Assembly (NCBI GenBank): GCA_018267965.1
Contig: JAFDXK010000002.1
Coordinates: 1-64,000 of the forward strand
Origin: Bacteroidota bacterium
Lineage (GTDB): Bacteria; Bacteroidota; Bacteroidia; Chitinophagales; Chitinophagaceae
Direction of reading: 5' to 3'
Length of the DNA: 64,000 nucleotides
Of this stretch, positions 1 through 64,000 are shown one piece after another; the first letter of the stretch is position 1, and each line of letters starts with the position of its first letter. Under the pieces are notes generated by a model. The model worked only from the letters and a program-made list of their open reading frames with translations. It was not told the origin of the DNA and searched no databases. A program made the position numbers and the translations under genes.

Positions 1-1929
1 AGAACTAAATGAAGGACCACTCCACGCCCATGTAACACTACTACTTGTTGTACTGCCATAGAGATTGACCGTATTGTTTTCACAAATGGGAGTATTGCTA
101 GTAGCTGAAAAATTTGCAGGAAGTGGTTTTACTGTAACATCCACACTGTCTTTTGCTTTGCAGCCATTTGCAGCAGTTGCAGTAACATAGTATTTACCAC
201 TCATGGCAGGCAATGAAGCAGGGCGTATTGGATTTTGAACCGAAGCAGTATAACTGCCCGAACCTGCCCAACCCCATGTAACACCTGAACTGCTGTTAGT
301 AGATGAAAGTTTTAAAGTGTCAGCTTCGCAGAGTGGAGAGTTGTAAGATGCAGTGATAGTATTAGGTGGTGTGAGCACAGTTACCACAACGGTATCTTTT
401 ACAACACATCCGTTAAGTATATAGGAAACAACATAGTTGCCACTCGTAGGATTGACAATGGATGGGTTTTGAATATTCGTTGTGGTAGAAGAAGGGTTCA
501 TCCATAAATAGTTAACAGTACCTGAAGTTGAATTTGCAGTAAGTTTTAGTGTGTCATTACTGCATACCGGACTGTTACTAGTCTCCGATCTACCACTAGC
601 ATAAGGTTTTACATCAACGGTTATGGTATCATAAATAACACACCCATTGATTGCAGTTGCAATTGTATAATTACCAGATGAAGATACAGGAGCATTAGTA
701 ATACTTGGGTTCTTTACAGAGGATGAAAAACCATTTGGCCCGCCCCAACTGTAGGAATTACCTGTAATGTTTAGTGTTAATTTTAAAGTATCCCCTTCAC
801 AAATCGGGGCGTTAGAATTGACCATTTTATATCCATTTGCCGGTAATACGGAAACAGTTATTGTATCCCTATTAAGACAGCCATATAAACGAGCTGTTAC
901 GACATACTGCCCTGATACAATTGGTTGGGCATTCGTTATTTGAGGAGTTTGTAAGGATGATGAAAAATTATTTGGCCCTGTCCAACGCCATTGAACGCCC
1001 GAAGTAGTTGTGTTAGCATTTAGATTTAAAGATGTTCCTGCACATACAGGTGTATTACTACTAGCTATAGGTTTGGATATAGGCATAATGCCAATTGAAA
1101 TGTTTTTGCCATTATCTTCAGAAGTATCTTTTTTATTACTAGCTATAACTCTGATTCTATAACCATTGCCAGGTGTAATTGAAGAAGGGATTACATAATT
1201 GAATATGCCACTGATATTACTTGATACAGTACCTAATAATATAGGGCTATTGAAACTACCATTTAAATCAGATAATTGGAAGGTGAAGATGTTGTTTGAT
1301 TTAAATGTATCGGAAATTCCATACCCAATATGCATAGTATCTCCGACGCATAATATTGTATCTTTAAAAGGTTGTTGTATGTATACAAACGTATCTGAAA
1401 ATGAGAAGTGATAACTGCCTCCTGCTCCTGCTGGATTTGAAGCACGAAATGAATCAATTGGATATCCTGGGTTAAAATAAATTTCAGCAGTTCCATTTAT
1501 TAATGTAGACCCTAAATCGCCACCACTGTTTACAATACAAGTATTTTGCACACAATATGCAATAGGAAAGGGTAATATATTCGCAGTTGTTAAAGTGTAA
1601 TGGGCACCATTAATATGAAAAACATAGGTTTCACCAAGATCAACTGAAGCGATATCAATTTTAATACGGCTTACTGGCTTAGAAAAAGCATAACTGTAAT
1701 AGTTTGATGCTATACTACTAGGGCTTATACCGTAATCTAAAGATATTTGGTTATTACAATTACTTCCATAGCTTGTACCGGGACCTGTAGTTACAGTTAC
1801 ATTAATGCCATGTATCGTTTGTGTGCCACTATGATGGGTCACGCTGTAAAAAGGCTGAGCATTTCCTACTGCAGAAAGTAAGATAAGCTGTAATAATGCA
1901 ATTAATCTACTGGCAATGGCAGGTTTCAT
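1..1929 (-). CDS. Secreted Ig-like/PKD-type repeat protein, partial (C-terminus outside window)
   Basis: An open frame runs from an ATG at 1929 to the window edge without a stop (643 codons), so the C-terminus is missing. The N-terminus has a signal peptide (MKPAIASRLIALLQLILLSA, then a GNAQ cleavage region). The first ~290 residues look like a carbohydrate- or ligand-binding head. After that come at least five repeats of about 78 residues, each opening with a motif such as NTPVCAG, NAPICEG, NSPVCSN, NSPLCEA or NTPICEN and continuing with a W-x-W/GP core, SGxYxVTA and NGCxxxDTITV. This is the Ig-like/SprB-type architecture of Bacteroidota cell-surface proteins, usually exported by the type IX system and ending in a sorting domain. 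That domain would lie beyond the window, so export by T9SS is inferred. Confidence 0.8.
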   Translation of the reverse strand, partial: MKPAIASRLIALLQLILLSAVGNAQPFYSVTHHSGTQTIHGINVTVTTGPGTSYGSNCNNQISLDYGISPSSIASNYYSYAFSKPVSRIKIDIASVDLGETYVFHINGAHYTLTTANILPFPIAYCVQNTCIVNSGGDLGSTLINGTAEIYFNPGYPIDSFRASNPAGAGGSYHFSFSDTFVYIQQPFKDTILCVGDTMHIGYGISDTFKSNNIFTFQLSDLNGSFNSPILLGTVSSNISGIFNYVIPSSITPGNGYRIRVIASNKKDTSEDNGKNISIGIMPISKPIASSNTPVCAGTSLNLNANTTTSGVQWRWTGPNNFSSSLQTPQITNAQPIVSGQYVVTARLYGCLNRDTITVSVLPANGYKMVNSNAPICEGDTLKLTLNITGNSYSWGGPNGFSSSVKNPSITNAPVSSSGNYTIATAINGCVIYDTITVDVKPYASGRSETSNSPVCSNDTLKLTANSTSGTVNYLWMNPSSTTTNIQNPSIVNPTSGNYVVSYILNGCVVKDTVVVTVLTPPNTITASYNSPLCEADTLKLSSTNSSSGVTWGWAGSGSYTASVQNPIRPASLPAMSGKYYVTATAANGCKAKDSVDVTVKPLPANFSATSNTPICENNTVNLYGSTTSSSVTWAWSGPSFSS

Positions 1930-2006
1930 ACATACGGGTTGGAGTATGAAATTAAAGCAGCCGCAACCCTTTCCCTAATTTTTAAGATTAAAATGTTATA
2001 AACCAC

Positions 2007-2014
2007 TATATTTG
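2007..2014 (+). promoter_or_regulatory. Candidate Bacteroidota -7 element upstream of the DUF4290-murA pair
   Basis: TATATTTG matches the Bacteroidota consensus TAnnTTTG. It lies in the 223-bp space between two divergent genes and points toward the DUF4290 gene, but 138 bp before its start codon. No clear TTTG -33 element is seen, so the call is weak. Confidence 0.35.
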
Positions 2015-2152
2015 CTTTGCGTACCTCGGTACTATTACACACCCTCCTTTTCTGTGTAAAACGTGCCACAGATTTTCAACAGATCAATACGCATTGCATT
2101 TGGTTAATCATTTAACCTGTAAAAATTTTATTTTTAACTCTTAGTTTATTTA

Positions 2153-2857
2153 ATGGAATACAATACTACGCGCAGCAAAATGCTGATGCCCGAATACGGT
2201 AGAAATGTGCAACGAATGGTGGAATATGTGATGACCATCGAAGACCGTGCCAAGCGTTTAAAAAATGCCGAAGCAGTCATAGAACTGATGGGCACACTCA
2301 ACCCTCACCTGAAACAAATGGAAGACTACAAGCACAAACTTTGGGACCATTTGTATCAAATGACTGATTTCAAACTGGATGTAGACGCACCTTATCCTGC
2401 TCCTACACCAGAACAGGTATTTAAAAAACCTGAGGTCATCCCTTATCCGCAATCCAGTATCAAACACCGACACTTTGGTAAAAACATGGATGCCCTGATT
2501 CAAAAAGCATTACAGGAAACCGACCCTGAGAAAAAACAGGGCTTCACACAAATTATCGGTTACTACATGAAGTTGTCTTATACCAACTGGCATAAAGAAC
2601 CTGTGCATGATGATATGATACGCTCTGAGTTGGCAGAACTTACCAACGGTGCATTGTTGTTCGAACCGGGTGGTTATAAAGTGTACTTCGATACACGCAG
2701 CAGCTTTAAACGAGATAACGGCGGAGGTAACAATAACAATCGCAACCGCAATAATAATAACAACCGAAACCGTGGCGGTGGTGGCTACGGTAATAACAAT
2801 GGCGGTGGTGGTTATGGAAATAAAAACCGTAAATTCAATAAGAACAAGAACAGGTAA
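2153..2857 (+). CDS. DUF4290 domain-containing protein
   Basis: This 234-residue cytoplasmic protein has no signal peptide. Residues 1-180 fit the DUF4290 family (MEYNTTRSKMLMPEYGRNVQ start, a helical region, then the YPAPTPE and IPYPQS proline segments). The tail from about residue 186 is low complexity, almost only Asn, Gly, Arg and Lys. The gene ends three bases before murA, and this two-gene order is common in Bacteroidota, so the two are probably co-transcribed. The family function is not known. The RG/NG-rich tail suggests nucleic-acid or polyanion binding, which is inference. Confidence 0.85.
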   Translation: MEYNTTRSKMLMPEYGRNVQRMVEYVMTIEDRAKRLKNAEAVIELMGTLNPHLKQMEDYKHKLWDHLYQMTDFKLDVDAPYPAPTPEQVFKKPEVIPYPQSSIKHRHFGKNMDALIQKALQETDPEKKQGFTQIIGYYMKLSYTNWHKEPVHDDMIRSELAELTNGALLFEPGGYKVYFDTRSSFKRDNGGGNNNNRNRNNNNNRNRGGGGYGNNNGGGGYGNKNRKFNKNKNR

Positions 2858-2860
2858 ATA

Positions 2861-4165
2861 ATGAATGCTTTTGAAATACGTGGAGGCAACCCTTTAAGTG
2901 GCATCATTACACCGCAGGGTGCAAAGAATGAAGCATTGCAGGTATTGTGTGCTGCGTTGCTTACAGACGAACCTGTTACATTTACCAACGTGCCCGATAT
3001 TCTTGATGTGAACACACTGATAGATGTATTGGCTGATATGAATGTGAAAGTGTCTCGCCCTGCTGCTAACACCGTTGTGTTGCAGGCTACTGATATCAAC
3101 ACTGAATATTTCAGCGATAGAAGCTTTCAAAAAAAATCGGGCAAACTGCGTGGTGCTGTAATGCTTGCCGGCCCTATGCTGGCACGTTTTCGCAAAGCAC
3201 ATATACCACAACCGGGCGGAGATAAAATAGGACGCCGCAGGTTAGATACACACATACGTGGTTTTGAAAGCCTGGGTGTAAAGTTCGATTACGACACCGA
3301 GCTATCTATGTTTACATTAGATGGTTCAGCACTGAAAGGTGCACGCATACTGATGGAAGAACCATCTGTTACAGGTACAGCCAATATCATCATGGCTGCT
3401 GTATTGGCAGAAGGAACAACAACTATTTACAACGCTGCCTGCGAACCTTATGTGCAACAACTCTGCAATATGCTCAACAGCATGGGTGCAGATATTAAAG
3501 GCATCAGCAGTAATTTACTTACCATCAACGGTGTACAAAAATTGCATGGCTGCAATCATCGTATGCTGGCAGACATGATTGAAGTAGGTTCTTTCATCGG
3601 GCTGGCTGCAATGACGCAAAGCGAACTCACTATTCGCAATGCAGATGTACAGCACTTAGGAATCATCCCTGATATCTTTCAGCGCCTGGGTATTGAGCTG
3701 CACATAAAAGGCGACGATATTCATATTCCTGCACAAGACCATTACCGTATTCAAAAATTCATCGATGGTTCTATACTTACCGTGTACGACCATCCGTGGC
3801 CAGGCTTCACACCCGATTTGCTGAGTATCATTTTGGTTACGGCTACACAGGCAAAGGGCACAGTACTCGTCCATCAAAAAATGTTCGAGAGCCGTTTGTT
3901 CTTCGTAGATAAGCTGATAGAGATGGGTGCACAGATTGTGTTGTGCGACCCTCACCGCGCAGTAGTTATTGGTCTCGACCGCACCATGCCATTACGAGGC
4001 ATTACCATGTCATCTCCGGATATTCGTGCGGGTGTGGCATTGCTGATAGCGGCACTCTCTGCCAAAGGCAAAAGCACTATTCAAAATATAGAACAGATAG
4101 ACCGCGGATATGAACGCATTGATGAGCGGTTGAACGCTTTGGGTGCCGACATCCGAAGGGTATAA
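2861..4165 (+). CDS. murA: UDP-N-acetylglucosamine 1-carboxyvinyltransferase MurA
   Basis: MurA transfers enolpyruvate from PEP to UDP-GlcNAc, the first committed step of peptidoglycan synthesis in the cytoplasm. The 434-residue length is normal. Lys22 in AKNEAL is the conserved substrate-binding lysine. The active-site loop reads PQPGGDKIGRRRLDTH, so the position of the catalytic Cys115 of E. coli is Asp121 here (codon at 3221-3223). Asp at this position is known in mycobacterial and chlamydial MurA, stays active and prevents covalent attack by fosfomycin. The gene follows DUF4290 directly and ends at a hairpin. Identity is near certain; the resistance consequence is inferred from family knowledge. 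Confidence 0.96.
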   Translation: MNAFEIRGGNPLSGIITPQGAKNEALQVLCAALLTDEPVTFTNVPDILDVNTLIDVLADMNVKVSRPAANTVVLQATDINTEYFSDRSFQKKSGKLRGAVMLAGPMLARFRKAHIPQPGGDKIGRRRLDTHIRGFESLGVKFDYDTELSMFTLDGSALKGARILMEEPSVTGTANIIMAAVLAEGTTTIYNAACEPYVQQLCNMLNSMGADIKGISSNLLTINGVQKLHGCNHRMLADMIEVGSFIGLAAMTQSELTIRNADVQHLGIIPDIFQRLGIELHIKGDDIHIPAQDHYRIQKFIDGSILTVYDHPWPGFTPDLLSIILVTATQAKGTVLVHQKMFESRLFFVDKLIEMGAQIVLCDPHRAVVIGLDRTMPLRGITMSSPDIRAGVALLIAALSAKGKSTIQNIEQIDRGYERIDERLNALGADIRRV

Positions 4166-4171
4166 AAACAC

Positions 4172-4197
4172 TGAAGGGAAGCTGACGCTTCCCTTCA
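4172..4197 (+). terminator. Hairpin after murA
   Basis: Perfect 11-bp inverted repeat (TGAAGGGAAGC / GCTTCCCTTCA) with a four-base loop, seven bases after the murA stop codon. The following T tract is weak (TGCTTTACT). Confidence 0.6.
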
Positions 4198-4322
4198 TGC
4201 TTTACTAACCAATAAACACTAACCCTACATTTATTACTTATACTCCCCTCTTAATAAATCTGTTTCCTTTCTTTCATTACTTCCTGTCAAAATCAACTTC
4301 AATACAAATGTACGACGGCGAC

Positions 4323-4338
4323 TGTTGTAGCTACAACA
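4323..4338. other. 16-bp perfect palindrome in intergenic DNA
   Basis: TGTTGTAGCTACAACA is its own reverse complement and stands between the murA hairpin and the terminator of the opposite gene. With no loop it is a poor RNA hairpin, so a protein-binding site is possible. No function is assigned. Confidence 0.4.
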
Positions 4339-4389
4339 ACAAATATTTATGCAGCCTTAGTTGAAATTAATAATCCTTGTAAAAACACG

Positions 4390-4413
4390 ATGGGCGGCTA
4401 TATAGCCGCCCAT
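4390..4413 (-). terminator. Terminator of the 4438-5427 outer-membrane protein gene
   Basis: A 24-bp perfect palindrome (ATGGGCGGCTAT / ATAGCCGCCCAT) lies 24 bp past the stop codon on the minus strand. A short T-rich stretch follows in that direction. Confidence 0.7.
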
Positions 4414-4437
4414 GTATATAATATAAGGTAACCGGTT

Positions 4438-5427
4438 CTAGAACAATAAGTTCCTCTGGTTGAAATAATACGTAAATCTTGGAGTGATCATGAATTGGCG
4501 TTCCAAACCATCAGGACGAACATCGCGTTTGATAACAGGCATTGCAAATGTTACATCCAGTTTGCAAGAGCCATGGCGAGCAAAACGGTAGAACACATTG
4601 CCCACCAGGTTAAGTGTAGCACCTTCAGAGCCTTGTATTTTATTCCACAAGCCCATACGGTCCTGATACAAGTCATCTTTCACGTGGTAGAAACCTAAAG
4701 CACCCATTGTAATACCCGCACGGTTAGTTACATAATGCCCTTCTGCACGCACCATGATATCGCCAAAGCGGTACAGCTTGCGAGAGATGGTATAATCGCT
4801 ATTGCTGTATATCGGGTCGTTCACATAAGAAGAACGGTAGTAATCGTTTTCGTTATAACGGAAGATTGCCTGCTGATAACCTGCAGCCAATGAGATGTAT
4901 TCTTTCCATGTTACATTAACACCTGCCATCGCATCTGTGCTGCCTAAGCCACTCTGATAAGACATGGGCAACGGACGTGTAGAACCATCAGAAAAATTAG
5001 CAGTAGTCATACCGATTTGGATACCTGCAGTAGCCTGTACTGTCCAGTCCATAGGGTCTGCTTTCAGTACATGAGTATATGCGAAGTTGATATCACCCAA
5101 GCCCCATTTATGAGCCAATTGTCCTGTTGCTACAGTTATTGGTACACGCACATCGAAGTAACCTAAATCCTCAAGCGGTACACGGATATCCAGTGCAGAG
5201 TTGTCATATTTCACGTCCTTTTCACCACGTGCAAATGTGTGGCTCAAAGAAAATTGCGGTCTCTGATGTTCAAAATTCTCATCCGAAACAACTATTGCAG
5301 CACCGGTACGCATAGCACCTATCATCGACAGGCCCGGGTCGCTATCGCCCTGTGCACGAACAACCGATACGGAAGCCAAGCTTACCACAGCCGAAAGACA
5401 AAACGCCGTCAGGTATCTCATATTCAT
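4438..5427 (-). CDS. Putative outer-membrane beta-barrel protein
   Basis: A signal peptide (MNMRYLTAFCLSAVVSLASV, cleavage near VRAQG) is followed by about 300 residues of alternating aromatic/polar strands (for example FDVRVPITVATG, RFGDIMVRAEGHYV) ending in RFTYYFNQRNLLF, as in barrels of 12 to 16 strands. An ATG exists at 5445, but it lies inside the TATATTTG promoter element at 5443-5450, so the start at 5427 (329 residues) is preferred; 5421 is also possible. I cannot name a family or a substrate. The gene is monocistronic, with its own promoter and terminator. Confidence 0.7.
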   Translation of the reverse strand: MNMRYLTAFCLSAVVSLASVSVVRAQGDSDPGLSMIGAMRTGAAIVVSDENFEHQRPQFSLSHTFARGEKDVKYDNSALDIRVPLEDLGYFDVRVPITVATGQLAHKWGLGDINFAYTHVLKADPMDWTVQATAGIQIGMTTANFSDGSTRPLPMSYQSGLGSTDAMAGVNVTWKEYISLAAGYQQAIFRYNENDYYRSSYVNDPIYSNSDYTISRKLYRFGDIMVRAEGHYVTNRAGITMGALGFYHVKDDLYQDRMGLWNKIQGSEGATLNLVGNVFYRFARHGSCKLDVTFAMPVIKRDVRPDGLERQFMITPRFTYYFNQRNLLF

Positions 5428-5442
5428 TATTATAGATTGTCT

Positions 5443-5450
5443 CAAATATA
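5443..5450 (-). promoter_or_regulatory. -7 promoter element of the outer-membrane protein gene
   Basis: TATATTTG on the minus strand, 15 bases before the chosen ATG at 5427. It overlaps the alternative upstream ATG at 5445 and argues against that start. Confidence 0.55.
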
Positions 5451-5537
5451 GTTTTATAAATGTAAAAATTCATGCCTTTTGCACAATTTTTTACCCTAAA
5501 ACCTATACATAATGATTTTGCAATATAGGAAGTGTAA

Positions 5538-6410
5538 CTACTTCGTCCCCTTCTTATCCAGATACTCCTTATGAAGCACTTCTATTTTTTCCAGATACCC
5601 CTTCCTGTCTCTGAAAGCCTCGGGGTTATACTTATCTCCCGGTTGGTGTTTTTTGTGCAGGTCGAACTGGCTGGCGTGTGCAGCCACCCACAGGTCGAAC
5701 TGCAGCTTAGGCATCACCGCATAAGTATATTCAAAATCCTTAGCTACGTTAGGGTAACTTTCCATGCCGTTAGGTTCTACCTCCGGCAGCATTTTAGGCA
5801 TGTTGGCAATAAGCACTTTGTATTTCTTCGCACCATCTTTCACCGTCAGCATATAGCTGCAAGAACCCTTGGTATGACCGGGATGTTTTAAAGCCGTCAG
5901 CACCACACCTCCCAATTCTATTTTATCATTGTTATGCAGTATACGGTCTATATGCACAGGTGCAAATGTCACACCCAGTATAGAGCCCATCGTACAATCA
6001 CTCTTGCCGCCATCTTGCGCCACCCCTTCATCACCTTCCATTATCATCACTTTGGCACCCGATAGTTTTTGAACTGCAGCCATACCACCCGCATGGTCAA
6101 AATGCATTTGATTGCTCAGCATGATGCGGATATCAGTTGCTTTGAAACCTAATTGCTCCATGTGCTTTTGTATCATATCGGCCGACGCAGCCAAACCTGT
6201 GTTGATGAGTATATGCCCTTGCGGAGTAGTGATGAGATACATACCCAAATCGTAACTGCCTATGTAGTAGAGATTGCCCGCAATGCGAAAGGGCTCATAA
6301 TCCTGGCTCCATTCTGCACTGCCAAAGGTGGGCTCTTTTACCTGTGGCTGAGCGTTTGCAAATAAAGAAGTGGCTATAAACAGGAGTGCTAATACATTTT
6401 TACGCAGCAT
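5538..6410 (-). CDS. Subclass B3 metallo-beta-lactamase, GOB-like Q116 variant
   Basis: A 290-residue secreted protein with a signal peptide (MLRKNVLALLFIATSLFANA/Q). It has the metallo-beta-lactamase fold with metal ligands in subclass B3 spacing: QMHFDH (Gln101, His103, Asp105, His106), His179 in HPGHTKGS and His245 in AAHASQF. The first residue of the usual HxHxDH is Gln, as in the GOB enzymes of Elizabethkingia, which remain active carbapenemases. B3 enzymes hydrolyse penicillins, cephalosporins and carbapenems in the periplasm using zinc. The gene stands alone, with no regulator beside it. A lactonase or other MBL-fold hydrolase is the alternative, but ligand pattern, length and signal peptide fit B3 best. 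Confidence 0.85.
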   Translation of the reverse strand: MLRKNVLALLFIATSLFANAQPQVKEPTFGSAEWSQDYEPFRIAGNLYYIGSYDLGMYLITTPQGHILINTGLAASADMIQKHMEQLGFKATDIRIMLSNQMHFDHAGGMAAVQKLSGAKVMIMEGDEGVAQDGGKSDCTMGSILGVTFAPVHIDRILHNNDKIELGGVVLTALKHPGHTKGSCSYMLTVKDGAKKYKVLIANMPKMLPEVEPNGMESYPNVAKDFEYTYAVMPKLQFDLWVAAHASQFDLHKKHQPGDKYNPEAFRDRKGYLEKIEVLHKEYLDKKGTK

Positions 6411-6483
6411 TGGAGATGAGTGTTTATGCTAAGATAAACTATAAAATTAGTTTAAGAAAATTTGATGTGTAAAAACACTACCG

Positions 6484-6909
6484 TCATTGAGAGGAGGTAT
6501 GCATGAGGATTTTACTGAGGCAAGTCTGCAAATCCTTTTTTATTTCATGTTCCCAGAAACGTAAAATAGTATAACCCCTTTCCGTCAGTTTCTTAGTATT
6601 GATTTTATCACGTGCCATATTCCCTTCAATCTTCTTAATCCAATATTCTCGATTAGCTTTTATTTTAGGCTTCTTGTCTTTCCATTTATATCCATGCCAA
6701 AATTCCCCGTCAATGAAAATTATTAGCTTGTATTTATTAATTACAATGTCCGGTTTGCCTGGTAATTTGGAAACATTAATTCTATATCTATAGCCTAAAT
6801 TCCAAATAGCTTTACGTAATAAAATTTCAGGAGTAGTGTTAATACTCCTTATTTTCTTCATTAACTCTGAACGCTCGCGTGTTGTATCAAAGCCATATTT
6901 GGTTTTCAT
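6484..6909 (-). CDS. vsr: Very-short-patch repair endonuclease Vsr
   Basis: Vsr nicks DNA at T:G mismatches made when 5-methylcytosine deaminates inside a methylated site, and so accompanies cytosine-5 methyltransferases. Visible family motifs are DTTRERSELMKKIRS near the N-terminus, LPGKPDIV with the catalytic Asp54, FIDGEFWHG (65-73) and REYWIKKIEGNMARD. The start at 6909 (MKTKYGF, 141 residues) lies just after the stop of the upstream restriction gene. A longer frame from 6972 would overlap that gene and adds a sequence without Vsr similarity. It is the last gene of an AT-rich three-gene operon (MTase, REase, Vsr). Confidence 0.9.
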   Translation of the reverse strand: MKTKYGFDTTRERSELMKKIRSINTTPEILLRKAIWNLGYRYRINVSKLPGKPDIVINKYKLIIFIDGEFWHGYKWKDKKPKIKANREYWIKKIEGNMARDKINTKKLTERGYTILRFWEHEIKKDLQTCLSKILMHTSSQ

Positions 6910-6913
6910 CAAC

Positions 6914-7870
6914 TTAATAAGGGATATGATTAGAATACATGCTATTTGGAACACCTTCAAGATTAACATCAAACTTTAAAGATGCTTCTACTTTTGTTGT
7001 AGCGTTGTGTATTCTAAAAGATAATTGCCACCCTTTATCGCATATCATAGATAATGTATCGGTTTTACCTTGCATCATTTGAAACTGGACAATTTGAGTT
7101 GGCAACATTAATTTAGGGATATTAGAAATCCCACGTAATCCATTTATGCTCCGTCCTAACGTTCCGTGAAGATTAAATGCAAATATTTCAACTACTCTTG
7201 CTCTTTTTATTACTTTATAAAAATCGTGTTTGCCTATTAAATAAGAAGCAAGAGCTTGTGGAATATTCGAATTATTTTTATTAATGTAAGATAATTCGTC
7301 CCTAAAAGCATTGAGGATAGGCTGATAATATGTAGTGTGTTTATTTGTTAAACTTCTCCACGTTACTCCTTCTTGTCTTAATTTAACTAGTTCAGCAAAG
7401 ACTGGTTTAATAACATTAAAATAATTATTCGAACATTGTACACCAACCCACGATTTTCCAAAGTCATTTACATTAGATAAACGTGAATGTTTTAAGGCTT
7501 CGTGATTATTTTTGGCAGATATTCCAATTTCCCAATTCTGGCTCGATCTAATAAACAATACATCTCTAACGTCCCCTTCCTTACCTGCTGAATCAGGTTG
7601 TAGTTGTATAGTAAGTATATCCCTACTAGAAGATATATTTGATAACCTTGGTTCTAATGTAATAATATGCTCTAATGCTGCTTTAGCGGCTTGTGTATAT
7701 CTTAATTGCTGCTTGTCAGTATGAATGTTATAACAATCTAAGCATGTAGCATAATTTGTGTCTTGTATTAAATTAACCTCACATTTAGAAGACAGGATAA
7801 TATTCGCTCCGTTTATTAACGCGTATTCAAAAGCCTTTCCAGACTGTGTTTGTGTTGGTTTAGTTGGCAT
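6914..7870 (-). CDS. HaeIII-family type II restriction endonuclease (predicted GGCC)
   Basis: The 318-residue protein carries the signature region of the R.HaeIII family: a GDVRDVLFI strand (99-107) followed by WEIGISAKNNHEALKHSRLS (113-132), which supplies the acidic and lysine residues of a PD-(D/E)XK-like site, then DFGKSWVGVQCS and a YYQPILNAFRDEL helix. HaeIII enzymes cut GGCC. The start codon follows the methyltransferase stop directly (TAA ATG), so translation is probably coupled. The family call comes from motif memory; the GGCC specificity is inferred and is supported by the HaeIII-like target region of the partner methyltransferase. Confidence 0.85.
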   Translation of the reverse strand: MPTKPTQTQSGKAFEYALINGANIILSSKCEVNLIQDTNYATCLDCYNIHTDKQQLRYTQAAKAALEHIITLEPRLSNISSSRDILTIQLQPDSAGKEGDVRDVLFIRSSQNWEIGISAKNNHEALKHSRLSNVNDFGKSWVGVQCSNNYFNVIKPVFAELVKLRQEGVTWRSLTNKHTTYYQPILNAFRDELSYINKNNSNIPQALASYLIGKHDFYKVIKRARVVEIFAFNLHGTLGRSINGLRGISNIPKLMLPTQIVQFQMMQGKTDTLSMICDKGWQLSFRIHNATTKVEASLKFDVNLEGVPNSMYSNHIPY

Positions 7871-8953
7871 TTATATAGAAGCGTTTACGATTTCAAGCAT
7901 ACGTTCTTTTACAACACTGCCAGTTAGATAAGTGGTAGCATGCGTTTTGCGTTTTTTTATTTGTAGGCTTTCTAAATCAGTTTTTATCGTATCTGCAATT
8001 ACTTTGGCTAGTGTCACTGGTACTGCATTGCCAATCATTTTATATCCTGTCGCTACATTCTTATAATAAAAAATAAATTCATCAGGGAATGTCTGGATAC
8101 GCGCACATTCTCTTACGGTAAGTCTTCGATATAATTTCTCCTTACCCTTTACAAACTTTCTTACGTCTTCTTTTACTAACTCCATTTTAGGTGCTTGAGG
8201 ATGTAATGGAGCATGGCGTGCGCCAGCCTGTATAGTAAATGAAACCTCATCCCAATTTCTTACCCTGTTTCGTGACATAAATATCGAAGAAAAACCACCG
8301 ACCATATATTCATGATTAGGTGTTTCAAAACTCAAATCATTTGCATAATTACCAAGCATTGCAGGAATAGCAGAATCTTTTAAGTCTCCAATTGCAGTTT
8401 CCAAGGTTACTTTATCATCTGTGGTTGTCGGTTCTGGAAACTTAAATGACATCTTTAAATCATTTCTATACCCAATAAAAAAAACGCGTTTTCTATCTTG
8501 CGGGACACCATAATCAGAGGCATTTAACAAACTAAAAGACAATGTATATCCACATTCTTGAAACATTTTTTTTATGTTTTCAAGTGCTTTACTATGTCTC
8601 GGTAAAAGCATTCCTGAGACATTTTCTGCAAGAAAAAATTTAGGTTTTTTATCAGCTAGAATCCTAATGAATTCAAAAAATAATTGACCTCTTTTATCTC
8701 CAATTCCTCTTAATGCTCCTGCTTCACTCCAACTTTGACATGGCGGACCTCCTATAATTCCATCGCAATCAGGCACTTCGTTAGATGGAATATCTACAAT
8801 ACTTCTTTTATCTAAAATTGTTTTTTTATGGTTTTTTTCAAAGGTTTCCCAAATGTCTTTATCAAATTCATTTGCCCAAATAACATCAAAACCAGCCTGC
8901 TCGAATCCCAAATCTAACCCACCCGCTCCAGAGAAGAATGATACTACTTTCAT
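7871..8953 (-). CDS. DNA (cytosine-5) methyltransferase, M.HaeIII-like
   Basis: This enzyme methylates cytosine in the site cut by its partner nuclease. Motif I is [11 protein letters not shown] (7-17), motif IV is [12 protein letters not shown] with catalytic Cys72, ENV follows at 110-112, motif VIII is [12 protein letters not shown] and motif X ends in GNAVP. The target-recognition region contains [19 protein letters not shown], a pattern I associate with GGCC-type enzymes. The start at 8953 (MKVVSFFSG, 360 residues) is chosen because the longer frame from 9034 would begin upstream of the likely promoter. It is the first gene of the operon, so host DNA can be protected before the nuclease is made. 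Confidence 0.95.
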
Positions 8954-8977
8954 TATTATGATGTTTATTTTAAGATA

Positions 8978-8985
8978 CAAATTTA
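8978..8985 (-). promoter_or_regulatory. -7 promoter element of the R-M operon
   Basis: TAAATTTG on the minus strand, 24 bases before the methyltransferase ATG. It is flanked by a GATAC (8974-8978) / GTATC (8996-9000) inverted pair, a possible regulator site. Confidence 0.5.
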
Positions 8986-9087
8986 TACTTAAATAGTATC
9001 GGTTTATTTTTTTATTATACCAATATTCACACAAATCCTTGGGTTGTTAATTATTTTTAAAAATTCATTTTTAACCAAACGTCACTT

Positions 9088-9118
9088 AAAGTCCGTTGAC
9101 TAACACTCAACGGGCTTT
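9088..9118 (+). terminator. Orphan plus-strand terminator between divergent genes
   Basis: A 12-bp stem (AAAGTCCGTTGA / TCAACGGGCTTT, one G-U pair) followed by TTATTTTT. It terminates transcription running rightward, yet no rightward gene precedes it. It may belong to a gene lost when the R-M operon arrived, or insulate the regulator from read-through. Confidence 0.6.
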
Positions 9119-9158
9119 TATTTTTACCCACAACTAAACGTTTGTTCATGAAAATGTA

Positions 9159-9200
9159 TACTTTTGTCAAAAGTTGACAAGTTAAAATATGACAAGTCAT
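9159..9200 (+). promoter_or_regulatory. Promoter and operator-like repeats of the XRE gene at 9189
   Basis: TACTTTTG (9159-9166) fits the -7 consensus. Overlapping its end is a perfect inverted repeat TTGTCAA-AAG-TTGACAA (9164-9180), followed by ATGAC-AA-GTCAT (9189-9200), which has the same GTCA/TGAC half-site and covers the start codon. Two phased dyads over promoter and start suggest autoregulation by the XRE protein. A further TTGACA half-site lies at 9530, ahead of the next gene. Confidence 0.5.
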
Positions 9201-9518
9201 AAAATGCAAAACTTCGGAGAGTATATCAAGCAGTTACGCACTCAAAAAGGGTTCACACTTACGCAGCTTGCTGCCAAGCTGGGCATAGACAGTGCTAACC
9301 TCAGCAAGATAGAGAACGACAAGCGCCCGTTTGACGAGAAGAAACTGCCCGCACTGTGCAAGATATTCAGCCTGAACCTAGAGGATATGAAAAAAGAACT
9401 GCTGAGTGAGAAGATAGCCAAAAAGGTATATGATATGGGTACAGACAGCGAGGTCTTCCTGCTGGCAGAAAAGAAAGTGGAGTACATGAAACAAAGCAAA
9501 CCACGCAAAAACAAATAG
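9189..9518 (+). CDS. XRE-family helix-turn-helix regulator, probable R-M controller
   Basis: A 109-residue DNA-binding protein with an N-terminal Cro/CI-type HTH (GEYIKQLRTQKGFTLTQLAA, then LGIDSANLSKIENDKRPF) and a helical C-terminal part ending in a lysine-rich tail. It is divergent from the methyltransferase and resembles the small regulators often seen beside cytosine methyltransferases in Bacteroidota, so control of the R-M operon is a reasonable inference. Translation could begin at 9189 or at the second Met (9204, MQNFGEYIKQ), which would leave the ATGAC dyad outside the coding part. Operator-like repeats overlap the promoter. Confidence 0.85.
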   Translation: MTSHKMQNFGEYIKQLRTQKGFTLTQLAAKLGIDSANLSKIENDKRPFDEKKLPALCKIFSLNLEDMKKELLSEKIAKKVYDMGTDSEVFLLAEKKVEYMKQSKPRKNK

Positions 9519-9551
9519 ATGAACATTTGTTGACAGCTTAATTTTTCCCGC

Positions 9552-9788
9552 ATGGAAACCTTCCCATCCACTCAAACAGAACTTGAAAAAATAGGCAACC
9601 GCATCAAAGCCCTGCGCAAACAACGCGGCTATCGCAGCTACGAGATATTTGCCTACGAACATAACATTCACCGCAGCCAGTGGGGCAAATATGAAAAAGG
9701 TGCCAACCTCAATTTCGTAACACTGGTAAAAATAACTGCCGTGCTGGGCGTGTCGCTCAAAGAATTCTTCAGCGAAGGGTTCGATTGA
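9552..9788 (+). CDS. Small XRE-family regulator (paralogue 1)
   Basis: A 78-residue protein that is essentially a single HTH domain: IGNRIKALRKQRGYRSYEIF, then AYEHNIHRSQWGKYEKG and a C-terminus ending in LKEFFSEGFD. It is clearly paralogous to the convergent gene at 9833-10060 (shared GYxxYExFAYEH, RSQ, YE+G, EFFSEGF). The start codon follows the previous gene by 33 bp with a TTGACAG half-site in between, so it may be controlled by the 9189 regulator. Its target is unknown. Confidence 0.8.
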   Translation: METFPSTQTELEKIGNRIKALRKQRGYRSYEIFAYEHNIHRSQWGKYEKGANLNFVTLVKITAVLGVSLKEFFSEGFD

Positions 9789-9832
9789 AAAGACAACCGT
9801 CCATTTATAAGAGAGAGATTTTCAGGTATATC

Positions 9833-10060
9833 TTAACTGAACCCCTCGCTGAAAAATTCCGATATGGTAACATCAAGCGCTTTGATGATCTTTAACAGGC
9901 TGCTGAAACGCAGGTCTTCACCACGCTCATAGCGGCCGTATTGAGAGCGTGGTATATCGTGCTCATACGCAAAAGCCTCATAATTACTGTACCCCTTACT
10001 GATACGTAATTGCCTGATGCGTTCTCCCAATTTTTTCATGTCCTCAGGTATAGGCTTCAT
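9833..10060 (-). CDS. Small XRE-family regulator (paralogue 2)
   Basis: A 75-residue single-domain HTH protein: LGERIRQLRISKGYSNYEAF, AYEHDIPRSQYGRYERG and the end ISEFFSEGFS. It faces its paralogue tail to tail across 44 bp, so the two genes form an inverted duplication of about 225 bp. Its upstream side is a 15-bp tandem repeat array (10106-10195), an unusual promoter region. Target and ligand are unknown. Confidence 0.8.
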   Translation of the reverse strand: MKPIPEDMKKLGERIRQLRISKGYSNYEAFAYEHDIPRSQYGRYERGEDLRFSSLLKIIKALDVTISEFFSEGFS

Positions 10061-10101
10061 GTTTTCGGATAGTGCTGCAAATTAGTGAGCTGTATTTGTT
10101 T

Positions 10102-10202
10102 GGGGTACCTCTGATAAGTGTACCGTTAATGAGTAAACCCTTAATAAGAATACCACTGATAAATGTCCCTCTTATGAGTGGTGCATTTACGACAGGTACC
10201 CC
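10102..10202. repeat. 15-bp degenerate tandem repeat array with inverted GGGGTACC ends
   Basis: Six units of 15 bp follow each other without gaps from 10106 to 10195: TACCTCTGATAAGTG, TACCGTTAATGAGTA, AACCCTTAATAAGAA, TACCACTGATAAATG, TCCCTCTTATGAGTG, GTGCATTTACGACAG. The array is bracketed by GGGGTACC (10102-10109) and GGTACCCC (10195-10202), an inverted 8-bp pair. Both strands stay open in one frame and would give five-residue repeats (LIxGT-like or xxPLI-like), but this follows from the 15-bp period and I do not call a gene. It separates paralogue 2 from the gene at 10247. Confidence 0.8.
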
Positions 10203-10246
10203 GTACCCTTTGAGCTGTATAAGTTTACATCTCAAAATCTCCAACC

Positions 10247-10474
10247 ATGAATGAACATTATGAGGGCTTTGCCTATGCTGCCAAAGAACTGTCTGCCTAT
10301 ATCTATGGTGCAGGTATATTCGTTATATCACTCACCGATCAAAAAGTCATTCATTACGAACCATCGGATGCAATAGCTTTTAAAGACTGGCTCACCCGCA
10401 ACAACATCCGCAATGTAGAAGACGAGATACCTAAGCACATCTACAATGCATTGATTAATAAATCAAATAATTAA
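10247..10474 (+). CDS. Small hypothetical protein
   Basis: A 75-residue soluble protein with a plausible mixed alpha/beta composition (YIYGAGIFVISLTDQKVIHY, then DAIAFKDWLTRNNIRNVEDE). It has no signal peptide and no recognised domain. Codon use looks coding rather than random. It lies just right of the 15-bp array and before a long non-coding stretch. The short length and accessory setting would fit a partner of the neighbouring regulators, but nothing in the sequence proves that. Confidence 0.55.
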   Translation: MNEHYEGFAYAAKELSAYIYGAGIFVISLTDQKVIHYEPSDAIAFKDWLTRNNIRNVEDEIPKHIYNALINKSNN

Positions 10475-10556
10475 CGTATATTTGCTATAGTAAATATAGC
10501 CCTATGAAAACCCTAAATGTTCCTCTTATCTACTTAAAACAAAAAGAGAAATTCTG

Positions 10557-10938
10557 CAACAAATCACAACATTTCGCAACAAAACATAACACTCAGCAAC
10601 TACCATGTTATGGCGAGATTGCTTTGTCCATATCTGTATTCACAGATATTCCCTCGCAACTTTTCTCATGGAGCGAAGCGGAATAATGACGGGAAAAACA
10701 GTGCAACAATTGACAACAACCGAGCGCAGCGAGCTCATGAGCATGCCATTGAAAATCATCAAATAAATGCGAATAACTGCAACAAAAAACAACAAATCTC
10801 AACACCTCTCTATTGATAATCAATCAGATACATTAACAAGAAATAAAAACACCTAAATCCGCAACATTTCGCAACAACTGAGCGCAGCGAACTCATCGAG
10901 ACAATTGAAAAGACATAAATGACGAGATAAAATGCAAC
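10557..10938. repeat. Clusters of CAAC motifs in exact 10-bp phase
   Basis: CAAC recurs at exact 10-bp intervals in four clusters: 10557, 10567, 10577, 10587 (as TAAC), 10597; 10704, 10714; 10780, 10790, 10800; and 10862, 10872. A single further copy is at 10935. The 16-mer CAACATTTCGCAACAA occurs near 10567; near 10862 the copy is identical through its CAACAA end. One motif per helical turn is typical of cooperative protein binding on one DNA face. Nothing known to me matches it. Confidence 0.6.
10714..10911. repeat. Imperfect ~40-bp direct repeat, two copies
   Basis: Copies start at 10714 and 10872, 158 bp apart. Both read CAACAAC(C/T)GAGCGCAGCGA(G/A)CTCAT and end near ATTGAAAA. A shorter relative (GGAGCGAAGCGGA) occurs near 10670. 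The GAGCGCAGCGA core resembles dispersed intergenic repeats of Bacteroidota. Confidence 0.55.
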
Positions 10939-10946
10939 ATTTTCTA

Positions 10947-11043
10947 CCACCTCCCTCCGACTAAGTCGGAGTACTCCTCCTAATAACAGGAGGAGAGTTT
11001 ATAAATAATTAGAAAACTCCTTCCCTGTTCTTAGGGAAGGTGG
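10947..11043. repeat. Multi-hairpin REP-like element
   Basis: Outer arms CCACCTCCCT (10947-10956) and AGGGAAGGTGG (11033-11043) can pair with one bulge. Inside are three perfect hairpins: CTCCGACT/AGTCGGAG (10955-10971), CTCCTCC/GGAGGAG (10974-10995) and CCTTCCCT/AGGGAAGG (11019-11040). It may be a dispersed palindromic element or a MITE-like remnant. There is no coding capacity. Confidence 0.6.
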
Positions 11044-11070
11044 CACGAGTGAAACGAGTGACGGAAGGGT

Positions 11071-11078
11071 TACCTTTG
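11071..11078 (+). promoter_or_regulatory. -7 element immediately before the SUI1 gene
   Basis: TACCTTTG ends only four bases before the ATG at 11083. The predicted start of transcription falls at or next to the start codon, so the mRNA may be nearly leaderless. Confidence 0.5.
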
Positions 11079-11082
11079 CACT

Positions 11083-11424
11083 ATGAGCAAGAAAAACAAA
11101 CCCCGTCCTGACGGTTTAGCATATAGCACCAACCCCGATTACTTTAACGATTATCAGGATGAGCCTGCTGAAGAAACGCTAGCGCCCGCAGCGCAAAAGC
11201 TGCGCGTAAAACTGGATAGCAAGCAACGTGCCGGTAAGGTGGTAACATTAGTAGAAGGTTTTATAGGTACTACGCCCGACCTGGAGGCTCTGGGCAAGCA
11301 ACTGAAAACCAAGTGCGGCGCAGGTGGCAGCGCCAAAGACGGCCTGATACTGGTGCAGGGCGACTATAAAGAAAAAGTCATCGGCTGGTTGAAAGATTGG
11401 GGATATATATTGACAAAAGGCTAA
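11083..11424 (+). CDS. SUI1/YciH-family translation initiation factor
   Basis: A 113-residue protein with the SUI1 fold in its second half (residues ~50-113: GKVVTLVEGFIGTTPDLEAL, KTKCGAGGSAKDG and VQGDYKEKVIGWL). Bacterial members of this family (YciH) bind the small ribosomal subunit and are thought to tune start-site fidelity or repress translation under stress; the exact role is unsettled. The first ~45 residues are polar and probably disordered. It stands alone before the transketolase subunit gene, 51 bp apart. Confidence 0.88.
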   Translation: MSKKNKPRPDGLAYSTNPDYFNDYQDEPAEETLAPAAQKLRVKLDSKQRAGKVVTLVEGFIGTTPDLEALGKQLKTKCGAGGSAKDGLILVQGDYKEKVIGWLKDWGYILTKG

Positions 11425-11475
11425 GTGAACTGCCAACCTAATAACATATTTTTGCCCCCAGATTTATCACACCTC

Positions 11476-12432
11476 ATGTTACAGGACATTAAGATATTAA
11501 ACGAAGTAGATACCCGCTCGGGTTTTGGTGATGGCATTGTAGAAGCTGCACGTAAGAACCCGAATGTAGTGGCACTGACTGCAGACCTTGCAGGCTCGCT
11601 GAAGCTGAACCAGTTTATGAAAGAGTTTCCTGAGCGTTATATACAATGCGGTATTGCTGAGGCCAACATGATGGGTGTGGCTGCCGGTATGACCATCGGT
11701 GGAAAGATTCCTTATACTACTACGTTTGCCAACTTCTCTACATCGCGCGTTTACGACCAGATACGTCAGAGCATTGCGTACAGTGGCAAGAATGTAAAGA
11801 TATGTGCATCTCACGCCGGGCTTACGCTGGGCGAGGATGGTGCTACACACCAGGTGTTGGAAGATATAGGTATGATGAAGATGTTGCCGGGCATGACGGT
11901 GATTGTGCCTTGCGATTATAACCAAACCAAAGCAGCCACTATGGCTATTGCTGAATACGAAGGACCTGTGTACCTGCGTTTCGGTCGCCCTAAATGGCCC
12001 AACTTTACTGCACCCGACCAAAACTTTCAGATAGGTAAAGCAGATGTAATGGCTGAGGGTAAAGATGTAACCATCATTGCCTGCGGTCACCTGGTATGGA
12101 TAGCGGTAGAAGCTGCCAAAGAACTGGAAGCAAAAGGTATAAGCGTAGAGCTTATCAATATGCACACCATCAAACCGCTGGACGAAGAAGCGATCATCAA
12201 ATCAATTAAGAAAACAGGTTGCGTAGTTACTGCCGAAGAGCATCAGCAAAATGGTGGCTTGGGCGATAGCGTAGCACAAGTGCTGACCACTCATTGTCCT
12301 GCCCCGCACGAATATGTAGCTGTACAAGATACCTTTGGCGAAAGCGGTACACCTACACAGTTGTTGCAGAAGTACGGCCTCAATAAAGAGAACATCATTG
12401 CTGCTGCAGAGAAAGTAATGAAGAGAAAATAG
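11476..12432 (+). CDS. Transketolase C-terminal subunit (split transketolase)
   Basis: A 318-residue protein matching only the pyrimidine-binding and C-terminal domains of transketolase: VVALTADLAGSLKLNQF, then QCGIAEANMMGVAAGM with the Glu that activates thiamine diphosphate, HAGLTLGEDGATHQ, and a C-terminal domain from about residue 190. With its N-terminal partner it moves two-carbon units between sugar phosphates in the pentose phosphate pathway. The partner gene normally sits directly upstream in split systems but is absent here (the neighbour is SUI1), so it must lie elsewhere. ATG 11476 is preferred to the upstream GTG at 11425 because similarity begins there. Confidence 0.88.
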   Translation: MLQDIKILNEVDTRSGFGDGIVEAARKNPNVVALTADLAGSLKLNQFMKEFPERYIQCGIAEANMMGVAAGMTIGGKIPYTTTFANFSTSRVYDQIRQSIAYSGKNVKICASHAGLTLGEDGATHQVLEDIGMMKMLPGMTVIVPCDYNQTKAATMAIAEYEGPVYLRFGRPKWPNFTAPDQNFQIGKADVMAEGKDVTIIACGHLVWIAVEAAKELEAKGISVELINMHTIKPLDEEAIIKSIKKTGCVVTAEEHQQNGGLGDSVAQVLTTHCPAPHEYVAVQDTFGESGTPTQLLQKYGLNKENIIAAAEKVMKRK

Positions 12433-12465
12433 AACCTCAGATGTAACTGATTAATCGTGATTGCT

Positions 12466-12903
12466 ATGAGAAAATGGTTTGGGTTGTTGAGTGTAATCAT
12501 ACTGGCGTCTTGCGCTAATCCTAAGAGTTTAGAATATCATGATGTCAAAAATTTCCAGGTAGGTAATATCAGCCTCACCCCGGAGATAGGCATGGATGTG
12601 GAGTTTTACAACCCCAACAACTATCCTATGACATTGAAAGATGCCAATATCGATTTGTACATAGAGAACAAATTAGTGGGCCACGTGACAATGGAAAACA
12701 AATACACTGTTCCTGCTGCCGATACTTTTTTATTACCCGTAAAACTTCATGCCGATTTAAAGGGCATTATCAGCAATGCTTTGCAGGTAATGGCTAATAA
12801 AGAGATGAACATCAAACTGCAGGGCAGCGTAAAAGCAGGGCGTGGCATATTAGTTCCCATACGCATCAACTACGAAGGCAAGAAGAAACTGAATGTGTTT
12901 TAA
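12466..12903 (+). CDS. LEA14-like lipoprotein
   Basis: A 145-residue lipoprotein. The signal sequence MRKWFGLLSVIILASC has a lipobox (LASC) with the lipidated Cys about 16 residues in. The mature part is a single all-beta LEA type 2 (WHy-like) domain: LTPEIGMDVEFYNPNNYPMT, LYIENKLVGHV, then IPVRINYEGKKKLNVF at the end. Related proteins are periplasmic or membrane-anchored and of unknown role, sometimes linked to desiccation stress. A GTG at 12457 would add three residues; the ATG at 12466 gives the better signal peptide. Confidence 0.75.
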   Translation: MRKWFGLLSVIILASCANPKSLEYHDVKNFQVGNISLTPEIGMDVEFYNPNNYPMTLKDANIDLYIENKLVGHVTMENKYTVPAADTFLLPVKLHADLKGIISNALQVMANKEMNIKLQGSVKAGRGILVPIRINYEGKKKLNVF

Positions 12904-12907
12904 ATAA

Positions 12908-12930
12908 AAAGCCCCGCATTGCGAGGCTTT
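12908..12930 (+). terminator. Terminator after the LEA14-like gene
   Basis: AAAGCC-CCGC-ATT-GCG-AGGCTTT hairpin with one mismatch, followed by TGTTATT. It lies between convergent genes and may serve both. Confidence 0.6.
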
Positions 12931-12951
12931 GTTATTAAACATCTTATAAGG

Positions 12952-13488
12952 TTAGAATTCATTCTTCCACATCATGCTCTCTATCGGCTTGTTAGGTTGG
13001 TTGCCGTATTTAGCATTCTTCTTCTGGTTATACTTCACTTCTATCTCACCATCCACAGGGAAGTATATCAATTGCCCTATCGGCATGCCTTTGTATATCT
13101 TCACAGGTTGCTTTACTGATATCTCTAATGTCCAGTTGCCACAGAAACCCACATCACCTTTACCTGCAGTGGCATGTATATCTATACCCAAACGCCCTGT
13201 GCTCGATTTACCTTCCAGAAAAGGAACATGTGCATGTGTTTCGGTATACTCCATCGTTACGCCCAAATAGAAGATATGCGGGTACAATACAAAACCATCG
13301 TCAGGTATTTCAAAACACTCTATCTGGTTATGTTTCTTCGCGTCTATTATATGTTCTTTGTAAGTAGCCAGTGTCGAACCGAGGTGCACATCATAACTGT
13401 TGCTGCCTAAACATTCTCTACGGTAAGGTTCTATCTTGATAGTACCTTGTGCCATCTCTTCCAGTATGCGCTTATCAGAAAGTATCAT
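12952..13488 (-). CDS. dcd: dCTP deaminase
   Basis: Dcd deaminates dCTP to dUTP and supplies dUMP for thymidylate synthesis; it works as a cytoplasmic trimer. The 178-residue sequence shows the dUTPase-like core EGKSSTGRLGIDIHATAGKG (Ser and Arg at the active site), then GFCGNWTLEIS with the catalytic Glu, and MPIGQLIYF. The length is normal for this phylum. The start is set by a TATATTTG element five bases upstream, which implies a very short or absent leader. The gene is convergent with the LEA14-like gene and divergent from the phosphopantetheinyl transferase. Confidence 0.93.
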   Translation of the reverse strand: MILSDKRILEEMAQGTIKIEPYRRECLGSNSYDVHLGSTLATYKEHIIDAKKHNQIECFEIPDDGFVLYPHIFYLGVTMEYTETHAHVPFLEGKSSTGRLGIDIHATAGKGDVGFCGNWTLEISVKQPVKIYKGMPIGQLIYFPVDGEIEVKYNQKKNAKYGNQPNKPIESMMWKNEF

Positions 13489-13493
13489 AGCAA

Positions 13494-13501
13494 CAAATAT
13501 A
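13494..13501 (-). promoter_or_regulatory. -7 element of dcd
   Basis: TATATTTG on the minus strand, five bases before the dcd ATG. As with the SUI1 gene, transcription would begin at about the start codon. Confidence 0.5.
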
Positions 13502-13576
13502 ATAGCAATTGGCCGATGTGCCGATTAGCTTATTAGCTAATGTTTGTATTATGTGTATATCGACTAATTTTACCCA

Positions 13577-14221
13577 ATGCCTTTGTACCGCGAATGGAGC
13601 AGCGATAAATATAGTCTTGCCGCTATATGGAAGATAGAAGAACCTGAGAGCTTCTTTATAGAGCGTACCGGCTTACCTGCGCCCGATATCAAAGCAGAGA
13701 AACGCAGAATGGAACGACTGGCGGGCAGGTTTCTCTTAAAGCATCTTGAAAAAGACTTCCCTCTGCTCAACATCAAACCTGACGAGCATGATAAACCACG
13801 AATAGATAATAATCAATTCTATTTCTCCATCTCACACTCATGGCCTTATGTAGCAGCTATTGTCAGCCCTTATGTGGAATGTGGTATAGACATACAATGC
13901 TGGCACCCCAGGATGGAAGCACTCCAGCATAAGTTCTTATCTGCCGAAGAGCGTGTTATGGCGCATAATGACCCTCAGCTCATTACCCTGCTATGGAGTG
14001 TAAAGGAGGCTGCCTATAAATGGCAGGGGCGCAGGGGTGTAGAATTTGCCGACCATCTCAACATCAAAAAAATTGAAGAATCGGAGCATAATTATAATAT
14101 TACATTATTTATGCAATTAACTCAGCCTCAAAGAGTGATATTATCACAAGGCATTGTAAAACAAGACTTTGCATGTGCTTTTGTGGTTCATGATAAGGTA
14201 TTTCATCCTTATTTAAAATAA
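13577..14221 (+). CDS. 4'-phosphopantetheinyl transferase family protein
   Basis: These enzymes attach the phosphopantetheine arm of CoA to a serine on carrier proteins. The 214-residue, Sfp-type length covers two half-domains. Motifs seen are FYFSISHSWPYVAAIVS, ECGIDIQ (the GIDI box with the Mg-binding Asp) and LLWSVKEAAYKWQG (the WxxKEA box). No polyketide or non-ribosomal peptide genes are nearby, so its substrate may be the fatty-acid carrier protein. The gene is followed by the glutamine synthetase promoter. Confidence 0.88.
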   Translation: MPLYREWSSDKYSLAAIWKIEEPESFFIERTGLPAPDIKAEKRRMERLAGRFLLKHLEKDFPLLNIKPDEHDKPRIDNNQFYFSISHSWPYVAAIVSPYVECGIDIQCWHPRMEALQHKFLSAEERVMAHNDPQLITLLWSVKEAAYKWQGRRGVEFADHLNIKKIEESEHNYNITLFMQLTQPQRVILSQGIVKQDFACAFVVHDKVFHPYLK

Positions 14222-14268
14222 AGTATAATTATTTTAATGTTTACTTTTTTCTGAATTTTTATAAAAAA

Positions 14269-14301
14269 TTTGGAAGTATCTGGCATAAAACTATAAATTT
14301 G
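14269..14301 (+). promoter_or_regulatory. Promoter of glutamine synthetase III
   Basis: TTTG (14269-14272), a 21-base spacer, then TAAATTTG (14294-14301), close to the Bacteroidota -33/-7 consensus. The -7 box ends 17 bases before the ATG. Confidence 0.6.
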
Positions 14302-14318
14302 CTCAAAATTTAATATTT

Positions 14319-16511
14319 ATGTCATCACTGCGATATCTCGCCCTGCAAGAAATGGCTTCTGAAGATAAAAAGGTAGCCCACTATGGCGGTAAGAAAGTTA
14401 CTGCCATGTTTGCCAGCAATGTATTTACCGGACGTGCAATGCGCGAATGGTTGAGCGATGAGGCTTATAAAAGCCTGATGAACTCAGCTAAAACGGGAAG
14501 CAAAATAGACCGCAGAATGGCAGACCAGATAGCTGCAGGTATGAAAGCCTGGGCAGAAGATCGTGGTGTTACGCACTTCACTCACTGGTTTCAACCCCTT
14601 ACAGGTACTACTGCCGAAAAACATGATTCATTCTTTACCATTAAAAGCGATGGTACTGCTATAGAAATATTTGATGGTGATGCGCTGATACAACAAGAAC
14701 CGGATGCATCAAGTTTCCCTAACGGTGGTATACGCGCTACATTCGAAGCTCGTGGTTATACGGCATGGGATCCTTCATCACCTGCATTCATTATGGAAGC
14801 TGCCAATGGTAAAACATTGTGCATCCCTACTATATTCATTGCTTACAACGGCGAATCGCTTGACTATAAAGCGCCATTGCTGAAATCAATAGCAGCATTG
14901 GATAAAGCTGCTGTTGATGTATGTCATTACTTCGATAAAAACGTTACTAAAGTAACTTGTACACTGGGCTGGGAACAAGAGTATTTCGTTGTTGATGAAA
15001 CACTGGCTAATGCCCGCCCTGACTTAGTAATGTGCGGACGTACACTGGTAGGCCACTCACCTGCTAAAGGTCAGCAATTAGAAGACCACTACTTTGGTTC
15101 TATACCTGACCGCGTATATGAATTCATGCAAGACTTCGAACAGGAGTCTTACAAACTGGGTATTCCATTACGTACCCGTCACAACGAGGTGGCACCGGGA
15201 CAGTTTGAGTGTGCTCCTATATTTGAAGAGTGTAACATCGCAGTTGACCACAACTCTCTGTTGATGGATGTGATGAACAAAGTAGCAAAACGTCACAAGC
15301 TGAAAGTATTGTTGCACGAGAAACCATTTGCAGGTGTAAACGGTAGTGGTAAGCACAATAACTGGAGCCTTGCTACAGATACAGGCGTTAACCTTTTAGC
15401 TCCGGGCAAAACACCGCGTACCAACCTGATGTTCCTTACGTTCTTCGTAAATGCCATCAAAGCTGTACACGACCATGCAGATTTGTTACGTGCTGCAATA
15501 GCATCTGCTAACAACGACCACCGTTTGGGTGCAAACGAAGCTCCTCCGGCTATCATCTCTGTATATATAGGTAAGTTCCTTTCTGAAGTATTAGACGAAG
15601 TTGAAACACGTGTGAAAGATAAATTCAGCGAGCAAGATGAAGTAATACTGAAACTGGATATACACAAGCAAATACCTGAGTTGCTGATGGATAACACCGA
15701 CCGCAACCGTACCAGTCCGTTCGCATTCACAGGTAATAAATTTGAATTCCGTGCGGTAGGTTCTTCTGCTAACTGCGGTTCACCGATGACTGTGTTGAAC
15801 ACTATCATGACAGAAAGCCTTCGTGGTTTCAAACGTGATGTAGATGCCCTGATAGAAAAAGGTGAGAAAAAAGAAGTGGCGTTAATGCACGTATTGCGGG
15901 ATTATATCACTAAATCGAAAAACATACGTTTTGAAGGTGATAACTATAGCGAAGCATGGGCTGAAGAAGCTAAGAAACGTGGCTTGAACAACTTCAAAAC
16001 TACACCTGAAGCATTGGACGCTTTGGTAACAGATGCTGCTAAGAAAGTGTTCCTTGACAATGGTATCTATAGCGAGCGCGAACTGGAAGCTCGTCACGAA
16101 ATACTGTTGGAAGAGTATGTGAAGAAAGTACAGATTGAAGCTCGCATTCTGGGCTACATGGCTACTAACCACATCTTACCTGCAGCTGTAAACTATCAGA
16201 ACGTATTGATCAACAACGTTCGTGGTTTGAAAGAAGTAGGTTTAGGTGAGAGCGCATACAAAGCACAAAAGAATTTGCTGACTGTATTAAGTGAGCATAT
16301 TCAAAAAGTGAATGACAATGTAGAAGCTATGATTGAAGCTCGTAAAAAAGCAAACAACGTAGACGATATGCACAAACGCGCTGCAATGTATTGCAACGAA
16401 GTAAAAACATACTTTGAAGAAATACGCTACCACGCAGATAAACTGGAGCTGCTTGTTGAAGACAAAACATGGCCGCTGCCTAAATATCGCGAGTTACTGT
16501 ACTTACGTTAA
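14319..16511 (+). CDS. glnN: Glutamine synthetase, type III (GSIII/GlnN)
   Basis: GSIII makes glutamine from glutamate, ammonia and ATP. The 730-residue length is typical of type III and much longer than GlnA type I. The N-terminal type-III signature THWFQPLTGTTAEKHDSF is followed by the catalytic domain with LGWEQEYFVVDE, RHNEVAPGQFE and the ATP-site region (NGSGKHNNWS), and FAFTGNKFEFRAVGSS. The long helical C-terminal region (from ~residue 540) is also a type III trait. It is transcribed alone from a clear promoter to a strong terminator. No PII or ntr regulator is adjacent. Confidence 0.96.
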   Translation: MSSLRYLALQEMASEDKKVAHYGGKKVTAMFASNVFTGRAMREWLSDEAYKSLMNSAKTGSKIDRRMADQIAAGMKAWAEDRGVTHFTHWFQPLTGTTAEKHDSFFTIKSDGTAIEIFDGDALIQQEPDASSFPNGGIRATFEARGYTAWDPSSPAFIMEAANGKTLCIPTIFIAYNGESLDYKAPLLKSIAALDKAAVDVCHYFDKNVTKVTCTLGWEQEYFVVDETLANARPDLVMCGRTLVGHSPAKGQQLEDHYFGSIPDRVYEFMQDFEQESYKLGIPLRTRHNEVAPGQFECAPIFEECNIAVDHNSLLMDVMNKVAKRHKLKVLLHEKPFAGVNGSGKHNNWSLATDTGVNLLAPGKTPRTNLMFLTFFVNAIKAVHDHADLLRAAIASANNDHRLGANEAPPAIISVYIGKFLSEVLDEVETRVKDKFSEQDEVILKLDIHKQIPELLMDNTDRNRTSPFAFTGNKFEFRAVGSSANCGSPMTVLNTIMTESLRGFKRDVDALIEKGEKKEVALMHVLRDYITKSKNIRFEGDNYSEAWAEEAKKRGLNNFKTTPEALDALVTDAAKKVFLDNGIYSERELEARHEILLEEYVKKVQIEARILGYMATNHILPAAVNYQNVLINNVRGLKEVGLGESAYKAQKNLLTVLSEHIQKVNDNVEAMIEARKKANNVDDMHKRAAMYCNEVKTYFEEIRYHADKLELLVEDKTWPLPKYRELLYLR

Positions 16512-16520
16512 TATATATCG

Positions 16521-16550
16521 AACCCCCGCAAACGCGGGGGTTTGTTTTTT
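16521..16550 (+). terminator. Strong terminator after glutamine synthetase
   Basis: A 9-bp stem AACCCCCGC / GCGGGGGTT with an AAAC loop, followed by a T-rich run (TTGTTTTTT). Confidence 0.85.
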
Positions 16551-16561
16551 AATACACTATT

Positions 16562-17149
16562 ATGAACAACTATACTATACGATTAATTACGACAAAGGAT
16601 GCCGAAGCGGCACGAAATGTTTATGCGCCTTATGTACTGCACACTGGCATCAGCTTTGAATACGAAGTACCTACGGTGGATGAGTTCAAAAAGAAAATAG
16701 AGAAGATAACTGCGCAATATCCCTGGCTGGTATGTGAGTGTGACGGCGAGATAGCGGGATATGCTTATGGCAGCACCCACCGCGACAGGAAAGGATATCA
16801 GTGGTCGCCGGAAGTGACAGTGTACTTATCAGAGAAGTATCACCGCAAAGGAATAGCGCGGGTATTATACAGTGCATTGTTTGAAATGCTGAAGATGCAA
16901 GGTTATTACAACCTGTTTGCAGGAGTGCTGGTGACAAACGAAAAGAGTGTAGCATTTCACCGGGCAATGGGCTTTGAAGATATAGGTCTGTTTAAGAACA
17001 TAGGCTATAAACTGGGCGAATGGCATACTAACCTGTGGTTGCAATATGAATTGCAAAAGCCGATACCCACACCGCAAGAGCCGATAGCTATTGGAGAGAT
17101 AATTGGAACTGAAGAATTTGAGAAGATAATGGATAGGGCGAATGGGTAA
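16562..17149 (+). CDS. GNAT acetyltransferase, phosphinothricin/amino-acid N-acyltransferase type
   Basis: A 195-residue acetyl-CoA-dependent N-acetyltransferase. The fold runs from IRLITTKDAEAARNVYAPYV through VTVYLSEKYHRKGIARVLY (acetyl-CoA pyrophosphate loop) to VLVTNEKSVAFHRAMGFEDI and GYKLGEWHTNLWLQYEL. The last two blocks are typical of the Pat/Bar/MddA group, which acetylate phosphinothricin, methionine sulfoximine or related amino acids. A C-terminal extension of ~25 residues is unusual for the group. It directly follows glutamine synthetase, the target of phosphinothricin; that is suggestive, but a terminator separates them. Confidence 0.85.
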   Translation: MNNYTIRLITTKDAEAARNVYAPYVLHTGISFEYEVPTVDEFKKKIEKITAQYPWLVCECDGEIAGYAYGSTHRDRKGYQWSPEVTVYLSEKYHRKGIARVLYSALFEMLKMQGYYNLFAGVLVTNEKSVAFHRAMGFEDIGLFKNIGYKLGEWHTNLWLQYELQKPIPTPQEPIAIGEIIGTEEFEKIMDRANG

Positions 17150-17164
17150 TTATGCGAAAACACT

Positions 17165-17200
17165 TAATAATAAGCCCCATAATTATGGGGCTTATTATTA
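17165..17200. terminator. Bidirectional terminator, 36-bp perfect palindrome
   Basis: TAATAATAAGCCCCATAA on one side is mirrored exactly by TTATGGGGCTTATTATTA. It lies between convergent genes, with T-rich ends on both strands. It overlaps the last bases of the small lipoprotein gene. Confidence 0.8.
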
Positions 17201-17314
17201 GCAATGACTTCCTTTGTGTTTATGCGACCCTTTGAAAGTATAACAAGACGAAAGCCCTGCTAAACCAATACTTATGATAAGCAAAAGTGAATAGCGAATT
17301 AACATATTTTTCAT
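17198..17314 (-). CDS. Tiny lipoprotein (38 residues)
   Basis: From the ATG at 17314 the sequence is a signal peptide with lipobox (MKNMLIRYSLLLIISIGLAG followed by LSSC) and a 15-residue mature tail containing SHKHKGSHC, rich in His and Lys with a final Cys. A longer frame from 17383 overlaps the upstream gene and lacks the clean signal start. The mature peptide could bind metal. It follows the cytochrome-like lipoprotein gene by ten bases and is probably in the same transcript. The gene is small, so the call rests on the lipobox. Confidence 0.55.
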   Translation of the reverse strand: MKNMLIRYSLLLIISIGLAGLSSCYTFKGSHKHKGSHC

Positions 17315-17324
17315 TGCGCACAAT

Positions 17325-17852
17325 TTATTTTGAGAAAATATAATCAACAGATGCCGATTTATGACAGCTTCCGCACATACCACTCATTAAATTAGCTCCT
17401 CGCATAACCATACCCGAAGTATCTGTGGCAATTGTACCGTCAGGTTTCAGCATAAAGTATTCCCAGTCATTGTTATTAGGGTTAAAGTTATTCCCCCTTT
17501 TTACCATAGCAGTAAATTCATTCACTGTACCAGCAGTGTTAGAAGAATGTTTGACAATAATAGTACCTGTTGGGTATTTGCCATTAACAGCGTTTTGGCC
17601 ATTTTTAAAATAAACCTGCCTTGTAACTGAGCTATCATTATTAGCATGAGCCATCGCACCCAATAGCGGGTCCGGTCCATGTTTTGTGGATTGCAGTGTC
17701 CAGTTCATAAAGTCTTTAAAGGAATTATTGTCTGCAATGTATTCTGAGGCAGTTGTTGTAGTGTTGGTAGCATTGTCTGTTTTTTTGCAGGATTCAATTG
17801 ACAATACTCCGATAGCAACTGAGGCAACCAATAGAAATATTTTCTTTTTCAT
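17325..17852 (-). CDS. Cytochrome P460-like haem lipoprotein
   Basis: A 175-residue lipoprotein (lipobox IESC). The mature part has the cytochrome P460-type pattern YPTGTIIVKHSS, a MVKRGNNFNP loop, DWEYFML and a C-terminal CGSCH haem c attachment motif followed by SVDYIFSK. Related proteins bind one covalent haem in the periplasm and act in oxidation of small nitrogen compounds or in NO or stress handling; the function here is not known. It lies in a minus-strand group with a metal-binding peptide and an ECF sigma factor, which suggests a stress regulon. Confidence 0.75.
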   Translation of the reverse strand: MKKKIFLLVASVAIGVLSIESCKKTDNATNTTTTASEYIADNNSFKDFMNWTLQSTKHGPDPLLGAMAHANNDSSVTRQVYFKNGQNAVNGKYPTGTIIVKHSSNTAGTVNEFTAMVKRGNNFNPNNNDWEYFMLKPDGTIATDTSGMVMRGANLMSGMCGSCHKSASVDYIFSK

Positions 17853-17888
17853 AAGCTAATTATTTAAGATAATTTTTGTGAAAACCAC

Positions 17889-17910
17889 AAGGGGTTACCC
17901 CTAACCCCTT
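17889..17910 (-). terminator. Hairpin after the metal-binding peptide gene
   Basis: AAGGGGTTA / TAACCCCTT with a CCCC loop, 21 bp past the stop codon; a GGTTTT stretch follows on the minus strand. It separates that gene from the haem lipoprotein gene. Confidence 0.6.
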
Positions 17911-17930
17911 GCTTTGCCACTAATACCCTG

Positions 17931-18158
17931 TTATTTCTTTTTCATCTCTTTTTTACACGCATCAGTACAGGTATGGCCTTTTTCTCCATGGGCATACATA
18001 TGCTTACCGTCTTTACAGGCGGCAGTACACACATGTTCCTTCATCTCCATTTTCTTTTCTTCTTTTTTGGTATCTTTTTTATGGTCTTGTGCTAAGGCTG
18101 TAGTGCCATAAGAAGCAACCAGTACGGTTGCTAACAGGAATAATTTCAAGCTTTTCAT
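17931..18158 (-). CDS. Small secreted Cys/His-rich peptide, putative metal binder
   Basis: A 75-residue protein with a signal peptide (MKSLKLFLLATVLVASYGTT, then ALAQ cleavage), a lysine/glutamate-rich stretch and two matching units, HVCTAACKDG and HTCTDACKKE, separated by KHMYAHGEKG. The paired CxxxC motifs with flanking His residues would suit binding of copper, zinc or a similar ion in the periplasm. I do not recognise a named family. It lies between the anti-sigma gene and the haem lipoprotein gene. Confidence 0.7.
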   Translation of the reverse strand: MKSLKLFLLATVLVASYGTTALAQDHKKDTKKEEKKMEMKEHVCTAACKDGKHMYAHGEKGHTCTDACKKEMKKK

Positions 18159-18243
18159 TGTTTTTGATTTTGTGTTAATAATTAGTTTCTGTTTATGTAG
18201 TCGAACTAATTATCAAAACCTTACAGAAGAGCTGAATATTTTT

Positions 18244-18486
18244 TTATTTAATGCTTTCAGACAGCTCTCTTTTCTCGGCATCAGAGAGAGATTGAGTCTC
18301 CGCAACATCATGGATATGCTTTAACCTGTCGGAGATAAATTTATTTTGAATGGCAAACATTTTACAGAGGCTGCACATAGACAGGTGCATCCATAATAGC
18401 ATACGCTCTTTAACAGAAAGATTTTTTTCTTCTTTCTTAACAATCAGAAAAGATGCCTGTTCACAACTCAACATTAACCGTTTCAT
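18244..18486 (-). CDS. Mini anti-sigma factor, zinc-finger (zf-HC2-like)
   Basis: An 80-residue cytoplasmic protein starting MKRLMLSCEQASFLIVKKEE, then LSVKERMLLWMHLSMCSLCK. The HxxxCxxC pattern (His34, Cys38, Cys41) and the overall layout match short zinc-binding anti-sigma factors encoded next to ECF sigma genes. It lacks a membrane segment, so it would act as a soluble, possibly redox-sensitive inhibitor. It follows the sigma factor gene by nine bases in the same direction, which strongly supports the pairing. Confidence 0.75.
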   Translation of the reverse strand: MKRLMLSCEQASFLIVKKEEKNLSVKERMLLWMHLSMCSLCKMFAIQNKFISDRLKHIHDVAETQSLSDAEKRELSESIK

Positions 18487-18495
18487 GCCACAAAA

Positions 18496-19071
18496 TTATT
18501 TATAAAACCAATTCTTTTCAAGGCAGGCCCGTAACTGTAATTTAGCCCTATGTACTAATACCCAATAATTAGACGAAGATATATCCAATACCTTACAAAT
18601 CTCGTCTGATTCCATATCGTCAATGTATTTCATGCTGAACACTGCAAACTGTAACTGCTGTAATTTCTTATAACATTCAGCCAGCACTTTTCGCAACTCC
18701 TTATTTTCTATAGAATCATCGGCAGAAACCTGCCATGCTTTGGGCATCAGCACTTTATCCCATGAACCCTCTGCATCAAAATAGTCATTATGATTTTCAA
18801 ATTCGGTTAAGTACTGTGTTAACTCTTTAGCTTGTTTCCTGTAGTAATCTGTTATTTTGTTCTTGCAAATCGAAACCAACCAGCTTTTCTCAGAAGCTTC
18901 TCCCTTGTACTGATCCTTACCTTTCCAGGCGCTTAAAAATATATCCTGTACAATATCTTTGGCATGTATCTTATCGTTTACACGGCAACAAATAAAGTTG
19001 TAAAGAAAATCGGCATAATTGTCAATCCATTTTTCAGGATTTAGTATGTTGTTATTTATTGTGCCGCTCAT
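18496..19071 (-). CDS. ECF-type RNA polymerase sigma factor
   Basis: A 191-residue sigma-70 family protein. Region 2 is FLYNFICCRVNDKIHAKDIV followed by QDIFLSAWKG; region 4 is MESDEICKVLDISSSNYWVL with VHRAKLQLRACLEKNWF at the C-terminus. Between them is an unusually long linker (residues ~85-120). The C-terminal form is typical of sigma factors paired with the small zinc-finger protein found directly downstream. It is divergent from osmC across 71 bp, so both may respond to the same oxidative or thiol stress. Confidence 0.88.
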   Translation of the reverse strand: MSGTINNNILNPEKWIDNYADFLYNFICCRVNDKIHAKDIVQDIFLSAWKGKDQYKGEASEKSWLVSICKNKITDYYRKQAKELTQYLTEFENHNDYFDAEGSWDKVLMPKAWQVSADDSIENKELRKVLAECYKKLQQLQFAVFSMKYIDDMESDEICKVLDISSSNYWVLVHRAKLQLRACLEKNWFYK

Positions 19072-19142
19072 TCAACTGCTAAATTATAGTATTCTGGAAT
19101 TATCATTACTATTTATGAAAAATCTGTACTTAACTTTAGAAC

Positions 19143-19613
19143 ATGAGCAAACAACACCACTACGCAGCTACTATTACATGGACAGGCAATAAAGGAGAAG
19201 GCACTATAAAGTATGATGCTTATGAAAGGGCGCATACCTTATCTGTAACTGGTAAGCCTGATATACTGTGTTCATCTGATACACCATTCAGGGGGGATGG
19301 TAGTAAATACAATCCTGAAGATATGCTGCTGTATTCCTTATCCAGTTGCCATATGCTTTGGTACCTGCACCTGTGCGCGGATGCCGGCGTGATTGTAACC
19401 GATTATGTAGATGAGGCTAAAGGAACCTTAACCATGGATACTCCCGAAGGAGCGCGATTTACAGAGGTAAAATTGTATCCAGTTGTAACAGTAGCTGACG
19501 CGTCAATGATTGATAAAGCCAATGAGCTGCATGACAAAGCGCATCGTTCCTGTTTTATTGCCAAGTCGGTAAATTTTCCGGTAGGGCATGAGCCTAAAGC
19601 TGTGGTGAAATAA
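19143..19613 (+). CDS. OsmC/Ohr family peroxide-stress protein
   Basis: A 156-residue thiol-dependent peroxidase-like protein. Core features are YDAYERAHTLSV, the helix LLYSLSSCHMLWYLHLCADA with one of the reactive cysteines, and the second Cys in AHRSCFIAKSVNFPVG. OsmC-type dimers reduce organic hydroperoxides in the cytoplasm. The variant with SSCHMLWYLHLC is a distinct OsmC subgroup rather than classical Ohr. Its stop codon overlaps the start of the next acetyltransferase gene (TAATG), so the two are translationally coupled. Confidence 0.87.
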   Translation: MSKQHHYAATITWTGNKGEGTIKYDAYERAHTLSVTGKPDILCSSDTPFRGDGSKYNPEDMLLYSLSSCHMLWYLHLCADAGVIVTDYVDEAKGTLTMDTPEGARFTEVKLYPVVTVADASMIDKANELHDKAHRSCFIAKSVNFPVGHEPKAVVK

Positions 19614-20056
19614 TGTACACACTACGCCCATATCATAAAGGTGATTATCAACAAGTCATCAAATTATTTCTGCTCAATACACCAGAGTATTTTTGCCCTC
19701 CTGAGCAAGAGGATTTAGAACGTTATCTAAGTGTTGAAATTGAAAACTTCTTTGTAATAGAAGACGAGGATGAGGTAGTAGCAACGGGCGGTAGTAATAT
19801 TAAAGGTGATATTGGTTACCTGTCATGGTATATCGTGCACCCCGGATATCATGGTAAAGGATATGGGAAACTACTGGCTCAAAAGAACCTTGATATTTTA
19901 AAGTCGAATCCTAAACTGAATGGCATAAAAGTCCGCACATCTCAATTAGTATATCCTTTTTATGAAAAAATGGGATTTGTACTTATCAGCACAACCGATA
20001 ATTACTGGGGAGAAGGAATGCACCTTTACGAGATGCAACTTCAATCTACGAAGTAG
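19613..20056 (+). CDS. GNAT family N-acetyltransferase
   Basis: A 147-residue acetyltransferase with the usual order: an N-terminal strand-helix (YTLRPYHKGDYQQVIKLF), a central GDIGYLSWYIVHPGYHGKGY acetyl-CoA loop (GKGYGKLL) and a C-terminal YPFYEKMGFVLI. The substrate cannot be inferred. It overlaps osmC by one base, and the pair runs as an operon divergent from the ECF sigma gene. Confidence 0.82.
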   Translation: MYTLRPYHKGDYQQVIKLFLLNTPEYFCPPEQEDLERYLSVEIENFFVIEDEDEVVATGGSNIKGDIGYLSWYIVHPGYHGKGYGKLLAQKNLDILKSNPKLNGIKVRTSQLVYPFYEKMGFVLISTTDNYWGEGMHLYEMQLQSTK

Positions 20057-20061
20057 CTTGA

Positions 20062-20220
20062 TTATTGAGCGTATAACAACGGGCTATCATAACCCATAAG
20101 AGTTTCTTCCAACTGCTGTTGATGGGCTTTGAGTTTGGCTTTCGCTTCCCTGAAAGTAATGAAAGTAGCTACTATGTTATACGGGAATCTTAAAATAGAG
20201 TTAGTTAATTTCGCTATCAT
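20062..20220 (-). CDS. Possible small protein of 52 residues
   Basis: An open frame from ATG 20220 to TAA 20062 in an otherwise gene-free 363-bp gap. The product starts MIAKLTNSILRFPYNIVATF and continues with a charged helix (REAKAKLKAHQQQLEETLMG) and ends SPLLYAQ. The hydrophobic then amphipathic layout looks like a small membrane-associated peptide. It has no recognised domain, so the gene is only plausible. Confidence 0.45.
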   Translation of the reverse strand: MIAKLTNSILRFPYNIVATFITFREAKAKLKAHQQQLEETLMGYDSPLLYAQ

Positions 20221-20278
20221 TTTGTTTGTGTTTTAGTTCTTGTTGTAAATATCATCCCCGGCAAGGCTTTAATACTAT

Positions 20279-20319
20279 TTTGACCGCTCTGTTAACGATA
20301 AATTTGTAACCGGTTAACC
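20279..20319 (+). promoter_or_regulatory. Candidate promoter with overlapping palindromes for the sco operon
   Basis: TTTG (20279-20282) and TAAATTTG (20299-20306) are 16 bases apart. TAACCGGTTA (20307-20316) and GGTTAACC (20312-20319) are overlapping palindromes over the expected transcription start and are a likely operator. The leader to scoA would be about 105 bases. Confidence 0.5.
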
Positions 20320-20419
20320 GATGATTAACAAATGGGGCTGCTACTCACATTACTGCTTATCTGCAAGTGATATAGCAGGACAGCGGAATTGCTTATTTTA
20401 GTGCAAATTTTATTGACAG

Positions 20420-21118
20420 ATGAACAAAGTAGTCGCCAATGCGGATGAAGCCATAAAAGGCATAGAATCGGGCATGACGCTGATGCTGGGTGGTTTTGGT
20501 TTGTGTGGTATACCGGAAAACTGTATTACAGCGCTTGTAAAAAAGGGTGTGAAAAATCTTACCTGCATATCCAACAATGCTGGTGTAGATGATTTTGGGA
20601 TAGGGTTGATGCTGCAGCAAAAGCAGGTGAAGAAAATGATTTCCTCTTATGTAGGCGAAAATGCAGAGTTTGAAAGACAATTGTTAAGCGGTGAGTTGGA
20701 GGTTGAGTTGATACCACAAGGCACATTGGCTACACGTTGCATGGCAAGCGGCTACGGTATGCCTGCTGTTTACCTGTTAGCAGGTGTTGGTACAGAAGTG
20801 GCTATTGGTAAAGAAGTAAGAAATTTCAACGGCAAAGAGTATTTGCTGGAACATGCCTTTGATTCTGACTTTGCGATAGTAAAAGCATGGAAAGGTGATA
20901 CACAAGGCAACCTTATTTATAAAGATACTGCCCGCAACTTCAACCCGATGATGGCGATGGCAGGTAAAATAACTATTGCTGAGGTGGAGGAACTTGTTGA
21001 ACCCGGCGAGCTTGACCCTAACTACATTCATACACCGGGTGTGTATGTGCACCGCATTTTCCAGGGAACGAATTATGAGAAACGTATTGAGCAACGCACA
21101 ACCCGTAAACGTAGTTAA
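20420..21118 (+). CDS. scoA: 3-oxoacid CoA-transferase subunit A
   Basis: The A subunit of succinyl-CoA:3-ketoacid CoA-transferase, which moves CoA between succinate and acetoacetate in ketone-body or acetoacetate use. The 232-residue sequence shows [16 protein letters not shown] near the start, [33 protein letters not shown] and [20 protein letters not shown]. The C-terminus ([14 protein letters not shown]) is that of intact family members. Normally scoB follows directly; here a ~440-bp cassette begins exactly at the scoA stop codon. Confidence 0.93.
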
Positions 21119-21152
21119 TGCGATAATAGGACAATGCGACAATACGATAATG
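21118..21152 (+). repeat. Left 8-bp tandem array of the four-helix-bundle cassette
   Basis: ATGCGATA-ATAGGACA-ATGCGACA-ATACGATA-ATG: four 8-bp units plus three bases. It begins on the last base of the scoA stop codon and ends one base before the cassette ORF start. It is the near inverse complement of the right array. Confidence 0.85.
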
Positions 21153-21153
21153 T

Positions 21154-21510
21154 ATGAGAAAAGAATATGAAAACAATCCGGTCGTTAAAAATGCTATCGA
21201 ATTATCATTGATGATAATAAAATATGCGCAACAATTGGAAAATGATAGGAAAAGTGTTGTAGCAAGACAAATATTAAAAAGTGGCACTTCGATTGAGGCG
21301 AATATCATAGAAGCGCAAAGTGCGGAAAGTAAGAGCGATTTTATACATAAAATGAAGATTGCAGATAAAGAAGCTCATGAAACATGGTATTGGCTGTACT
21401 TGTGTGAACAATCTGAAGGTTATCATTTTGAAGAATCTATTAAGACCAAACTAGATGAAGTGATGCGATTATTAAATGCAATAATTAAAACAAGTAAAAC
21501 GAATTCATAA
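21154..21510 (+). CDS. Four-helix-bundle protein (23S rRNA IVS-protein/Avd-like family)
   Basis: A 118-residue all-helical protein: NAIELSLMIIKYAQQLENDR, then VVARQILKSGTSIEANIIEA with the conserved SGTSIxANixEA signature, KMKIADKEAHETWYWLYLCE and LDEVMRLLNAIIKTSK. This family was first noted as the ORF in 23S rRNA intervening sequences, and a relative is the accessory protein (Avd) of diversity-generating retroelements. The biochemical function is unknown; such proteins form pentameric basic rings that bind nucleic acid. The ORF is set tightly between inverted repeat arrays and splits the scoA-scoB pair. Confidence 0.85.
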   Translation: MRKEYENNPVVKNAIELSLMIIKYAQQLENDRKSVVARQILKSGTSIEANIIEAQSAESKSDFIHKMKIADKEAHETWYWLYLCEQSEGYHFEESIKTKLDEVMRLLNAIIKTSKTNS

Positions 21511-21519
21511 CATTTAAAC

Positions 21520-21554
21520 TATTGCCGCATTGCCGTATTGTCGCATTGCCGCAT
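21520..21554 (-). repeat. Right 8-bp tandem array of the four-helix-bundle cassette
   Basis: On the plus strand: TATTGCCG-CATTGCCG-TATTGTCG-CATTGCCG-CAT. Read on the minus strand it gives ATGCGGCA-ATGCGACA-ATACGGCA-ATGCGGCA-ATA, the same unit type as the left array. It ends 11 bases before scoB. Confidence 0.85.
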
Positions 21555-21565
21555 CCCAAAAGATT

Positions 21566-22222
21566 ATGGCACTGAATAAAGAACAAATAGCACAACGTAT
21601 AGCGAAAGAACTGCAAGATGGTTTCTATGTGAACCTGGGTATAGGTATTCCCACACTGGTGGCTAATTATATTCCTGAAGGAGTAAGCGTGGTACTGCAA
21701 AGCGAGAACGGTTTGTTGGGCATGGGCCCCTTCCCTTTTGAGGGCGAAGAAGATGCAGACCTTATCAATGCCGGTAAGCAAACCATTACCACACTACCGG
21801 GTTCTGCATTTTTTGACAGTGCCATGAGCTTTGGTATGATACGTGCAGGTAAAGTAGACCTGACTGTACTTGGCGCCATGGAAGTAGCTGATAATGGCGA
21901 TATAGCCAACTGGAAGATACCCGGCAAAATGGTAAAAGGTATGGGTGGGGCTATGGACCTGGTGGCTGCTGCTAAAAACATTATAGTAGCTATGCAACAT
22001 ACCAACCCGAAAGGTGAAAGTAAGTTATTACCAAAATGTACGCTTCCTTTAACAGGCGTGCATTGTGTAAAGAAAATAGTAAGTGACCTGGGTGTGTTTA
22101 ATGTAACAGAAAATGGTTTTGAATGTATTGAATATGCTCCGGGCGTAACAATAGATGAAATAAAGTCTAAAACAGCAGGTAGGTTGACCATATCTCCTGA
22201 TGTTAAGGAAATGGTGTTTTAA
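21566..22222 (+). CDS. scoB: 3-oxoacid CoA-transferase subunit B
   Basis: The B subunit carries the catalytic glutamate that forms the enzyme-CoA thioester (VVLQSENGLLGMGP). Other family blocks are GFYVNLGIGIPTLVANYIP, ITTLPGSAFFDSAMSFGMIR, VDLTVLGAMEVADNGDIANW and CTLPLTGVHCVKKIV. The ATG at 21566 (MALNKEQIAQ, 218 residues) is preferred: a longer frame from 21530 would be translated from inside the repeat array. The stop overlaps the start of the ArsC-like gene. Confidence 0.93.
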   Translation: MALNKEQIAQRIAKELQDGFYVNLGIGIPTLVANYIPEGVSVVLQSENGLLGMGPFPFEGEEDADLINAGKQTITTLPGSAFFDSAMSFGMIRAGKVDLTVLGAMEVADNGDIANWKIPGKMVKGMGGAMDLVAAAKNIIVAMQHTNPKGESKLLPKCTLPLTGVHCVKKIVSDLGVFNVTENGFECIEYAPGVTIDEIKSKTAGRLTISPDVKEMVF

Positions 22223-22566
22223 TGCGTGTGCTGGTATACCACAATGGTGAATGCAGTAAGTGTAAAGAGCTAACAGAGATACTGGTATCGAAAGGTATAG
22301 AAGCAAATTATAAGTTTTACCTGTACGAACAGATGACTATTGAAGAGTTGAGTGATTTACTCAAGAAACTGAATCTGTCGGCATCATCAATTATCAGAGC
22401 ATCAGAGCCTGTATATATTGAACAGTATCAAGGTGCTGTGATGAGTGAGGAAGAGTGGCTGCAGGTAATCATTAATAACCCGGTACTTTTACAAAGGCCG
22501 ATTGTAGTAAATGGTGATAAAGCAATTATCGCCCGTCCGCCCGAAAAACTGTTAGAGATATTATAA
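22222..22566 (+). CDS. ArsC/Spx-family thioredoxin-fold protein
   Basis: A 114-residue protein of the arsenate reductase (glutaredoxin type) family. The start VLVYHNGECSKCKELTEIL carries the catalytic-loop Cys; an IIRASEP block and VLLQRPIVVNGDKAIIARPP supply the three anion-binding arginines. Members reduce arsenate to arsenite with glutathione or glutaredoxin, or act as Spx/YffB-like proteins. The extra Cys in CSKC is unusual for ArsC. It is coupled to scoB by a TAATG overlap, and no other arsenic genes are nearby, so the true substrate is uncertain. Confidence 0.82.
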   Translation: MRVLVYHNGECSKCKELTEILVSKGIEANYKFYLYEQMTIEELSDLLKKLNLSASSIIRASEPVYIEQYQGAVMSEEEWLQVIINNPVLLQRPIVVNGDKAIIARPPEKLLEIL

Positions 22567-22595
22567 AACCCTCAGTAATGAGGGTTTATTTTTTT
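22566..22595 (+). terminator. Terminator of the sco-arsC operon
   Basis: AAACCCTCA / TGAGGGTTT with a GTAA loop and a run of T residues. Confidence 0.85.
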
Positions 22596-22606
22596 ATTTT
22601 CATAGA

Positions 22607-23698
22607 ATGAAAGCCGTAATGATTGCCTTTTGCTTATGTGTGTTTTCATGCATTGCCGTTGCACAGCAAAAAAATGAAGAAGCTTTAGTGAATCAAATAC
22701 TGATGTGCTTTGCCAAGCATGATGATTCTGCATACATGAAGCTTTTCCCGAAAGCCGAAGAGTTGATTACTATGGCTAATAGTTATCACGATACGAATGT
22801 TATAGACAGCAGGCGTATCAATAACATACGACGCAACCCTCAAAGATTACAACAATTCGACCCGTTGTATAATCCGGATATTGTTAAAGACTTTGAGTTC
22901 ATTCTTCAGAAAGGCATAGACTCCGGTTTGCATTGGAGAGATTTAGTTTTGGCAAGGTTTGAATTCGAAAAATCAATACTATCCAAAGAATTGGTAGGGC
23001 TGGAAAAAATAATCCCATATCGGCTGCAAGGCTACATTTTCGTTCAGGACCTGCTCACCAGGCGTGTGTTTTGCATCACTGTGAAAGATGTGCATGGATT
23101 TAATGGTAAATGGTATGGTGGACGAATCGTTAATTTGCTGGAAGCTGAAAGCATTGAAGAATATTATGTAAAGCTTGCCAAAGAAAAGAAAGTGCTTAAG
23201 GATGTGCTGATGCAACAAATGTATGCCTTGTCAGATACTGCAGGTGCTGCGGAAGACAGTGCAGCAGTTGCCGCAAAAAAAGCACAGGAACAGAAAAAGG
23301 CTGAGGAGGACGATGATGATAAAAAACATATCACAACAGAGGTGATAGAACGCAAGCTGTATACCGGAACCTTTGACAAAGAAATAGGACTTGAATTATA
23401 CGTTCGCGGGCTTAAAGGCAATTGCCCTCAAGCTGTATGCGGCTGGGAAGCTATATACAAATTTGAAGACAAGAACGAATATGTGATACTGGAAGTAACA
23501 AAAGGGCCGAACGGTAAATTAGTGTTCACCGATGAAGATAACGGTGTAATGGAACTAACCATTAAAAACGGTAAAGCCACAGGTGAATGGACATCCTTCA
23601 CTGACAAAACTACATTTGACGTAGATCTGACAGAAAAGATTGAAGTAAAAAACAGGACTCTCTTCAAGCTGGATGCTATCATTGAAGACAGCCAATAA
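22607..23698 (+). CDS. Secreted hypothetical protein
   Basis: A 363-residue protein with a signal peptide (MKAVMIAFCLCVFSCIAVAQ). Residues 25-205 form a mostly helical N-terminal region. A linker (residues ~210-245) rich in Ala, Lys, Glu and Asp with a DDDDKK run follows. The C-terminal ~115 residues look like repeated beta strands (YTGTFDKEIGLELYVRGLKG, ELTIKNGKATGEWTSFTDKT). I recognise no family. Its stop codon abuts the stop of the convergent gene with no gap. Confidence 0.7.
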   Translation: MKAVMIAFCLCVFSCIAVAQQKNEEALVNQILMCFAKHDDSAYMKLFPKAEELITMANSYHDTNVIDSRRINNIRRNPQRLQQFDPLYNPDIVKDFEFILQKGIDSGLHWRDLVLARFEFEKSILSKELVGLEKIIPYRLQGYIFVQDLLTRRVFCITVKDVHGFNGKWYGGRIVNLLEAESIEEYYVKLAKEKKVLKDVLMQQMYALSDTAGAAEDSAAVAAKKAQEQKKAEEDDDDKKHITTEVIERKLYTGTFDKEIGLELYVRGLKGNCPQAVCGWEAIYKFEDKNEYVILEVTKGPNGKLVFTDEDNGVMELTIKNGKATGEWTSFTDKTTFDVDLTEKIEVKNRTLFKLDAIIEDSQ

Positions 23699-24643
23699 CT
23701 ACTGCTTCAATACATCCTTAAATTTATCTACAAACTCAGGTTGATTCACCGGTTGGTTTGTAATAACCGCAGCAAAATGCTCAGCACACAATTCTTCAGG
23801 ATGCAATAAATATTGCGAATTCTTGCCTATTTGATTGAATGCTTCGGGAACATCTTCTAATTCTTTAATAACGGGCTTACTGCCTTTCAGCATGATTGAC
23901 TTATGTGTATCATCACCGCTCAGCATCACAAATCCTATCTTTGCATAAGTAAGGAAAACATTACCTCCTTCATATTTATCATTGCTATACAACAGGAGCG
24001 TCATATCCTGGCCATTGACAGTTATATAATGTGAGACTACAGGACAGTCGGGATTTGTAATATTCTTATTATCCAGGGCTTTGGTAAGTGCTATCGGATT
24101 ACATTTCTTGAAGCCAAACACATGATACAGTTCATCTCTTGTTTTTTCATTAAAGCGCGAAAAAACATGAAATAATTCATGTGCGACCAAATGTGTATTT
24201 ATTGGTTGTGAGGATGGATTGAGAATGATACTGCTACCCCTTGTATAACCCTCTGCGCCAAATTCTTCTTTAGTATTACTTTTTATCAGGTAAATTTTAT
24301 CAGGCAGATTGAAATGAAGTGATTCATTCTTCAGCGCAATTTCAATCTCACCAAATGCTTTCTTTATAGCCTCCTGCTCTTCGGTTGTCCAGTTTTGGGT
24401 ATCTTTCTCTGCCAGAGACAAATACCCTTTCCACTTAGTAGCCGTTGTGTCTTTAAGTCTGCTTTGTATATCAAACAATGAAAACAATTTTGGGTAGCCA
24501 TCGTCCTTGCCCAGCATGGCAGATGCCTCAGTACTGTCGATTATCTCTACACTCCCTTTCAAAAACGGAACGCTGATATGCGCAGCATAAAGGTTTTGAC
24601 AAAGAACGAATACAACCAACAAAAACAGAATACTGCGCCTCAT
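23699..24643 (-). CDS. Secreted protein with HExxH zinc-protease motif
   Basis: A 314-residue protein with a signal peptide (MRRSILFLLVVFVLCQNLYA). The metal site HELFH is in NTHLVAHELFHVFSRFNEKT (His, Glu, His), and a downstream HPEELCAEHFAAV near residue 290 could supply the third ligand, as in gluzincin-type peptidases. About 120 residues precede the motif. No prosegment or sorting domain is visible. It is probably a periplasmic or secreted zinc metallopeptidase of unknown substrate. It is convergent with, and touches, the 22607 gene. Confidence 0.6.
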   Translation of the reverse strand: MRRSILFLLVVFVLCQNLYAAHISVPFLKGSVEIIDSTEASAMLGKDDGYPKLFSLFDIQSRLKDTTATKWKGYLSLAEKDTQNWTTEEQEAIKKAFGEIEIALKNESLHFNLPDKIYLIKSNTKEEFGAEGYTRGSSIILNPSSQPINTHLVAHELFHVFSRFNEKTRDELYHVFGFKKCNPIALTKALDNKNITNPDCPVVSHYITVNGQDMTLLLYSNDKYEGGNVFLTYAKIGFVMLSGDDTHKSIMLKGSKPVIKELEDVPEAFNQIGKNSQYLLHPEELCAEHFAAVITNQPVNQPEFVDKFKDVLKQ

Positions 24644-24755
24644 ATTGTTACATTTTTAGTAATTCAATTGAAAATACTATAAAAATGGAATTTCGTTATA
24701 ACCCTATTGTTAAACTTTGAATTGCAGAACTCGCGCAACACCTTAACTTTATGTA

Positions 24756-26273
24756 ATGCAACCTACAATAAAGACATTCGGTGAATTAAAGCAATCGGGG
24801 TATAGGCCTAAGACTGTCAAAGAAGAAGTACGGCATAACCTTATCAATGCTATACAACAAAAGCAAAATCCATTTAATGGCATATTAGGGTATGAGGACA
24901 CAGTGATACCTGATGTAGAGCGAGCACTATTATCCCGACATAACATATTGTTCCTGGGTTTGCGCGGACAAGCTAAAACACGCATGGCCCGTGAAATGGT
25001 GAACCTCCTTGACGAATGGATACCAGTGGTAGAAGGGAGTGAAATCAACGACAGCCCTTTTGCACCTATATCTATATATGCACGAAACCTGCTGGAAGAA
25101 ATGGGCGACCTGACACCTGTAAGATGGTTGCACCGCAGCGAACGCTATGGCGAAAAACTGGCAACACCTGACGTGTCTGTAGCTGACCTTATTGGTGATG
25201 TAGACCCTATTAAAGCAGCCAATATGCGATTGAGTTTTGCAGATGAGCGTGTATTGCATTATGGTATTATACCACGCTCGCACAGAGGCATATTCGTTAT
25301 CAATGAATTGCCCGACCTGCAAGCCCGTATACAAGTGTCTCTATTCAACATTCTGCAGGAAGGTGATATACAGATACGCGGATTCAAGCTGAGGCTGCCG
25401 CTTGATATATTATTTGTTTTCACTGCTAACCCTGAAGACTATACCAATCGTGGTAGCATCGTTACACCGCTCAAAGACCGCATAGAGAGCCAGATTGTTA
25501 CACACTATCCTAAAACAGTGAATGTATCGCAGGCAATCACAGAACAGGAGGCAGATGTACTGGATGAACAACTGCAACGTGTTGAAGTGCCAGATATGGT
25601 GAAAATGCTGGTGGAACAAATAGCCATGGAAGCCCGCAAGAGCGAATATGTAGACCAGAAAAGCGGTGTGTCTGCAAGGCTTACTATCAGCGCTTACGAA
25701 AACCTTATTAGTACGGCAGAGCATCGTGCTATTAAGCAAGGCAGTAAACGTACGATGGTTCGCATTTCTGACTTCATTGGTGTAATTCCTTCAATCACAG
25801 GTAAAATAGAACTGGTGTATGAAGGTGAACAGGAAGGGCCTACGAATGTAGCATACAGGCTGCTTGGTCAAGGTATCAGAACCTTGTTTACCGAATATTT
25901 TCCCGACCCTCAATCATTCAAAAAAGGGCGTACTCCTGAAAAAGCAAAAGCAAAGCCAACACCTTATCAAACTATCATCGACTGGTTTGGCAGTGGTAAT
26001 GAACTGATGTTGATGCATGACGAAAATGACGAAGCTTATCGTAACCATCTATATAAAGTAGAAGGTCTGTATGGTGTGGTAAAACACTATTACCCCAAAG
26101 CAGATGATGCCCAGGCTACTTTGCTAATGGAATTTTTGCTGCACGGGTTGGCTGAGTTTTCTCTCATCAGCAAAAAGGGTGTTGAATCAGGTGGTTATTC
26201 ATTCGGCGATATATTAGGCAGTATGCTGAACATCAACTTTGGTAATAGCAGCGAGGACGAAGAGGATTTTTAA
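24756..26273 (+). CDS. AAA+ ATPase of the magnesium-chelatase/MoxR type
   Basis: A 505-residue protein whose first ~350 residues are an AAA+ module: Walker A GLRGQAKT (68-75), a long insertion (PVRWLHRSERYGEKLATPDV), a Walker B region GIFVINELPD (178-187) with Asn183 instead of the usual Asp before Glu184, and sensor-type FTANPEDYTNRGSIV. The C-terminal ~150 residues contain a linker (KKGRTPEKAKAK) and a helical domain unlike ChlD. Such ATPases usually act with a VWA-domain partner encoded next door; none is present here, so the partner is elsewhere. Confidence 0.85.
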   Translation: MQPTIKTFGELKQSGYRPKTVKEEVRHNLINAIQQKQNPFNGILGYEDTVIPDVERALLSRHNILFLGLRGQAKTRMAREMVNLLDEWIPVVEGSEINDSPFAPISIYARNLLEEMGDLTPVRWLHRSERYGEKLATPDVSVADLIGDVDPIKAANMRLSFADERVLHYGIIPRSHRGIFVINELPDLQARIQVSLFNILQEGDIQIRGFKLRLPLDILFVFTANPEDYTNRGSIVTPLKDRIESQIVTHYPKTVNVSQAITEQEADVLDEQLQRVEVPDMVKMLVEQIAMEARKSEYVDQKSGVSARLTISAYENLISTAEHRAIKQGSKRTMVRISDFIGVIPSITGKIELVYEGEQEGPTNVAYRLLGQGIRTLFTEYFPDPQSFKKGRTPEKAKAKPTPYQTIIDWFGSGNELMLMHDENDEAYRNHLYKVEGLYGVVKHYYPKADDAQATLLMEFLLHGLAEFSLISKKGVESGGYSFGDILGSMLNINFGNSSEDEEDF

Positions 26274-26280
26274 TTGTTTT

Positions 26281-26673
26281 ATGCAAGATTTTACTTCGGA
26301 AATATTTTATCGCACAGCACGCAGCGGTGGCAAAGGCGGCCAGAATGTCAACAAAGTAGAGACAATGGCAGAGGCATGGTGGCATATCAATAATTCACAA
26401 GCCTTTACTGCTGAAGAAAAAGAACTGATAAGCCACAAACTGGAGAACCGAATAAATAAAGACGGCTATCTGCAGGTAAGATGCAGCGAAAGCCGCTCAC
26501 AGCTTGAGAACAAGCAAATAGCTACAAAGAAAATGCTGGAGCTTGTTGAGAAAAGTTTAATCAGACCTAAGAAGCGCAAGCCTACTAAAATAAGTAAAGC
26601 CATAAAAGAAGCCCGGATGCAAAGCAAGAAGAAAGCTTCTGAGAAGAAACAGATGCGCCGAAAGGATTGGTAG
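26281..26673 (+). CDS. arfB: Peptidyl-tRNA hydrolase ArfB (ribosome rescue)
   Basis: ArfB releases peptide from ribosomes stalled without a stop codon. The 130-residue sequence has the release-factor GGQ loop (ARSGGKGGQNVNKVET), the CSESRSQLENKQIA segment and a C-terminal tail rich in Lys and Arg (KKASEKKQMRRKDW) that enters the empty mRNA channel. The ATG at 26281 starts right at the domain and is preferred to 26239, which overlaps the ATPase gene. It meets purN tail to tail with no gap. Confidence 0.93.
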   Translation: MQDFTSEIFYRTARSGGKGGQNVNKVETMAEAWWHINNSQAFTAEEKELISHKLENRINKDGYLQVRCSESRSQLENKQIATKKMLELVEKSLIRPKKRKPTKISKAIKEARMQSKKKASEKKQMRRKDW

Positions 26674-27240
26674 TTATAATTGTTTCAATAAAAACTCAAT
26701 CGTTCTCGGAAAGAAATAATGCTCCAGTTTATGAATTTTGTACGCCAGTGAATCCGGAGTGTCAGTACCTGTTATGCTACATCTTGCCTGTGTGATAATA
26801 TTACCCTCATCATAATGTTCATTTACGTAGTGAATAGTTATGCCAGATTCTTTTTCTTTAGCAGCAATGACAGCTTCATGCACATGATGCCCATACATAC
26901 CCTTACCTCCGTACTTCGGCAACAAAGCTGGGTGTATATTGATTATCCTACCCGGAAATGCATTTAATACTGCATCAGGCACCTTCCATAAAAAGCCTGC
27001 CAAAATAATTAATGATGGGTTGCTATCTATTAATTGTTCGACAAGTAATGCTTCGTTGATAGTATGCTTGTCAATAATCAAAAATGGAATGTGTTCGTTC
27101 TTTGCGATATCCAACACTCCGGCATCAGCTTTATTAGATACTATGAGTGATACTTTGGCGCCGCCATTTTTTTTAAAATAATCGATAATAGCCTGCGCGT
27201 TGCTACCCCTGCCCGATGCGAATATGATGAGTGAATGCAT
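26674..27240 (-). CDS. purN: Phosphoribosylglycinamide formyltransferase (GART)
   Basis: PurN transfers a formyl group from 10-formyl-THF to GAR in step three of purine synthesis. The 188-residue length is normal. Motifs seen are FASGRGSNAQAIIDYF (phosphate loop), IINIHPALLPKYGGKGMYGH with catalytic Asn and His, and HYVNEHYDEGNIITQ with the catalytic Asp. It stands apart from other pur genes. A TAATTTTG element 13 bases upstream supports the start. Confidence 0.95.
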   Translation of the reverse strand: MHSLIIFASGRGSNAQAIIDYFKKNGGAKVSLIVSNKADAGVLDIAKNEHIPFLIIDKHTINEALLVEQLIDSNPSLIILAGFLWKVPDAVLNAFPGRIINIHPALLPKYGGKGMYGHHVHEAVIAAKEKESGITIHYVNEHYDEGNIITQARCSITGTDTPDSLAYKIHKLEHYFFPRTIEFLLKQL

Positions 27241-27253
27241 AAAATAAGATATG

Positions 27254-27261
27254 CAAAATTA
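27254..27261 (-). promoter_or_regulatory. -7 element of purN
   Basis: TAATTTTG on the minus strand, fitting TAnnTTTG, 13 bases before the purN ATG. It lies in the 62-bp space shared with the divergent S4-protein gene. Confidence 0.45.
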
Positions 27262-27302
27262 CAAAACAGTTTTGCCATTTCACATTTATGTAATTTAGCG
27301 TA

Positions 27303-27695
27303 ATGGCTAACGAAAAATTGAGGCTGGATAAATACCTATGGGCAATACGCATTTTTAAAACGCGTACACTTGCCACTAAGGCCTGCGATGATGGCAAAGT
27401 AAAGCTGAACGGTGCAGCGGTAAAACCATCGCGCGTTGTAGCTATCGGAGACAAGTATGATATACGCAGTGAACGAAAATGGAGTATTGAAGTGACCGGT
27501 TTACTGCACAATCGTATGGCATATGCAGAAGCTATCAAATTCTACAATGATATTACATCTGAGGAAGACAAACTGCATAATCAGCGCATGACCACCAGTT
27601 TCTTTACAGGTAAGCGATTAAGTAAAACAGGCCGCCCGTCTAAGAAACAACGGCGCGACCTGAATGATTTTTTCGATGCAGAATCTGAATCTTAA
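27303..27695 (+). CDS. S4-domain RNA-binding protein (Hsp15/HslR type)
   Basis: A 130-residue protein with an N-terminal S4 domain: LRLDKYLWAIRIFKTRTLAT, DDGKVKLNGAAVKPSRVVAI. Hsp15 binds free 50S subunits carrying a blocked nascent chain and helps recycle them. The C-terminal half is basic (SKTGRPSKKQRRDLNDF), as in that family. It overlaps the convergent lipoprotein gene by four bases. With arfB nearby, two ribosome-rescue genes lie within 1.5 kb, but not in one operon. Confidence 0.88.
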   Translation: MANEKLRLDKYLWAIRIFKTRTLATKACDDGKVKLNGAAVKPSRVVAIGDKYDIRSERKWSIEVTGLLHNRMAYAEAIKFYNDITSEEDKLHNQRMTTSFFTGKRLSKTGRPSKKQRRDLNDFFDAESES

Positions 27696-28735
27696 TATAG
27701 TGCAGTGAAGCCACCTTTGTGGTCTTCAGTACCTATCACTTTTACCCAGTTTTCTCCGTTGTCGTTACTACGGTATAAACCTGCATTAGTTGCAGCATAT
27801 ACATATTGCCTAACTGCGTCGTTTTTGAAGAAGTCGTACTTAGCAGACAAAGCAGTAACAGTGCAGCCCGGAGCCAAACCAATGCTTGCAGGAATAAAAG
27901 TAGTAGTACCTAAAGGCAACCTGTAAACACCACCATTTAGTAATCCAACCAATATTGTTTGGTCAAAAGGACAACATACACTTATTACTTTTGCACCAGC
28001 AGGTAAACCTGAATATTGATTCCATGTACCACCATTATCCGTACTGTAATATATATCAGCGCTATCGGCAATAGCAAGCAAGGTATTTGCAATGTGTGAG
28101 ATAAAGAATTTACGTGCTGTTGGCAATGATGTAGCACCACCAGCCCATTGTGTATTAATAGGGTCTTCGCTCCAGTACAACGCTTTATTTACATCATCAT
28201 AAGCAAATGCACGACCATTCTTCAGCATCGTAAATGATGTGATAAGAGTAGTTGATGTAAATGCAGTAGATGTTTCAGCCTTCCATGCTTTGTAAATAGA
28301 ACCATTGCTATCCTGATAAATCATAGCGGGAACAGAGCTAGGCAGAGCTGCTGCCATATACACACGCTTAAATTTAGGCCAATCCAATACAGTAGTAGCA
28401 GGGTGAGCTAAAGGATTGACTACAACCCCCATCGGATTTGAATTAGCAGAAATATTGTATTCTATAACATGCCAGTTATTCTTCAGGAAAAACAAATTAT
28501 TACCTGAAGAGGCTACAGCCCTTGAAGGCCAGTTATCGCTGGAGAAAACAAACTTGTAGATATTACCATCATTGGTACTATATATCGCTCCGGCACTATC
28601 TGCAACATACAATACGTATGGCTTAGATACCACCTGATTATTGTCAATCTCGTTAATTTTTGGTTTACAAGCCTGAAAAGCAACAGCCAATGCCATTACC
28701 ATACCCAGTTTATAAAAAACGGTACGATTATTCAT
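27692..28735 (-). CDS. Lipoprotein with BNR/sortilin-like propeller repeats
   Basis: A lipoprotein beginning MNNRTVFYKLGMVMALAVAF with the lipobox FQAC. The mature part contains blocks of the form DSAGAIYSTNDGNIYKFV, DSADIYYSTDNGGTWNQYSG and NAGLYRSNDNGENWVKVIG, the Asp-box (SxDxGxxW) type of beta-propeller. It is probably an outer-leaflet or periplasmic binding protein. An ATG at 28750 would add five residues; 28735 gives the better lipoprotein signal. Function and ligand are unknown. Confidence 0.7.
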   Translation of the reverse strand: MNNRTVFYKLGMVMALAVAFQACKPKINEIDNNQVVSKPYVLYVADSAGAIYSTNDGNIYKFVFSSDNWPSRAVASSGNNLFFLKNNWHVIEYNISANSNPMGVVVNPLAHPATTVLDWPKFKRVYMAAALPSSVPAMIYQDSNGSIYKAWKAETSTAFTSTTLITSFTMLKNGRAFAYDDVNKALYWSEDPINTQWAGGATSLPTARKFFISHIANTLLAIADSADIYYSTDNGGTWNQYSGLPAGAKVISVCCPFDQTILVGLLNGGVYRLPLGTTTFIPASIGLAPGCTVTALSAKYDFFKNDAVRQYVYAATNAGLYRSNDNGENWVKVIGTEDHKGGFTALY

Positions 28736-28856
28736 TGAATAAATTTTCATCAATTTTAAAAAAAATACTTAACAATTCAAAGGCTTTTTAGGAATGAAAA
28801 GGCCATTATCTCCAATATAAAAGCCGACTTTCCTGTTTTTTTAATTTACAATTAAT

Positions 28857-30542
28857 TTATTTATTTAATGCGACCTGATCTGCCTGTCGTTTTTCATTCA
28901 TTTTTGAGGCATAGTCCAATAATATCAAAAGGCTATTTTCGTCTTTATTATTAAAATTAATAGATATATTAGACTCGTACGCATTGTTTTTGTACTCTCC
29001 ACCGTTGAATACAACATCACTGACAAGATTTTTGGTCAGGTTAAATTTCTGATGGTCATCTGCATTTGATGCAAATGAAGGGTCAACTCCATTGAGCATT
29101 GTCTTCACATCAAAAAACAATCCGAAAGGATGACCTTTCACGTTAGACATACCATTTTTAGCATTGCTTGCAAATTTTCCATCTAAATAAGCATTTGCGA
29201 TATCAGCCTTATTACTGAAAACCAGTTCGTCATTTTTTATGATAATAGATGTATTGCCAGCACTATAACTACCGGCACCCATATCCTTCAGCAATTGCAT
29301 TTGAATAGCTAACTGGATAAGCCTGTCAAGATTCTCCTTTTTGCCAATTTTTACTGCACAAGTATAATCTATATCTGTTGCTGAAGAGCTGTATTCCTCT
29401 TGCCCGGGATAATCCGTATTTGCAGGAACTGTTTTCGATTGGTATGAAAAATTGTTCAGGGATAATACCATGTCACCTGCAAAAGCATCAAGTATGTAAT
29501 CAATTGTCAGATTTTTTTCTGCAAGCTGTCCGTTTATCAACTCAGCCATGCCTGTTTTATCTATGGTAGCTTTGATTGCTTTGGGAGAAAAATACCATGC
29601 GGCTAATAAATCAAGACCTTCGGCAGGTAATCTGTTCAACATCTTTTCGTTCACATTATGTCCGGCGAATTCTTTCATAATATCATTCATCTCGTTAGAA
29701 GAATAATACAACATGTTTCCCTTTATGCTTCCTTTTTCAAAATCGATGCCTGCTGCAGCTGCTGCGCCTTTCCATAGCGTTGGAGACATAGCTATACCGC
29801 CGGTCATGGCGCTCGACATATATTCACCCATCATAGTTTCATAGTTCAACCAAAAACTGATGTCGTGATTTTTTTCCTGCAACTCCATAAAATGTTTGTC
29901 CGCTGTGATAGCATTATCTTTTGAAGTAGTAAAGGCCTTATCCATTTCGATAGCCATAAGTGCGGTATCAATAGCCTTGCCCCTTGCCATTCTTGCCAGT
30001 AACATGCTATCGGACATACCAGGGTCGTCTGAACTAAAATCATCCATACTCAAATCGTTGGTTTGATATATAGTGTTCATTGCAATCAAAACGTCCTTAG
30101 TCCAGCTGATATACATTCCACCAGTTGAGAGGCAAGCTTCCTTCCTGTCTTTCACTTGTTTGATAACAATGTCCTGATTTGTTTTTTTGATGTACGCTTC
30201 CCATTTCGCATCATCAGCCAATGGTATAACAGCAGCTACTTTGCTGCTGCCCTGAAAACGTTTGTCCGGTTTTACGTACAGATAATATGTAGACATTTCT
30301 TTTATGCCGCACTTCGCCAAATCTTTAATAAGACCGGAGTCTGACATATTTTTCTGCATATCATTCAGCAACTTGCTACCCCATATTGCATCCCAGGCTA
30401 TTTTTTTGCCAATGGCATTTGTATTGATGCTTAATACTGCAGCTGCATCTTTGGGTATGTATGATGCATGATCGGGTGTTTTATTACAAGCGGTAATAAG
30501 GCTTAATGACGCGAGAATAAAAATGAAAACTACTTTACGCAT
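28857..30542 (-). CDS. DUF4836-family lipoprotein
   Basis: A 561-residue lipoprotein (lipobox ITAC, about residue 19). It starts its mature part with YIPKDAAAVLSINTNAIGKK, the hallmark of DUF4836, and continues with a large mixed alpha/beta region and strands near the end (ESNISINFNNKDENSLLIL). The family is restricted to Bacteroidota and has no known function. The gene is preceded by a 12-bp hairpin that ends the DUF3127 gene, so it likely has its own promoter. Confidence 0.7.
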   Translation of the reverse strand: MRKVVFIFILASLSLITACNKTPDHASYIPKDAAAVLSINTNAIGKKIAWDAIWGSKLLNDMQKNMSDSGLIKDLAKCGIKEMSTYYLYVKPDKRFQGSSKVAAVIPLADDAKWEAYIKKTNQDIVIKQVKDRKEACLSTGGMYISWTKDVLIAMNTIYQTNDLSMDDFSSDDPGMSDSMLLARMARGKAIDTALMAIEMDKAFTTSKDNAITADKHFMELQEKNHDISFWLNYETMMGEYMSSAMTGGIAMSPTLWKGAAAAAGIDFEKGSIKGNMLYYSSNEMNDIMKEFAGHNVNEKMLNRLPAEGLDLLAAWYFSPKAIKATIDKTGMAELINGQLAEKNLTIDYILDAFAGDMVLSLNNFSYQSKTVPANTDYPGQEEYSSSATDIDYTCAVKIGKKENLDRLIQLAIQMQLLKDMGAGSYSAGNTSIIIKNDELVFSNKADIANAYLDGKFASNAKNGMSNVKGHPFGLFFDVKTMLNGVDPSFASNADDHQKFNLTKNLVSDVVFNGGEYKNNAYESNISINFNNKDENSLLILLDYASKMNEKRQADQVALNK

Positions 30543-30590
30543 GAGGAGTTGATTGAAATATAAAATTAAGGTGAATATTGTATATAAAAT

Positions 30591-30616
30591 ATCCCGTTAT
30601 AAAATTATAACGGGAT
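30591..30616 (-). terminator. Terminator of the DUF3127 gene
   Basis: Perfect 12-bp arms ATCCCGTTATAA / TTATAACGGGAT with a two-base loop, followed on the minus strand by ATTTTATA. Confidence 0.75.
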
Positions 30617-30657
30617 AAACATATATCGTGTCAGATGCTAAAATGTTACGTTTTTAC

Positions 30658-31065
30658 TTAAAAAGGCAAATCATCAACATTTTCAGGAGATGGATTGTAG
30701 AAATTACCTCCTCCAGAAGATGGTGCCGGGCTTGAGTAGTTCTGTGAGCCCATAGGTTGTGATTGAGAAGCCATAGCAGCATTTTCAATACGCCATGCAT
30801 CCAGATTAGTAATGTAGTTTACTTTACCGTCTCTTTCCCACCTGTTACCTTTTATATTAAAACTCACCTTTACCATATCGCCTTGGTTAAACTTGTCGAG
30901 TATTTCGCACTTGTTTTGAACCAATTGCATTTTTGCAAAGTTAGTATATACGTTGCCGTTTATTTCTTCTGCCAGTTCTAATACAAATTCTCTTTTCTTA
31001 AACTTATCGCTTACATTTTGAGTATCATATTTTACCAGCAATTTACCTGTTACTTCTAAGCTCAT
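30658..31065 (-). CDS. DUF3127 protein, OB-fold, with SSB-like acidic tip
   Basis: A 135-residue protein. Residues 1-95 form a beta-rich DUF3127 domain (LEVTGKLLVKYDTQNVSDKF, KKREFVLEL, MVKVSFNIKGNRWERDGKVN). A flexible Ser/Pro/Gly/Gln linker follows, and the protein ends in VDDLPF. This layout copies single-stranded DNA-binding protein, whose C-terminal DDDIPF tip recruits repair and replication enzymes. A ssDNA-binding role or SSB mimicry is inferred. It has a TATCTTTG promoter and its own terminator. Confidence 0.85.
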   Translation of the reverse strand: MSLEVTGKLLVKYDTQNVSDKFKKREFVLELAEEINGNVYTNFAKMQLVQNKCEILDKFNQGDMVKVSFNIKGNRWERDGKVNYITNLDAWRIENAAMASQSQPMGSQNYSSPAPSSGGGNFYNPSPENVDDLPF

Positions 31066-31105
31066 TTTTATTATAATTTATAGTAGTTACGTGATTTTGG
31101 AGAAG

Positions 31106-31113
31106 CAAAGATA
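31106..31113 (-). promoter_or_regulatory. -7 element of the DUF3127 gene
   Basis: TATCTTTG on the minus strand, 40 bases before the ATG. Confidence 0.5.
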
Positions 31114-31134
31114 CTAATATATTAAGCTAACATA

Positions 31135-31158
31135 ATAAAAAAGTGCCCCGAAGGGCAC
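31135..31158 (-). terminator. Terminator of the 31192-31428 gene
   Basis: GTGCCC / GGGCAC stem with a CGAA tetraloop, followed on the minus strand by six T residues. Confidence 0.8.
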
Positions 31159-31191
31159 CTCTTATATCTTGTTTGTTTTGTTTTGCGGTAT

Positions 31192-31428
31192 CTAGTAACC
31201 ATTACTTTTAATTATCGTAGATAGTTCTGTTTCGAAACGAATAATATCCCAGCCCAATACATTATGATATAATATCTTCCAACAATCGTTAATTTTTGAC
31301 ATGAAAAATGAAATCTCGTTGGCATAATTCGCAGTAATAAAAAAAATATAGTTTCCTTCAGTAACGTCAATTTTTTCAAATGAAAAGGTGTAACCTTCAA
31401 TATCGTGCACAAAGGCAACAGTGTCCAT
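31192..31428 (-). CDS. Small hypothetical protein
   Basis: A 78-residue acidic soluble protein (DTVAFVHDIEGYTFSFEKID, NYIFFITANYANEISFFMSK, ending TIIKSNGY). No signal peptide or known domain. It is followed by a good terminator, which supports it being a real transcript. An overlapping frame (31212-31418) on the same strand is the weaker alternative. The alternating hydrophobic strands suggest a small beta-sheet fold. Confidence 0.55.
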   Translation of the reverse strand: MDTVAFVHDIEGYTFSFEKIDVTEGNYIFFITANYANEISFFMSKINDCWKILYHNVLGWDIIRFETELSTIIKSNGY

Positions 31429-31686
31429 ATTTTAGTACCAGTGTTTAAACAGGAATTTGCAACATATCTTTAATCTTACAAATACCATTTATCTCTCTTT
31501 TATCCCTTATAAAATCTATTCCTAATCGGTGTATTAAACTACGAGCGCAAACCTAAACAGAATGACACTTCTGCTTTGTAGAATAAATTCTATTGAATTA
31601 TTTAAACGCTTTTGAAATCTTCGCACGCTTTTTGTTAGGTACAGTTACAATACACTTAAGGGATACACAACACAATTCAATATTTG

Positions 31687-32298
31687 ATGACACCTTGCAT
31701 ATTAATTGCGGATGACCATAGCATGATACGAAAGGGTATCAAATTGATATTGCAAACTCAACTTGGAGCGACTGATGTGAGTGAAGTTTCTAACTGCAGT
31801 GGATTGATGAATGAGCTATTGAAGAAAAAATACACTCACCTCATCCTGGATATCATACTTTCAGATGGTACTTCTTTAGAAGTAATTCCCAACATAATCA
31901 AATTATATCCTGATTTGAAAATCATGGTCTTTTCAATGCTAAACGCAGAAGTTTACGGAGAGGCTTTAAAGCAATACAACATTCATCGGTACCTGCAAAA
32001 AACAACTAAGGAAGAAGATACCATAAAGTTTTTGAGAGATTTTATTACTGACAAGGAAATAAATATTGCGGACAGTAATCAGGGGTCAAAAAGCAATCCA
32101 TTCTCATCACTATCTGCGCGAGAGCTTGAGGTACTTCATTACATGCTTAGCGGCAACAGAACTAAAGATATTGCTACCATTTTGAACCTGCGAATGACAA
32201 CAGTATCTACATTGAAGAATCGCATATTTGAAAAAACCCAAACCAGTAATTTGAAAGAGCTGATTCAGATCGCGTCGCTTTATAATGTCAATTATTGA
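31687..32298 (+). CDS. LuxR/NarL-type response regulator
   Basis: A 203-residue regulator. The receiver domain (1-125) starts ILIADDHSMIRKGIKLIL with the acidic pair, has the phospho-acceptor Asp in HLILDIILSDGTS and the conserved Lys in YLQKTTKEED. The C-terminal HTH (FSSLSARELEVLHYMLSG, then TKDIATILNLRMTTVSTLKN) is the LuxR type. It is translationally coupled to the histidine kinase gene, whose start overlaps or follows its stop, so they form a two-component pair. The start at 31687 (ATG) is used; a TTG lies one codon before. Confidence 0.9.
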   Translation: MTPCILIADDHSMIRKGIKLILQTQLGATDVSEVSNCSGLMNELLKKKYTHLILDIILSDGTSLEVIPNIIKLYPDLKIMVFSMLNAEVYGEALKQYNIHRYLQKTTKEEDTIKFLRDFITDKEINIADSNQGSKSNPFSSLSARELEVLHYMLSGNRTKDIATILNLRMTTVSTLKNRIFEKTQTSNLKELIQIASLYNVNY

Positions 32299-32303
32299 AA
32301 TTA

Positions 32304-33209
32304 ATGTCTTTATTTGTTGCTCTCAATTACATGATCTACCCGCTGAATATCCCTTTTTATAAAGATTGGCCATTTATTTCGATACTTATTATTGTTGGCG
32401 TTCTCAGCCTAACAGTCATAATATACTATCGTGCAAAAAGATTCCTTATCAGGCAAGCGATACTAAAGGCACTCGTTGAGCGTAAGACAAAAGAAATTCG
32501 CAAGAAAAATGAAGAACTTGAAAAAAACGACCTGATTAAAACAAGGCTGATATCAATTATTAGTCATGATATCATCACGCCTTTACGGTTTTTGCATATA
32601 TCAGGTAAAAGCCTTGTTGAGGGCAGGGAGAAAACCAGTGAAGAATTGCAACAAGAAACATTGGTGGAGATAGTCAATACCTCCAGAGAGTTAGAGATGC
32701 TGACAACAAACATTTTGAATTGGATCAAGTATCAAAACGAAAACCGCAAGCCAGCAAAAGAAAGTTTTGATTTACATGAAATGGTGACCCATGTGTTTGG
32801 GATTGTTTCAGGCCTCGCGAGACAAAAAAACATTATCCTTACAAATGCAATACCAGTTAGCTTTTGCATCTATCAATACATTGAGCCAATCAAAATCATT
32901 ATATATAACCTGGTGGTCAATGCAATCAACTTTATGGATAAAGGGCATATCACCATTGAGATAAAAAGGCTTAAAAATGGCTTAGTAATAGAAGTAAAGG
33001 ATGAAGGTTTCGGGATGACAAAAGACCAGATCAGCAATATTATGGGTGACCAGTTTATAGTTTCATCTGCTAACATTGACGGGAAAAAAGGTAATGGATT
33101 AGGCTATTTAATAATAAAAGACCTATTGAAACTAGTAGAGGGCGGTTTTAGCATCAAGAGTGCCAAAAATAAAGGCACGAGCATAAAGTTATTTTTCCCT
33201 AATACATAA
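32304..33209 (+). CDS. Short sensor histidine kinase without an input domain
   Basis: A 301-residue kinase. It begins with LNYMIYPLNIPFYKDWPFIS, one membrane helix (ILIIVGVLSLTVIIYY), a short coiled coil, the H-box SIISHDIITPLRFL and an HATPase domain (NLVVNAINFMDK, DEGFGMTKDQI, GNGLGYLIIKDLLKLVEGG). The PFYKDWPF block before the helix is normally the end of a periplasmic Y_Y_Y/propeller sensor, so this looks like a kinase that has lost its sensor. It probably phosphorylates the regulator encoded just upstream. A terminator follows. Confidence 0.88.
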   Translation: MSLFVALNYMIYPLNIPFYKDWPFISILIIVGVLSLTVIIYYRAKRFLIRQAILKALVERKTKEIRKKNEELEKNDLIKTRLISIISHDIITPLRFLHISGKSLVEGREKTSEELQQETLVEIVNTSRELEMLTTNILNWIKYQNENRKPAKESFDLHEMVTHVFGIVSGLARQKNIILTNAIPVSFCIYQYIEPIKIIIYNLVVNAINFMDKGHITIEIKRLKNGLVIEVKDEGFGMTKDQISNIMGDQFIVSSANIDGKKGNGLGYLIIKDLLKLVEGGFSIKSAKNKGTSIKLFFPNT

Positions 33210-33233
33210 AAAAGCTCCTGATTAGGAGCTTTT
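33210..33233 (+). terminator. Terminator of the two-component operon
   Basis: AAAAGCTCCT / AGGAGCTTTT with a GATT loop, directly after the kinase stop; also close to the 3' end of the convergent tRNA. Confidence 0.8.
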
Positions 33234-33238
33234 AAAAG

Positions 33239-33313
<75 letters not shown>

Positions 33314-33437
33314 GTGCTTAATTGGGAGGGCAAAAGTATACAATTTTCAGGATTCCTGCCAATTTTTTAAAGCCCGTGATTACTTTATAAATATTAATGT
33401 AGAGGGAGTTTTAACAAAATATGCTTGCTGCATCTAT

Positions 33438-33445
33438 TATATTTG
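33438..33445 (+). promoter_or_regulatory. -7 element of the 33464 outer-membrane gene
   Basis: TATATTTG, 18 bases before the ATG at 33464. It lies inside a longer upstream frame from 33425, which supports the shorter start. Confidence 0.5.
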
Positions 33446-33463
33446 CGCACTAATTTTCATCTG

Positions 33464-34150
33464 ATGATAAAACGATTGGCCCTTACGATGTTGCTAGCCC
33501 TGCCTATGCTGGCACTGGCCCAAGATGTAGAAAAAGGGGGTAACAAGACTCAAAGTGTACAAAAGCCATCCAGGGACCATTTAATGATCCAATTTGCATA
33601 TAGCGGATGGATTAAACCAGATAGTATTAAAACTAAAGGTATAGGACGTGATTTCAATACCTATCTGTGCTACGATTTTCCTATCAAAAAATCGAATTTC
33701 AGCTTTGCTGCCGGATTGGGTGTAAGTGCATCTAACATATACTTAGACCATCAGCACCTTATCAACAGAGATACGCCGGTGGCGCGTTTTGCTCCCGACA
33801 CTATCAATTTTAAACGGTCGAAACTTGTAACTGCGTACATCGAAGCTCCTTTTGAGTTCCGTTTCTATGGTAATAAAGAAAACAGGAATAAAGGTTTCAA
33901 AGCTGCTGTGGGAATGAGGGTAGGTACATTGGTTAATGTGCACATGAAAGGCAAAGAAGACGGAACAAAAATCAATGATAAAACTAACGCCAAACAATAC
34001 GTGAACCAATGGAGGTTTGCTGCTACACTACGTTTAGGCTGGGGCAATTTCAGTGTAATGGGTACTTATAACATAACCCCGCTATTTAAAGACAAACAAG
34101 GACCCGAAATAACTCCGTATTCTATAGGTATCTGCTTAACCGGATTATAA
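33464..34150 (+). CDS. Outer-membrane beta-barrel protein
   Basis: A 228-residue protein with a signal peptide (MIKRLALTMLLALPMLALAQ). The mature part has about eight amphipathic strands with aromatic girdle residues (LCYDFPIKKSNFSFAAGLGV, YIEAPFEFRFYG, FKAAVGMRVGTLVNVH, WRFAATLRLGWGNFSVMGTY) ending at ICLTGL. This fits a small barrel of the OMP_b-brl/PorT-like kind. Ligand and function are unknown. It has its own promoter and terminator. Confidence 0.75.
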   Translation: MIKRLALTMLLALPMLALAQDVEKGGNKTQSVQKPSRDHLMIQFAYSGWIKPDSIKTKGIGRDFNTYLCYDFPIKKSNFSFAAGLGVSASNIYLDHQHLINRDTPVARFAPDTINFKRSKLVTAYIEAPFEFRFYGNKENRNKGFKAAVGMRVGTLVNVHMKGKEDGTKINDKTNAKQYVNQWRFAATLRLGWGNFSVMGTYNITPLFKDKQGPEITPYSIGICLTGL

Positions 34151-34175
34151 TATTTACTTCATAATAAATTTCATG

Positions 34176-34200
34176 AGCCCTCTTTATGAGGGCTTTTGTT
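34176..34200 (+). terminator. Terminator of the 33464 gene
   Basis: AGCCCTC / GAGGGCT with a TTTAT loop, then TTTGTT. Confidence 0.75.
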
Positions 34201-34234
34201 TTTTGTACATTTAGTATAACTAAAAATCCATTTT

Positions 34235-34531
34235 ATGTACATAGTAAGAGACATATTTCATCTGAAATTCGGGCAATACAAACAGGCCAAAGCATTGATG
34301 GATGAAGCTGCTGAAAAAAATATGTTTCCTGAAGCTAAAAGCCAGCGCATGCTTACCGATTTCACGGGCGATGCCTACAGATTAATTCTGGAACAGGGAC
34401 ATGACAGTCTTGCCGATTACGAAGCCCACCTACAAAAAGGTATGAATGCCGGGGACTGGAAAGACTGGTACGAAAACTTCAAGAATTGTGTGGTAAGCTC
34501 GCATCGCGAGATACTGAAGCAGGTAAAGTAA
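34235..34531 (+). CDS. Small dimeric alpha/beta-barrel-like protein
   Basis: A 98-residue cytoplasmic protein: MYIVRDIFHLKFGQYKQAKA, then MLTDFTGDAYRLILEQGHDS, ending WYENFKNCVVSSHREILKQV. The strand-helix-strand-strand-helix order is that of NIPSNAP/ABM-like ferredoxin-type barrels, which include haem- or quinone-acting monooxygenases and many proteins of unknown function. No catalytic residue can be assigned. Confidence 0.6.
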   Translation: MYIVRDIFHLKFGQYKQAKALMDEAAEKNMFPEAKSQRMLTDFTGDAYRLILEQGHDSLADYEAHLQKGMNAGDWKDWYENFKNCVVSSHREILKQVK

Positions 34532-34533
34532 GT

Positions 34534-35349
34534 TTATAACATTCCAAAGAATGAACGGCGTGGTTTTGACTTTCCATCGTGCGTATACTTGTTGTTATAA
34601 TAAATTGACAACTTGTTGGCATAATCGATATTTGTCAAATCGTTAGTGCATCGCAGTTCATTAATAAATGCTACAGCAAAATCATTCAGCTGAGCATTTA
34701 CTGAGACTGTCATATATGCTCCGCTGTGAATGGTACTGATATTAAAATTGACAGGGTTCTTCCCATTTTCTGAAAACAAATCTATATGATAAATAACGGG
34801 GTTGATTTTTCTCAATCTTTTGGTTCCCTCTCTTTCATTCCTCCAGGGATGTTCATGATAAGCCAGCTGCGACAGAAGGAAATTTTTATTCCATATAGAA
34901 GGTTGATGTGACATCAGGTATTTACTGGCAAGGTTGTCTATCACGCCTATTCGCAAATCGTCAATCACTAAATCAGTATTAATGGTTTTGTACACCTCCG
35001 AACTGTTGAGTTTGAGTAATTGGATATCATATTCTTTTACTAAGTCAATTATTTTATTGAATGTAGATGCAGCTACTGATTTAGAGAACCACATATCCTC
35101 CTGTAAATAAATGATATAATCTTCAGGGATTTTTTTCAATGCATTCTCAAGCCTGTCAGACCATTCACCCATACCTGTCTTTATATTCTTGAAGAAAGCA
35201 CTATCTGTATCTGCTTCTTCCGTCAGGAAATAGTAATTATTAATAGCTACTTCTGCCGGCCAGTGTTTCTTGAAAAAATATTCAAATCCCCGATACAACA
35301 AAGCGTATCTATCACAAGCATGAACTACAACAGCAATCGTCTTACCCAT
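34534..35349 (-). CDS. Putative glycosyltransferase
   Basis: A 271-residue soluble protein. It begins with a Rossmann-like strand (KTIAVVVHACDRYALLYRGF) and holds DYIIYLQEDMWFSKSVAAST, a strand followed by an acidic EDM motif comparable to the DxD metal site of GT-A enzymes. Later blocks (NSSEVYKTINTDLVIDDLRI) resemble capsule or LPS glycosyltransferases, but I do not place it in a numbered GT family. It is monocistronic and its acceptor is unknown. Confidence 0.55.
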   Translation of the reverse strand: MGKTIAVVVHACDRYALLYRGFEYFFKKHWPAEVAINNYYFLTEEADTDSAFFKNIKTGMGEWSDRLENALKKIPEDYIIYLQEDMWFSKSVAASTFNKIIDLVKEYDIQLLKLNSSEVYKTINTDLVIDDLRIGVIDNLASKYLMSHQPSIWNKNFLLSQLAYHEHPWRNEREGTKRLRKINPVIYHIDLFSENGKNPVNFNISTIHSGAYMTVSVNAQLNDFAVAFINELRCTNDLTNIDYANKLSIYYNNKYTHDGKSKPRRSFFGML

Positions 35350-35410
35350 AGGTTTATTAAGGTTGTAACTAACCTAAACAATAGCTATGCCAATTTTTAT
35401 TAGTGTAGCG

Positions 35411-36313
35411 TTATATATCGTAAGACGTGCCTTCTACACTTGCCAGCACATTAGGAAATATAACTGCTGCCTCTTGCTGAAAAGGTTCCAGGTCGCGGTA
35501 CTTAGAAGAATAATGACCGAGTAATAATTGTTTTACACCTGCCATACTTGCCACCTGTGCGGCTTGCTTAGCAGTGCTATGAAAACGTGCGGAGGCCTTA
35601 TCAGCATCTTTTTCAAGATAGGTGCATTCATGATATAACAAATCAACACCACGTATGTGCTCAACGAATGAATCTGTAAAAATAGTATCGGCACAGTATG
35701 CGTAAGTTTGTGGGTGTGGGCCTTCTTCGGTTACCCATTCATTTTTTACAATTGTACCGTCTTGCTTTTCGTAATCTTCTCCTTTTTTTAGTCTTTCGTA
35801 GAAATAGCGTGGTATCTCATATTCGCGACATTTATGCGGGATTATTTTTCTACCTCTCGTTTTGCTCGTAAACAAAAAGCCATAGCAGGGGATGCGATGC
35901 TCTACAGGAAAACTCTTCACTGTAAAATATTCGTTATCTACTATTTGCGTAGCATCAGAAGGTAGTGGATGAAAATGAAACGGATATGTCAATACGGTTT
36001 CTGCAACATCCTGTATCTGTTGTATGATTGGCAATAGCTCAGCAGGCGCATACAAGTGCAGTGGTGCTGTACGCCCAAGCAAACTCATGCTGTTAATAAG
36101 ACCTGGCAAACCAAAGTAATGGTCTCCATGCAGGTGGCTGATAAAAATATGATGTAGATGCCGCCATCGTAGCCCATAACGCTGCATTTGTATTTGTGTA
36201 GCTTCGCCGCAATCAATCAATAATAATTCACCCCAAACAGACAATGCCTGGGCAGTAGGATGACGCCCGAAAGCCGGCAAGGCAGAATTATTTCCAAGTA
36301 TCGTAAGCCTCAT
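35411..36313 (-). CDS. rnz: Ribonuclease Z
   Basis: RNase Z cuts the 3' trailer of tRNA precursors, needed where CCA is not encoded, as in the tRNA-His of this window. The 300-residue MBL-fold protein has MRLTILGNNSALPAFGRHPT, the zinc motif FISHLHGDHYFGLPGL, the exosite loop region (~residues 150-190), YCADTIFTDSF, YHECTYL and LLLGHYSSKY. The start at 36313 follows the STAS gene stop by one base; 36328 would add five residues and overlap that gene. Confidence 0.93.
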   Translation of the reverse strand: MRLTILGNNSALPAFGRHPTAQALSVWGELLLIDCGEATQIQMQRYGLRWRHLHHIFISHLHGDHYFGLPGLINSMSLLGRTAPLHLYAPAELLPIIQQIQDVAETVLTYPFHFHPLPSDATQIVDNEYFTVKSFPVEHRIPCYGFLFTSKTRGRKIIPHKCREYEIPRYFYERLKKGEDYEKQDGTIVKNEWVTEEGPHPQTYAYCADTIFTDSFVEHIRGVDLLYHECTYLEKDADKASARFHSTAKQAAQVASMAGVKQLLLGHYSSKYRDLEPFQQEAAVIFPNVLASVEGTSYDI

Positions 36314-36314
36314 G

Positions 36315-36692
36315 CTACTCTGATTCATTAAATAAGTCGCGCTCTAGTATCTCCATGCTTATAATATCCACTGCTTCAATCATTTTGGGAGCTATATTAA
36401 TAGACAAGTCCAATTCTTTTTCTTTCATCATATTCATAATATTCTCACAAATCCCGGTAAAAACAAGAGATTGGGATTGGTCATAGTTTTTCTCATGTAG
36501 TAGCAGCAATTCGCCAAATGACGTATTGTCGGCAGTTATACAGTTTTGAAAGTCAATTATATAGTTATTAATGCCTTGTTGCGCCAATTCGCTACACTTA
36601 TTGCCAATAGCTGCTGTCATATTTGCATCAATATGGTTTAAAAGCGGCGTAATTACAGCGTATGTTTCTTTGGTATCAATTTTGAACTGCAT
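36315..36692 (-). CDS. STAS-domain protein (anti-sigma-factor-antagonist type)
   Basis: A 125-residue single-domain protein: MQFKIDTKETYAVITPLLNH, a TADNTSFGELLLLHE segment where the regulatory Ser/Thr of SpoIIAA-like proteins lies, and LVFTGICENIMNMMKEKEL. Such proteins relay signals by binding a kinase or sigma inhibitor. The gene is directly upstream of rnz and probably in the same transcript. No partner kinase is nearby. Confidence 0.75.
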   Translation of the reverse strand: MQFKIDTKETYAVITPLLNHIDANMTAAIGNKCSELAQQGINNYIIDFQNCITADNTSFGELLLLHEKNYDQSQSLVFTGICENIMNMMKEKELDLSINIAPKMIEAVDIISMEILERDLFNESE

Positions 36693-36885
36693 AGTACAAA
36701 GCGTGGTTATTCGTATGTGTAAAAGCTGTTAAAGACTGCATAAAAATAGCAATACGGGCATAATTTCTTTCGTATATTTAAGATGATTTAGTATCCGTAT
36801 ACTTATAAATGCAATACAGATATAGCAAAACCCTATACCGGACCCACACTATAATATTTAATTTTACTAAAACAAAGGACGATTC

Positions 36886-39420
36886 ATGGATTCGAATTTC
36901 TCACCTAAAGTAAAAGAAATCATCTCTTACAGCCGCGAAGAAGCGTTGCGCCTGGGTAATGATTTCATCGGTACCGAGCACCTGTTGCTGGGCCTCATAC
37001 GCGATGGTGAAGGGTTGGCAGTACGTGTGTTGCAAACTATGCAGGTAGACCTGTTTGATTTGCGCAAAGAACTGGAAGCAGCTATTAAAGACAAGAGCAA
37101 CAAACCCCTTTCAAACATCAACAGCCTGCCATTGACAAAACAGGCAGAAAAAGTAATTCGTATAACAGTACTGGAAGCTAAGGCTTTGAAAAGTGCTACA
37201 GTAGAAACAGAGCACCTGATGCTTTCCATACTTAAGAACAAAGAAAACGTTGCGACACAGATATTGCATCAATACCAGATAGATTACGAACGATTTAAGG
37301 ATGAACTGAGTATACTGCAAGGCGAAAGCCCTAAAGCTGATTATAATGACCCGGGTAGCGAAGAATTTGATGATGACGACGAACGTAAACAGTTTCAGCA
37401 ACGCAGGCAACAGGGCAATTCTAAATCGAAAACACCGGTACTGGACAATTTCGGACGCGATATTACCAAGCTTGCAGAAATGGGCAATCTTGACCCGATT
37501 GTAGGCCGCGAAGAAGAAATTGAAAGGGTATCTCAGATATTATCTCGCCGCAAAAAGAACAACCCGATATTAATTGGCGAACCGGGCGTTGGTAAAACAG
37601 CTATAGTAGAAGGTTTAGCGTTGCGCATTGTTCAGCGAAAAGTATCTCGTGTGCTGTTCGACAAACGCGTTATCAGCCTTGACCTTGCAGCATTAGTAGC
37701 AGGTACTAAATATCGTGGGCAGTTTGAAGAAAGGATGAAAGCCATTATGAACGAACTGGAAAAAAACCGCGATGTTATTCTCTTCATAGATGAGATACAT
37801 ACTATAGTTGGTGCGGGTGGTGCTTCAGGTTCGCTGGATGCATCTAATATCTTCAAGCCTGCCCTTGCACGCGGCGACCTCCAATGCATTGGTGCATCTA
37901 CCCTGGATGAATACCGCATGTATATTGAGAAAGATGGCGCATTAGACCGTCGTTTCCAAAAAGTAATAGTAGACCCGCCAAGTGTGGAAGAAACGATTAC
38001 TATACTCAATAACATCCGTTCTAAATACGAAGAGTTCCACAATGTAAGCTATGACCAAGAGGCTATTGAAGCCTGCGTAAAGCTCAGCGACCGCTATATG
38101 ACAGACCGCCTGTTGCCTGATAAAGCGATAGACGTGATGGATGAAGTAGGTGCACGTGTACACTTGAAGAATATCAATGTTCCTGAAAATATCCTTGAGC
38201 TTGAAAAGAAAATCGAGGACATTAAACAGGAGAAAAATAAGGTTGTGAAAAGCCAACGCTTTGAAGAGGCTGCTGCTTTGCGCGACAAAGAAAAACGTTT
38301 GGGTGAAGAGCTTGAAAAAGCTAAGGCAGAGTGGGAAGAAGAATCAAAACATAAACGTTTCCCGATAAATGAAGAGCATATAGCTGAAGTAGTGAGCATG
38401 ATGACAGGCATACCTGTAATGCGCATGGTAGAGGCTGAAAGTGCCAAACTGCGTCGTATGGGGGATGACCTGAAAGGTGCAGTTGTAGGACAGGATGAAG
38501 CTATTGCCAAAGTGGTGAAGGCTATACAACGTAACCGTGTTGGCCTGAAAGACCCTCGCAAGCCGATAGGCTCATTCATATTCTTAGGCCCTACAGGTGT
38601 AGGTAAAACGGAATTGGCACGTGCCCTTGCGCGTTATATGTTCGACAGCGATGAGGCCCTGATTCGTGTAGATATGAGTGAGTATATGGAGAAATTCTCG
38701 CTGAGCCGTTTGATTGGTGCGCCTCCGGGATATGTGGGTTATGAAGAAGGTGGTCAGTTGACAGAAAAAGTACGCCGTAAGCCATATAGTGTTGTACTGC
38801 TGGATGAAATAGAAAAAGCGCACCCGGATATCTTCAATATTTTATTGCAGGTATTGGATGACGGGCAGCTTACTGATGGTTTGGGACGTAAAGTAGACTT
38901 TAAGAATACGCTCATCATCATGACATCTAATATTGGTGTACGCCAGTTGAAAGATTTTGGTGCAGGCGTAGGTTTTGCAACAGCTACCAAAGTAGAGAAT
39001 GCAGAAGATGCCAATAAAGGTGTAATTGAAAAAGCGCTGAAGCGTACGTTCTCTCCTGAGTTCCTGAACCGTATTGATGATGTTATCATCTTCAATTCAC
39101 TGGATGAAGCTAACATTGCATCTATCATAGACATCATCATGAAAGATGTGATGAAACGTCTCAACACTTTAGGTTTTACAATGGAGCTGACTCCTGCTGC
39201 TAAAAAGTACATAGCAGAAAAAGGCTATGATGCACAGTTCGGTGCCAGGCCGCTGCACAGGGCCATACAGAAATACCTGGAAGACCCGCTGGCAGAAGAA
39301 ATATTGAATCACAACATTAAAGAAGGTGATTTAGTAACGGCTGACTACAGCGAAACCGAAAAGAAGATTGTTTTTACTATTACACACAGCCCTACTAAGA
39401 AAGAAGAATCAACACAATAA
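36886..39420 (+). CDS. clpC: ATP-dependent Clp protease ATP-binding subunit ClpC
   Basis: ClpC unfolds proteins and feeds them to ClpP. The 844-residue protein has two Clp-N repeats (1-150: [33 protein letters not shown]), a polar linker, first AAA module ([34 protein letters not shown]), a coiled middle domain (~430-490), second AAA module ([39 protein letters not shown]) and a C-terminal small domain ([20 protein letters not shown]). It stands alone; no ctsR-mcsAB is beside it, so arginine-kinase control is not supported here. Confidence 0.96.
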
Positions 39421-39439
39421 CAGTTTGCAATTCATACTA

Positions 39440-39469
39440 AATAAAGGGTAGCGTTTGCTACCCTTTATT
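39440..39469. terminator. Bidirectional terminator after clpC
   Basis: AATAAAGGGTAGC / GCTACCCTTTATT with a GTTT loop, between clpC and the convergent small gene; T-rich on both sides. Confidence 0.85.
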
Positions 39470-39472
39470 ATT

Positions 39473-39709
39473 TTAATCAAACAGAGTTCTTTTTTCAAAT
39501 TGTAGAGAAGCGGTGTCTGATTCGAAAACATATCTTCCTGACGGCAAACCATTGATACTGATATTATGGGTAAGATTACCTGGTAATAATTTGCCTTTAC
39601 GAATTACAAGCCCTTCGGTGTTTAATATGCGGTAATGTGTATGCTCTGAAGGTGTGGAGCTGAATACCACGCGCACTTCTTGCGTCAGCTGGCTGTACAT
39701 GATATTCAT
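39473..39709 (-). CDS. Stand-alone T9SS C-terminal-domain-like small protein
   Basis: A 78-residue protein without a signal peptide. Its sequence (SQLTQEVRVVFSSTPSEHTH, YRILNTEGLVIRKGKL, NISINGLPSGRYVFES, LQFEKRTLFD) follows the strand order and LPSGxY core of T9SS type A sorting domains, which normally form the last ~80 residues of large exported proteins. Here nothing is fused upstream, and no frame before it resembles the missing part. It could be a remnant or a real adaptor-like protein. An ATG at 39700 is also possible. Confidence 0.6.
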   Translation of the reverse strand: MNIMYSQLTQEVRVVFSSTPSEHTHYRILNTEGLVIRKGKLLPGNLTHNISINGLPSGRYVFESDTASLQFEKRTLFD

Positions 39710-39815
39710 ATAGAAGGAGTGGTTGAATGTTCGTTTACACTCAAATCTAATACCTCGCTGTTAGCGCATAATTAAGCCAATGTTATAAAAGGAATAAGGA
39801 ATTGTAAAATTGCTC

Positions 39816-40268
39816 TCAAATAACCGATGCTATAGTGTATTGCTTGCCATTCAGAGCAAAATTATCTCCGGCCTTTCTTTGCTTTAGTTGTAAGCCTATC
39901 GGCGATTCGATGGATACAGCATAATATTTTTCTCCATCTGCAATCAATTGTCCTGCACTGATAGCGATATAGAAATTGCCATTGTTTGTTTTTACTACTG
40001 CTCCGGGCTGTACTGAAGTGAAGGTTTTGTCTGTTGGGATAAGGTTTAGTAATTGCTGTTGTGCTTTGGCTTTATTCAGCCTTGTGGTGTTCATATCTAT
40101 CTCCTGCTGCATCATCTCTCGGGTAGTTTCATATTTATCTCCTGCACTACTTTTGGTTTCATTCCGAGAAGCTTCTCGCCCATCTGCAATCGCATTTTCT
40201 GCATCACGGATAGTAGCTGTTATATGTTGGCTACACAATAACCAAAGTTGTTCCTTTATCTTTTCCAA
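39816..40268 (-). CDS. GreA/GreB C-terminal-domain-like protein
   Basis: A 150-residue protein. The N-terminal half is a helical, charged region (DAENAIADGREASRNETKSS, then EIDMNTTRLNKAKAQQQLLN); the C-terminal half is an FKBP-like Gre domain, seen in VSIESPIGLQLKQRKAGDNF and NGKQYTIASVI. Gre factors restart backtracked RNA polymerase, but the acidic tip of the coiled coil is not conserved, so it may bind polymerase without cleavage activity. Homologues are sometimes mislabelled 3-oxoacyl-ACP synthase. Confidence 0.75.
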   Translation of the reverse strand: MEKIKEQLWLLCSQHITATIRDAENAIADGREASRNETKSSAGDKYETTREMMQQEIDMNTTRLNKAKAQQQLLNLIPTDKTFTSVQPGAVVKTNNGNFYIAISAGQLIADGEKYYAVSIESPIGLQLKQRKAGDNFALNGKQYTIASVI

Positions 40269-40293
40269 TGTGGCAAATAAACAAAATATTGTT

Positions 40294-41448
40294 TTACAAG
40301 CCCATCCTGTTTTTAAACTGGGGCTTTAGTAAGTCCTTAACCTTTGGGTATGAGATAAATAAAGTGATGATGCCTTGTGCATAAGATGCTATTTCATAAG
40401 GGTTGTAGACAAATGCAATACCTGTGGAAGTTATATATACATTGCCATTAGGCATTATCCTGTCGGCAAGATAGTTTTCTTCCAGTTTAGCTGTTGGCGC
40501 CATATCATAAAACTTGCGAGCTTCAGCTTCCAGTAGAGTTTGCAATTTTGAAGAATCTACGACTAATATATCTTCCATTGCCCATAACTTTTTACCCTTC
40601 ATATCAATATTCATATAGCTAACTCCATAATTACCGTGAGCGCCACCGGAATAATCAGATATGTTTTCTTCCAATACTAGCCAGCCATTATCATTTACCA
40701 ATACAGCCATAGTCTGTGATGTGTAAAAATTATAGATTTCTTCCTGCAATTCACTATCGGGCAAGTCTGCAACCGTTTCTTTGTAATCTATACTGTATAA
40801 TGCTATCTGTTTTTTAATATAACCCTCTATGCTGTTTATGTGCATACTATCTGCGCCCCATGCTTTCAACACAGCTTGCTCCATAAAAATCCTAGCGTCT
40901 TTATCTTTATAGCTCTCAGGAATATAAAAAAACGAATACGACATTGCAGCTTGCGGACTGGCCCTATCAGCTTTCGCACGAACAGAATCGTCCCTCTCTA
41001 ACATAGCCAATGGATAACTTCCATCAGGGCAATCTTCCTTCAGGTCAATATCATAGGTTTTCTTTTTATCAGCACTAATCCATTTGCCTTTAATGCTGTT
41101 TGCTTCAACAATCACTCTCCATTCCGCCTGCTCTCCCCCATTATTATCAATAGGAGGCTCATCTGCTATATAACCATTTATTACACTAGTATCAATATTA
41201 AAGTACAAATTAATGGGTCTGCCTTGCCTTAAGTAATAATAATTTGCTTGAAACAATATACCAAATCTCACCATATGCAATACGACCGGTTGGCCTGCAA
41301 TAGTACCTGAAAACCTTTTGTAATAATTTCCTTCCTGTACTTGTGTTACAGCATTTTTTTTTGCAGATGTTGATGATTGTTTAGGTTGGTTATTATTACA
41401 GGAAATAATAGCTATTGAAATTAATAGCGCTGAAAAGAAGTATCTCAT
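40294..41448 (-). CDS. DUF3298/DUF4163-type lipoprotein
   Basis: A 384-residue lipoprotein (MRYFFSALLISIAIISC). The mature N-terminal part is specific to this protein (YKRFSGTIAGQPVVLHMVRF); a C-terminal half begins SYSFFYIPESYKDKDARIFM and contains ISDYSGGAHGNYGVSYMNID, the GGAHG signature of DUF3298, as in RsiV-like proteins that bind lysozyme. Its role here is unknown. Located between the Gre-like gene and nrdJ, same strand. Confidence 0.75.
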   Translation of the reverse strand: MRYFFSALLISIAIISCNNNQPKQSSTSAKKNAVTQVQEGNYYKRFSGTIAGQPVVLHMVRFGILFQANYYYLRQGRPINLYFNIDTSVINGYIADEPPIDNNGGEQAEWRVIVEANSIKGKWISADKKKTYDIDLKEDCPDGSYPLAMLERDDSVRAKADRASPQAAMSYSFFYIPESYKDKDARIFMEQAVLKAWGADSMHINSIEGYIKKQIALYSIDYKETVADLPDSELQEEIYNFYTSQTMAVLVNDNGWLVLEENISDYSGGAHGNYGVSYMNIDMKGKKLWAMEDILVVDSSKLQTLLEAEARKFYDMAPTAKLEENYLADRIMPNGNVYITSTGIAFVYNPYEIASYAQGIITLFISYPKVKDLLKPQFKNRMGL

Positions 41449-41485
41449 AATGAATAGAATTATTATAAAGATACCAAAAGAAGTA

Positions 41486-41507
41486 AAGGCTGCCTTTCGG
41501 CAGCCTT
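41486..41507 (-). terminator. Terminator of nrdJ
   Basis: AAGGCTGCC / GGCAGCCTT with a TTTC loop, 28 bp past the nrdJ stop, then T-rich DNA (TACTTCTTTT) on the minus strand. Confidence 0.75.
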
Positions 41508-41534
41508 AGTCTATATAATATGGGTTAGTAATGC

Positions 41535-44500
41535 TTAACTGCAACCTGTGGTGGTACCACAGTTAGGGCACATATAACAAGTACCGTTGCGCAGGGTGAT
41601 GTTACCGCAGTTGCGGCAAACAGGTGCATCTGCACTGGTTCCCATCATCTTCTTGATGTCTGCACTGTTTTGTGCAGCCGCTACCGGTTTAGGCGCTATT
41701 GTTACGTTCTTTTGTTTTTGTGCCTGTGGCTGAGGAGCTGTTATACGCACCTGAGATAATTCCTGTTGTGCTTCATCAGCCTCTGGTGTTTGCATACGCT
41801 CAGGGTCTTGTACGTGTACCAAGTCTGTACGGTCAAGATATTCATAAGCCAATAGGCGGAACACAAAGTCGAGCACAGAAGTAGCTGACTTAATATTCGG
41901 ATGCTCTACCATACCTGCAGGCTCAAAGCGCGTGAACGTGAACTTGTCTACAAACTCATCCAACGGCACACCGTATTGCAAGCCTATTGATACGGCTATC
42001 GCGAAGCTGTTCATCAAACTACGCATGGTAGCACCTTCCTTCGCCATATCAAGGAATATTTCACCCAGTGTACCATCGCCATATTCACCCGTACGAACGA
42101 AAAGCGGCTGACCACCTACTTTGGCTTTGATGGTATAACCACGACGTTTAGCAGGCAATGATTTACGCTCGACGATACGGCTCAGCTGGCGTTTCAATTG
42201 TGTATCAGGGCTTTCCTGCATACGCTTGCTTACTTCTTCCAGTAATTCGTCTATAGTCAGTTTACCGAGGTCTACTATTACACTGTCTTCTGCAGATGCT
42301 GTTTCAGTTTCTGCTTCAGATGTTGCATCTTTTTTCTTTTTGTCGCTTTTGTTGCTCAGTGGCTGGCTCAGTTTAGAACCATCACGATACAAAGCACATG
42401 CTTTGATACCCAATTGCCAGCTCAGCATATAGCAGTCTTTAATTTCTTCTATAGTGGCTTCATTCGGCAGGTTGATGGTTTTAGATATCGCACCGCTGAT
42501 GAAAGGCTGTGTCGCACCCATCATACGGATATGGCCATGAGCATGGATGTAGCGTTCGCCTTTTTTACCGCATTTGTTAGCGCAATCGAACACAGGTAAA
42601 TGTTCTTCTTTCAGATAAGGGGCACCTTCTATCATCATAGTACCGCATACATAATCGTTTGCAGCATCAATTTGTTCGTCGCTGAAACCAAGTTCTTCCA
42701 GCAGATTGAAATCAGGAGCGAAATATTGCTCAGCAGTGAAGCCGAGGCGTTTCAAACATTCTTCGCCAAGGTTATAAGCGTTGAATACGAAGCCTATTTC
42801 GAATGCGCTTTCTACAGACGCATCCAGTTTTTTCAGTTCTTCAGCAATGAAACCTTTTTCGCTCAGTGTTACGTGGTTGATATAAGGGGCACCTGCAAAT
42901 GTTGCATGTCCTTTCGCATATTTCACAATAGCATCAGCCTCTTCAGGTGTATAACCCAATTTCTTCAGTGCTGTAGGTATAGACTGGTTGATGATCTTGA
43001 AATAACCACCACCAGAAAGTTTTTTGAATTTCACCAATGCAAAATCAGGTTCGATACCTGTAGTATCACAGTCCATTACCAGACCGATAGTACCTGTAGG
43101 TGCGATAACTGTAGCCTGAGCATTGCGGTAGCCATATTTCTCACCCATTTGCACTGCATCATCCCATGCTTTGGTAGCAGCTTTCAACAGGTAGTCTGGG
43201 CAGTATTTAGCGTTGATGCCCATTGGTTTTGTTTCCAAACCTTCATAAGCTTCAGCAGCATCATAAGCAGCAGCACGGTGATTGCGCATTACACGCATCA
43301 TGTGCTTTTTATTCTCTTCATAACGAGGGAAAGCACCTAATGCTTGTGCCATCTCTGCAGATGTGGTATAAGCAACACCATTCATGATAGCTGTTATGGC
43401 ACCTGCAATTGCACGTGCTTCTTCGCTGTCATAAGCAATACCGCTTACCATCAGCATAGAACCCAGATTAGCATAACCCAACCCAAGTGTACGGTAGTCG
43501 TAGCTCAATTGCGCCACTTCAGGAGAAGGGAACTGCGCCATGAGAACAGATATTTCAAGAACAACTGTCCACAAGCGTGTCATGTATTCAAAACCTGCAA
43601 CGTCAAACGTAGTTGTTTCTTCATCGAAGAAGCGACGTAAGTTTAGTGAAGCCAGGTTACATGCTGTATTATCGAGGAACATGTATTCTGAACATGGGTT
43701 AGACGCATTGATGCGGCCACCTTCAGGACATGTATGCCATTCGTTGATAGTTGTATCGTATTGTGTACCAGGGTCAGCACAACGCCATGCAGCATAAGCT
43801 ATTTTATCCCACAGTGCATTGGCCGGAACTGTTTTCATTGTTTTGCCAGTGCTGCGTGCAGTCATTTCCCAATCTTCGCCATTTGCTAAACGACGGAAGA
43901 ATTCATTAGGAATACGAACTGAGTTATTGGAGTTTTGACCTGATACGGTACGGTAAGCTTCACCTTCATAATCAGAAGCATAGCCTGCAGCAATCAAAGC
44001 AGCTACTTTCTTTTCTTCTTCTACTTTCCAGTCAATGAAATCAACTATTTCAGGGTGGTCTAAGTCAAGACAAACCATTTTAGCAGCACGACGAGTAGTA
44101 CCACCGCTTTTGATAGCACCTGCAGCACGGTCACCAATTTTCAGAAATGACATCAAACCTGATGATGTACCTCCACCTGAAAGTTTTTCACCTTCACCAC
44201 GAATGTGAGAGAAGTTAGTACCCACACCTGAACCGTATTTGAAAATACGTGCTTCACGAACCCACAAGTCCATGATACCGCCTTCATTTACCAGGTCGTC
44301 ATCAACACTCAATATAAAACAAGCGTGAGGCTGAGGGCGCTCATACGCATTTTTAGATTTCTCCAGAGTACCTGTAACAGGGTCTACATAATAGTGGCCT
44401 TGTGCTTTACCATTAATACCATAACTGTTATATAAACCTGTATTGAACCACTGTGGTGAGTTAGGTGCGCAACTTTGCTGAAGGATACTGAACACTAATT

Positions 44501-44867
44501 CCTCATAAAACACCTGTGCATCATTAGCAGAAGCGAAATAGCCATATTGCTCACCCCATGTGCGCCAGCAATGAGCTAAACGATGCGCTACCTGTTTAAT
44601 AGATGTTTCTCTGCCAGAACTACCGTCTGCTTGCGGAACACCGGCTTTGCGGAAATACTTTTGCGCAAGTATATCCGTTGCAATTTGTGACCAATGCGCA
44701 GGCACCTCCACATCAGTCATCTCGAATACTTTTTCACCGTTCGGGTTACGAATTACCGATGTGCGATAATCGTACTGGAACATGTCATACGGGCTCACTC
44801 CATCCTTTGTGTAGTGACGGTTAAACGATAGCCCTTTTGCGTTTGTATTTTTATTTACGGCAGCCAT
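41535..44867 (-). CDS. nrdJ: Adenosylcobalamin-dependent (class II) ribonucleotide reductase
   Basis: NrdJ reduces ribonucleotides to deoxyribonucleotides with a radical made from coenzyme B12, with or without oxygen. The 1110-residue protein has the N-terminal catalytic barrel with NASNPCSEYMFLDNTACNLA (residues ~390) and loop PTGTIGLVMDCDTTGIEPDF (~615), a central extension (~850-950) and a C-terminal region ending in the zinc-ribbon-like CRNCGNITLRNGTCYMCPNC. It has no B12-box-like riboswitch upstream that I can see. A large antisense frame (42600-43340) is a shadow. Confidence 0.96.
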   Translation of the reverse strand: MAAVNKNTNAKGLSFNRHYTKDGVSPYDMFQYDYRTSVIRNPNGEKVFEMTDVEVPAHWSQIATDILAQKYFRKAGVPQADGSSGRETSIKQVAHRLAHCWRTWGEQYGYFASANDAQVFYEELVFSILQQSCAPNSPQWFNTGLYNSYGINGKAQGHYYVDPVTGTLEKSKNAYERPQPHACFILSVDDDLVNEGGIMDLWVREARIFKYGSGVGTNFSHIRGEGEKLSGGGTSSGLMSFLKIGDRAAGAIKSGGTTRRAAKMVCLDLDHPEIVDFIDWKVEEEKKVAALIAAGYASDYEGEAYRTVSGQNSNNSVRIPNEFFRRLANGEDWEMTARSTGKTMKTVPANALWDKIAYAAWRCADPGTQYDTTINEWHTCPEGGRINASNPCSEYMFLDNTACNLASLNLRRFFDEETTTFDVAGFEYMTRLWTVVLEISVLMAQFPSPEVAQLSYDYRTLGLGYANLGSMLMVSGIAYDSEEARAIAGAITAIMNGVAYTTSAEMAQALGAFPRYEENKKHMMRVMRNHRAAAYDAAEAYEGLETKPMGINAKYCPDYLLKAATKAWDDAVQMGEKYGYRNAQATVIAPTGTIGLVMDCDTTGIEPDFALVKFKKLSGGGYFKIINQSIPTALKKLGYTPEEADAIVKYAKGHATFAGAPYINHVTLSEKGFIAEELKKLDASVESAFEIGFVFNAYNLGEECLKRLGFTAEQYFAPDFNLLEELGFSDEQIDAANDYVCGTMMIEGAPYLKEEHLPVFDCANKCGKKGERYIHAHGHIRMMGATQPFISGAISKTINLPNEATIEEIKDCYMLSWQLGIKACALYRDGSKLSQPLSNKSDKKKKDATSEAETETASAEDSVIVDLGKLTIDELLEEVSKRMQESPDTQLKRQLSRIVERKSLPAKRRGYTIKAKVGGQPLFVRTGEYGDGTLGEIFLDMAKEGATMRSLMNSFAIAVSIGLQYGVPLDEFVDKFTFTRFEPAGMVEHPNIKSATSVLDFVFRLLAYEYLDRTDLVHVQDPERMQTPEADEAQQELSQVRITAPQPQAQKQKNVTIAPKPVAAAQNSADIKKMMGTSADAPVCRNCGNITLRNGTCYMCPNCGTTTGCS

Positions 44868-45099
44868 GGGTAATGAATATTTTTGGGTTACTAAATTTTA
44901 AATAAAGTCGGATAGCGAAAATATCCAAAAGAGGACACGGAGTACAATTATTTAATCAACCCTTTGTGGATAAAGTTACGAGGAAATATCGAAGCCTTTA
45001 GGGGCTTGAATCTTAAAGGATTTTAACATTTTGGCACTAAAAAAAGATTTGGTTTTTAGATAGGAATTATTAAATTATGATACAGGCTATTAAATAGAA

Positions 45100-45128
45100 A
45101 AACGCCCCGTGTAATAAACGGGGCGTTT
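45100..45128. terminator. Terminator after the GEVED/T9SS protein gene
   Basis: AAACGCCCCGT / ACGGGGCGTTT with a seven-base loop; T tract on the minus strand (TTTTCT). The ~285 bp from here to nrdJ hold no gene. Confidence 0.8.
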
Positions 45129-45152
45129 GTTATATAATCCTTAGATTTCTGC

Positions 45153-47780
45153 TTATTGAATTACAAGCTTTTGTGTGAGTTTTTCGCCATTAGCATTCAA
45201 CTCAACAATGTATACACCTTTCGCTACTTCGTTTAGGTTAATTTCTTTGCTGAATTGTGCGCCATTAGTGTTATAAGTATGATGGAACACTTGTTGGCCG
45301 GTAACATTGCTGATAGTAACATCAACTTGCTTAGCATCACCACTATTGTTGAATTGCAGCATGAACTTACCATCATTAGGGTTTGGATATACAGCAAGGT
45401 TGCTGATTGAACCTACAGGTCTAACTCCGGCAGGGAATAGTTTATTTAACACTACGATGAAGTCATGAGTCTCGCCTGATGTGTATGGGCCACAAGCTTC
45501 GTCTGACGGCGTATTAGGTGCCAGGTTGTTGTTAATGATAAAACGCATACCTGTTGGCACTCCTGTTATCACCACAGATGGTATTGTGAATGTATCTGCA
45601 ATAGTAAAATTGCTCACACTTGTATATCCGGTATACACTCTTTCATACGGCACATCATACTGCTTGTTGTTGTTGTAATCTATAAAGATGGTAACCTTAG
45701 CATCTGCATGCACATCTGAATGTTGAGTTTGGTATATAGTAGTAATATATGTGCTATCAGCAAATAGTTCCAAAGGAGTTTCATCAGTATGGTCTGTACG
45801 TTTGCTGTATGCGTGAGGATTCAACAAATGTGGACCACCTGTGTTCATTGTATAATTACCGATGGTGATACCGCCGATGTCACTTGTGTCTTTTACATTA
45901 CCACCCACAGCCTGGCTGTAGCAATAGCATTTGTAACCATCTTTAGGTTTGATGTTACCTACTGTACTGTAAGTAGTGTCGCTCGTACGTGGACATACCA
46001 TCCTTACACGATAATATAATGGTTGGCCTGTGAATATTTTATTCAAAAAGTCCTGATCGTTGGTACCGGTAAGGTTAGTCCAGCCAATATTATCTGCTGA
46101 TACCTGCCACAAACGTTGCAACTCTGATTTCTTCTTTTCATACGTAGTATCCGTTACCACGTAATCATAATCAGGACATATCTGAGCTACCGATGTAACA
46201 GCTGCACCTGCATTTTCAGGGCCTTTACATGGTTCCCAACGCATGTCTACTAAATAGTCTTCTGTTTCACCTTCTGCTGAACCGAATCCGCATGAATCAG
46301 GATTGCCTGTACTTGCTATAACACGCATGCCGGTGAGCCCTATTTGTGCATCGTGTGGTATCGTGAAAGTATTGCTTTCTGTATTAGGTACTGTTGATGC
46401 TGCTGTGATCTTCTTCTGCAATACTTTATCTGTCGCATCGAATATGCCGTTCCTGTCCATATCTACAAACACTACAACATTAACCGTTGCCGGCATGGTT
46501 GCAGCAGAGGTAATAGATGATACTGAAAATTTGAATGTACTATCCCTGTACATTACAACAGGAGGTACAGTATATTGGAAAGTGCTGTATGCGTTTTTAG
46601 AATTTGTATTACTTACAGCAGGTGTAGAGATACCATTGTCCAGGCGAACTTGCCCTGATGGCATAGCCAATACTTTTACATTACCAATATCCAAGCCTGT
46701 GTTAACTGCCGGGCCATTGTCACAGTAACAAAACATGAACGGTGCCACATCAACCTGCCATGCCGGTGTTGTATATGATAAACCGGAGTTTGTACAAGTA
46801 ATTTTACACCTATACCATTTTGAAGATGTTGTTACTACATCTGTTAAAGTATTAGTGGTTGCACCTGCAACAGGCTGCCATGGACCTGATGCTGACGTAG
46901 AGTTAGATTCCCATTGGAAAGTAAGTCCCGATATGATGCCGGTTCCTGATATAGTCAGGTTAAAATTCTTACCCGGACAAGCCTGATAAGGACCTGCAAT
47001 ATTGTACTGAGGAGTACCTGTACATGGTACTAAACCCCACAAATAACTTTGACCAGTAGCCGGCCTGTTACCAGTAATCGGAGGGCCTGATATCCAAGCG
47101 GTAGTAGAAGGGGTCGGACTTACACCTGTATTGGGTAACGTTTGATAATCTGTTTGAGAATTAGCAATGCCTATTGCAGCCGTACTATTAAAACCTGAAC
47201 TGCTACCTGATTCCTGACGATACATTATTTCAATAGCACCACCTTCATACAATATGTACTGGTATGTAACGTACGAACCTGAGAATGGCCAACTTCCCCA
47301 ACCTTCCAATTGCATAGTAAATACACGGTTAGGAGCCACGCCGGTAGTAGCATAAGTAACGTTACTAATACTTGGGCCCTGCGCGTCGCACCAACCGGCA
47401 AAAACTGCAGGTCCTGTATTGGGTATATATGTGTTATACGCCGGATAGTAAGCCCAAAGAATGGTAGAACCAGTAGTACCGAATGCCATGATACCATTTG
47501 TTGAAATGTTTACCTGAGTATATGGCACCCCGCAAAATGTAAAAGGGAAACCAATATTTACCATACAGTTGTTGTCATCCGAATTACCTGTACCATTAAC
47601 CCAACCAGTAGGTACAGTACCTCCTGATAAGTAATTAAATGTTTTGGTAGAAGCTACAAATGGATAAGCGGCAGCGGTAGTGGGTAACTGGGCCTTAGTA
47701 ACAAAGGGCATAATTGCGCACAGTGTTGCAGCGTATAAAAAGCGTAAGAATCTTTTGCTGCGAGTTAAATTTAGTGCCAT
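45153..47780 (-). CDS. Secreted GEVED-domain protein with T9SS sorting signal
   Basis: An 875-residue secreted protein: signal peptide (first ~30 residues, ending VTKAQ), an N-terminal beta-rich region (VNIGFPFTFCGVPYTQVNIS; FAGWCDAQGP), an Ig-like part, and two GEVED-type domains, marked by FVDMDRNGIFDATDKVL with GSAEGETEDYLVDM and FIDYNNNKQYDVPYERVY with SGETHDFIVVLN. It ends in a type A sorting domain (LAVYPNPNDGKFMLQF; GVYIVELNANGEKL; KLVIQ), so it is exported through the type IX system and anchored or released at the surface. Likely an adhesin or extracellular enzyme scaffold; no catalytic site is seen. Confidence 0.9.
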   Translation of the reverse strand: MALNLTRSKRFLRFLYAATLCAIMPFVTKAQLPTTAAAYPFVASTKTFNYLSGGTVPTGWVNGTGNSDDNNCMVNIGFPFTFCGVPYTQVNISTNGIMAFGTTGSTILWAYYPAYNTYIPNTGPAVFAGWCDAQGPSISNVTYATTGVAPNRVFTMQLEGWGSWPFSGSYVTYQYILYEGGAIEIMYRQESGSSSGFNSTAAIGIANSQTDYQTLPNTGVSPTPSTTAWISGPPITGNRPATGQSYLWGLVPCTGTPQYNIAGPYQACPGKNFNLTISGTGIISGLTFQWESNSTSASGPWQPVAGATTNTLTDVVTTSSKWYRCKITCTNSGLSYTTPAWQVDVAPFMFCYCDNGPAVNTGLDIGNVKVLAMPSGQVRLDNGISTPAVSNTNSKNAYSTFQYTVPPVVMYRDSTFKFSVSSITSAATMPATVNVVVFVDMDRNGIFDATDKVLQKKITAASTVPNTESNTFTIPHDAQIGLTGMRVIASTGNPDSCGFGSAEGETEDYLVDMRWEPCKGPENAGAAVTSVAQICPDYDYVVTDTTYEKKKSELQRLWQVSADNIGWTNLTGTNDQDFLNKIFTGQPLYYRVRMVCPRTSDTTYSTVGNIKPKDGYKCYCYSQAVGGNVKDTSDIGGITIGNYTMNTGGPHLLNPHAYSKRTDHTDETPLELFADSTYITTIYQTQHSDVHADAKVTIFIDYNNNKQYDVPYERVYTGYTSVSNFTIADTFTIPSVVITGVPTGMRFIINNNLAPNTPSDEACGPYTSGETHDFIVVLNKLFPAGVRPVGSISNLAVYPNPNDGKFMLQFNNSGDAKQVDVTISNVTGQQVFHHTYNTNGAQFSKEINLNEVAKGVYIVELNANGEKLTQKLVIQ

Positions 47781-47989
47781 AGCGTAAAAATTTAATTGCT
47801 ATATTTTTTTAGTTGGTGTAGTTATCAAAAATAGTAACCTTAAAGATAAGTAAGATATTATTAATAATCCATTAAAAAATAATATTAACTGTAAGTAATA
47901 TTGAAATATTATACATGCAGTGATTTTCAAATGTGTTTATTCCACTTATTTTCAATAATTCAATTATTTTTACCCGTAAATTTTAACTC

Positions 47990-48367
47990 ATGAATTTTCC
48001 GGAAAATCTCAAGTACACAAAAGACCACGAATGGATAAAAGTTGAAGGTAATACAGCCACTATCGGTATTACTGATTTTGCTCAACATGAACTTGGAGAC
48101 ATCGTGTTTGTTGATATTCCAACTGTAGGTAAGGCATTAAATGCGCATGATACTTTTGGTACTGTAGAAGCCGTAAAAACAGTTTCTGATTTATTTCTGC
48201 CTGTTAGCGGCACTATAACAGAAGTAAATAGTGATTTAGAGGGTACTCCGGAAAGTGTAAACCAAGACCCGTATGGCAAAGGATGGTTGGTAAAAATGAC
48301 AGTTACTAACCCTTCAGATGTGGATGCTTTAATGGATGCAGTTGCATATCAGGCATTAGTAGGATAA
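47990..48367 (+). CDS. gcvH: Glycine cleavage system H protein
   Basis: GcvH carries the methylamine intermediate between P, T and L proteins on a lipoyl-lysine. The 125-residue sequence is complete: [38 protein letters not shown], and [11 protein letters not shown] with the lipoylated Lys. The vanZ-like gene follows after eight bases, an order common in this phylum. Other gcv genes are not in the window. Confidence 0.96.
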
Positions 48368-48374
48368 TCGGGTA

Positions 48375-48767
48375 ATGCCAGAACTATTCAAACAAAGTTC
48401 TATTTATATTAAAAAAGCAAGGTTTGCAGCAATTCTGTGGACCTTGCTTATTTTATTTTTATGCTTCATCCCAGGGCATGATTTGCCGAACATCAATGTA
48501 CCGCTAATTGACAAATGGGCCCATATTCTTTTGTTCGGTGTTTTCAGTTTTTTGTGGCATTGCACTACCCCTACTAAAAGTTTCAGGTACAAATTGATAT
48601 TGCTACTGATTACAGGATACCTGGGCTGGTTGGTAGAATATGTACAAGGACATTATATCCCCGATCGCTCACAAGACAATTTAGATTCATTAGCCAACAT
48701 AATAGGAGGCGTGTGTGGTATACTTGTTTACACATTGTTATATTATAAGTACCAACACTCAGATTAA
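48375..48767 (+). CDS. VanZ-like membrane protein
   Basis: A 130-residue protein with four predicted membrane helices (AILWTLLILFLCFIPG; WAHILLFGVFSFLWH; LILLLITGYLGWLVEYV; NIIGGVCGILVYTLLYY). Family residues IDKWAHILLFG and RSQDNLDSLANIIGG are present. VanZ relatives affect envelope stress and glycopeptide tolerance; the mechanism is not known. It is in one transcript with gcvH and lies just before the heptose cassette. Confidence 0.85.
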   Translation: MPELFKQSSIYIKKARFAAILWTLLILFLCFIPGHDLPNINVPLIDKWAHILLFGVFSFLWHCTTPTKSFRYKLILLLITGYLGWLVEYVQGHYIPDRSQDNLDSLANIIGGVCGILVYTLLYYKYQHSD

Positions 48768-48819
48768 CCGAATTACTCAGACATATTGTATAATTTTAGC
48801 CCATTCAGAATAGTAAGAA

Positions 48820-49842
48820 ATGATCTATAGAAGCAAAGCACCGCTACGTATAGGACTTGCAGGCGGAGGTACAGACGTTAGCCCGTATTGCGACTTGTAT
48901 GGCGGCGCTATACTTAATGCTACCATATCTTTATATGCCTACGCAACGATAGAATTGTTGCATACACCACAAATTATTATTGAAGCGACAGACAGGAACG
49001 AAATCACAACATGCGATAAAACTGATGAGCTGGAAATTAACGGCGAATTAAATCTTGCAAAAGGTGCATACAATCATATCGTGAAAAAATATGGGCCACT
49101 TCCGTCGGGGTTCAAGCTTACGACTTTTGTAGATGCCCCCGCCGGCTCTGGCTTAGGCAGCTCGTCTACTTTGATGGTAGCCATCATCGGTGCTTTTGCA
49201 GAATGGTTGCGATTACCATTGGGCGAGTATGATATTGCTCACATGGCTTATACTATTGAAAGGGAGGACCTGAAAATGGCAGGTGGCAAACAAGACCAGT
49301 ATGCAGCTACATTTGGAGGAGTTAATTACATGGAGTTTTATAATGACAACAGAGTGATTGTAAACCCGCTTCGCATCAAGCAAAAATTTTTATTTGAGTT
49401 ACAAAATAACCTGGTACTCTATTTTACATCAACCAGCAGGCTCTCGTCATCTATTATTGAAGTGCAGAGCAAAAATGTAAAGGAGAAAAATGAAAAGTCA
49501 ATTGAAGCCATGCACCAATTGAAAGAGCAGGCAACAATGATGAAAGAAGCACTACTGAGAGGCGAGATACACAACATAGGCTCTATATTGGATTATGGTT
49601 TCAGGTATAAAAAACAAATGGCATCCGGTATATCTAACGATAACATGGATAGTATATATCAAACTGCACTTGACGCAGGAGCTACAGGCGGCAAAATAAG
49701 CGGTGCAGGTGGCGGTGGATTTATGATGTTCTATTGCCCGGGCAATACACGCTATGCTGTAAAAAATGCGTTACAAAAATTTGGCGGTGAATTTCGCGAT
49801 TATCAATTCACAGAGCACGGACTATCAAGCTGGACAATATAA
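48820..49842 (+). CDS. hddA: Heptose 7-phosphate kinase-like GHMP kinase (HddA)
   Basis: A 340-residue GHMP-family sugar kinase. It starts SKAPLRIGLAGGGTDVSPYC, the HddA/fucokinase-type sugar-binding motif, has the phosphate loop PAGSGLGSSSTLMVA and the C-terminal motif GGKISGAGGGGFMMFYCPG. HddA phosphorylates D-glycero-alpha-D-manno-heptose 7-phosphate at C1 to make GDP-heptose for surface glycans. The nucleotidyltransferase gene follows after three bases. A gmhA isomerase and gmhB phosphatase, needed for the route, are not in the window. Confidence 0.87.
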   Translation: MIYRSKAPLRIGLAGGGTDVSPYCDLYGGAILNATISLYAYATIELLHTPQIIIEATDRNEITTCDKTDELEINGELNLAKGAYNHIVKKYGPLPSGFKLTTFVDAPAGSGLGSSSTLMVAIIGAFAEWLRLPLGEYDIAHMAYTIEREDLKMAGGKQDQYAATFGGVNYMEFYNDNRVIVNPLRIKQKFLFELQNNLVLYFTSTSRLSSSIIEVQSKNVKEKNEKSIEAMHQLKEQATMMKEALLRGEIHNIGSILDYGFRYKKQMASGISNDNMDSIYQTALDAGATGGKISGAGGGGFMMFYCPGNTRYAVKNALQKFGGEFRDYQFTEHGLSSWTI

Positions 49843-49845
49843 GAT

Positions 49846-50541
49846 ATGGAGTGTATTGTATTGGCAGGAGGATTAGGCACCAGGTTGCAAAGTGTAATAG
49901 GATTGTATCCGAAATGCATGGCTGAGGTAAATAGCAAACCTTTTCTGCATTACATCTTTGACTACCTTGAACAGCAACAAATAAGTCGCGTTATTTTATC
50001 ACTGGGTTTCAAACATGAAGTGATACTCGATTGGCTGAAAACAGAAAGCAGGAAATTTGAAATTGATTATGTGATTGAAGAGACTCCATTAGGCACGGGC
50101 GGTGGTATTAGTTTAGCATTAACCAAAGCAAAAGAAGATAATGTGCTGGTGCTAAATGGCGATACCATGTTCAGGGTTGATGCCAAAGCGATGTTTAAGT
50201 TTCACGCGAAAAAAAATGCTGCGACAACATTAGCACTCAAAAAAATGCAGCAATTTGAACGTTATGGTGTAGTGAGAATGGATGGGAGGAATGTTATTAC
50301 GGCTTTTGAAGAAAAGAAATATTATGATGATGGATTGATAAATGGAGGTGTTTATATCATCAACAAAGAAGCATTAAATAAAAGAAACCTACCGGAAAAA
50401 TATTCTTTTGAGAAGGACTATCTTGAAGTATCTGTAAAAGATGGCAATATATACGGATTTGAAAGTGATGCTTATTTTATTGACATAGGCATACCAACGG
50501 ATTATGAACAGGCACAACAGGATTTCAAAACAATTCAATAG
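49846..50541 (+). CDS. hddC: Sugar nucleotidyltransferase, HddC-like
   Basis: A 231-residue nucleotidyltransferase that would activate heptose 1-phosphate to GDP- (or CDP-) heptose. It has the pyrophosphorylase start ECIVLAGGLGTRLQSVIGLY, PKCMAEVNSKPFLHY, the GTGGGISLAL and LVLNGDTMFRV metal-site strand, and FIDIGIPTDYEQA at the end. The gene touches the glycosyltransferase gene (no gap), so hddA-hddC-GT4 form one operon. Confidence 0.87.
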   Translation: MECIVLAGGLGTRLQSVIGLYPKCMAEVNSKPFLHYIFDYLEQQQISRVILSLGFKHEVILDWLKTESRKFEIDYVIEETPLGTGGGISLALTKAKEDNVLVLNGDTMFRVDAKAMFKFHAKKNAATTLALKKMQQFERYGVVRMDGRNVITAFEEKKYYDDGLINGGVYIINKEALNKRNLPEKYSFEKDYLEVSVKDGNIYGFESDAYFIDIGIPTDYEQAQQDFKTIQ

Positions 50542-51669
50542 ATGAATATAACCATCATAGGCTCTGCTCACCCATTACGAGGTGGTGGTATTTCTACCTT
50601 CAATGAAAGAATGGCTGAAGTATTGCAAGAACAGGGACACAGGGTTATTATCTATTCATTTTCGTTGCAATACCCTTCTTTTCTTTTCCCCGGGAAATCA
50701 CAGTTTACAGATGAGCCTGCTCCGCAAGGATTAGATATTCGTAGCGCTATCAATTCTATAAATCCATTGAACTGGTTGAGTGTTGGCAATAGAATAAAAA
50801 ATGAAAAACCTGATTTAATTATCGTTCGCTACTGGCTGCCATTTATGGGCCCTTGCTTCGGAACTATATTAAGACGTGTTAGAAAAAACAAACACACCAA
50901 GATCGTTGCCATAACTGATAACGTAATACCTCATGAAGCACGTTTTGGAGACATGGCATTTACCAAATATTTCATAAAAGCTGCTGATGCTTTTGTGGCC
51001 ATGAGTAAAGACGTATTGAAAGACCTCAAAACGTTTACCAATAAACCATCAGTATTCAGCCCACATCCTGTATATGATAATTACGGAAATGCAGTGACCA
51101 AAGAAGATGCGTGTCTTAGATTAGGTTTAAACCCCAATGACAAATACATCTTGTTTTTCGGATTCATCAGGAAGTATAAAGGATTGGATATCCTACTGGA
51201 TGCAATGAAAGATAGTACAGTAAAGCAATCCGGTATCAAGCTAATAATTGCTGGTGAATTTTATGACGATAAAGAATTGTACGAAAGGCAAATAGCTGAA
51301 AATGGAATTGAGGGGCAAGTGAAATTATTTACAGAATTTATACCAAACGAGGATATTAAATACTATCTCTCAGCGGCAGACTTAGTAGTGCAACCATATA
51401 GAAGTGCTACGCAGAGCGGCATAACACAAGTCGCGTATCATTTCGAAAAACCAATGGTAGTAACCAATGTAGGCGGATTAGCAGAGGTAGTGCCTAATGG
51501 CAAAGTAGGCTTTGTTACAGAACCCAACCCGGCAGAAATAGCATCTGCAATTGTACGCTTTTATAATCAAGGTTTGCCTGGTTTGAAACAACACATAGCA
51601 ACTGAAAAGCAGAAATACAGCTGGGAAACTTTTATTGACAACCTATTGGGTGTTGTGGGGTTAAAATAA
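50542..51669 (+). CDS. Glycosyltransferase family 4
   Basis: A 375-residue GT-B-fold enzyme: [20 protein letters not shown] at the start, an acceptor-binding half to ~190, then [20 protein letters not shown], a nucleotide-sugar site ([20 protein letters not shown]) and [18 protein letters not shown]. It likely adds a sugar, plausibly heptose made by its neighbours, to a surface glycan. It overlaps ruvB by nine bases tail to tail. Confidence 0.87.
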
Positions 51670-52683
51670 GCTTCCCGCTTCTCCGGGTTTTTTCCTTCCA
51701 AAATGACGATATGCTTTATCAGTAGCTTCGCGGCCCCGTGGTGTGCGCATGATATATCCTTCTTGTATCAGAAAAGGCTCATACACTTCTTCAATTGTAC
51801 CAGCTTCCTCTCCTACTGCTGTAGCAATATTATTAATACCTGTTGGTCCGCCTTTGAACTTATCAATGAGCGTTGACAATATCTTATTATCCATATCATC
51901 CAAACCACTTTCATCAACATTCAATGCTCGCAGGCCATGCTCTACAATTGCCATATCTATCACACCATTACCTAGCACTTGTGCAAAATCGCGCATACGG
52001 CGTAGCAAGCCATTAGCGATACGCGGTGTACCACGGCTGCGACTTGCAATTTGTCCAGCTGCATCTGATGTAACACGAACATTTAACAATCCAGCGGAAC
52101 GGGCAACAATGCGTTGCAGAACATCTGAGGTATAATAATCTAACCTTGATTTAATTCCAAAGCGGCTTAACAAAGGAGATGTTAGCAGTCCGCTACGAGT
52201 AGTGGCTCCAACAAGTGTAAACGGATTAAGATTGATTTGAACAGAACGTGCTGCAGGGCCAGTATCAATCATGATATCAATCTTGAAATCTTCCATTGCA
52301 GCGTAGAGATACTCCTCCACCACAGTACTCAGACGATGTATCTCATCAATAAACAAAACATCACGAGGCTCAAGGCTAGTTAATAACCCGGCTAAATCTG
52401 CCGGCTTTTCAATAACAGGTCCGCTAGTTTCTTTTATACTTACACCTAATTCATTAGCTACAATGCGCGACAAAGTGGTTTTCCCCAATCCAGGGGGGCC
52501 ATGGAACAATACATGGTCTAAAGATTCTCCACGCAGGTTAGCTGCTTTGATGAAAATTCGGAGGTTTTCAATCAATTGAGGTTGTCCCGAAAATTCATCA
52601 ATCGACTGCGGCCTGATGCTATTCTCATATTCGCGTTCCTGCGAATTTAAATCATCTGTCGGCCTCACGTGAGAATTTTGCAT
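51661..52683 (-). CDS. ruvB: Holliday junction branch migration helicase RuvB
   Basis: RuvB is the hexameric motor that drives branch migration with RuvA. The 340-residue protein has the N-terminal [20 protein letters not shown], Walker [14 protein letters not shown], Walker [21 protein letters not shown], sensor/arginine-finger block [20 protein letters not shown] and the winged-helix end [16 protein letters not shown]. ruvA and ruvC are not adjacent. Confidence 0.97.
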
Positions 52684-52705
52684 TTTTAAAATTACAGAAT
52701 TGTTT

Positions 52706-54559
52706 TTACTCTAGTTTATAAACATATATCAGGTGCAGGTAAGTGTTTCTATCCTCACTGTTTTCACTTTTATCATTATCCATATCAATCTTCATGATGA
52801 TATTGCCATCTTGTAGCTGTTCGTAACAAATAGGTGCTAAACGTGTATATTCTTCAGGGCTTATGAATGTGCCTATTAATTGGTTATTGATAAAAATATG
52901 ATTATGAGGGTAAATGCCTTTAAGAGGTGTACCTCTGGAAAAAGGGACAAAACTATATTTTCCTTTAGGCAAATAAATAGGATACGATACTACAGAGTCT
53001 GAATATATGTGTATATCATTTTGCGGAACATCGGTCTTAAAATTACTATAATTAAGAATGCGATAATAATTTCCAACACCCATATCTACGGGTTTTATTT
53101 CGCTTATTACGTAACCTTTTTCTTCGAAAGTCCTGACAATCAGATTTCTTCTTTTCAGGTCTTCTATTACACTCTTATACCCAAACTCTGGATAAGAAGA
53201 GCCATAGTATAAAAAGTAATTTGCTTTTTCTTCGGCTACGTATTCATAATATTGTTCAGGTGTAATAGACCAGGGTACCTCCATGTATAGGCTATCTTTT
53301 ACGTAGCCCCTGTAATAGTAATACCTGTAAGCATTTACAGGTGTTGTAATATAAATATGCGCTGATGGCGGAACATTTTTATTGATATAGTTAAGTGATG
53401 GTTTTATCTCAAGAGGCCATAATGGGAATTTTTTGAAATTCTCAAATGTGAGTATATATAAGCAACCCACAACAATTAGCACGCCCATACTGACATGGAG
53501 CTTTTTTGTAACAAACTCCGCTATCAATGTTACTCCGTAGCTCATTAGCAAGATGAAACAAGGCAGCAGGTACAAAATGAGGCGGAACCAGAAAGGATAT
53601 ATCTTACAAGCAGATAGAACAAGATGTACAAATATTGGCAACCATACTAACCAAAGTATATCAAATTGCTTCCTACGTATCACCGTCCAAGTAGCAATTA
53701 TAAACAATGCAGCTAACAGATAAGACACCCATGAATAAGGTGTGATGTATAGCAGCATGGTATAAAAAATTTCATCTAACCGCTGCTTGAAAAAATTGAT
53801 GAAATCAGGACTGGTAATATCTGTAGGGCAGAAAGCAAATGCATAATTCGCTTTTTGGTCGGCAATTGCAGGATGATTGTATACAAATGAAAAATAATTG
53901 GCAAGGAACACAACACCCCACCATATCAAAACACTTAATTGTTGCTTATCTACTTTTCTGTTCTTAAACCAGTACCACATCATACGCCCCCCTATAGAAA
54001 AAAGAACAATGAAAGTAACATTAGAAAACAGAATACTAAGGCAGCCTGCTATTATAAGTAGTTTGTTTCTTCGGGCTGCTATATAACTATTCCCGGATAT
54101 GCTAAGAAACACCAACAACAGATAAACAGACACGTCTACAGCATATGGCTTCAGCTCAGAAGAGAAAAATATCAATGTCACGTTGACAGAAAAAACAAAA
54201 AAGCCAATGAGAGCGGCAATCTTGTTTTTGGTCAAATCCCTTATAACATAATAGAACAGAGGTAGAGAGAGTATTGAAAAAATAAATGGTACAGCTCTTA
54301 AGGCACACTCCGTATAACCAAACAACTGCCCCATAGCTTTTGTGCCCCAAATAAAAAATAGAGCTGCCGCCTGTATAAAATCCAATGGTTGCGCTAATCT
54401 TATATAGCCATATTTAATAAAATTAAGTGCAAAATGTGTTTCATCTTCCCATAGACTACGCCCCATCAGGTATTGATAAAAACGCAAATACAGCCCTATG
54501 CCAAGCATAAGAATAAAGACTGATATTATGGAATATTCAAATAGCTTTTGCTTGTTCAT
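52706..54559 (-). CDS. GT39/ArnT-type membrane glycosyltransferase (paralogue B)
   Basis: A 617-residue polytopic protein with about ten membrane helices. The first loop carries [16 protein letters not shown], with the acidic pair typical of GT-C enzymes that use a polyprenyl-phosphate sugar, and a later block [20 protein letters not shown]. After the membrane part (to ~residue 380), ~230 residues form an outside domain with beta strands ([20 protein letters not shown]), missing from its neighbour. It is a tandem paralogue of the 54570-56066 gene. Confidence 0.78.
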
Positions 54560-54569
54560 CCTATCAGGC

Positions 54570-56066
54570 TTATTGTGCGGGTTTTATTTCTGATACCATG
54601 AAATTATTTTCCCTGAATTCCTTTACTACAAGTCCTTTCGCTCTTAATTCAGGCATATAGACTTCATCAATTGATTGCATCATAATATAGTTAGCTTTTT
54701 GCTCTTTGATAAGCGGTTCATTCAAAAACTCACCGGGATGTATATCCCACCTGATAGTTTTAAAATTCCCATTTTTTACAAACCCTATTTTGTAATAATA
54801 CTCATACATACTGGCGGGTGTAGTAATAATTACATTAGTATTAGCAGGGTAATGTTGATTAATGTATAATAAAGCTGGCCTGATATTAATTTCCCATTTA
54901 GGGAAACTGGTTATAGATTTTTTAAGCCCGAAGAACAAACAATATCCAACAAACGTGATTGCAACTAGGTTGTGTATTCTTCTTGCTAAAATATCGTACA
55001 AAGTAGTAATTCCTATTGCAATCAAAGTCATAAACGCCGGCATCAGGTATAGTATAAATCTGAAAAAGAATGGATACATTTTCAGCATTGATAGGACGAG
55101 GTGCAGAAAAACAGGCAATACAGTGATAATAAAAATTGTTTTATCGCGCTTTATAAAAATGCGTAACAGTGCTATAATGAACAAAGCAGCAAGCACATAA
55201 TTAAAGTAATAGTCTTTGCTTATTACAAACATGTCGCTGAAAAAAGTATCTTCTATTCTTGCTGAGATAAAATTCCCGAAACCTTCATTTACGTATGGTA
55301 TCGGGGCAAATGTAAATGCCCAAATTTGTTTCATGCCATCGCCGTATGGGTGGTTGTAAATGAATTTTAAAAAATTAACAGCGAATACGATCATCCAACA
55401 AGCTAATATATACCAATGCTTTACCTGGCTTTCAAATACTATAATCCCTGAATTTCCTTCCTTCTTATACTTATGCCATGATGAAAAGAAATAAACCATT
55501 ATAGTAAACATCACAACAGATGACGCATTAGACATCAATATTGCAATACTGCCACCCAACATCAATAGCAAAGTCCTGTACTTGCAGACAAATGAATTAG
55601 AAGATATTGCAGCATAAATTAACATTACATAGACAGATACATCTACAGTATATGGTTTAAGCTCTGAAGCATAATACACTAATGATATGTTAAATGCATA
55701 CAAACAGAATGCTATGAGGGCGGTAATTTTATTTTTTGTAAGCTCAACCACCATGAAATAAAAAACAGGCAATGCTAATATCGAAAACAGAAATGGGATT
55801 AAACGCAAGGACATTTCTCCAAATCCAAACAGATGCGATACAGCTTCGATTGAAAATAAAAAAAGAATGGGTGCCGTTTGGTAATTCTCCAGCGGTTTTG
55901 TCAGGCCCGTAAAATCAAGATCAATAAAATTCAATGCAAGGTGTGCTTCATCGTGCCAAAGACTCCTGTTCATAAAATATTGATACCCCCGTAAAAACAA
56001 ACCCGCAAGCAATATTATCCAGAATAATATAGCTATTGTGATATTAGAGGTTTTATCATTCTTCAT
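54570..56066 (-). CDS. GT39/ArnT-type membrane glycosyltransferase (paralogue A)
   Basis: A 498-residue polytopic enzyme like its neighbour: FMNRSLWHDEAHLALNFIDL near the first helix holds the catalytic acidic pair, and YYASELKPYTVDVSVYVMLI matches at the same distance. It lacks the long C-terminal outside domain of paralogue B. Genes A and B are separated by only ten bases in the same direction, so both are probably made from one transcript and act on different acceptors or sugars. Lipid carrier and sugar are unknown. Confidence 0.78.
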   Translation of the reverse strand: MKNDKTSNITIAILFWIILLAGLFLRGYQYFMNRSLWHDEAHLALNFIDLDFTGLTKPLENYQTAPILFLFSIEAVSHLFGFGEMSLRLIPFLFSILALPVFYFMVVELTKNKITALIAFCLYAFNISLVYYASELKPYTVDVSVYVMLIYAAISSNSFVCKYRTLLLMLGGSIAILMSNASSVVMFTIMVYFFSSWHKYKKEGNSGIIVFESQVKHWYILACWMIVFAVNFLKFIYNHPYGDGMKQIWAFTFAPIPYVNEGFGNFISARIEDTFFSDMFVISKDYYFNYVLAALFIIALLRIFIKRDKTIFIITVLPVFLHLVLSMLKMYPFFFRFILYLMPAFMTLIAIGITTLYDILARRIHNLVAITFVGYCLFFGLKKSITSFPKWEINIRPALLYINQHYPANTNVIITTPASMYEYYYKIGFVKNGNFKTIRWDIHPGEFLNEPLIKEQKANYIMMQSIDEVYMPELRAKGLVVKEFRENNFMVSEIKPAQ

Positions 56067-56129
56067 GGGTATTCATTTGATACAAATGTAGAATTATAGT
56101 TAACAATGTCATGCTCCGCAACAAATAAT

Positions 56130-56137
56130 TACCTTTG
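56130..56137 (+). promoter_or_regulatory. -7 element of the metB-like gene
   Basis: TACCTTTG, 22 bases before the ATG at 56160; the upstream frame start at 56106 would lie before the promoter. Confidence 0.45.
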
Positions 56138-56159
56138 CATACATTTTATTGAGCGTATT

Positions 56160-57314
56160 ATGCAAAACAATAATCACAAATTAGCTACTAAACTTATACA
56201 TGCGGGTGCCGAACCAGACCCGACTACTGGTGCTATCATGACACCTATATACCAAACCTCAACCTATGTGCAGGAAGGTCCTAATGAACATAAAGGCTGG
56301 AGCTATGCACGCGGTCACAATCCTACGCGCGATGCATTACAACGTGCATTGGCTGCAATCGAAAATGGCAAACACGCTCTTTGCTTTGGCAGTGGTATGG
56401 CAGCAATTGATGCGGTTACTAAATTACTGGTACCCGGAGACGAAATGATAGTAGGTAATGACTTGTATGGTGGCACTTATAGGATGTTCACAAAAGTGTT
56501 TGCCAACTTCGGCATCAAGTTTCATTTCATAGATATGCATAACGCAGAAAACATCCGCAACTATATCAACAGCAATACCAAAATGATATGGGCTGAAACA
56601 CCTACTAATCCGCTACTGAATATTGTAGATATAGAAGCATGTGCTAAAATTACAAAAGAGCACAACTTACTACTTGCTGTAGATAATACATTCGCTTCTC
56701 CTTATTTGCAAAATCCGCTTGACCAGGGTGCTGATATCGTAATGCATTCAGCGACAAAATACTTGGGCGGGCATAGTGATGTGGTACATGGTTGCTTGAT
56801 AATGAATGATGATGAATTGTTAGCTAGGTTAAAATTCATACAAAACAGTTGTGGTGGCGTACCCGGCCCTCATGATAGTTGGTTGGTATTACGTGGCATA
56901 AAAACGCTGCATGTGCGCATGCAACGCCATTGTGAGAATGGTGAGAAAATAGCGAATTACCTGCGCAACCACCCTAAAGTAGGCAAAGTGTATTGGTGTG
57001 GTTTTGAAGACCATCCCGGATATGCTATTGCTAAAAAGCAAATGCGTGGCTTTGGCGGTATGATGTCATTTACACTGAAAGATGACAGCATGAATGCTGC
57101 AATAAGCGTAATGAAGAAAACACAACTATTCTCATTGGCTGAATCTCTTGGCGGTGTAGAATCTTTGATAGGACACCCTGCAACTATGACGCATGGTGCT
57201 ATACCACGCGAAGAGCGTATTAAAAATGGCTTGGTTGACAGCCTGATGCGCCTGAGTGTAGGTATTGAAGATGCAGATGACTTGATAGCGGACCTAGCAC
57301 AGGCGATAGGATAA
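56160..57314 (+). CDS. metB: PLP-dependent trans-sulfuration enzyme (cystathionine gamma-synthase type)
   Basis: A 384-residue Cys/Met-metabolism PLP enzyme. Family motifs are HKLATKLIHAGAEPDPTTGA, QTSTYVQEGP, FGSGMAAIDAV, TKMIWAETPTNPLLNIVDIE, VDNTFASPYLQNPLDQGADI and HSATKYLGGHSDVVHG with the PLP-binding Lys. It condenses an activated homoserine with cysteine, or runs the gamma-lyase reaction; the sequence alone does not settle which. The start at 56160 (MQNNNHKLAT) follows the promoter; the longer frame does not. Confidence 0.9.
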   Translation: MQNNNHKLATKLIHAGAEPDPTTGAIMTPIYQTSTYVQEGPNEHKGWSYARGHNPTRDALQRALAAIENGKHALCFGSGMAAIDAVTKLLVPGDEMIVGNDLYGGTYRMFTKVFANFGIKFHFIDMHNAENIRNYINSNTKMIWAETPTNPLLNIVDIEACAKITKEHNLLLAVDNTFASPYLQNPLDQGADIVMHSATKYLGGHSDVVHGCLIMNDDELLARLKFIQNSCGGVPGPHDSWLVLRGIKTLHVRMQRHCENGEKIANYLRNHPKVGKVYWCGFEDHPGYAIAKKQMRGFGGMMSFTLKDDSMNAAISVMKKTQLFSLAESLGGVESLIGHPATMTHGAIPREERIKNGLVDSLMRLSVGIEDADDLIADLAQAIG

Positions 57315-57350
57315 AATAATTAAGCCTCTCCGTGGAGAGGCTTAATTATT
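57315..57350. terminator. Bidirectional terminator after metB
   Basis: A perfect 17-bp stem with a two-base GT loop (AATAATTAAGCCTCTCC / GGAGAGGCTTAATTATT) between metB and the convergent GLPGLI gene. Confidence 0.85.
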
Positions 57351-58093
57351 TATAGCAATACCCACCAGGTATTCTGGTCGGCATATTTGCCCCAATCTTT
57401 AAAACTGCTCTTTACTGTTTCTCCCAATTCTTTCTGAGTGGTCTTTTTACCTTTTTCGGGTATAGTAAAGTCTGTTTCTTTTGGTGCTACCAAATCTATG
57501 TGCGTAGCTATCCACGTTGTGTTCATGCGTGGTATGGCTACTTCCAGTATCAGGCCAGGCAGGCTACCAAACATTTCCGGCCCACCGCTGGCAGGAATAT
57601 CTTCAGTATAAAACGCCACAACAACAACAGAGTCAAACATCTTACCTACTGCCTTACGGCATTTATAATTAGCGATAGTACGAATCTCGTCTGTAATCTT
57701 CCAGTCTATTTTACGCATCGTGTCTTCCACTAAAAACTTCTGTTCGAATACCTGTTTGCTGGCCTTTACTTTTTCTGTCATGAAGTCAGTATAAACTATA
57801 TTCTCATTTGCAGGTGATTGTGCAAACCATAACTTGGTTCCTTCTTCTACTTCCCTACCTGGTTTGTATATGGATTTAGTAGGCGTGAAGTACAAATCAA
57901 AATACTTGGTTACAAATTTGGGTATCTGTGCTTTGAATTGCTCTATCCATTGTTTTTGGTCATCATCCAAATTATCGAGTATACGAGACATGTTAACCTT
58001 GCGCTCATACTCTATCTTGCCTTGAGTAGTAAATTGAGCACTGGCATTAAATGCCATCAACATAACGATATATAATGAGAGTATCTTTTTCAT
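57350..58093 (-). CDS. GLPGLI family protein
   Basis: A 247-residue secreted protein with a signal peptide (MKKILSLYIVMLMAFNASAQ) and the family signature FGSLPGLILEVAI near residue 180. A conserved region precedes it (KIDWKITDEIRTIANYKCRK). The family is found in Bacteroidota and its function is unknown. The gene is five bases downstream of a large beta-barrel protein gene, a pairing seen often, so the two likely work together at the outer membrane. Confidence 0.88.
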   Translation of the reverse strand: MKKILSLYIVMLMAFNASAQFTTQGKIEYERKVNMSRILDNLDDDQKQWIEQFKAQIPKFVTKYFDLYFTPTKSIYKPGREVEEGTKLWFAQSPANENIVYTDFMTEKVKASKQVFEQKFLVEDTMRKIDWKITDEIRTIANYKCRKAVGKMFDSVVVVAFYTEDIPASGGPEMFGSLPGLILEVAIPRMNTTWIATHIDLVAPKETDFTIPEKGKKTTQKELGETVKSSFKDWGKYADQNTWWVLL

Positions 58094-58098
58094 AAGGC

Positions 58099-60942
58099 TT
58101 ATTTTATTATTTGAATCATTTCAGCAGCATTGTTTTGAGGAATACCTGCTGCAGTTTTAGTGAAATTCCAGGTCAGAGTCAGCATACCATAACGGCGTAT
58201 GGTATTATAGCTATCCTGTGTTACATAATTGTTGTATGCATAACGCTGGAAACCTAAGTTTTGGTTTAGAATATCATAACCGGTTAGTCTCAACTCCAGC
58301 ACATCATTTTTAAGGAACTTCTTGGCAATGTATGCATTCCACAAAAACACGTTGTTGTTTTGATTAAACGTTGTTGTTTGTTGCCTTATATACCAGTTGA
58401 AATCGGAACCAATTTCGAATTTAAGCGGTAATTGATAGGATATATCGAACTCATGATTTTGAGTCCAGTAGCTGGTAGTTTGTGTGCTAATAGTCGATTT
58501 ATTGTCGTTGTATGTTACGTGAGGGTTATAGCTGACTTCAAACTTATTTTCATTCGTATTATAATCAAAACGCAAACCTAAAGTGTAGGTATTATTATTG
58601 CTGGTATTATTTATTCCGTTGATGACGTTGTTTACGTGGTTAATACCCAATTGTGCATATCCTCCAACATTTAAATCAAGCTTTTTGATTTTGGCACCAT
58701 ATCCCAGGTAACCCCATCCGTTATAATTACCATCTACATTTATATATTGATATGTACGGGCGCCATAAGCGTTCGTGTTGTCGGACCTACTTATTGCGTT
58801 ATTGGTGAAGTTAAAATTTGCACTAGCCCACAAATATCGTCCTGTAAGCATTTGATAGTCATTAAAACTTACATTGAAATTATGTGTAAAAGATTGAACC
58901 AAACCCGCATTACCAATTGCAATATTCAAAGGGTCAGTATTATTTCTAAGGGGCTGAATTTGATCAATTGTTGGCTGTGTGGTATTGCCATGATACCCTA
59001 TACTGAATCTTGATTGTTTAGATAGTTTATATGTGAAATTAGCACTAGGGAAGAAATTCGTAAAGTTATAGGTACGTGTAGTATCTAACATCAAGTCTGT
59101 CTGTTTAAAGTCAGCATTTGAAACACTTACACCCGCCGAGAAGTTAATCTTCTTAAATACAAACCTCAGATTCGTACCTCCCTGGTTCGTAAAAATGTTA
59201 TACCTGTACTTATTGCTGTAAAAGGTATTTAATGAGTCATAAGTATCACCTAATGGATTTCTCTTATCATAGGTTTCATGGATGGCGGTATTATTATTAA
59301 CCTTGGCTGAATAGTTTAATTCAAGAAAAGCAACTTTTGATAATGGCTCAGTATATGAAAGCCTTGACGATAAGTTTAAAGATTCAGTAGATGCGATCTT
59401 CTTCTGATCGAAAACAATTGTAGCGCTTTTAATATTACCTGCCGAATCTTTAGAATTAAGCACACTAGTATTGTTTAAAAAACCATTGCCCTCATTTTCA
59501 CGATAGTTTTCAGATACGTTTAAAGAAATAGTCCTTCCTTTCTTTTTGAATTTTCTACGCCAATCAAGAGTACTGTTTATACTTTTAGTTACACCATCAT
59601 TTGTCGTACGCCTCTTACTGCTGTTTACAATTTGCCCATCTTCTGTAAGTGTTTGAGCATCAATATCAGTAGTATTATTCGCTGTTGAATATCCTGCATT
59701 TGCAGTAAGTTTTACAGTTGCAGTGCTATCAAATTTCCATTCAAATAAACCATCTACCCTATGGCGTTGGCCCATTTTATATACATTTTTAGTTTGCTTA
59801 CTGAAATACTGAGAATCAGGCAGTGTATATTCAGTCAGGTTATTTGATGTGGTTGTAATTTCCTGTTTACCATATCTGTAGTTGCTGGATAAATGTTGCT
59901 GTTCTTTATTCCATTTATCAGCAAAGTGTGCACCTCCTGTCAGTGCACGAGGTAAACCTTGCCCGTTATATTTACCATCCCAGCTTTCAAAGTCATCATC
60001 ACCATCGCTGGTATAGTATGTTACAAAACCGCCGTCTTCATCCATAAATGAATTAGAACCATCATTACCGCCGTATTTATCCCTGTCTTCCCAACCAAGC
60101 CCTACTTTACCTGTGTTAGCCATAATACCAAATAATGAGAATTGTCTCTTACCCTTAAATGCATTGAACATAGCCTGGTTTTCATAATAACCACGCTCGT
60201 CGCCGGCACCACCTCCAGCTATTACTTTACCGAAGTAACCTTTCTTTTTATCTTCTTTCAGCTGCAGATTGATGGTTTTTGTTTTTTCACCATCATCTAT
60301 CCCTGTAAATTCTGCCTGGTCGCTTTTCTTATCATATACCTGTACTTTATCTACGGCCTTAGCTTGCAGGCTTTTAGTAACTACAGCAGGATCGTCTGTG
60401 AAAAATTCTTCGCCATCCACCAGTACTTTCTTTACCTGCTCTCCTTGCGCTACAATCTGCCCGTTCTTATCTACCTGTATCCCCGGTAAGCGTTTCAGTA
60501 AGGCTTCAACTGTAGCATTATCCCTTACCTTAAAGCTATCGGCTATGTATTCAATCGTATCACCCTTTACTTTAATGGCAGCATATTGCTTGGTAAGTAC
60601 AAAATCTTTCAGAAGGTGTGTTTTAGACACCATAGGTATTATACCAAGGTCTACTTTATCTTCTTTTATATTAATGATATCCAGGTAATCAGCAAGGCCC
60701 GGATAGGTAGCCATAATCAAATACTTCTGATTGGGTTTTACATTCAATGAAAAGCTACCATCTTCTTTGGTACGCGTAAACGCTACCATTACAGAATCTT
60801 TGGCTCGCATAACTGTAATACAACCATTAGGTAGTTGATTATTATTTAAAGTATCGGCTATTGAGCCTTTTATATTTACAGATTGGGCTAAACTGATATT
60901 CGTAATGAATGCCAGCAGTAAGAGGCTTAATAAGTGGCGCAT
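58099..60942 (-). CDS. Outer-membrane beta-barrel (TonB-receptor-like) protein with carboxypeptidase-regulatory domain
   Basis: A 947-residue protein: signal peptide (ending ISLAQ), an N-terminal Ig-like regulatory domain (VNIKGSIADTLNNNQLPNGC), a plug-like region (NATVEALLKRLPGIQVDKNG; VLVDGEEFFTDDPAVVTKSL) and a C-terminal barrel of ~22 strands (to residue 940). This is the outer-membrane beta-barrel family PF14905 type, which lacks a clear TonB box. It forms an operon with the GLPGLI gene. Transported substrate unknown. Confidence 0.87.
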   Translation of the reverse strand: MRHLLSLLLLAFITNISLAQSVNIKGSIADTLNNNQLPNGCITVMRAKDSVMVAFTRTKEDGSFSLNVKPNQKYLIMATYPGLADYLDIINIKEDKVDLGIIPMVSKTHLLKDFVLTKQYAAIKVKGDTIEYIADSFKVRDNATVEALLKRLPGIQVDKNGQIVAQGEQVKKVLVDGEEFFTDDPAVVTKSLQAKAVDKVQVYDKKSDQAEFTGIDDGEKTKTINLQLKEDKKKGYFGKVIAGGGAGDERGYYENQAMFNAFKGKRQFSLFGIMANTGKVGLGWEDRDKYGGNDGSNSFMDEDGGFVTYYTSDGDDDFESWDGKYNGQGLPRALTGGAHFADKWNKEQQHLSSNYRYGKQEITTTSNNLTEYTLPDSQYFSKQTKNVYKMGQRHRVDGLFEWKFDSTATVKLTANAGYSTANNTTDIDAQTLTEDGQIVNSSKRRTTNDGVTKSINSTLDWRRKFKKKGRTISLNVSENYRENEGNGFLNNTSVLNSKDSAGNIKSATIVFDQKKIASTESLNLSSRLSYTEPLSKVAFLELNYSAKVNNNTAIHETYDKRNPLGDTYDSLNTFYSNKYRYNIFTNQGGTNLRFVFKKINFSAGVSVSNADFKQTDLMLDTTRTYNFTNFFPSANFTYKLSKQSRFSIGYHGNTTQPTIDQIQPLRNNTDPLNIAIGNAGLVQSFTHNFNVSFNDYQMLTGRYLWASANFNFTNNAISRSDNTNAYGARTYQYINVDGNYNGWGYLGYGAKIKKLDLNVGGYAQLGINHVNNVINGINNTSNNNTYTLGLRFDYNTNENKFEVSYNPHVTYNDNKSTISTQTTSYWTQNHEFDISYQLPLKFEIGSDFNWYIRQQTTTFNQNNNVFLWNAYIAKKFLKNDVLELRLTGYDILNQNLGFQRYAYNNYVTQDSYNTIRRYGMLTLTWNFTKTAAGIPQNNAAEMIQIIK

Positions 60943-61121
60943 TGTTGGGGGGTGGTTAACGGTTGGTTACATTAACATGACAAAAATGGCAGGAATGTTT
61001 TATAGAAGAAAATAATAAATGTTAAATAAAATTAAAACAGTCGTGGAAAAAAGGGGGATTTTTTATGAATTTCTTTGGTCAAAATGCCTTAGGAGGAATT
61101 TTTATAATGAAGGTTAGTTTT

Positions 61122-61129
61122 TATCTTTG
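61122..61129 (+). promoter_or_regulatory. -7 element of pyrG
   Basis: TATCTTTG, 75 bases before the ATG. The leader (to 61204) ends in AGGAGCGTT, an unusually good Shine-Dalgarno match for this phylum. Confidence 0.45.
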
Positions 61130-61192
61130 TGTGACCGTTACAGCTAATTCCCTTTTATTATTGTGTTTATGAAGCTGCGCTACCGGTCTTAA

Positions 61193-62860
<1,668 letters not shown>

Positions 62861-62880
62861 GCCCCTTCTCCTAAATACTT

Positions 62881-62909
62881 AAAAGGCTCCATGAAAATCA
62901 TGGAGCCTT
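62881..62909. terminator. Terminator between pyrG and ychF
   Basis: A perfect 13-bp stem (AAAGGCTCCATGA / TCATGGAGCCTTT) with an AAA loop and a T-rich tail; serves pyrG and probably ychF from the other side. Confidence 0.85.
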
Positions 62910-62935
62910 TATTTTATAACTGAATTAGTATCTGA

Positions 62936-64000
62936 TTACACATTAAACCTGAAGTGCATCACATCACCGTCTTTCACTTCATACTCCTTGCCTTCAATTC
63001 TTAGTTTGCCATTATCGCGGCAGGCAGCTTCACTTTTAAAAGTAACGAAGTCGTTATACGCGATGGTCTCTGCTTTGATAAAACCCTTTTCGAAATCGGT
63101 ATGTATGACACTAGCTGCTTGTGGTGCTTTCCATCCGCGATGGATGGTCCATGCACGAACTTCCTGCACACCTGCTGTGAAATAAGTAATGAGATTGAGC
63201 AGTTTATATGTAGCACGAATCAAACGGTTCAGGCCGGGTTCAGTCAAACCATATTCGCCGAGAAACATCAGTTTATCTTCCGCATTTTCCATCTCAGATA
63301 TTTGCGCTTCGATAGAATTGTTCATCACTATGACTTCTGCACCTTCTTCCTGCGCAGCTTTTACCAATGCTTCTGAATATTTATTACCCGTGTGTATTGC
63401 AGCCTCATCAATATTAGCTACATACAACACAGGTTTTTGAGTTAAAAGAAATAAATCAGCTACAGCTTCAAAATCTTCACCTTCCAGTTTCAACCCACGT
63501 ATATTTTTACCTTGCATTAAGTGCTGCTGGCATTGCACCAACACATCGTATACACGTTTCGCTTTAGGGTCATTTTTAGCTATCTTCTCATAACGCTGCA
63601 TTTTCTTTTCAACACTATCAAGGTCTTTCAATTGCAATTCGGTATCTATAATCTCTTTATCGCTAATCGGATTTATCTCACCTTCCTCACGCAGGATATT
63701 TTCGTCTTCAAAACAACGTATCACATGCACAATCGCATCAACCTCACGAATGTTGGCAAGGAATTTATTCCCTAATCCTTCGCCTTTGCTGGCACCTTTT
63801 ACCAAACCGGCTATATCCACAAACTCGATGGTAGTAGGCACTGTGCGTTGTGGCTGAACCAGTTCAGCCAGTTTATCCAAACGCTCATCGGGTACATCTA
63901 CCTGTCCTACGTTAGGTTCTATAGTACAGAACCTGTAATTAGACGCCTGTGCTTTAGCGCTGTTACTAACCGCGTTGAACAATGTTGATTTACCTACATT
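62936..64000 (-). CDS. ychF: Redox-regulated ribosome-binding ATPase YchF, partial (N-terminus outside window)
   Basis: The frame continues to the window edge; 354 codons are present and only the first few residues are missing. The P-loop NVGKSTLFNAV is at the edge, then CTIEPNVGQVDVPDERLDKL, FVDIAGLVKGASKGEGLGNK (switch II) and VLYVANIDEAA with the NxxE-type specificity motif that makes YchF prefer ATP. The C-terminal TGS-like domain ends GDVMHFRFNV. YchF (OLA1) binds the ribosome and modulates translation in stress. Confidence 0.93.
   Translation of the reverse strand, partial: NVGKSTLFNAVSNSAKAQASNYRFCTIEPNVGQVDVPDERLDKLAELVQPQRTVPTTIEFVDIAGLVKGASKGEGLGNKFLANIREVDAIVHVIRCFEDENILREEGEINPISDKEIIDTELQLKDLDSVEKKMQRYEKIAKNDPKAKRVYDVLVQCQQHLMQGKNIRGLKLEGEDFEAVADLFLLTQKPVLYVANIDEAAIHTGNKYSEALVKAAQEEGAEVIVMNNSIEAQISEMENAEDKLMFLGEYGLTEPGLNRLIRATYKLLNLITYFTAGVQEVRAWTIHRGWKAPQAASVIHTDFEKGFIKAETIAYNDFVTFKSEAACRDNGKLRIEGKEYEVKDGDVMHFRFNV

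What the first reader, a model, noticed from the sequence alone, without database searches (positions are those of the whole stretch)
21118..21554. IVS-like cassette with inverted 8-bp arrays splits scoA and scoB
A four-helix-bundle ORF is enclosed by two arrays of an 8-bp unit (ATRCGRYA) in opposite orientation, placed exactly at the scoA stop codon and 11 bp before scoB. Bases 21132-21152 and 21528-21548 can pair over 21 positions with one mismatch and one G-U pair. 23S rRNA intervening sequences have the same plan, encode the same protein family and are cut out by RNase III. Here the unit sits in a metabolic mRNA. It may be a dispersed element that spreads with its repeat arrays and is silent because its RNA stem is excised or tolerated.
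Basis: partly seen in the sequence, partly recalled or inferred. Interest (0 to 1): 0.87.

Follow-up and report, generated by a model that had tools for sequence, protein, structure and literature searches.

The report
Repeat-bounded gene cassette inside bacterial operons
A small gene of the family known from insertions in ribosomal RNA sits between two genes of a metabolic operon, framed by two mirror-image arrays of an 8-letter DNA word; related cassettes occur in gene gaps of many other bacteria, and the repeated word tends to follow the small protein's lineage rather than the host genome.

Summary
Observation confirmed. An S23/IVP (four-helix-bundle) ORF at 21154-21510 lies between scoA and scoB, framed by inverted arrays of an 8-bp unit (0 of 2000 shuffles pair as well). 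It is not a one-off: 85 of 110 analysed S23 loci from the same order have inverted arms (null 2.0%), and 36 of 79 named loci from several phyla (null 1.6%). Units are mostly 7 or 8 bp, about 4.4 per arm. Across different operons, unit length and sequence follow the S23 protein's lineage, not the host genome. Where both neighbours run one way, the ORF runs with them in 89 of 92. At scoA-scoB, 3 of 15 genomes of the genus (own included) carry a cassette and 6 a bare gap; one shows an unrelated S23 beside remains of the older array. dN/dS 0.03-0.13 in 7 computable pairs of 13.
Best reading: a dispersed, replaceable operon cassette in which protein and arrays form one co-inherited unit; the protein most likely binds the arrays (inferred). 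RNase III excision was not testable; arm mismatches give no sign of a selected RNA stem. The mover is unknown.

The parts
20420..21118 (+). scoA, 3-oxoacid CoA-transferase subunit A; its stop codon overlaps the first bases of the left array
   Evidence: TIGR02429 E 1.3e-75
21117..21152 (+). left array, 4.5 copies of the octamer (AATGCGAC-type)
   Evidence: TRF; inverted pairing; scan
21154..21510 (+). S23/IVP four-helix-bundle ORF, 118 aa
   Evidence: PF05635 9.9e-22, TIGR02436 2.6e-24; a profile of 22 S23 proteins matches solved chains 2rld and 2gsc, 5 chains each
21521..21554 (-). right array, 4.2 copies of the same octamer in inverted orientation
   Evidence: TRF; pairing
21566..22222 (+). 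scoB, 3-oxoacid CoA-transferase subunit B; ATG 11 bp after the right array (ORF listing starts it at a TTG at 21530, inside the array)
   Evidence: TIGR02428 3.3e-97; ATG start conserved in congeners

Best explanation
The feature is an S23 cassette read in sense: a four-helix-bundle ORF plus two inverted arrays of a short word that belongs to that protein lineage. Such cassettes are dispersed elements of gaps between co-directional genes. They arrive, can be kept for long periods, and are lost or replaced at the same operon junctions. Shown: the architecture, its recurrence, the sense bias, differences between congeners at one site, the tie between protein lineage and array word, better agreement of the two arms within a species than across species, purifying selection on the protein. 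Inferred: (1) the S23 protein binds the arrays as its cognate site, perhaps as the five-chain ring of solved relatives with about one word per subunit; (2) the cassette is read from the host operon, which would explain the sense bias; (3) the inverted arrays are the ends of the mobile unit. Not known: which enzyme moves it, and whether binding also regulates the operon. 23S rRNA intervening sequences would be the case in which such a unit sits in an rRNA gene.
For: Arms: 85 of 110 same-order loci score >=28 inverted, against 2.0% of mismatched pairs, 8 of 110 in direct orientation, 1 of 109 distal controls; 84 of 110 exceed all of 100 shuffles. Named loci: 36 of 79, null 1.6%, direct 10 of 79. 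Protein-word link on one locus per junction group (53): period 7/8 (50 labelled) needs 5 changes on the S23 tree against 11.8 in shuffles, 0 of 500 as low; unit similarity falls with protein distance, 0 of 999 permutations. Pairs in different genomes and junctions but near in protein (nearest 5%): unit score >=24 in 24.6% of 65, same period 97%; pairs in the same genome 1.9% of 52, same period 62%; other pairs 2.7% of 1193, same period 54%. Polarity: left-arm GC skew >0 in 48 of 53; AGTT in sense in the left arm in 26 of 89 loci, antisense in 3. Sense bias 89 of 92, one per junction 38 of 40. Site differences: scoA-scoB, paaB-paaC and accB-accC. dN/dS 0.03-0.13 in 7 of 13 pairs.
Against: No target-site duplication was evident by eye at scoA-scoB and no recombinase is encoded. 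Arrays can be plentiful without S23: congener G005 has 44 overlapping hits of the CAATGGCT word and no S23 match. 25 of 110 same-order and 43 of 79 named loci fall under the arm threshold, so arrays decay or are not essential. The Mantel correlation is weak (rho -0.155). Some cassettes at one junction look vertically inherited (paaB-paaC). In the scoA-scoB gap the C/G-word inserts of six congeners pass a hairpin test in only one. Within-locus arms do not beat left-left/right-right agreement across species significantly (10 of 13 groups, p 0.13). Binding of arrays by S23 is inferred only.
Confidence: 0.6

Rival explanations
1. mRNA IVS: the two arms form an RNA stem around the S23 ORF that RNase III cuts out of the operon transcript, so the insertion is silent.
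For: The arms pair in the predicted RNA. Sense bias 89 of 92. In Coxiella the 23S rRNA IVS with an S23 ORF is excised by RNase III at a 28-bp stem (PMC4990558, passages). Arms of one species agree better than arms across species in 10 of 13 groups.
Against: No G.U excess among arm mismatches (37 G.U vs 47 A.C on 53 loci; 59 vs 78 on all loci with paired arms), though RNA helices tolerate G.U. The S23 protein is under purifying selection here, whereas in Coxiella it is reported to decay (PMC4990558).
Confidence: 0.15
2. Ring regulator: S23 is an RNA-binding ring, like TRAP in plan, that wraps the 4-5 words of one arm in its operon's mRNA and so controls pairing of the arms and translation of the next gene.
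For: Units per arm median 4.4 on both sides, quartiles about 4 and 5 (74 loci); solved relatives 2rld and 2gsc have five chains each, and the Xanthomonas protein is described as a homopentamer (PMC4990558, passage). Left arm G-rich with AG(T) words. The right array ends close to the next start codon here (11 bp). Protein conserved at the same junction over large synonymous change.
Against: The junctions belong to varied pathways, and many congeners do without a cassette at the same junction. Only one arm would be needed. The unit count comes from a detector of my own with no null. The TRAP comparison is recalled, not tested.
Confidence: 0.25
3. Hitch-hiking: short tandem arrays are ordinary slippage or repeat-family products of intergenic DNA, and S23 ORFs simply sit among them.
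For: Arrays of the same words occur without an ORF in gaps of the same genomes, also where S23 is absent (G005). GxxExxY genes have inverted arrays too (13 of 28).
Against: Word and period follow the S23 protein and not the genome; inverted array pairs are rare otherwise (3 in 464 kb including this one); direct-orientation control 8 of 110.
Confidence: 0.1
4. REP/RAYT-type element: a Y1 (PF01797) transposase in trans moves the hairpins.
For: The own genome has one Y1_Tnp gene; short inverted elements in gaps resemble REPs (recalled).
Against: 9 of 46 S23-bearing genomes among 59 searched have no PF01797 match; some of these assemblies are incomplete.
Confidence: 0.04

Closest known systems
23S rRNA intervening sequences (IVS) with S23p ORF (Leptospira, Coxiella and others)
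   Same: Same protein family; ORF enclosed by complementary ends; similar size (444/428 nt in Coxiella, PMC4990558 passages; 438 bp here)
   Different: Here in a protein-coding operon; ends are tandem arrays of a word that follows the protein lineage; protein under purifying selection; excision not shown
Four helix bundle proteins (TIGR02436) annotated alone in bacterial genomes
   Same: Same family; a table in PMC5524665 (passage) lists one between guanylate kinase and a nicotinate mononucleotide adenylyltransferase in Flavobacterium columnare
   Different: None of the ten paper searches listed a paper that I recognised as describing inverted arrays or operon siting; most hits were seen as listings only
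TAACTGA heptamer arrays (PMC4679880: outline, abstract, passages, section 12)
   Same: Intergenic heptamer arrays of a few units, oriented, near gene ends, some in Bacteroidetes
   Different: Direct arrays of one word; 0 occurrences of 'four helix', 'intervening sequence' or 'S23' in its text
Avd of diversity-generating retroelements
   Same: PF05635 is said to resemble Avd (PMC10053308, passage)
   Different: No reverse transcriptase next to this ORF; neighbours are scoA and scoB
MITE with a minisatellite in Porphyromonas gingivalis (PMC4596501, start of abstract in a listing)
   Same: Bacteroidota element with inverted ends and tandem repeats
   Different: Not compared in sequence; no S23 ORF in the part seen

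Membership tests
S23/IVP protein family (PF05635, TIGR02436) | profile match over the curated cut-off | tested here: met
   77.6 bits vs 33.8; 85.6 vs 24
23S rRNA intervening sequence | carries an S23/IVP ORF between complementary ends | tested here: met
23S rRNA intervening sequence | lies within a 23S rRNA gene | tested here: not met
   lies between scoA and scoB; the only Rfam match in the window is a tRNA at 33239-33312
23S rRNA intervening sequence | RNA excised by RNase III | not testable with these tools
   needs RNA data; the wobble test gives no support
Transposable element with terminal inverted repeats | occupied and empty sites in close relatives | tested here: met
   scoA-scoB 3 of 15 occupied, 6 of 15 bare gaps of 2-15 bp
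Transposable element with terminal inverted repeats | target-site duplication | tested here: inconclusive
   none evident by eye at scoA-scoB; the arrays make the edges unclear
Transposable element with terminal inverted repeats | encodes or depends on a known recombinase | tested here: inconclusive
   the cassette holds the S23 ORF only; Y1_Tnp absent from 9 of 46 S23-bearing genomes; other recombinases not searched
Diversity-generating retroelement accessory protein Avd | reverse transcriptase next to the gene | tested here: not met
   neighbours are CoA-transferase subunits; the rest of the genome was not searched for one
Known anti-phage defence protein | PADLOC profile match | tested here: not met
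   0 families at E 0.01

The most novel reading that the evidence does not exclude
A bacterial class of 'worded' cassettes: each S23 lineage reads its own 7-8-letter word, carries 4-5 copies of it at each end to match a five-subunit ring, and spreads and persists inside operons of many phyla; ORF-less hairpins and the GxxExxY (PF13366) genes in similar arrays are parts of the same economy, and rRNA intervening sequences are one side branch. The ring on the array may both define the mobile unit and tune the operon.
Probability: 0.3. Interest if true: 0.93.

Novelty: new variant of a known kind. Interest (0 to 1): 0.8.

Why it matters
S23 proteins have been known for decades from 23S rRNA insertions with no assigned function (PMC4990558, passages). 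The link between protein lineage and array word gives a directly testable substrate: which word each protein should bind. The siting in gaps between co-directional genes suggests that rRNA genes are only one habitat of the family. If true, it would explain 'four helix bundle protein' genes that split operons such as scoA-scoB, argC-argD, paaB-paaC and sdhA-sdhB.

Tried and rejected
Rejected or weakened: (a) vertical, fixed gene of this operon: 3 of 15 genomes of the genus carry a cassette there, with S23 proteins of two far-apart clades. (b) Chance repeats. (c) Word set by the genome. (d) Split of 7-bp and 8-bp words between the two main S23 clades: wrong, both hold both; the clustering is finer. 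(e) Left array as a stop-codon block in three frames: modest, 21 of 53 left arms (right arms 12) against 20% in shuffles; 13 of 36 in both left and right arms of named loci. (f) Selected RNA stem: G.U 37 vs A.C 47. (g) Y1 transposase as general mover: 9 of 46 S23-bearing genomes lack it (my note says 8; the recount gives 9). (h) Defence protein: no PADLOC match. (i) Agreement of arms: the first comparison used arms trimmed to their own best match, which favours the result (12 of 13 groups); untrimmed 10 of 13, two ties, one opposite (scoA-scoB itself); the 13 groups were chosen by me from the tree. (j) ORF-less inserts called hairpins by eye: scored, 1 of 12 S23-less genomes at scoA-scoB (G005), 2 of 11 at paaB-paaC, and 6 of 12 at accB-accC score >=26 with 0 of 60 shuffles as high; G003 and G011 at accB-accC score 19 and 21, also with 0 of 60; the rest fail. 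(k) Neighbours were called as the longest ORF, which is crude: for L003 it took a wrong-strand ORF where accB is expected. (l) Rfam on 20 of the 113 loci, mostly those with odd neighbours: no rRNA, two tRNAs; the other 93 were not tested, except that the window itself holds no rRNA match.

Not obtained: a structure model of S23, so no fold comparison. A reverse-transcriptase search was not run. No call names the organism of the window; I take it for a Bacteroidota of the Chitinophagales, recalled from gene content, not tested.

Full report
WHAT IS THERE. The window holds scoA (20420-21118) and scoB (from ATG 21566) with an insertion between them: a 118-aa ORF at 21154-21510 that matches PF05635 (E 9.9e-22) and TIGR02436 (2.6e-24), framed by two arrays of an octamer at 21117-21152 and 21521-21554 in opposite orientation. 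The left array overlaps the scoA stop codon; the right one ends 11 bp before scoB. None of 2000 shuffles of the flanks pairs as well. By a strict scan, array pairs of this kind are rare: one in the window, two in 400 kb of contig C5, none in one shuffled version of each.

OTHER COPIES IN THE GENOME. The genome (G000, 3.74 Mb) has three S23 ORFs. All three lie between inverted short-unit arrays, each with its own word: AATGCGAC-type here, CAATGGCT-type next to accC, a longer AT-rich word between genes that I read as argS and rpsO (accC is TIGR00514, the other names are recalled). The octamer of the window also occurs without an ORF, for example in a 117-bp element fitted between two co-directional genes at C5:278097-278213. 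Of 14 ORF-less array sites examined (three words), 3 had an inverted partner scoring >=24.

THE PLAN IS GENERAL. In 59 genomes (own plus relatives) 46 have S23, 179 matches in all by summing the table. I analysed 113 of these 179 (3 own, 30 returned with the search, 80 fetched); the choice favours high scores and the genus. Three were dropped before the arm test for Ns or short flanks, leaving 110. Arm score >=28: 85 of 110; same-locus direct orientation 8 of 110; mismatched left-right pairs 2.0%; distal windows of the same loci 1 of 109. 84 of 110 beat all of 100 shuffles. Periods are mostly 7 and 8. Units per arm: median 4.4 on both sides, quartiles about 4 and 5 (74 loci). Of 80 named loci from genome contigs, the best 80 of 554, one was dropped as short; 36 of 79 pass, null 1.6%, direct 10. 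By phylum: Bacteroidota 21 of 38, unplaced 2 of 5, Acidobacteriota 2 of 5, Chloroflexota 1 of 4, Bacillota 2 of 4, Fibrobacterota 1 of 3, Pseudomonadota 2 of 3, Myxococcota, Poribacteria, Planctomycetota and Thermodesulfobacteriota 1 of 2 each, Campylobacterota 1 of 1; Verrucomicrobiota 0 of 2, and 0 of 1 in Nitrospirota, Nitrospinota, Lentisphaerota, Actinomycetota, Omnitrophota and Balneolota.

THE WORD FOLLOWS THE PROTEIN. To avoid counting one inherited site twice I kept one locus per junction group (53 with paired arms out of 67 groups). On the S23 tree, 7 against 8 bp (37 and 13 rows) needs 5 changes where shuffles need 11.8 (0 of 500 as low). Unit similarity in the same orientation falls with protein distance (Mantel rho -0.155, 0 of 999); in the opposite orientation it does not (rho -0.02). 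Pairs from the same genome share words no more than strangers do (score >=24 in 1.9% of 52 against 2.7% of 1193); pairs from different genomes and junctions with near proteins do (24.6% of 65; same period in 97%). So the array goes with the protein, not with the host.

POLARITY AND SENSE. Measured on the arms plus 24 bp on either side, the left arm is G-rich in 48 of 53 and the right arm C-rich in 42 of 53 in the sense of the ORF; AGTT stands in the left arm in sense in 26 of 89 loci and antisense in 3. Where the two neighbours run the same way, S23 runs with them in 89 of 92 (one per junction: 38 of 40); 17 more of the 109 loci with both neighbours called lie between genes of different direction. 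Among named loci 53 are sense and 6 antisense.

OPERON JUNCTIONS. Junctions recur across genera. For ten junctions the neighbours were compared with NCBIfam (several are cut by the locus end and lie under the curated cut-off): argC-argD, FadB-like - acetyl-CoA acyltransferase, rfbB-rfbA, paaB-paaC, (accB, not tested)-accC, atpD-(84 aa, no match), nuoA-nuoB, sdhC-sdhA, sdhA-sdhB, methionine-lyase family - thiolase. Several split subunits of one complex, as scoA-scoB does here. Rfam finds no rRNA in 20 of the 113 loci, mostly those with odd neighbours.

TURNOVER AT ONE SITE. scoA-scoB in 15 genomes of the genus: S23 cassette in G000, G014 and G009; a bare gap of 2-15 bp in G012, G006, G002, G004, G001 and G013; a short insert of C/G-rich words without ORF in G008, G007, G005, G003, G010 and G011 (in G011 scoA was not found upstream). 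That insert pairs significantly only in G005. G000 and G014 carry sister S23 proteins (100/99) and the same octamer. G009 is sister to G014 by scoB (99/96; G000 is not placed with them) but carries an S23 of a far clade with another word; its left flank still begins with TAATGCGGTAATAGG of the old array and then switches. I read that as replacement of one cassette by another at the same place. At paaB-paaC, G008, G002 and G007 have S23, 2 of 11 tested S23-less congeners (G010, G011) a significant ORF-less hairpin, and G004 was not located; at accB-accC, G000 alone of 13 has S23 by the sequences shown and 6 of 12 others an ORF-less hairpin (score >=26, 0 of 60 shuffles), some with words akin to those of S23 cassettes elsewhere. 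In PaaC, congeners without S23 keep right-arm words as coding sequence of the N-terminus (MTNQPINKSTNQLIYALQ in G014 against MSIQKLLYTLQ in G013), which may be a relic of a lost cassette.

THE TWO ARMS. At 13 junction groups chosen from the tree, left and right arms of one species match each other better than arms across species in 10, with two ties and one opposite (untrimmed flanks, Wilcoxon p 0.003); they do not significantly beat left-left and right-right agreement (p 0.13). For rfbB-rfbA the word differs between congeners while both arms agree. Mismatches between arms show no G.U excess (37 G.U, 47 A.C). Copying between arms at the DNA level, or re-insertion, fits this better than selection on an RNA helix; strand-specific mutation bias could confound the test.

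SELECTION ON THE PROTEIN. dN/dS is 0.03-0.13 in the 7 of 13 pairs in which it could be computed, with dS above 1 and so rough; in 6 the synonymous rate was saturated. Upstream neighbours give 0.01-0.12 where computable, often with lower dN than S23. The protein therefore works for something while it sits at one site.

ARRAYS WITHOUT S23. A 20-mer of this window's octamer (overlapping hits, so one array gives several) has 18 hits in G000, 43 in G009 and 42 in G014, and 0-10 in the other 12 genomes; reversed-pattern control 0-2 per genome. The CAATGGCT word has 31 in G000, 44 in G005, 23 in G007, 8 in G004, 0-2 elsewhere, control 0-1. G005 has no S23 match. So arrays persist and may spread without a resident S23; this counts against S23 as the sole mover.

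A SECOND CARGO. GxxExxY genes (PF13366, PDDEXK_3) have inverted arrays too: 13 of 28 loci, null 4.1%, direct 6 of 28, words such as CACAGAGA and CGCTAAGG (2 of 30 loci dropped because the gene was not found by motif).

MECHANISM. I commit to: co-inherited protein-array unit, protein binds array, read from the host operon, moved by an unknown host or trans enzyme, replaceable at operon junctions. The count of 4-5 words and the five-chain solved relatives (2rld, 2gsc) suggest one word per subunit; this is inference. Whether the ring also regulates the operon stays open. Excision by RNase III, shown for the 23S rRNA element of Coxiella (PMC4990558, passages), could not be tested.

LITERATURE SEEN. 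PMC4990558 passages; PMC4679880 outline, abstract, passages and section 12; PMC5524665 passages; PMC10053308 passages; PMC10910872 one figure legend naming 23S rRNA IVP; PMC4596501 start of abstract in a listing. In the ten searches no listed paper was recognised as describing inverted word arrays around S23 genes in operons. Listings are capped and the library lacks most subscription journals, so this is not proof of absence.

The check changed the claim about ORF-less hairpins at scoA-scoB (now 1 of 6 inserts passes), narrowed the accB-accC and paaB-paaC claims, and added the rRNA search.

Noticed in passing
L163-L192 (PF13366 loci): GxxExxY genes also sit between inverted short-word arrays (13 of 28 loci), with words unlike those of the S23 cassettes seen.
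   Followed up: partly
L323-L337 (paaB-paaC): Array words are translated as the N-terminus of PaaC in several congeners, including some without an S23 cassette there.
   Followed up: partly
L074, L082 (scoA of G005, G003): The C/G-word insert begins inside the last scoA codons, so it encodes the ScoA C-terminus.
   Followed up: no
L414 (G009:C18:209000-227500) and L413 (G005:C26:5000-24500): Many arrays of the same word in successive gene gaps within about 15 kb.
   Followed up: partly
L145: Both arms hold an extra small palindrome (CCCCGACTTCGTCGGGG-type) between words.
   Followed up: no
G042:C4, G023:C2, G052:C14: S23 and GxxExxY genes lie within 3 kb of each other in three genomes.
   Followed up: no
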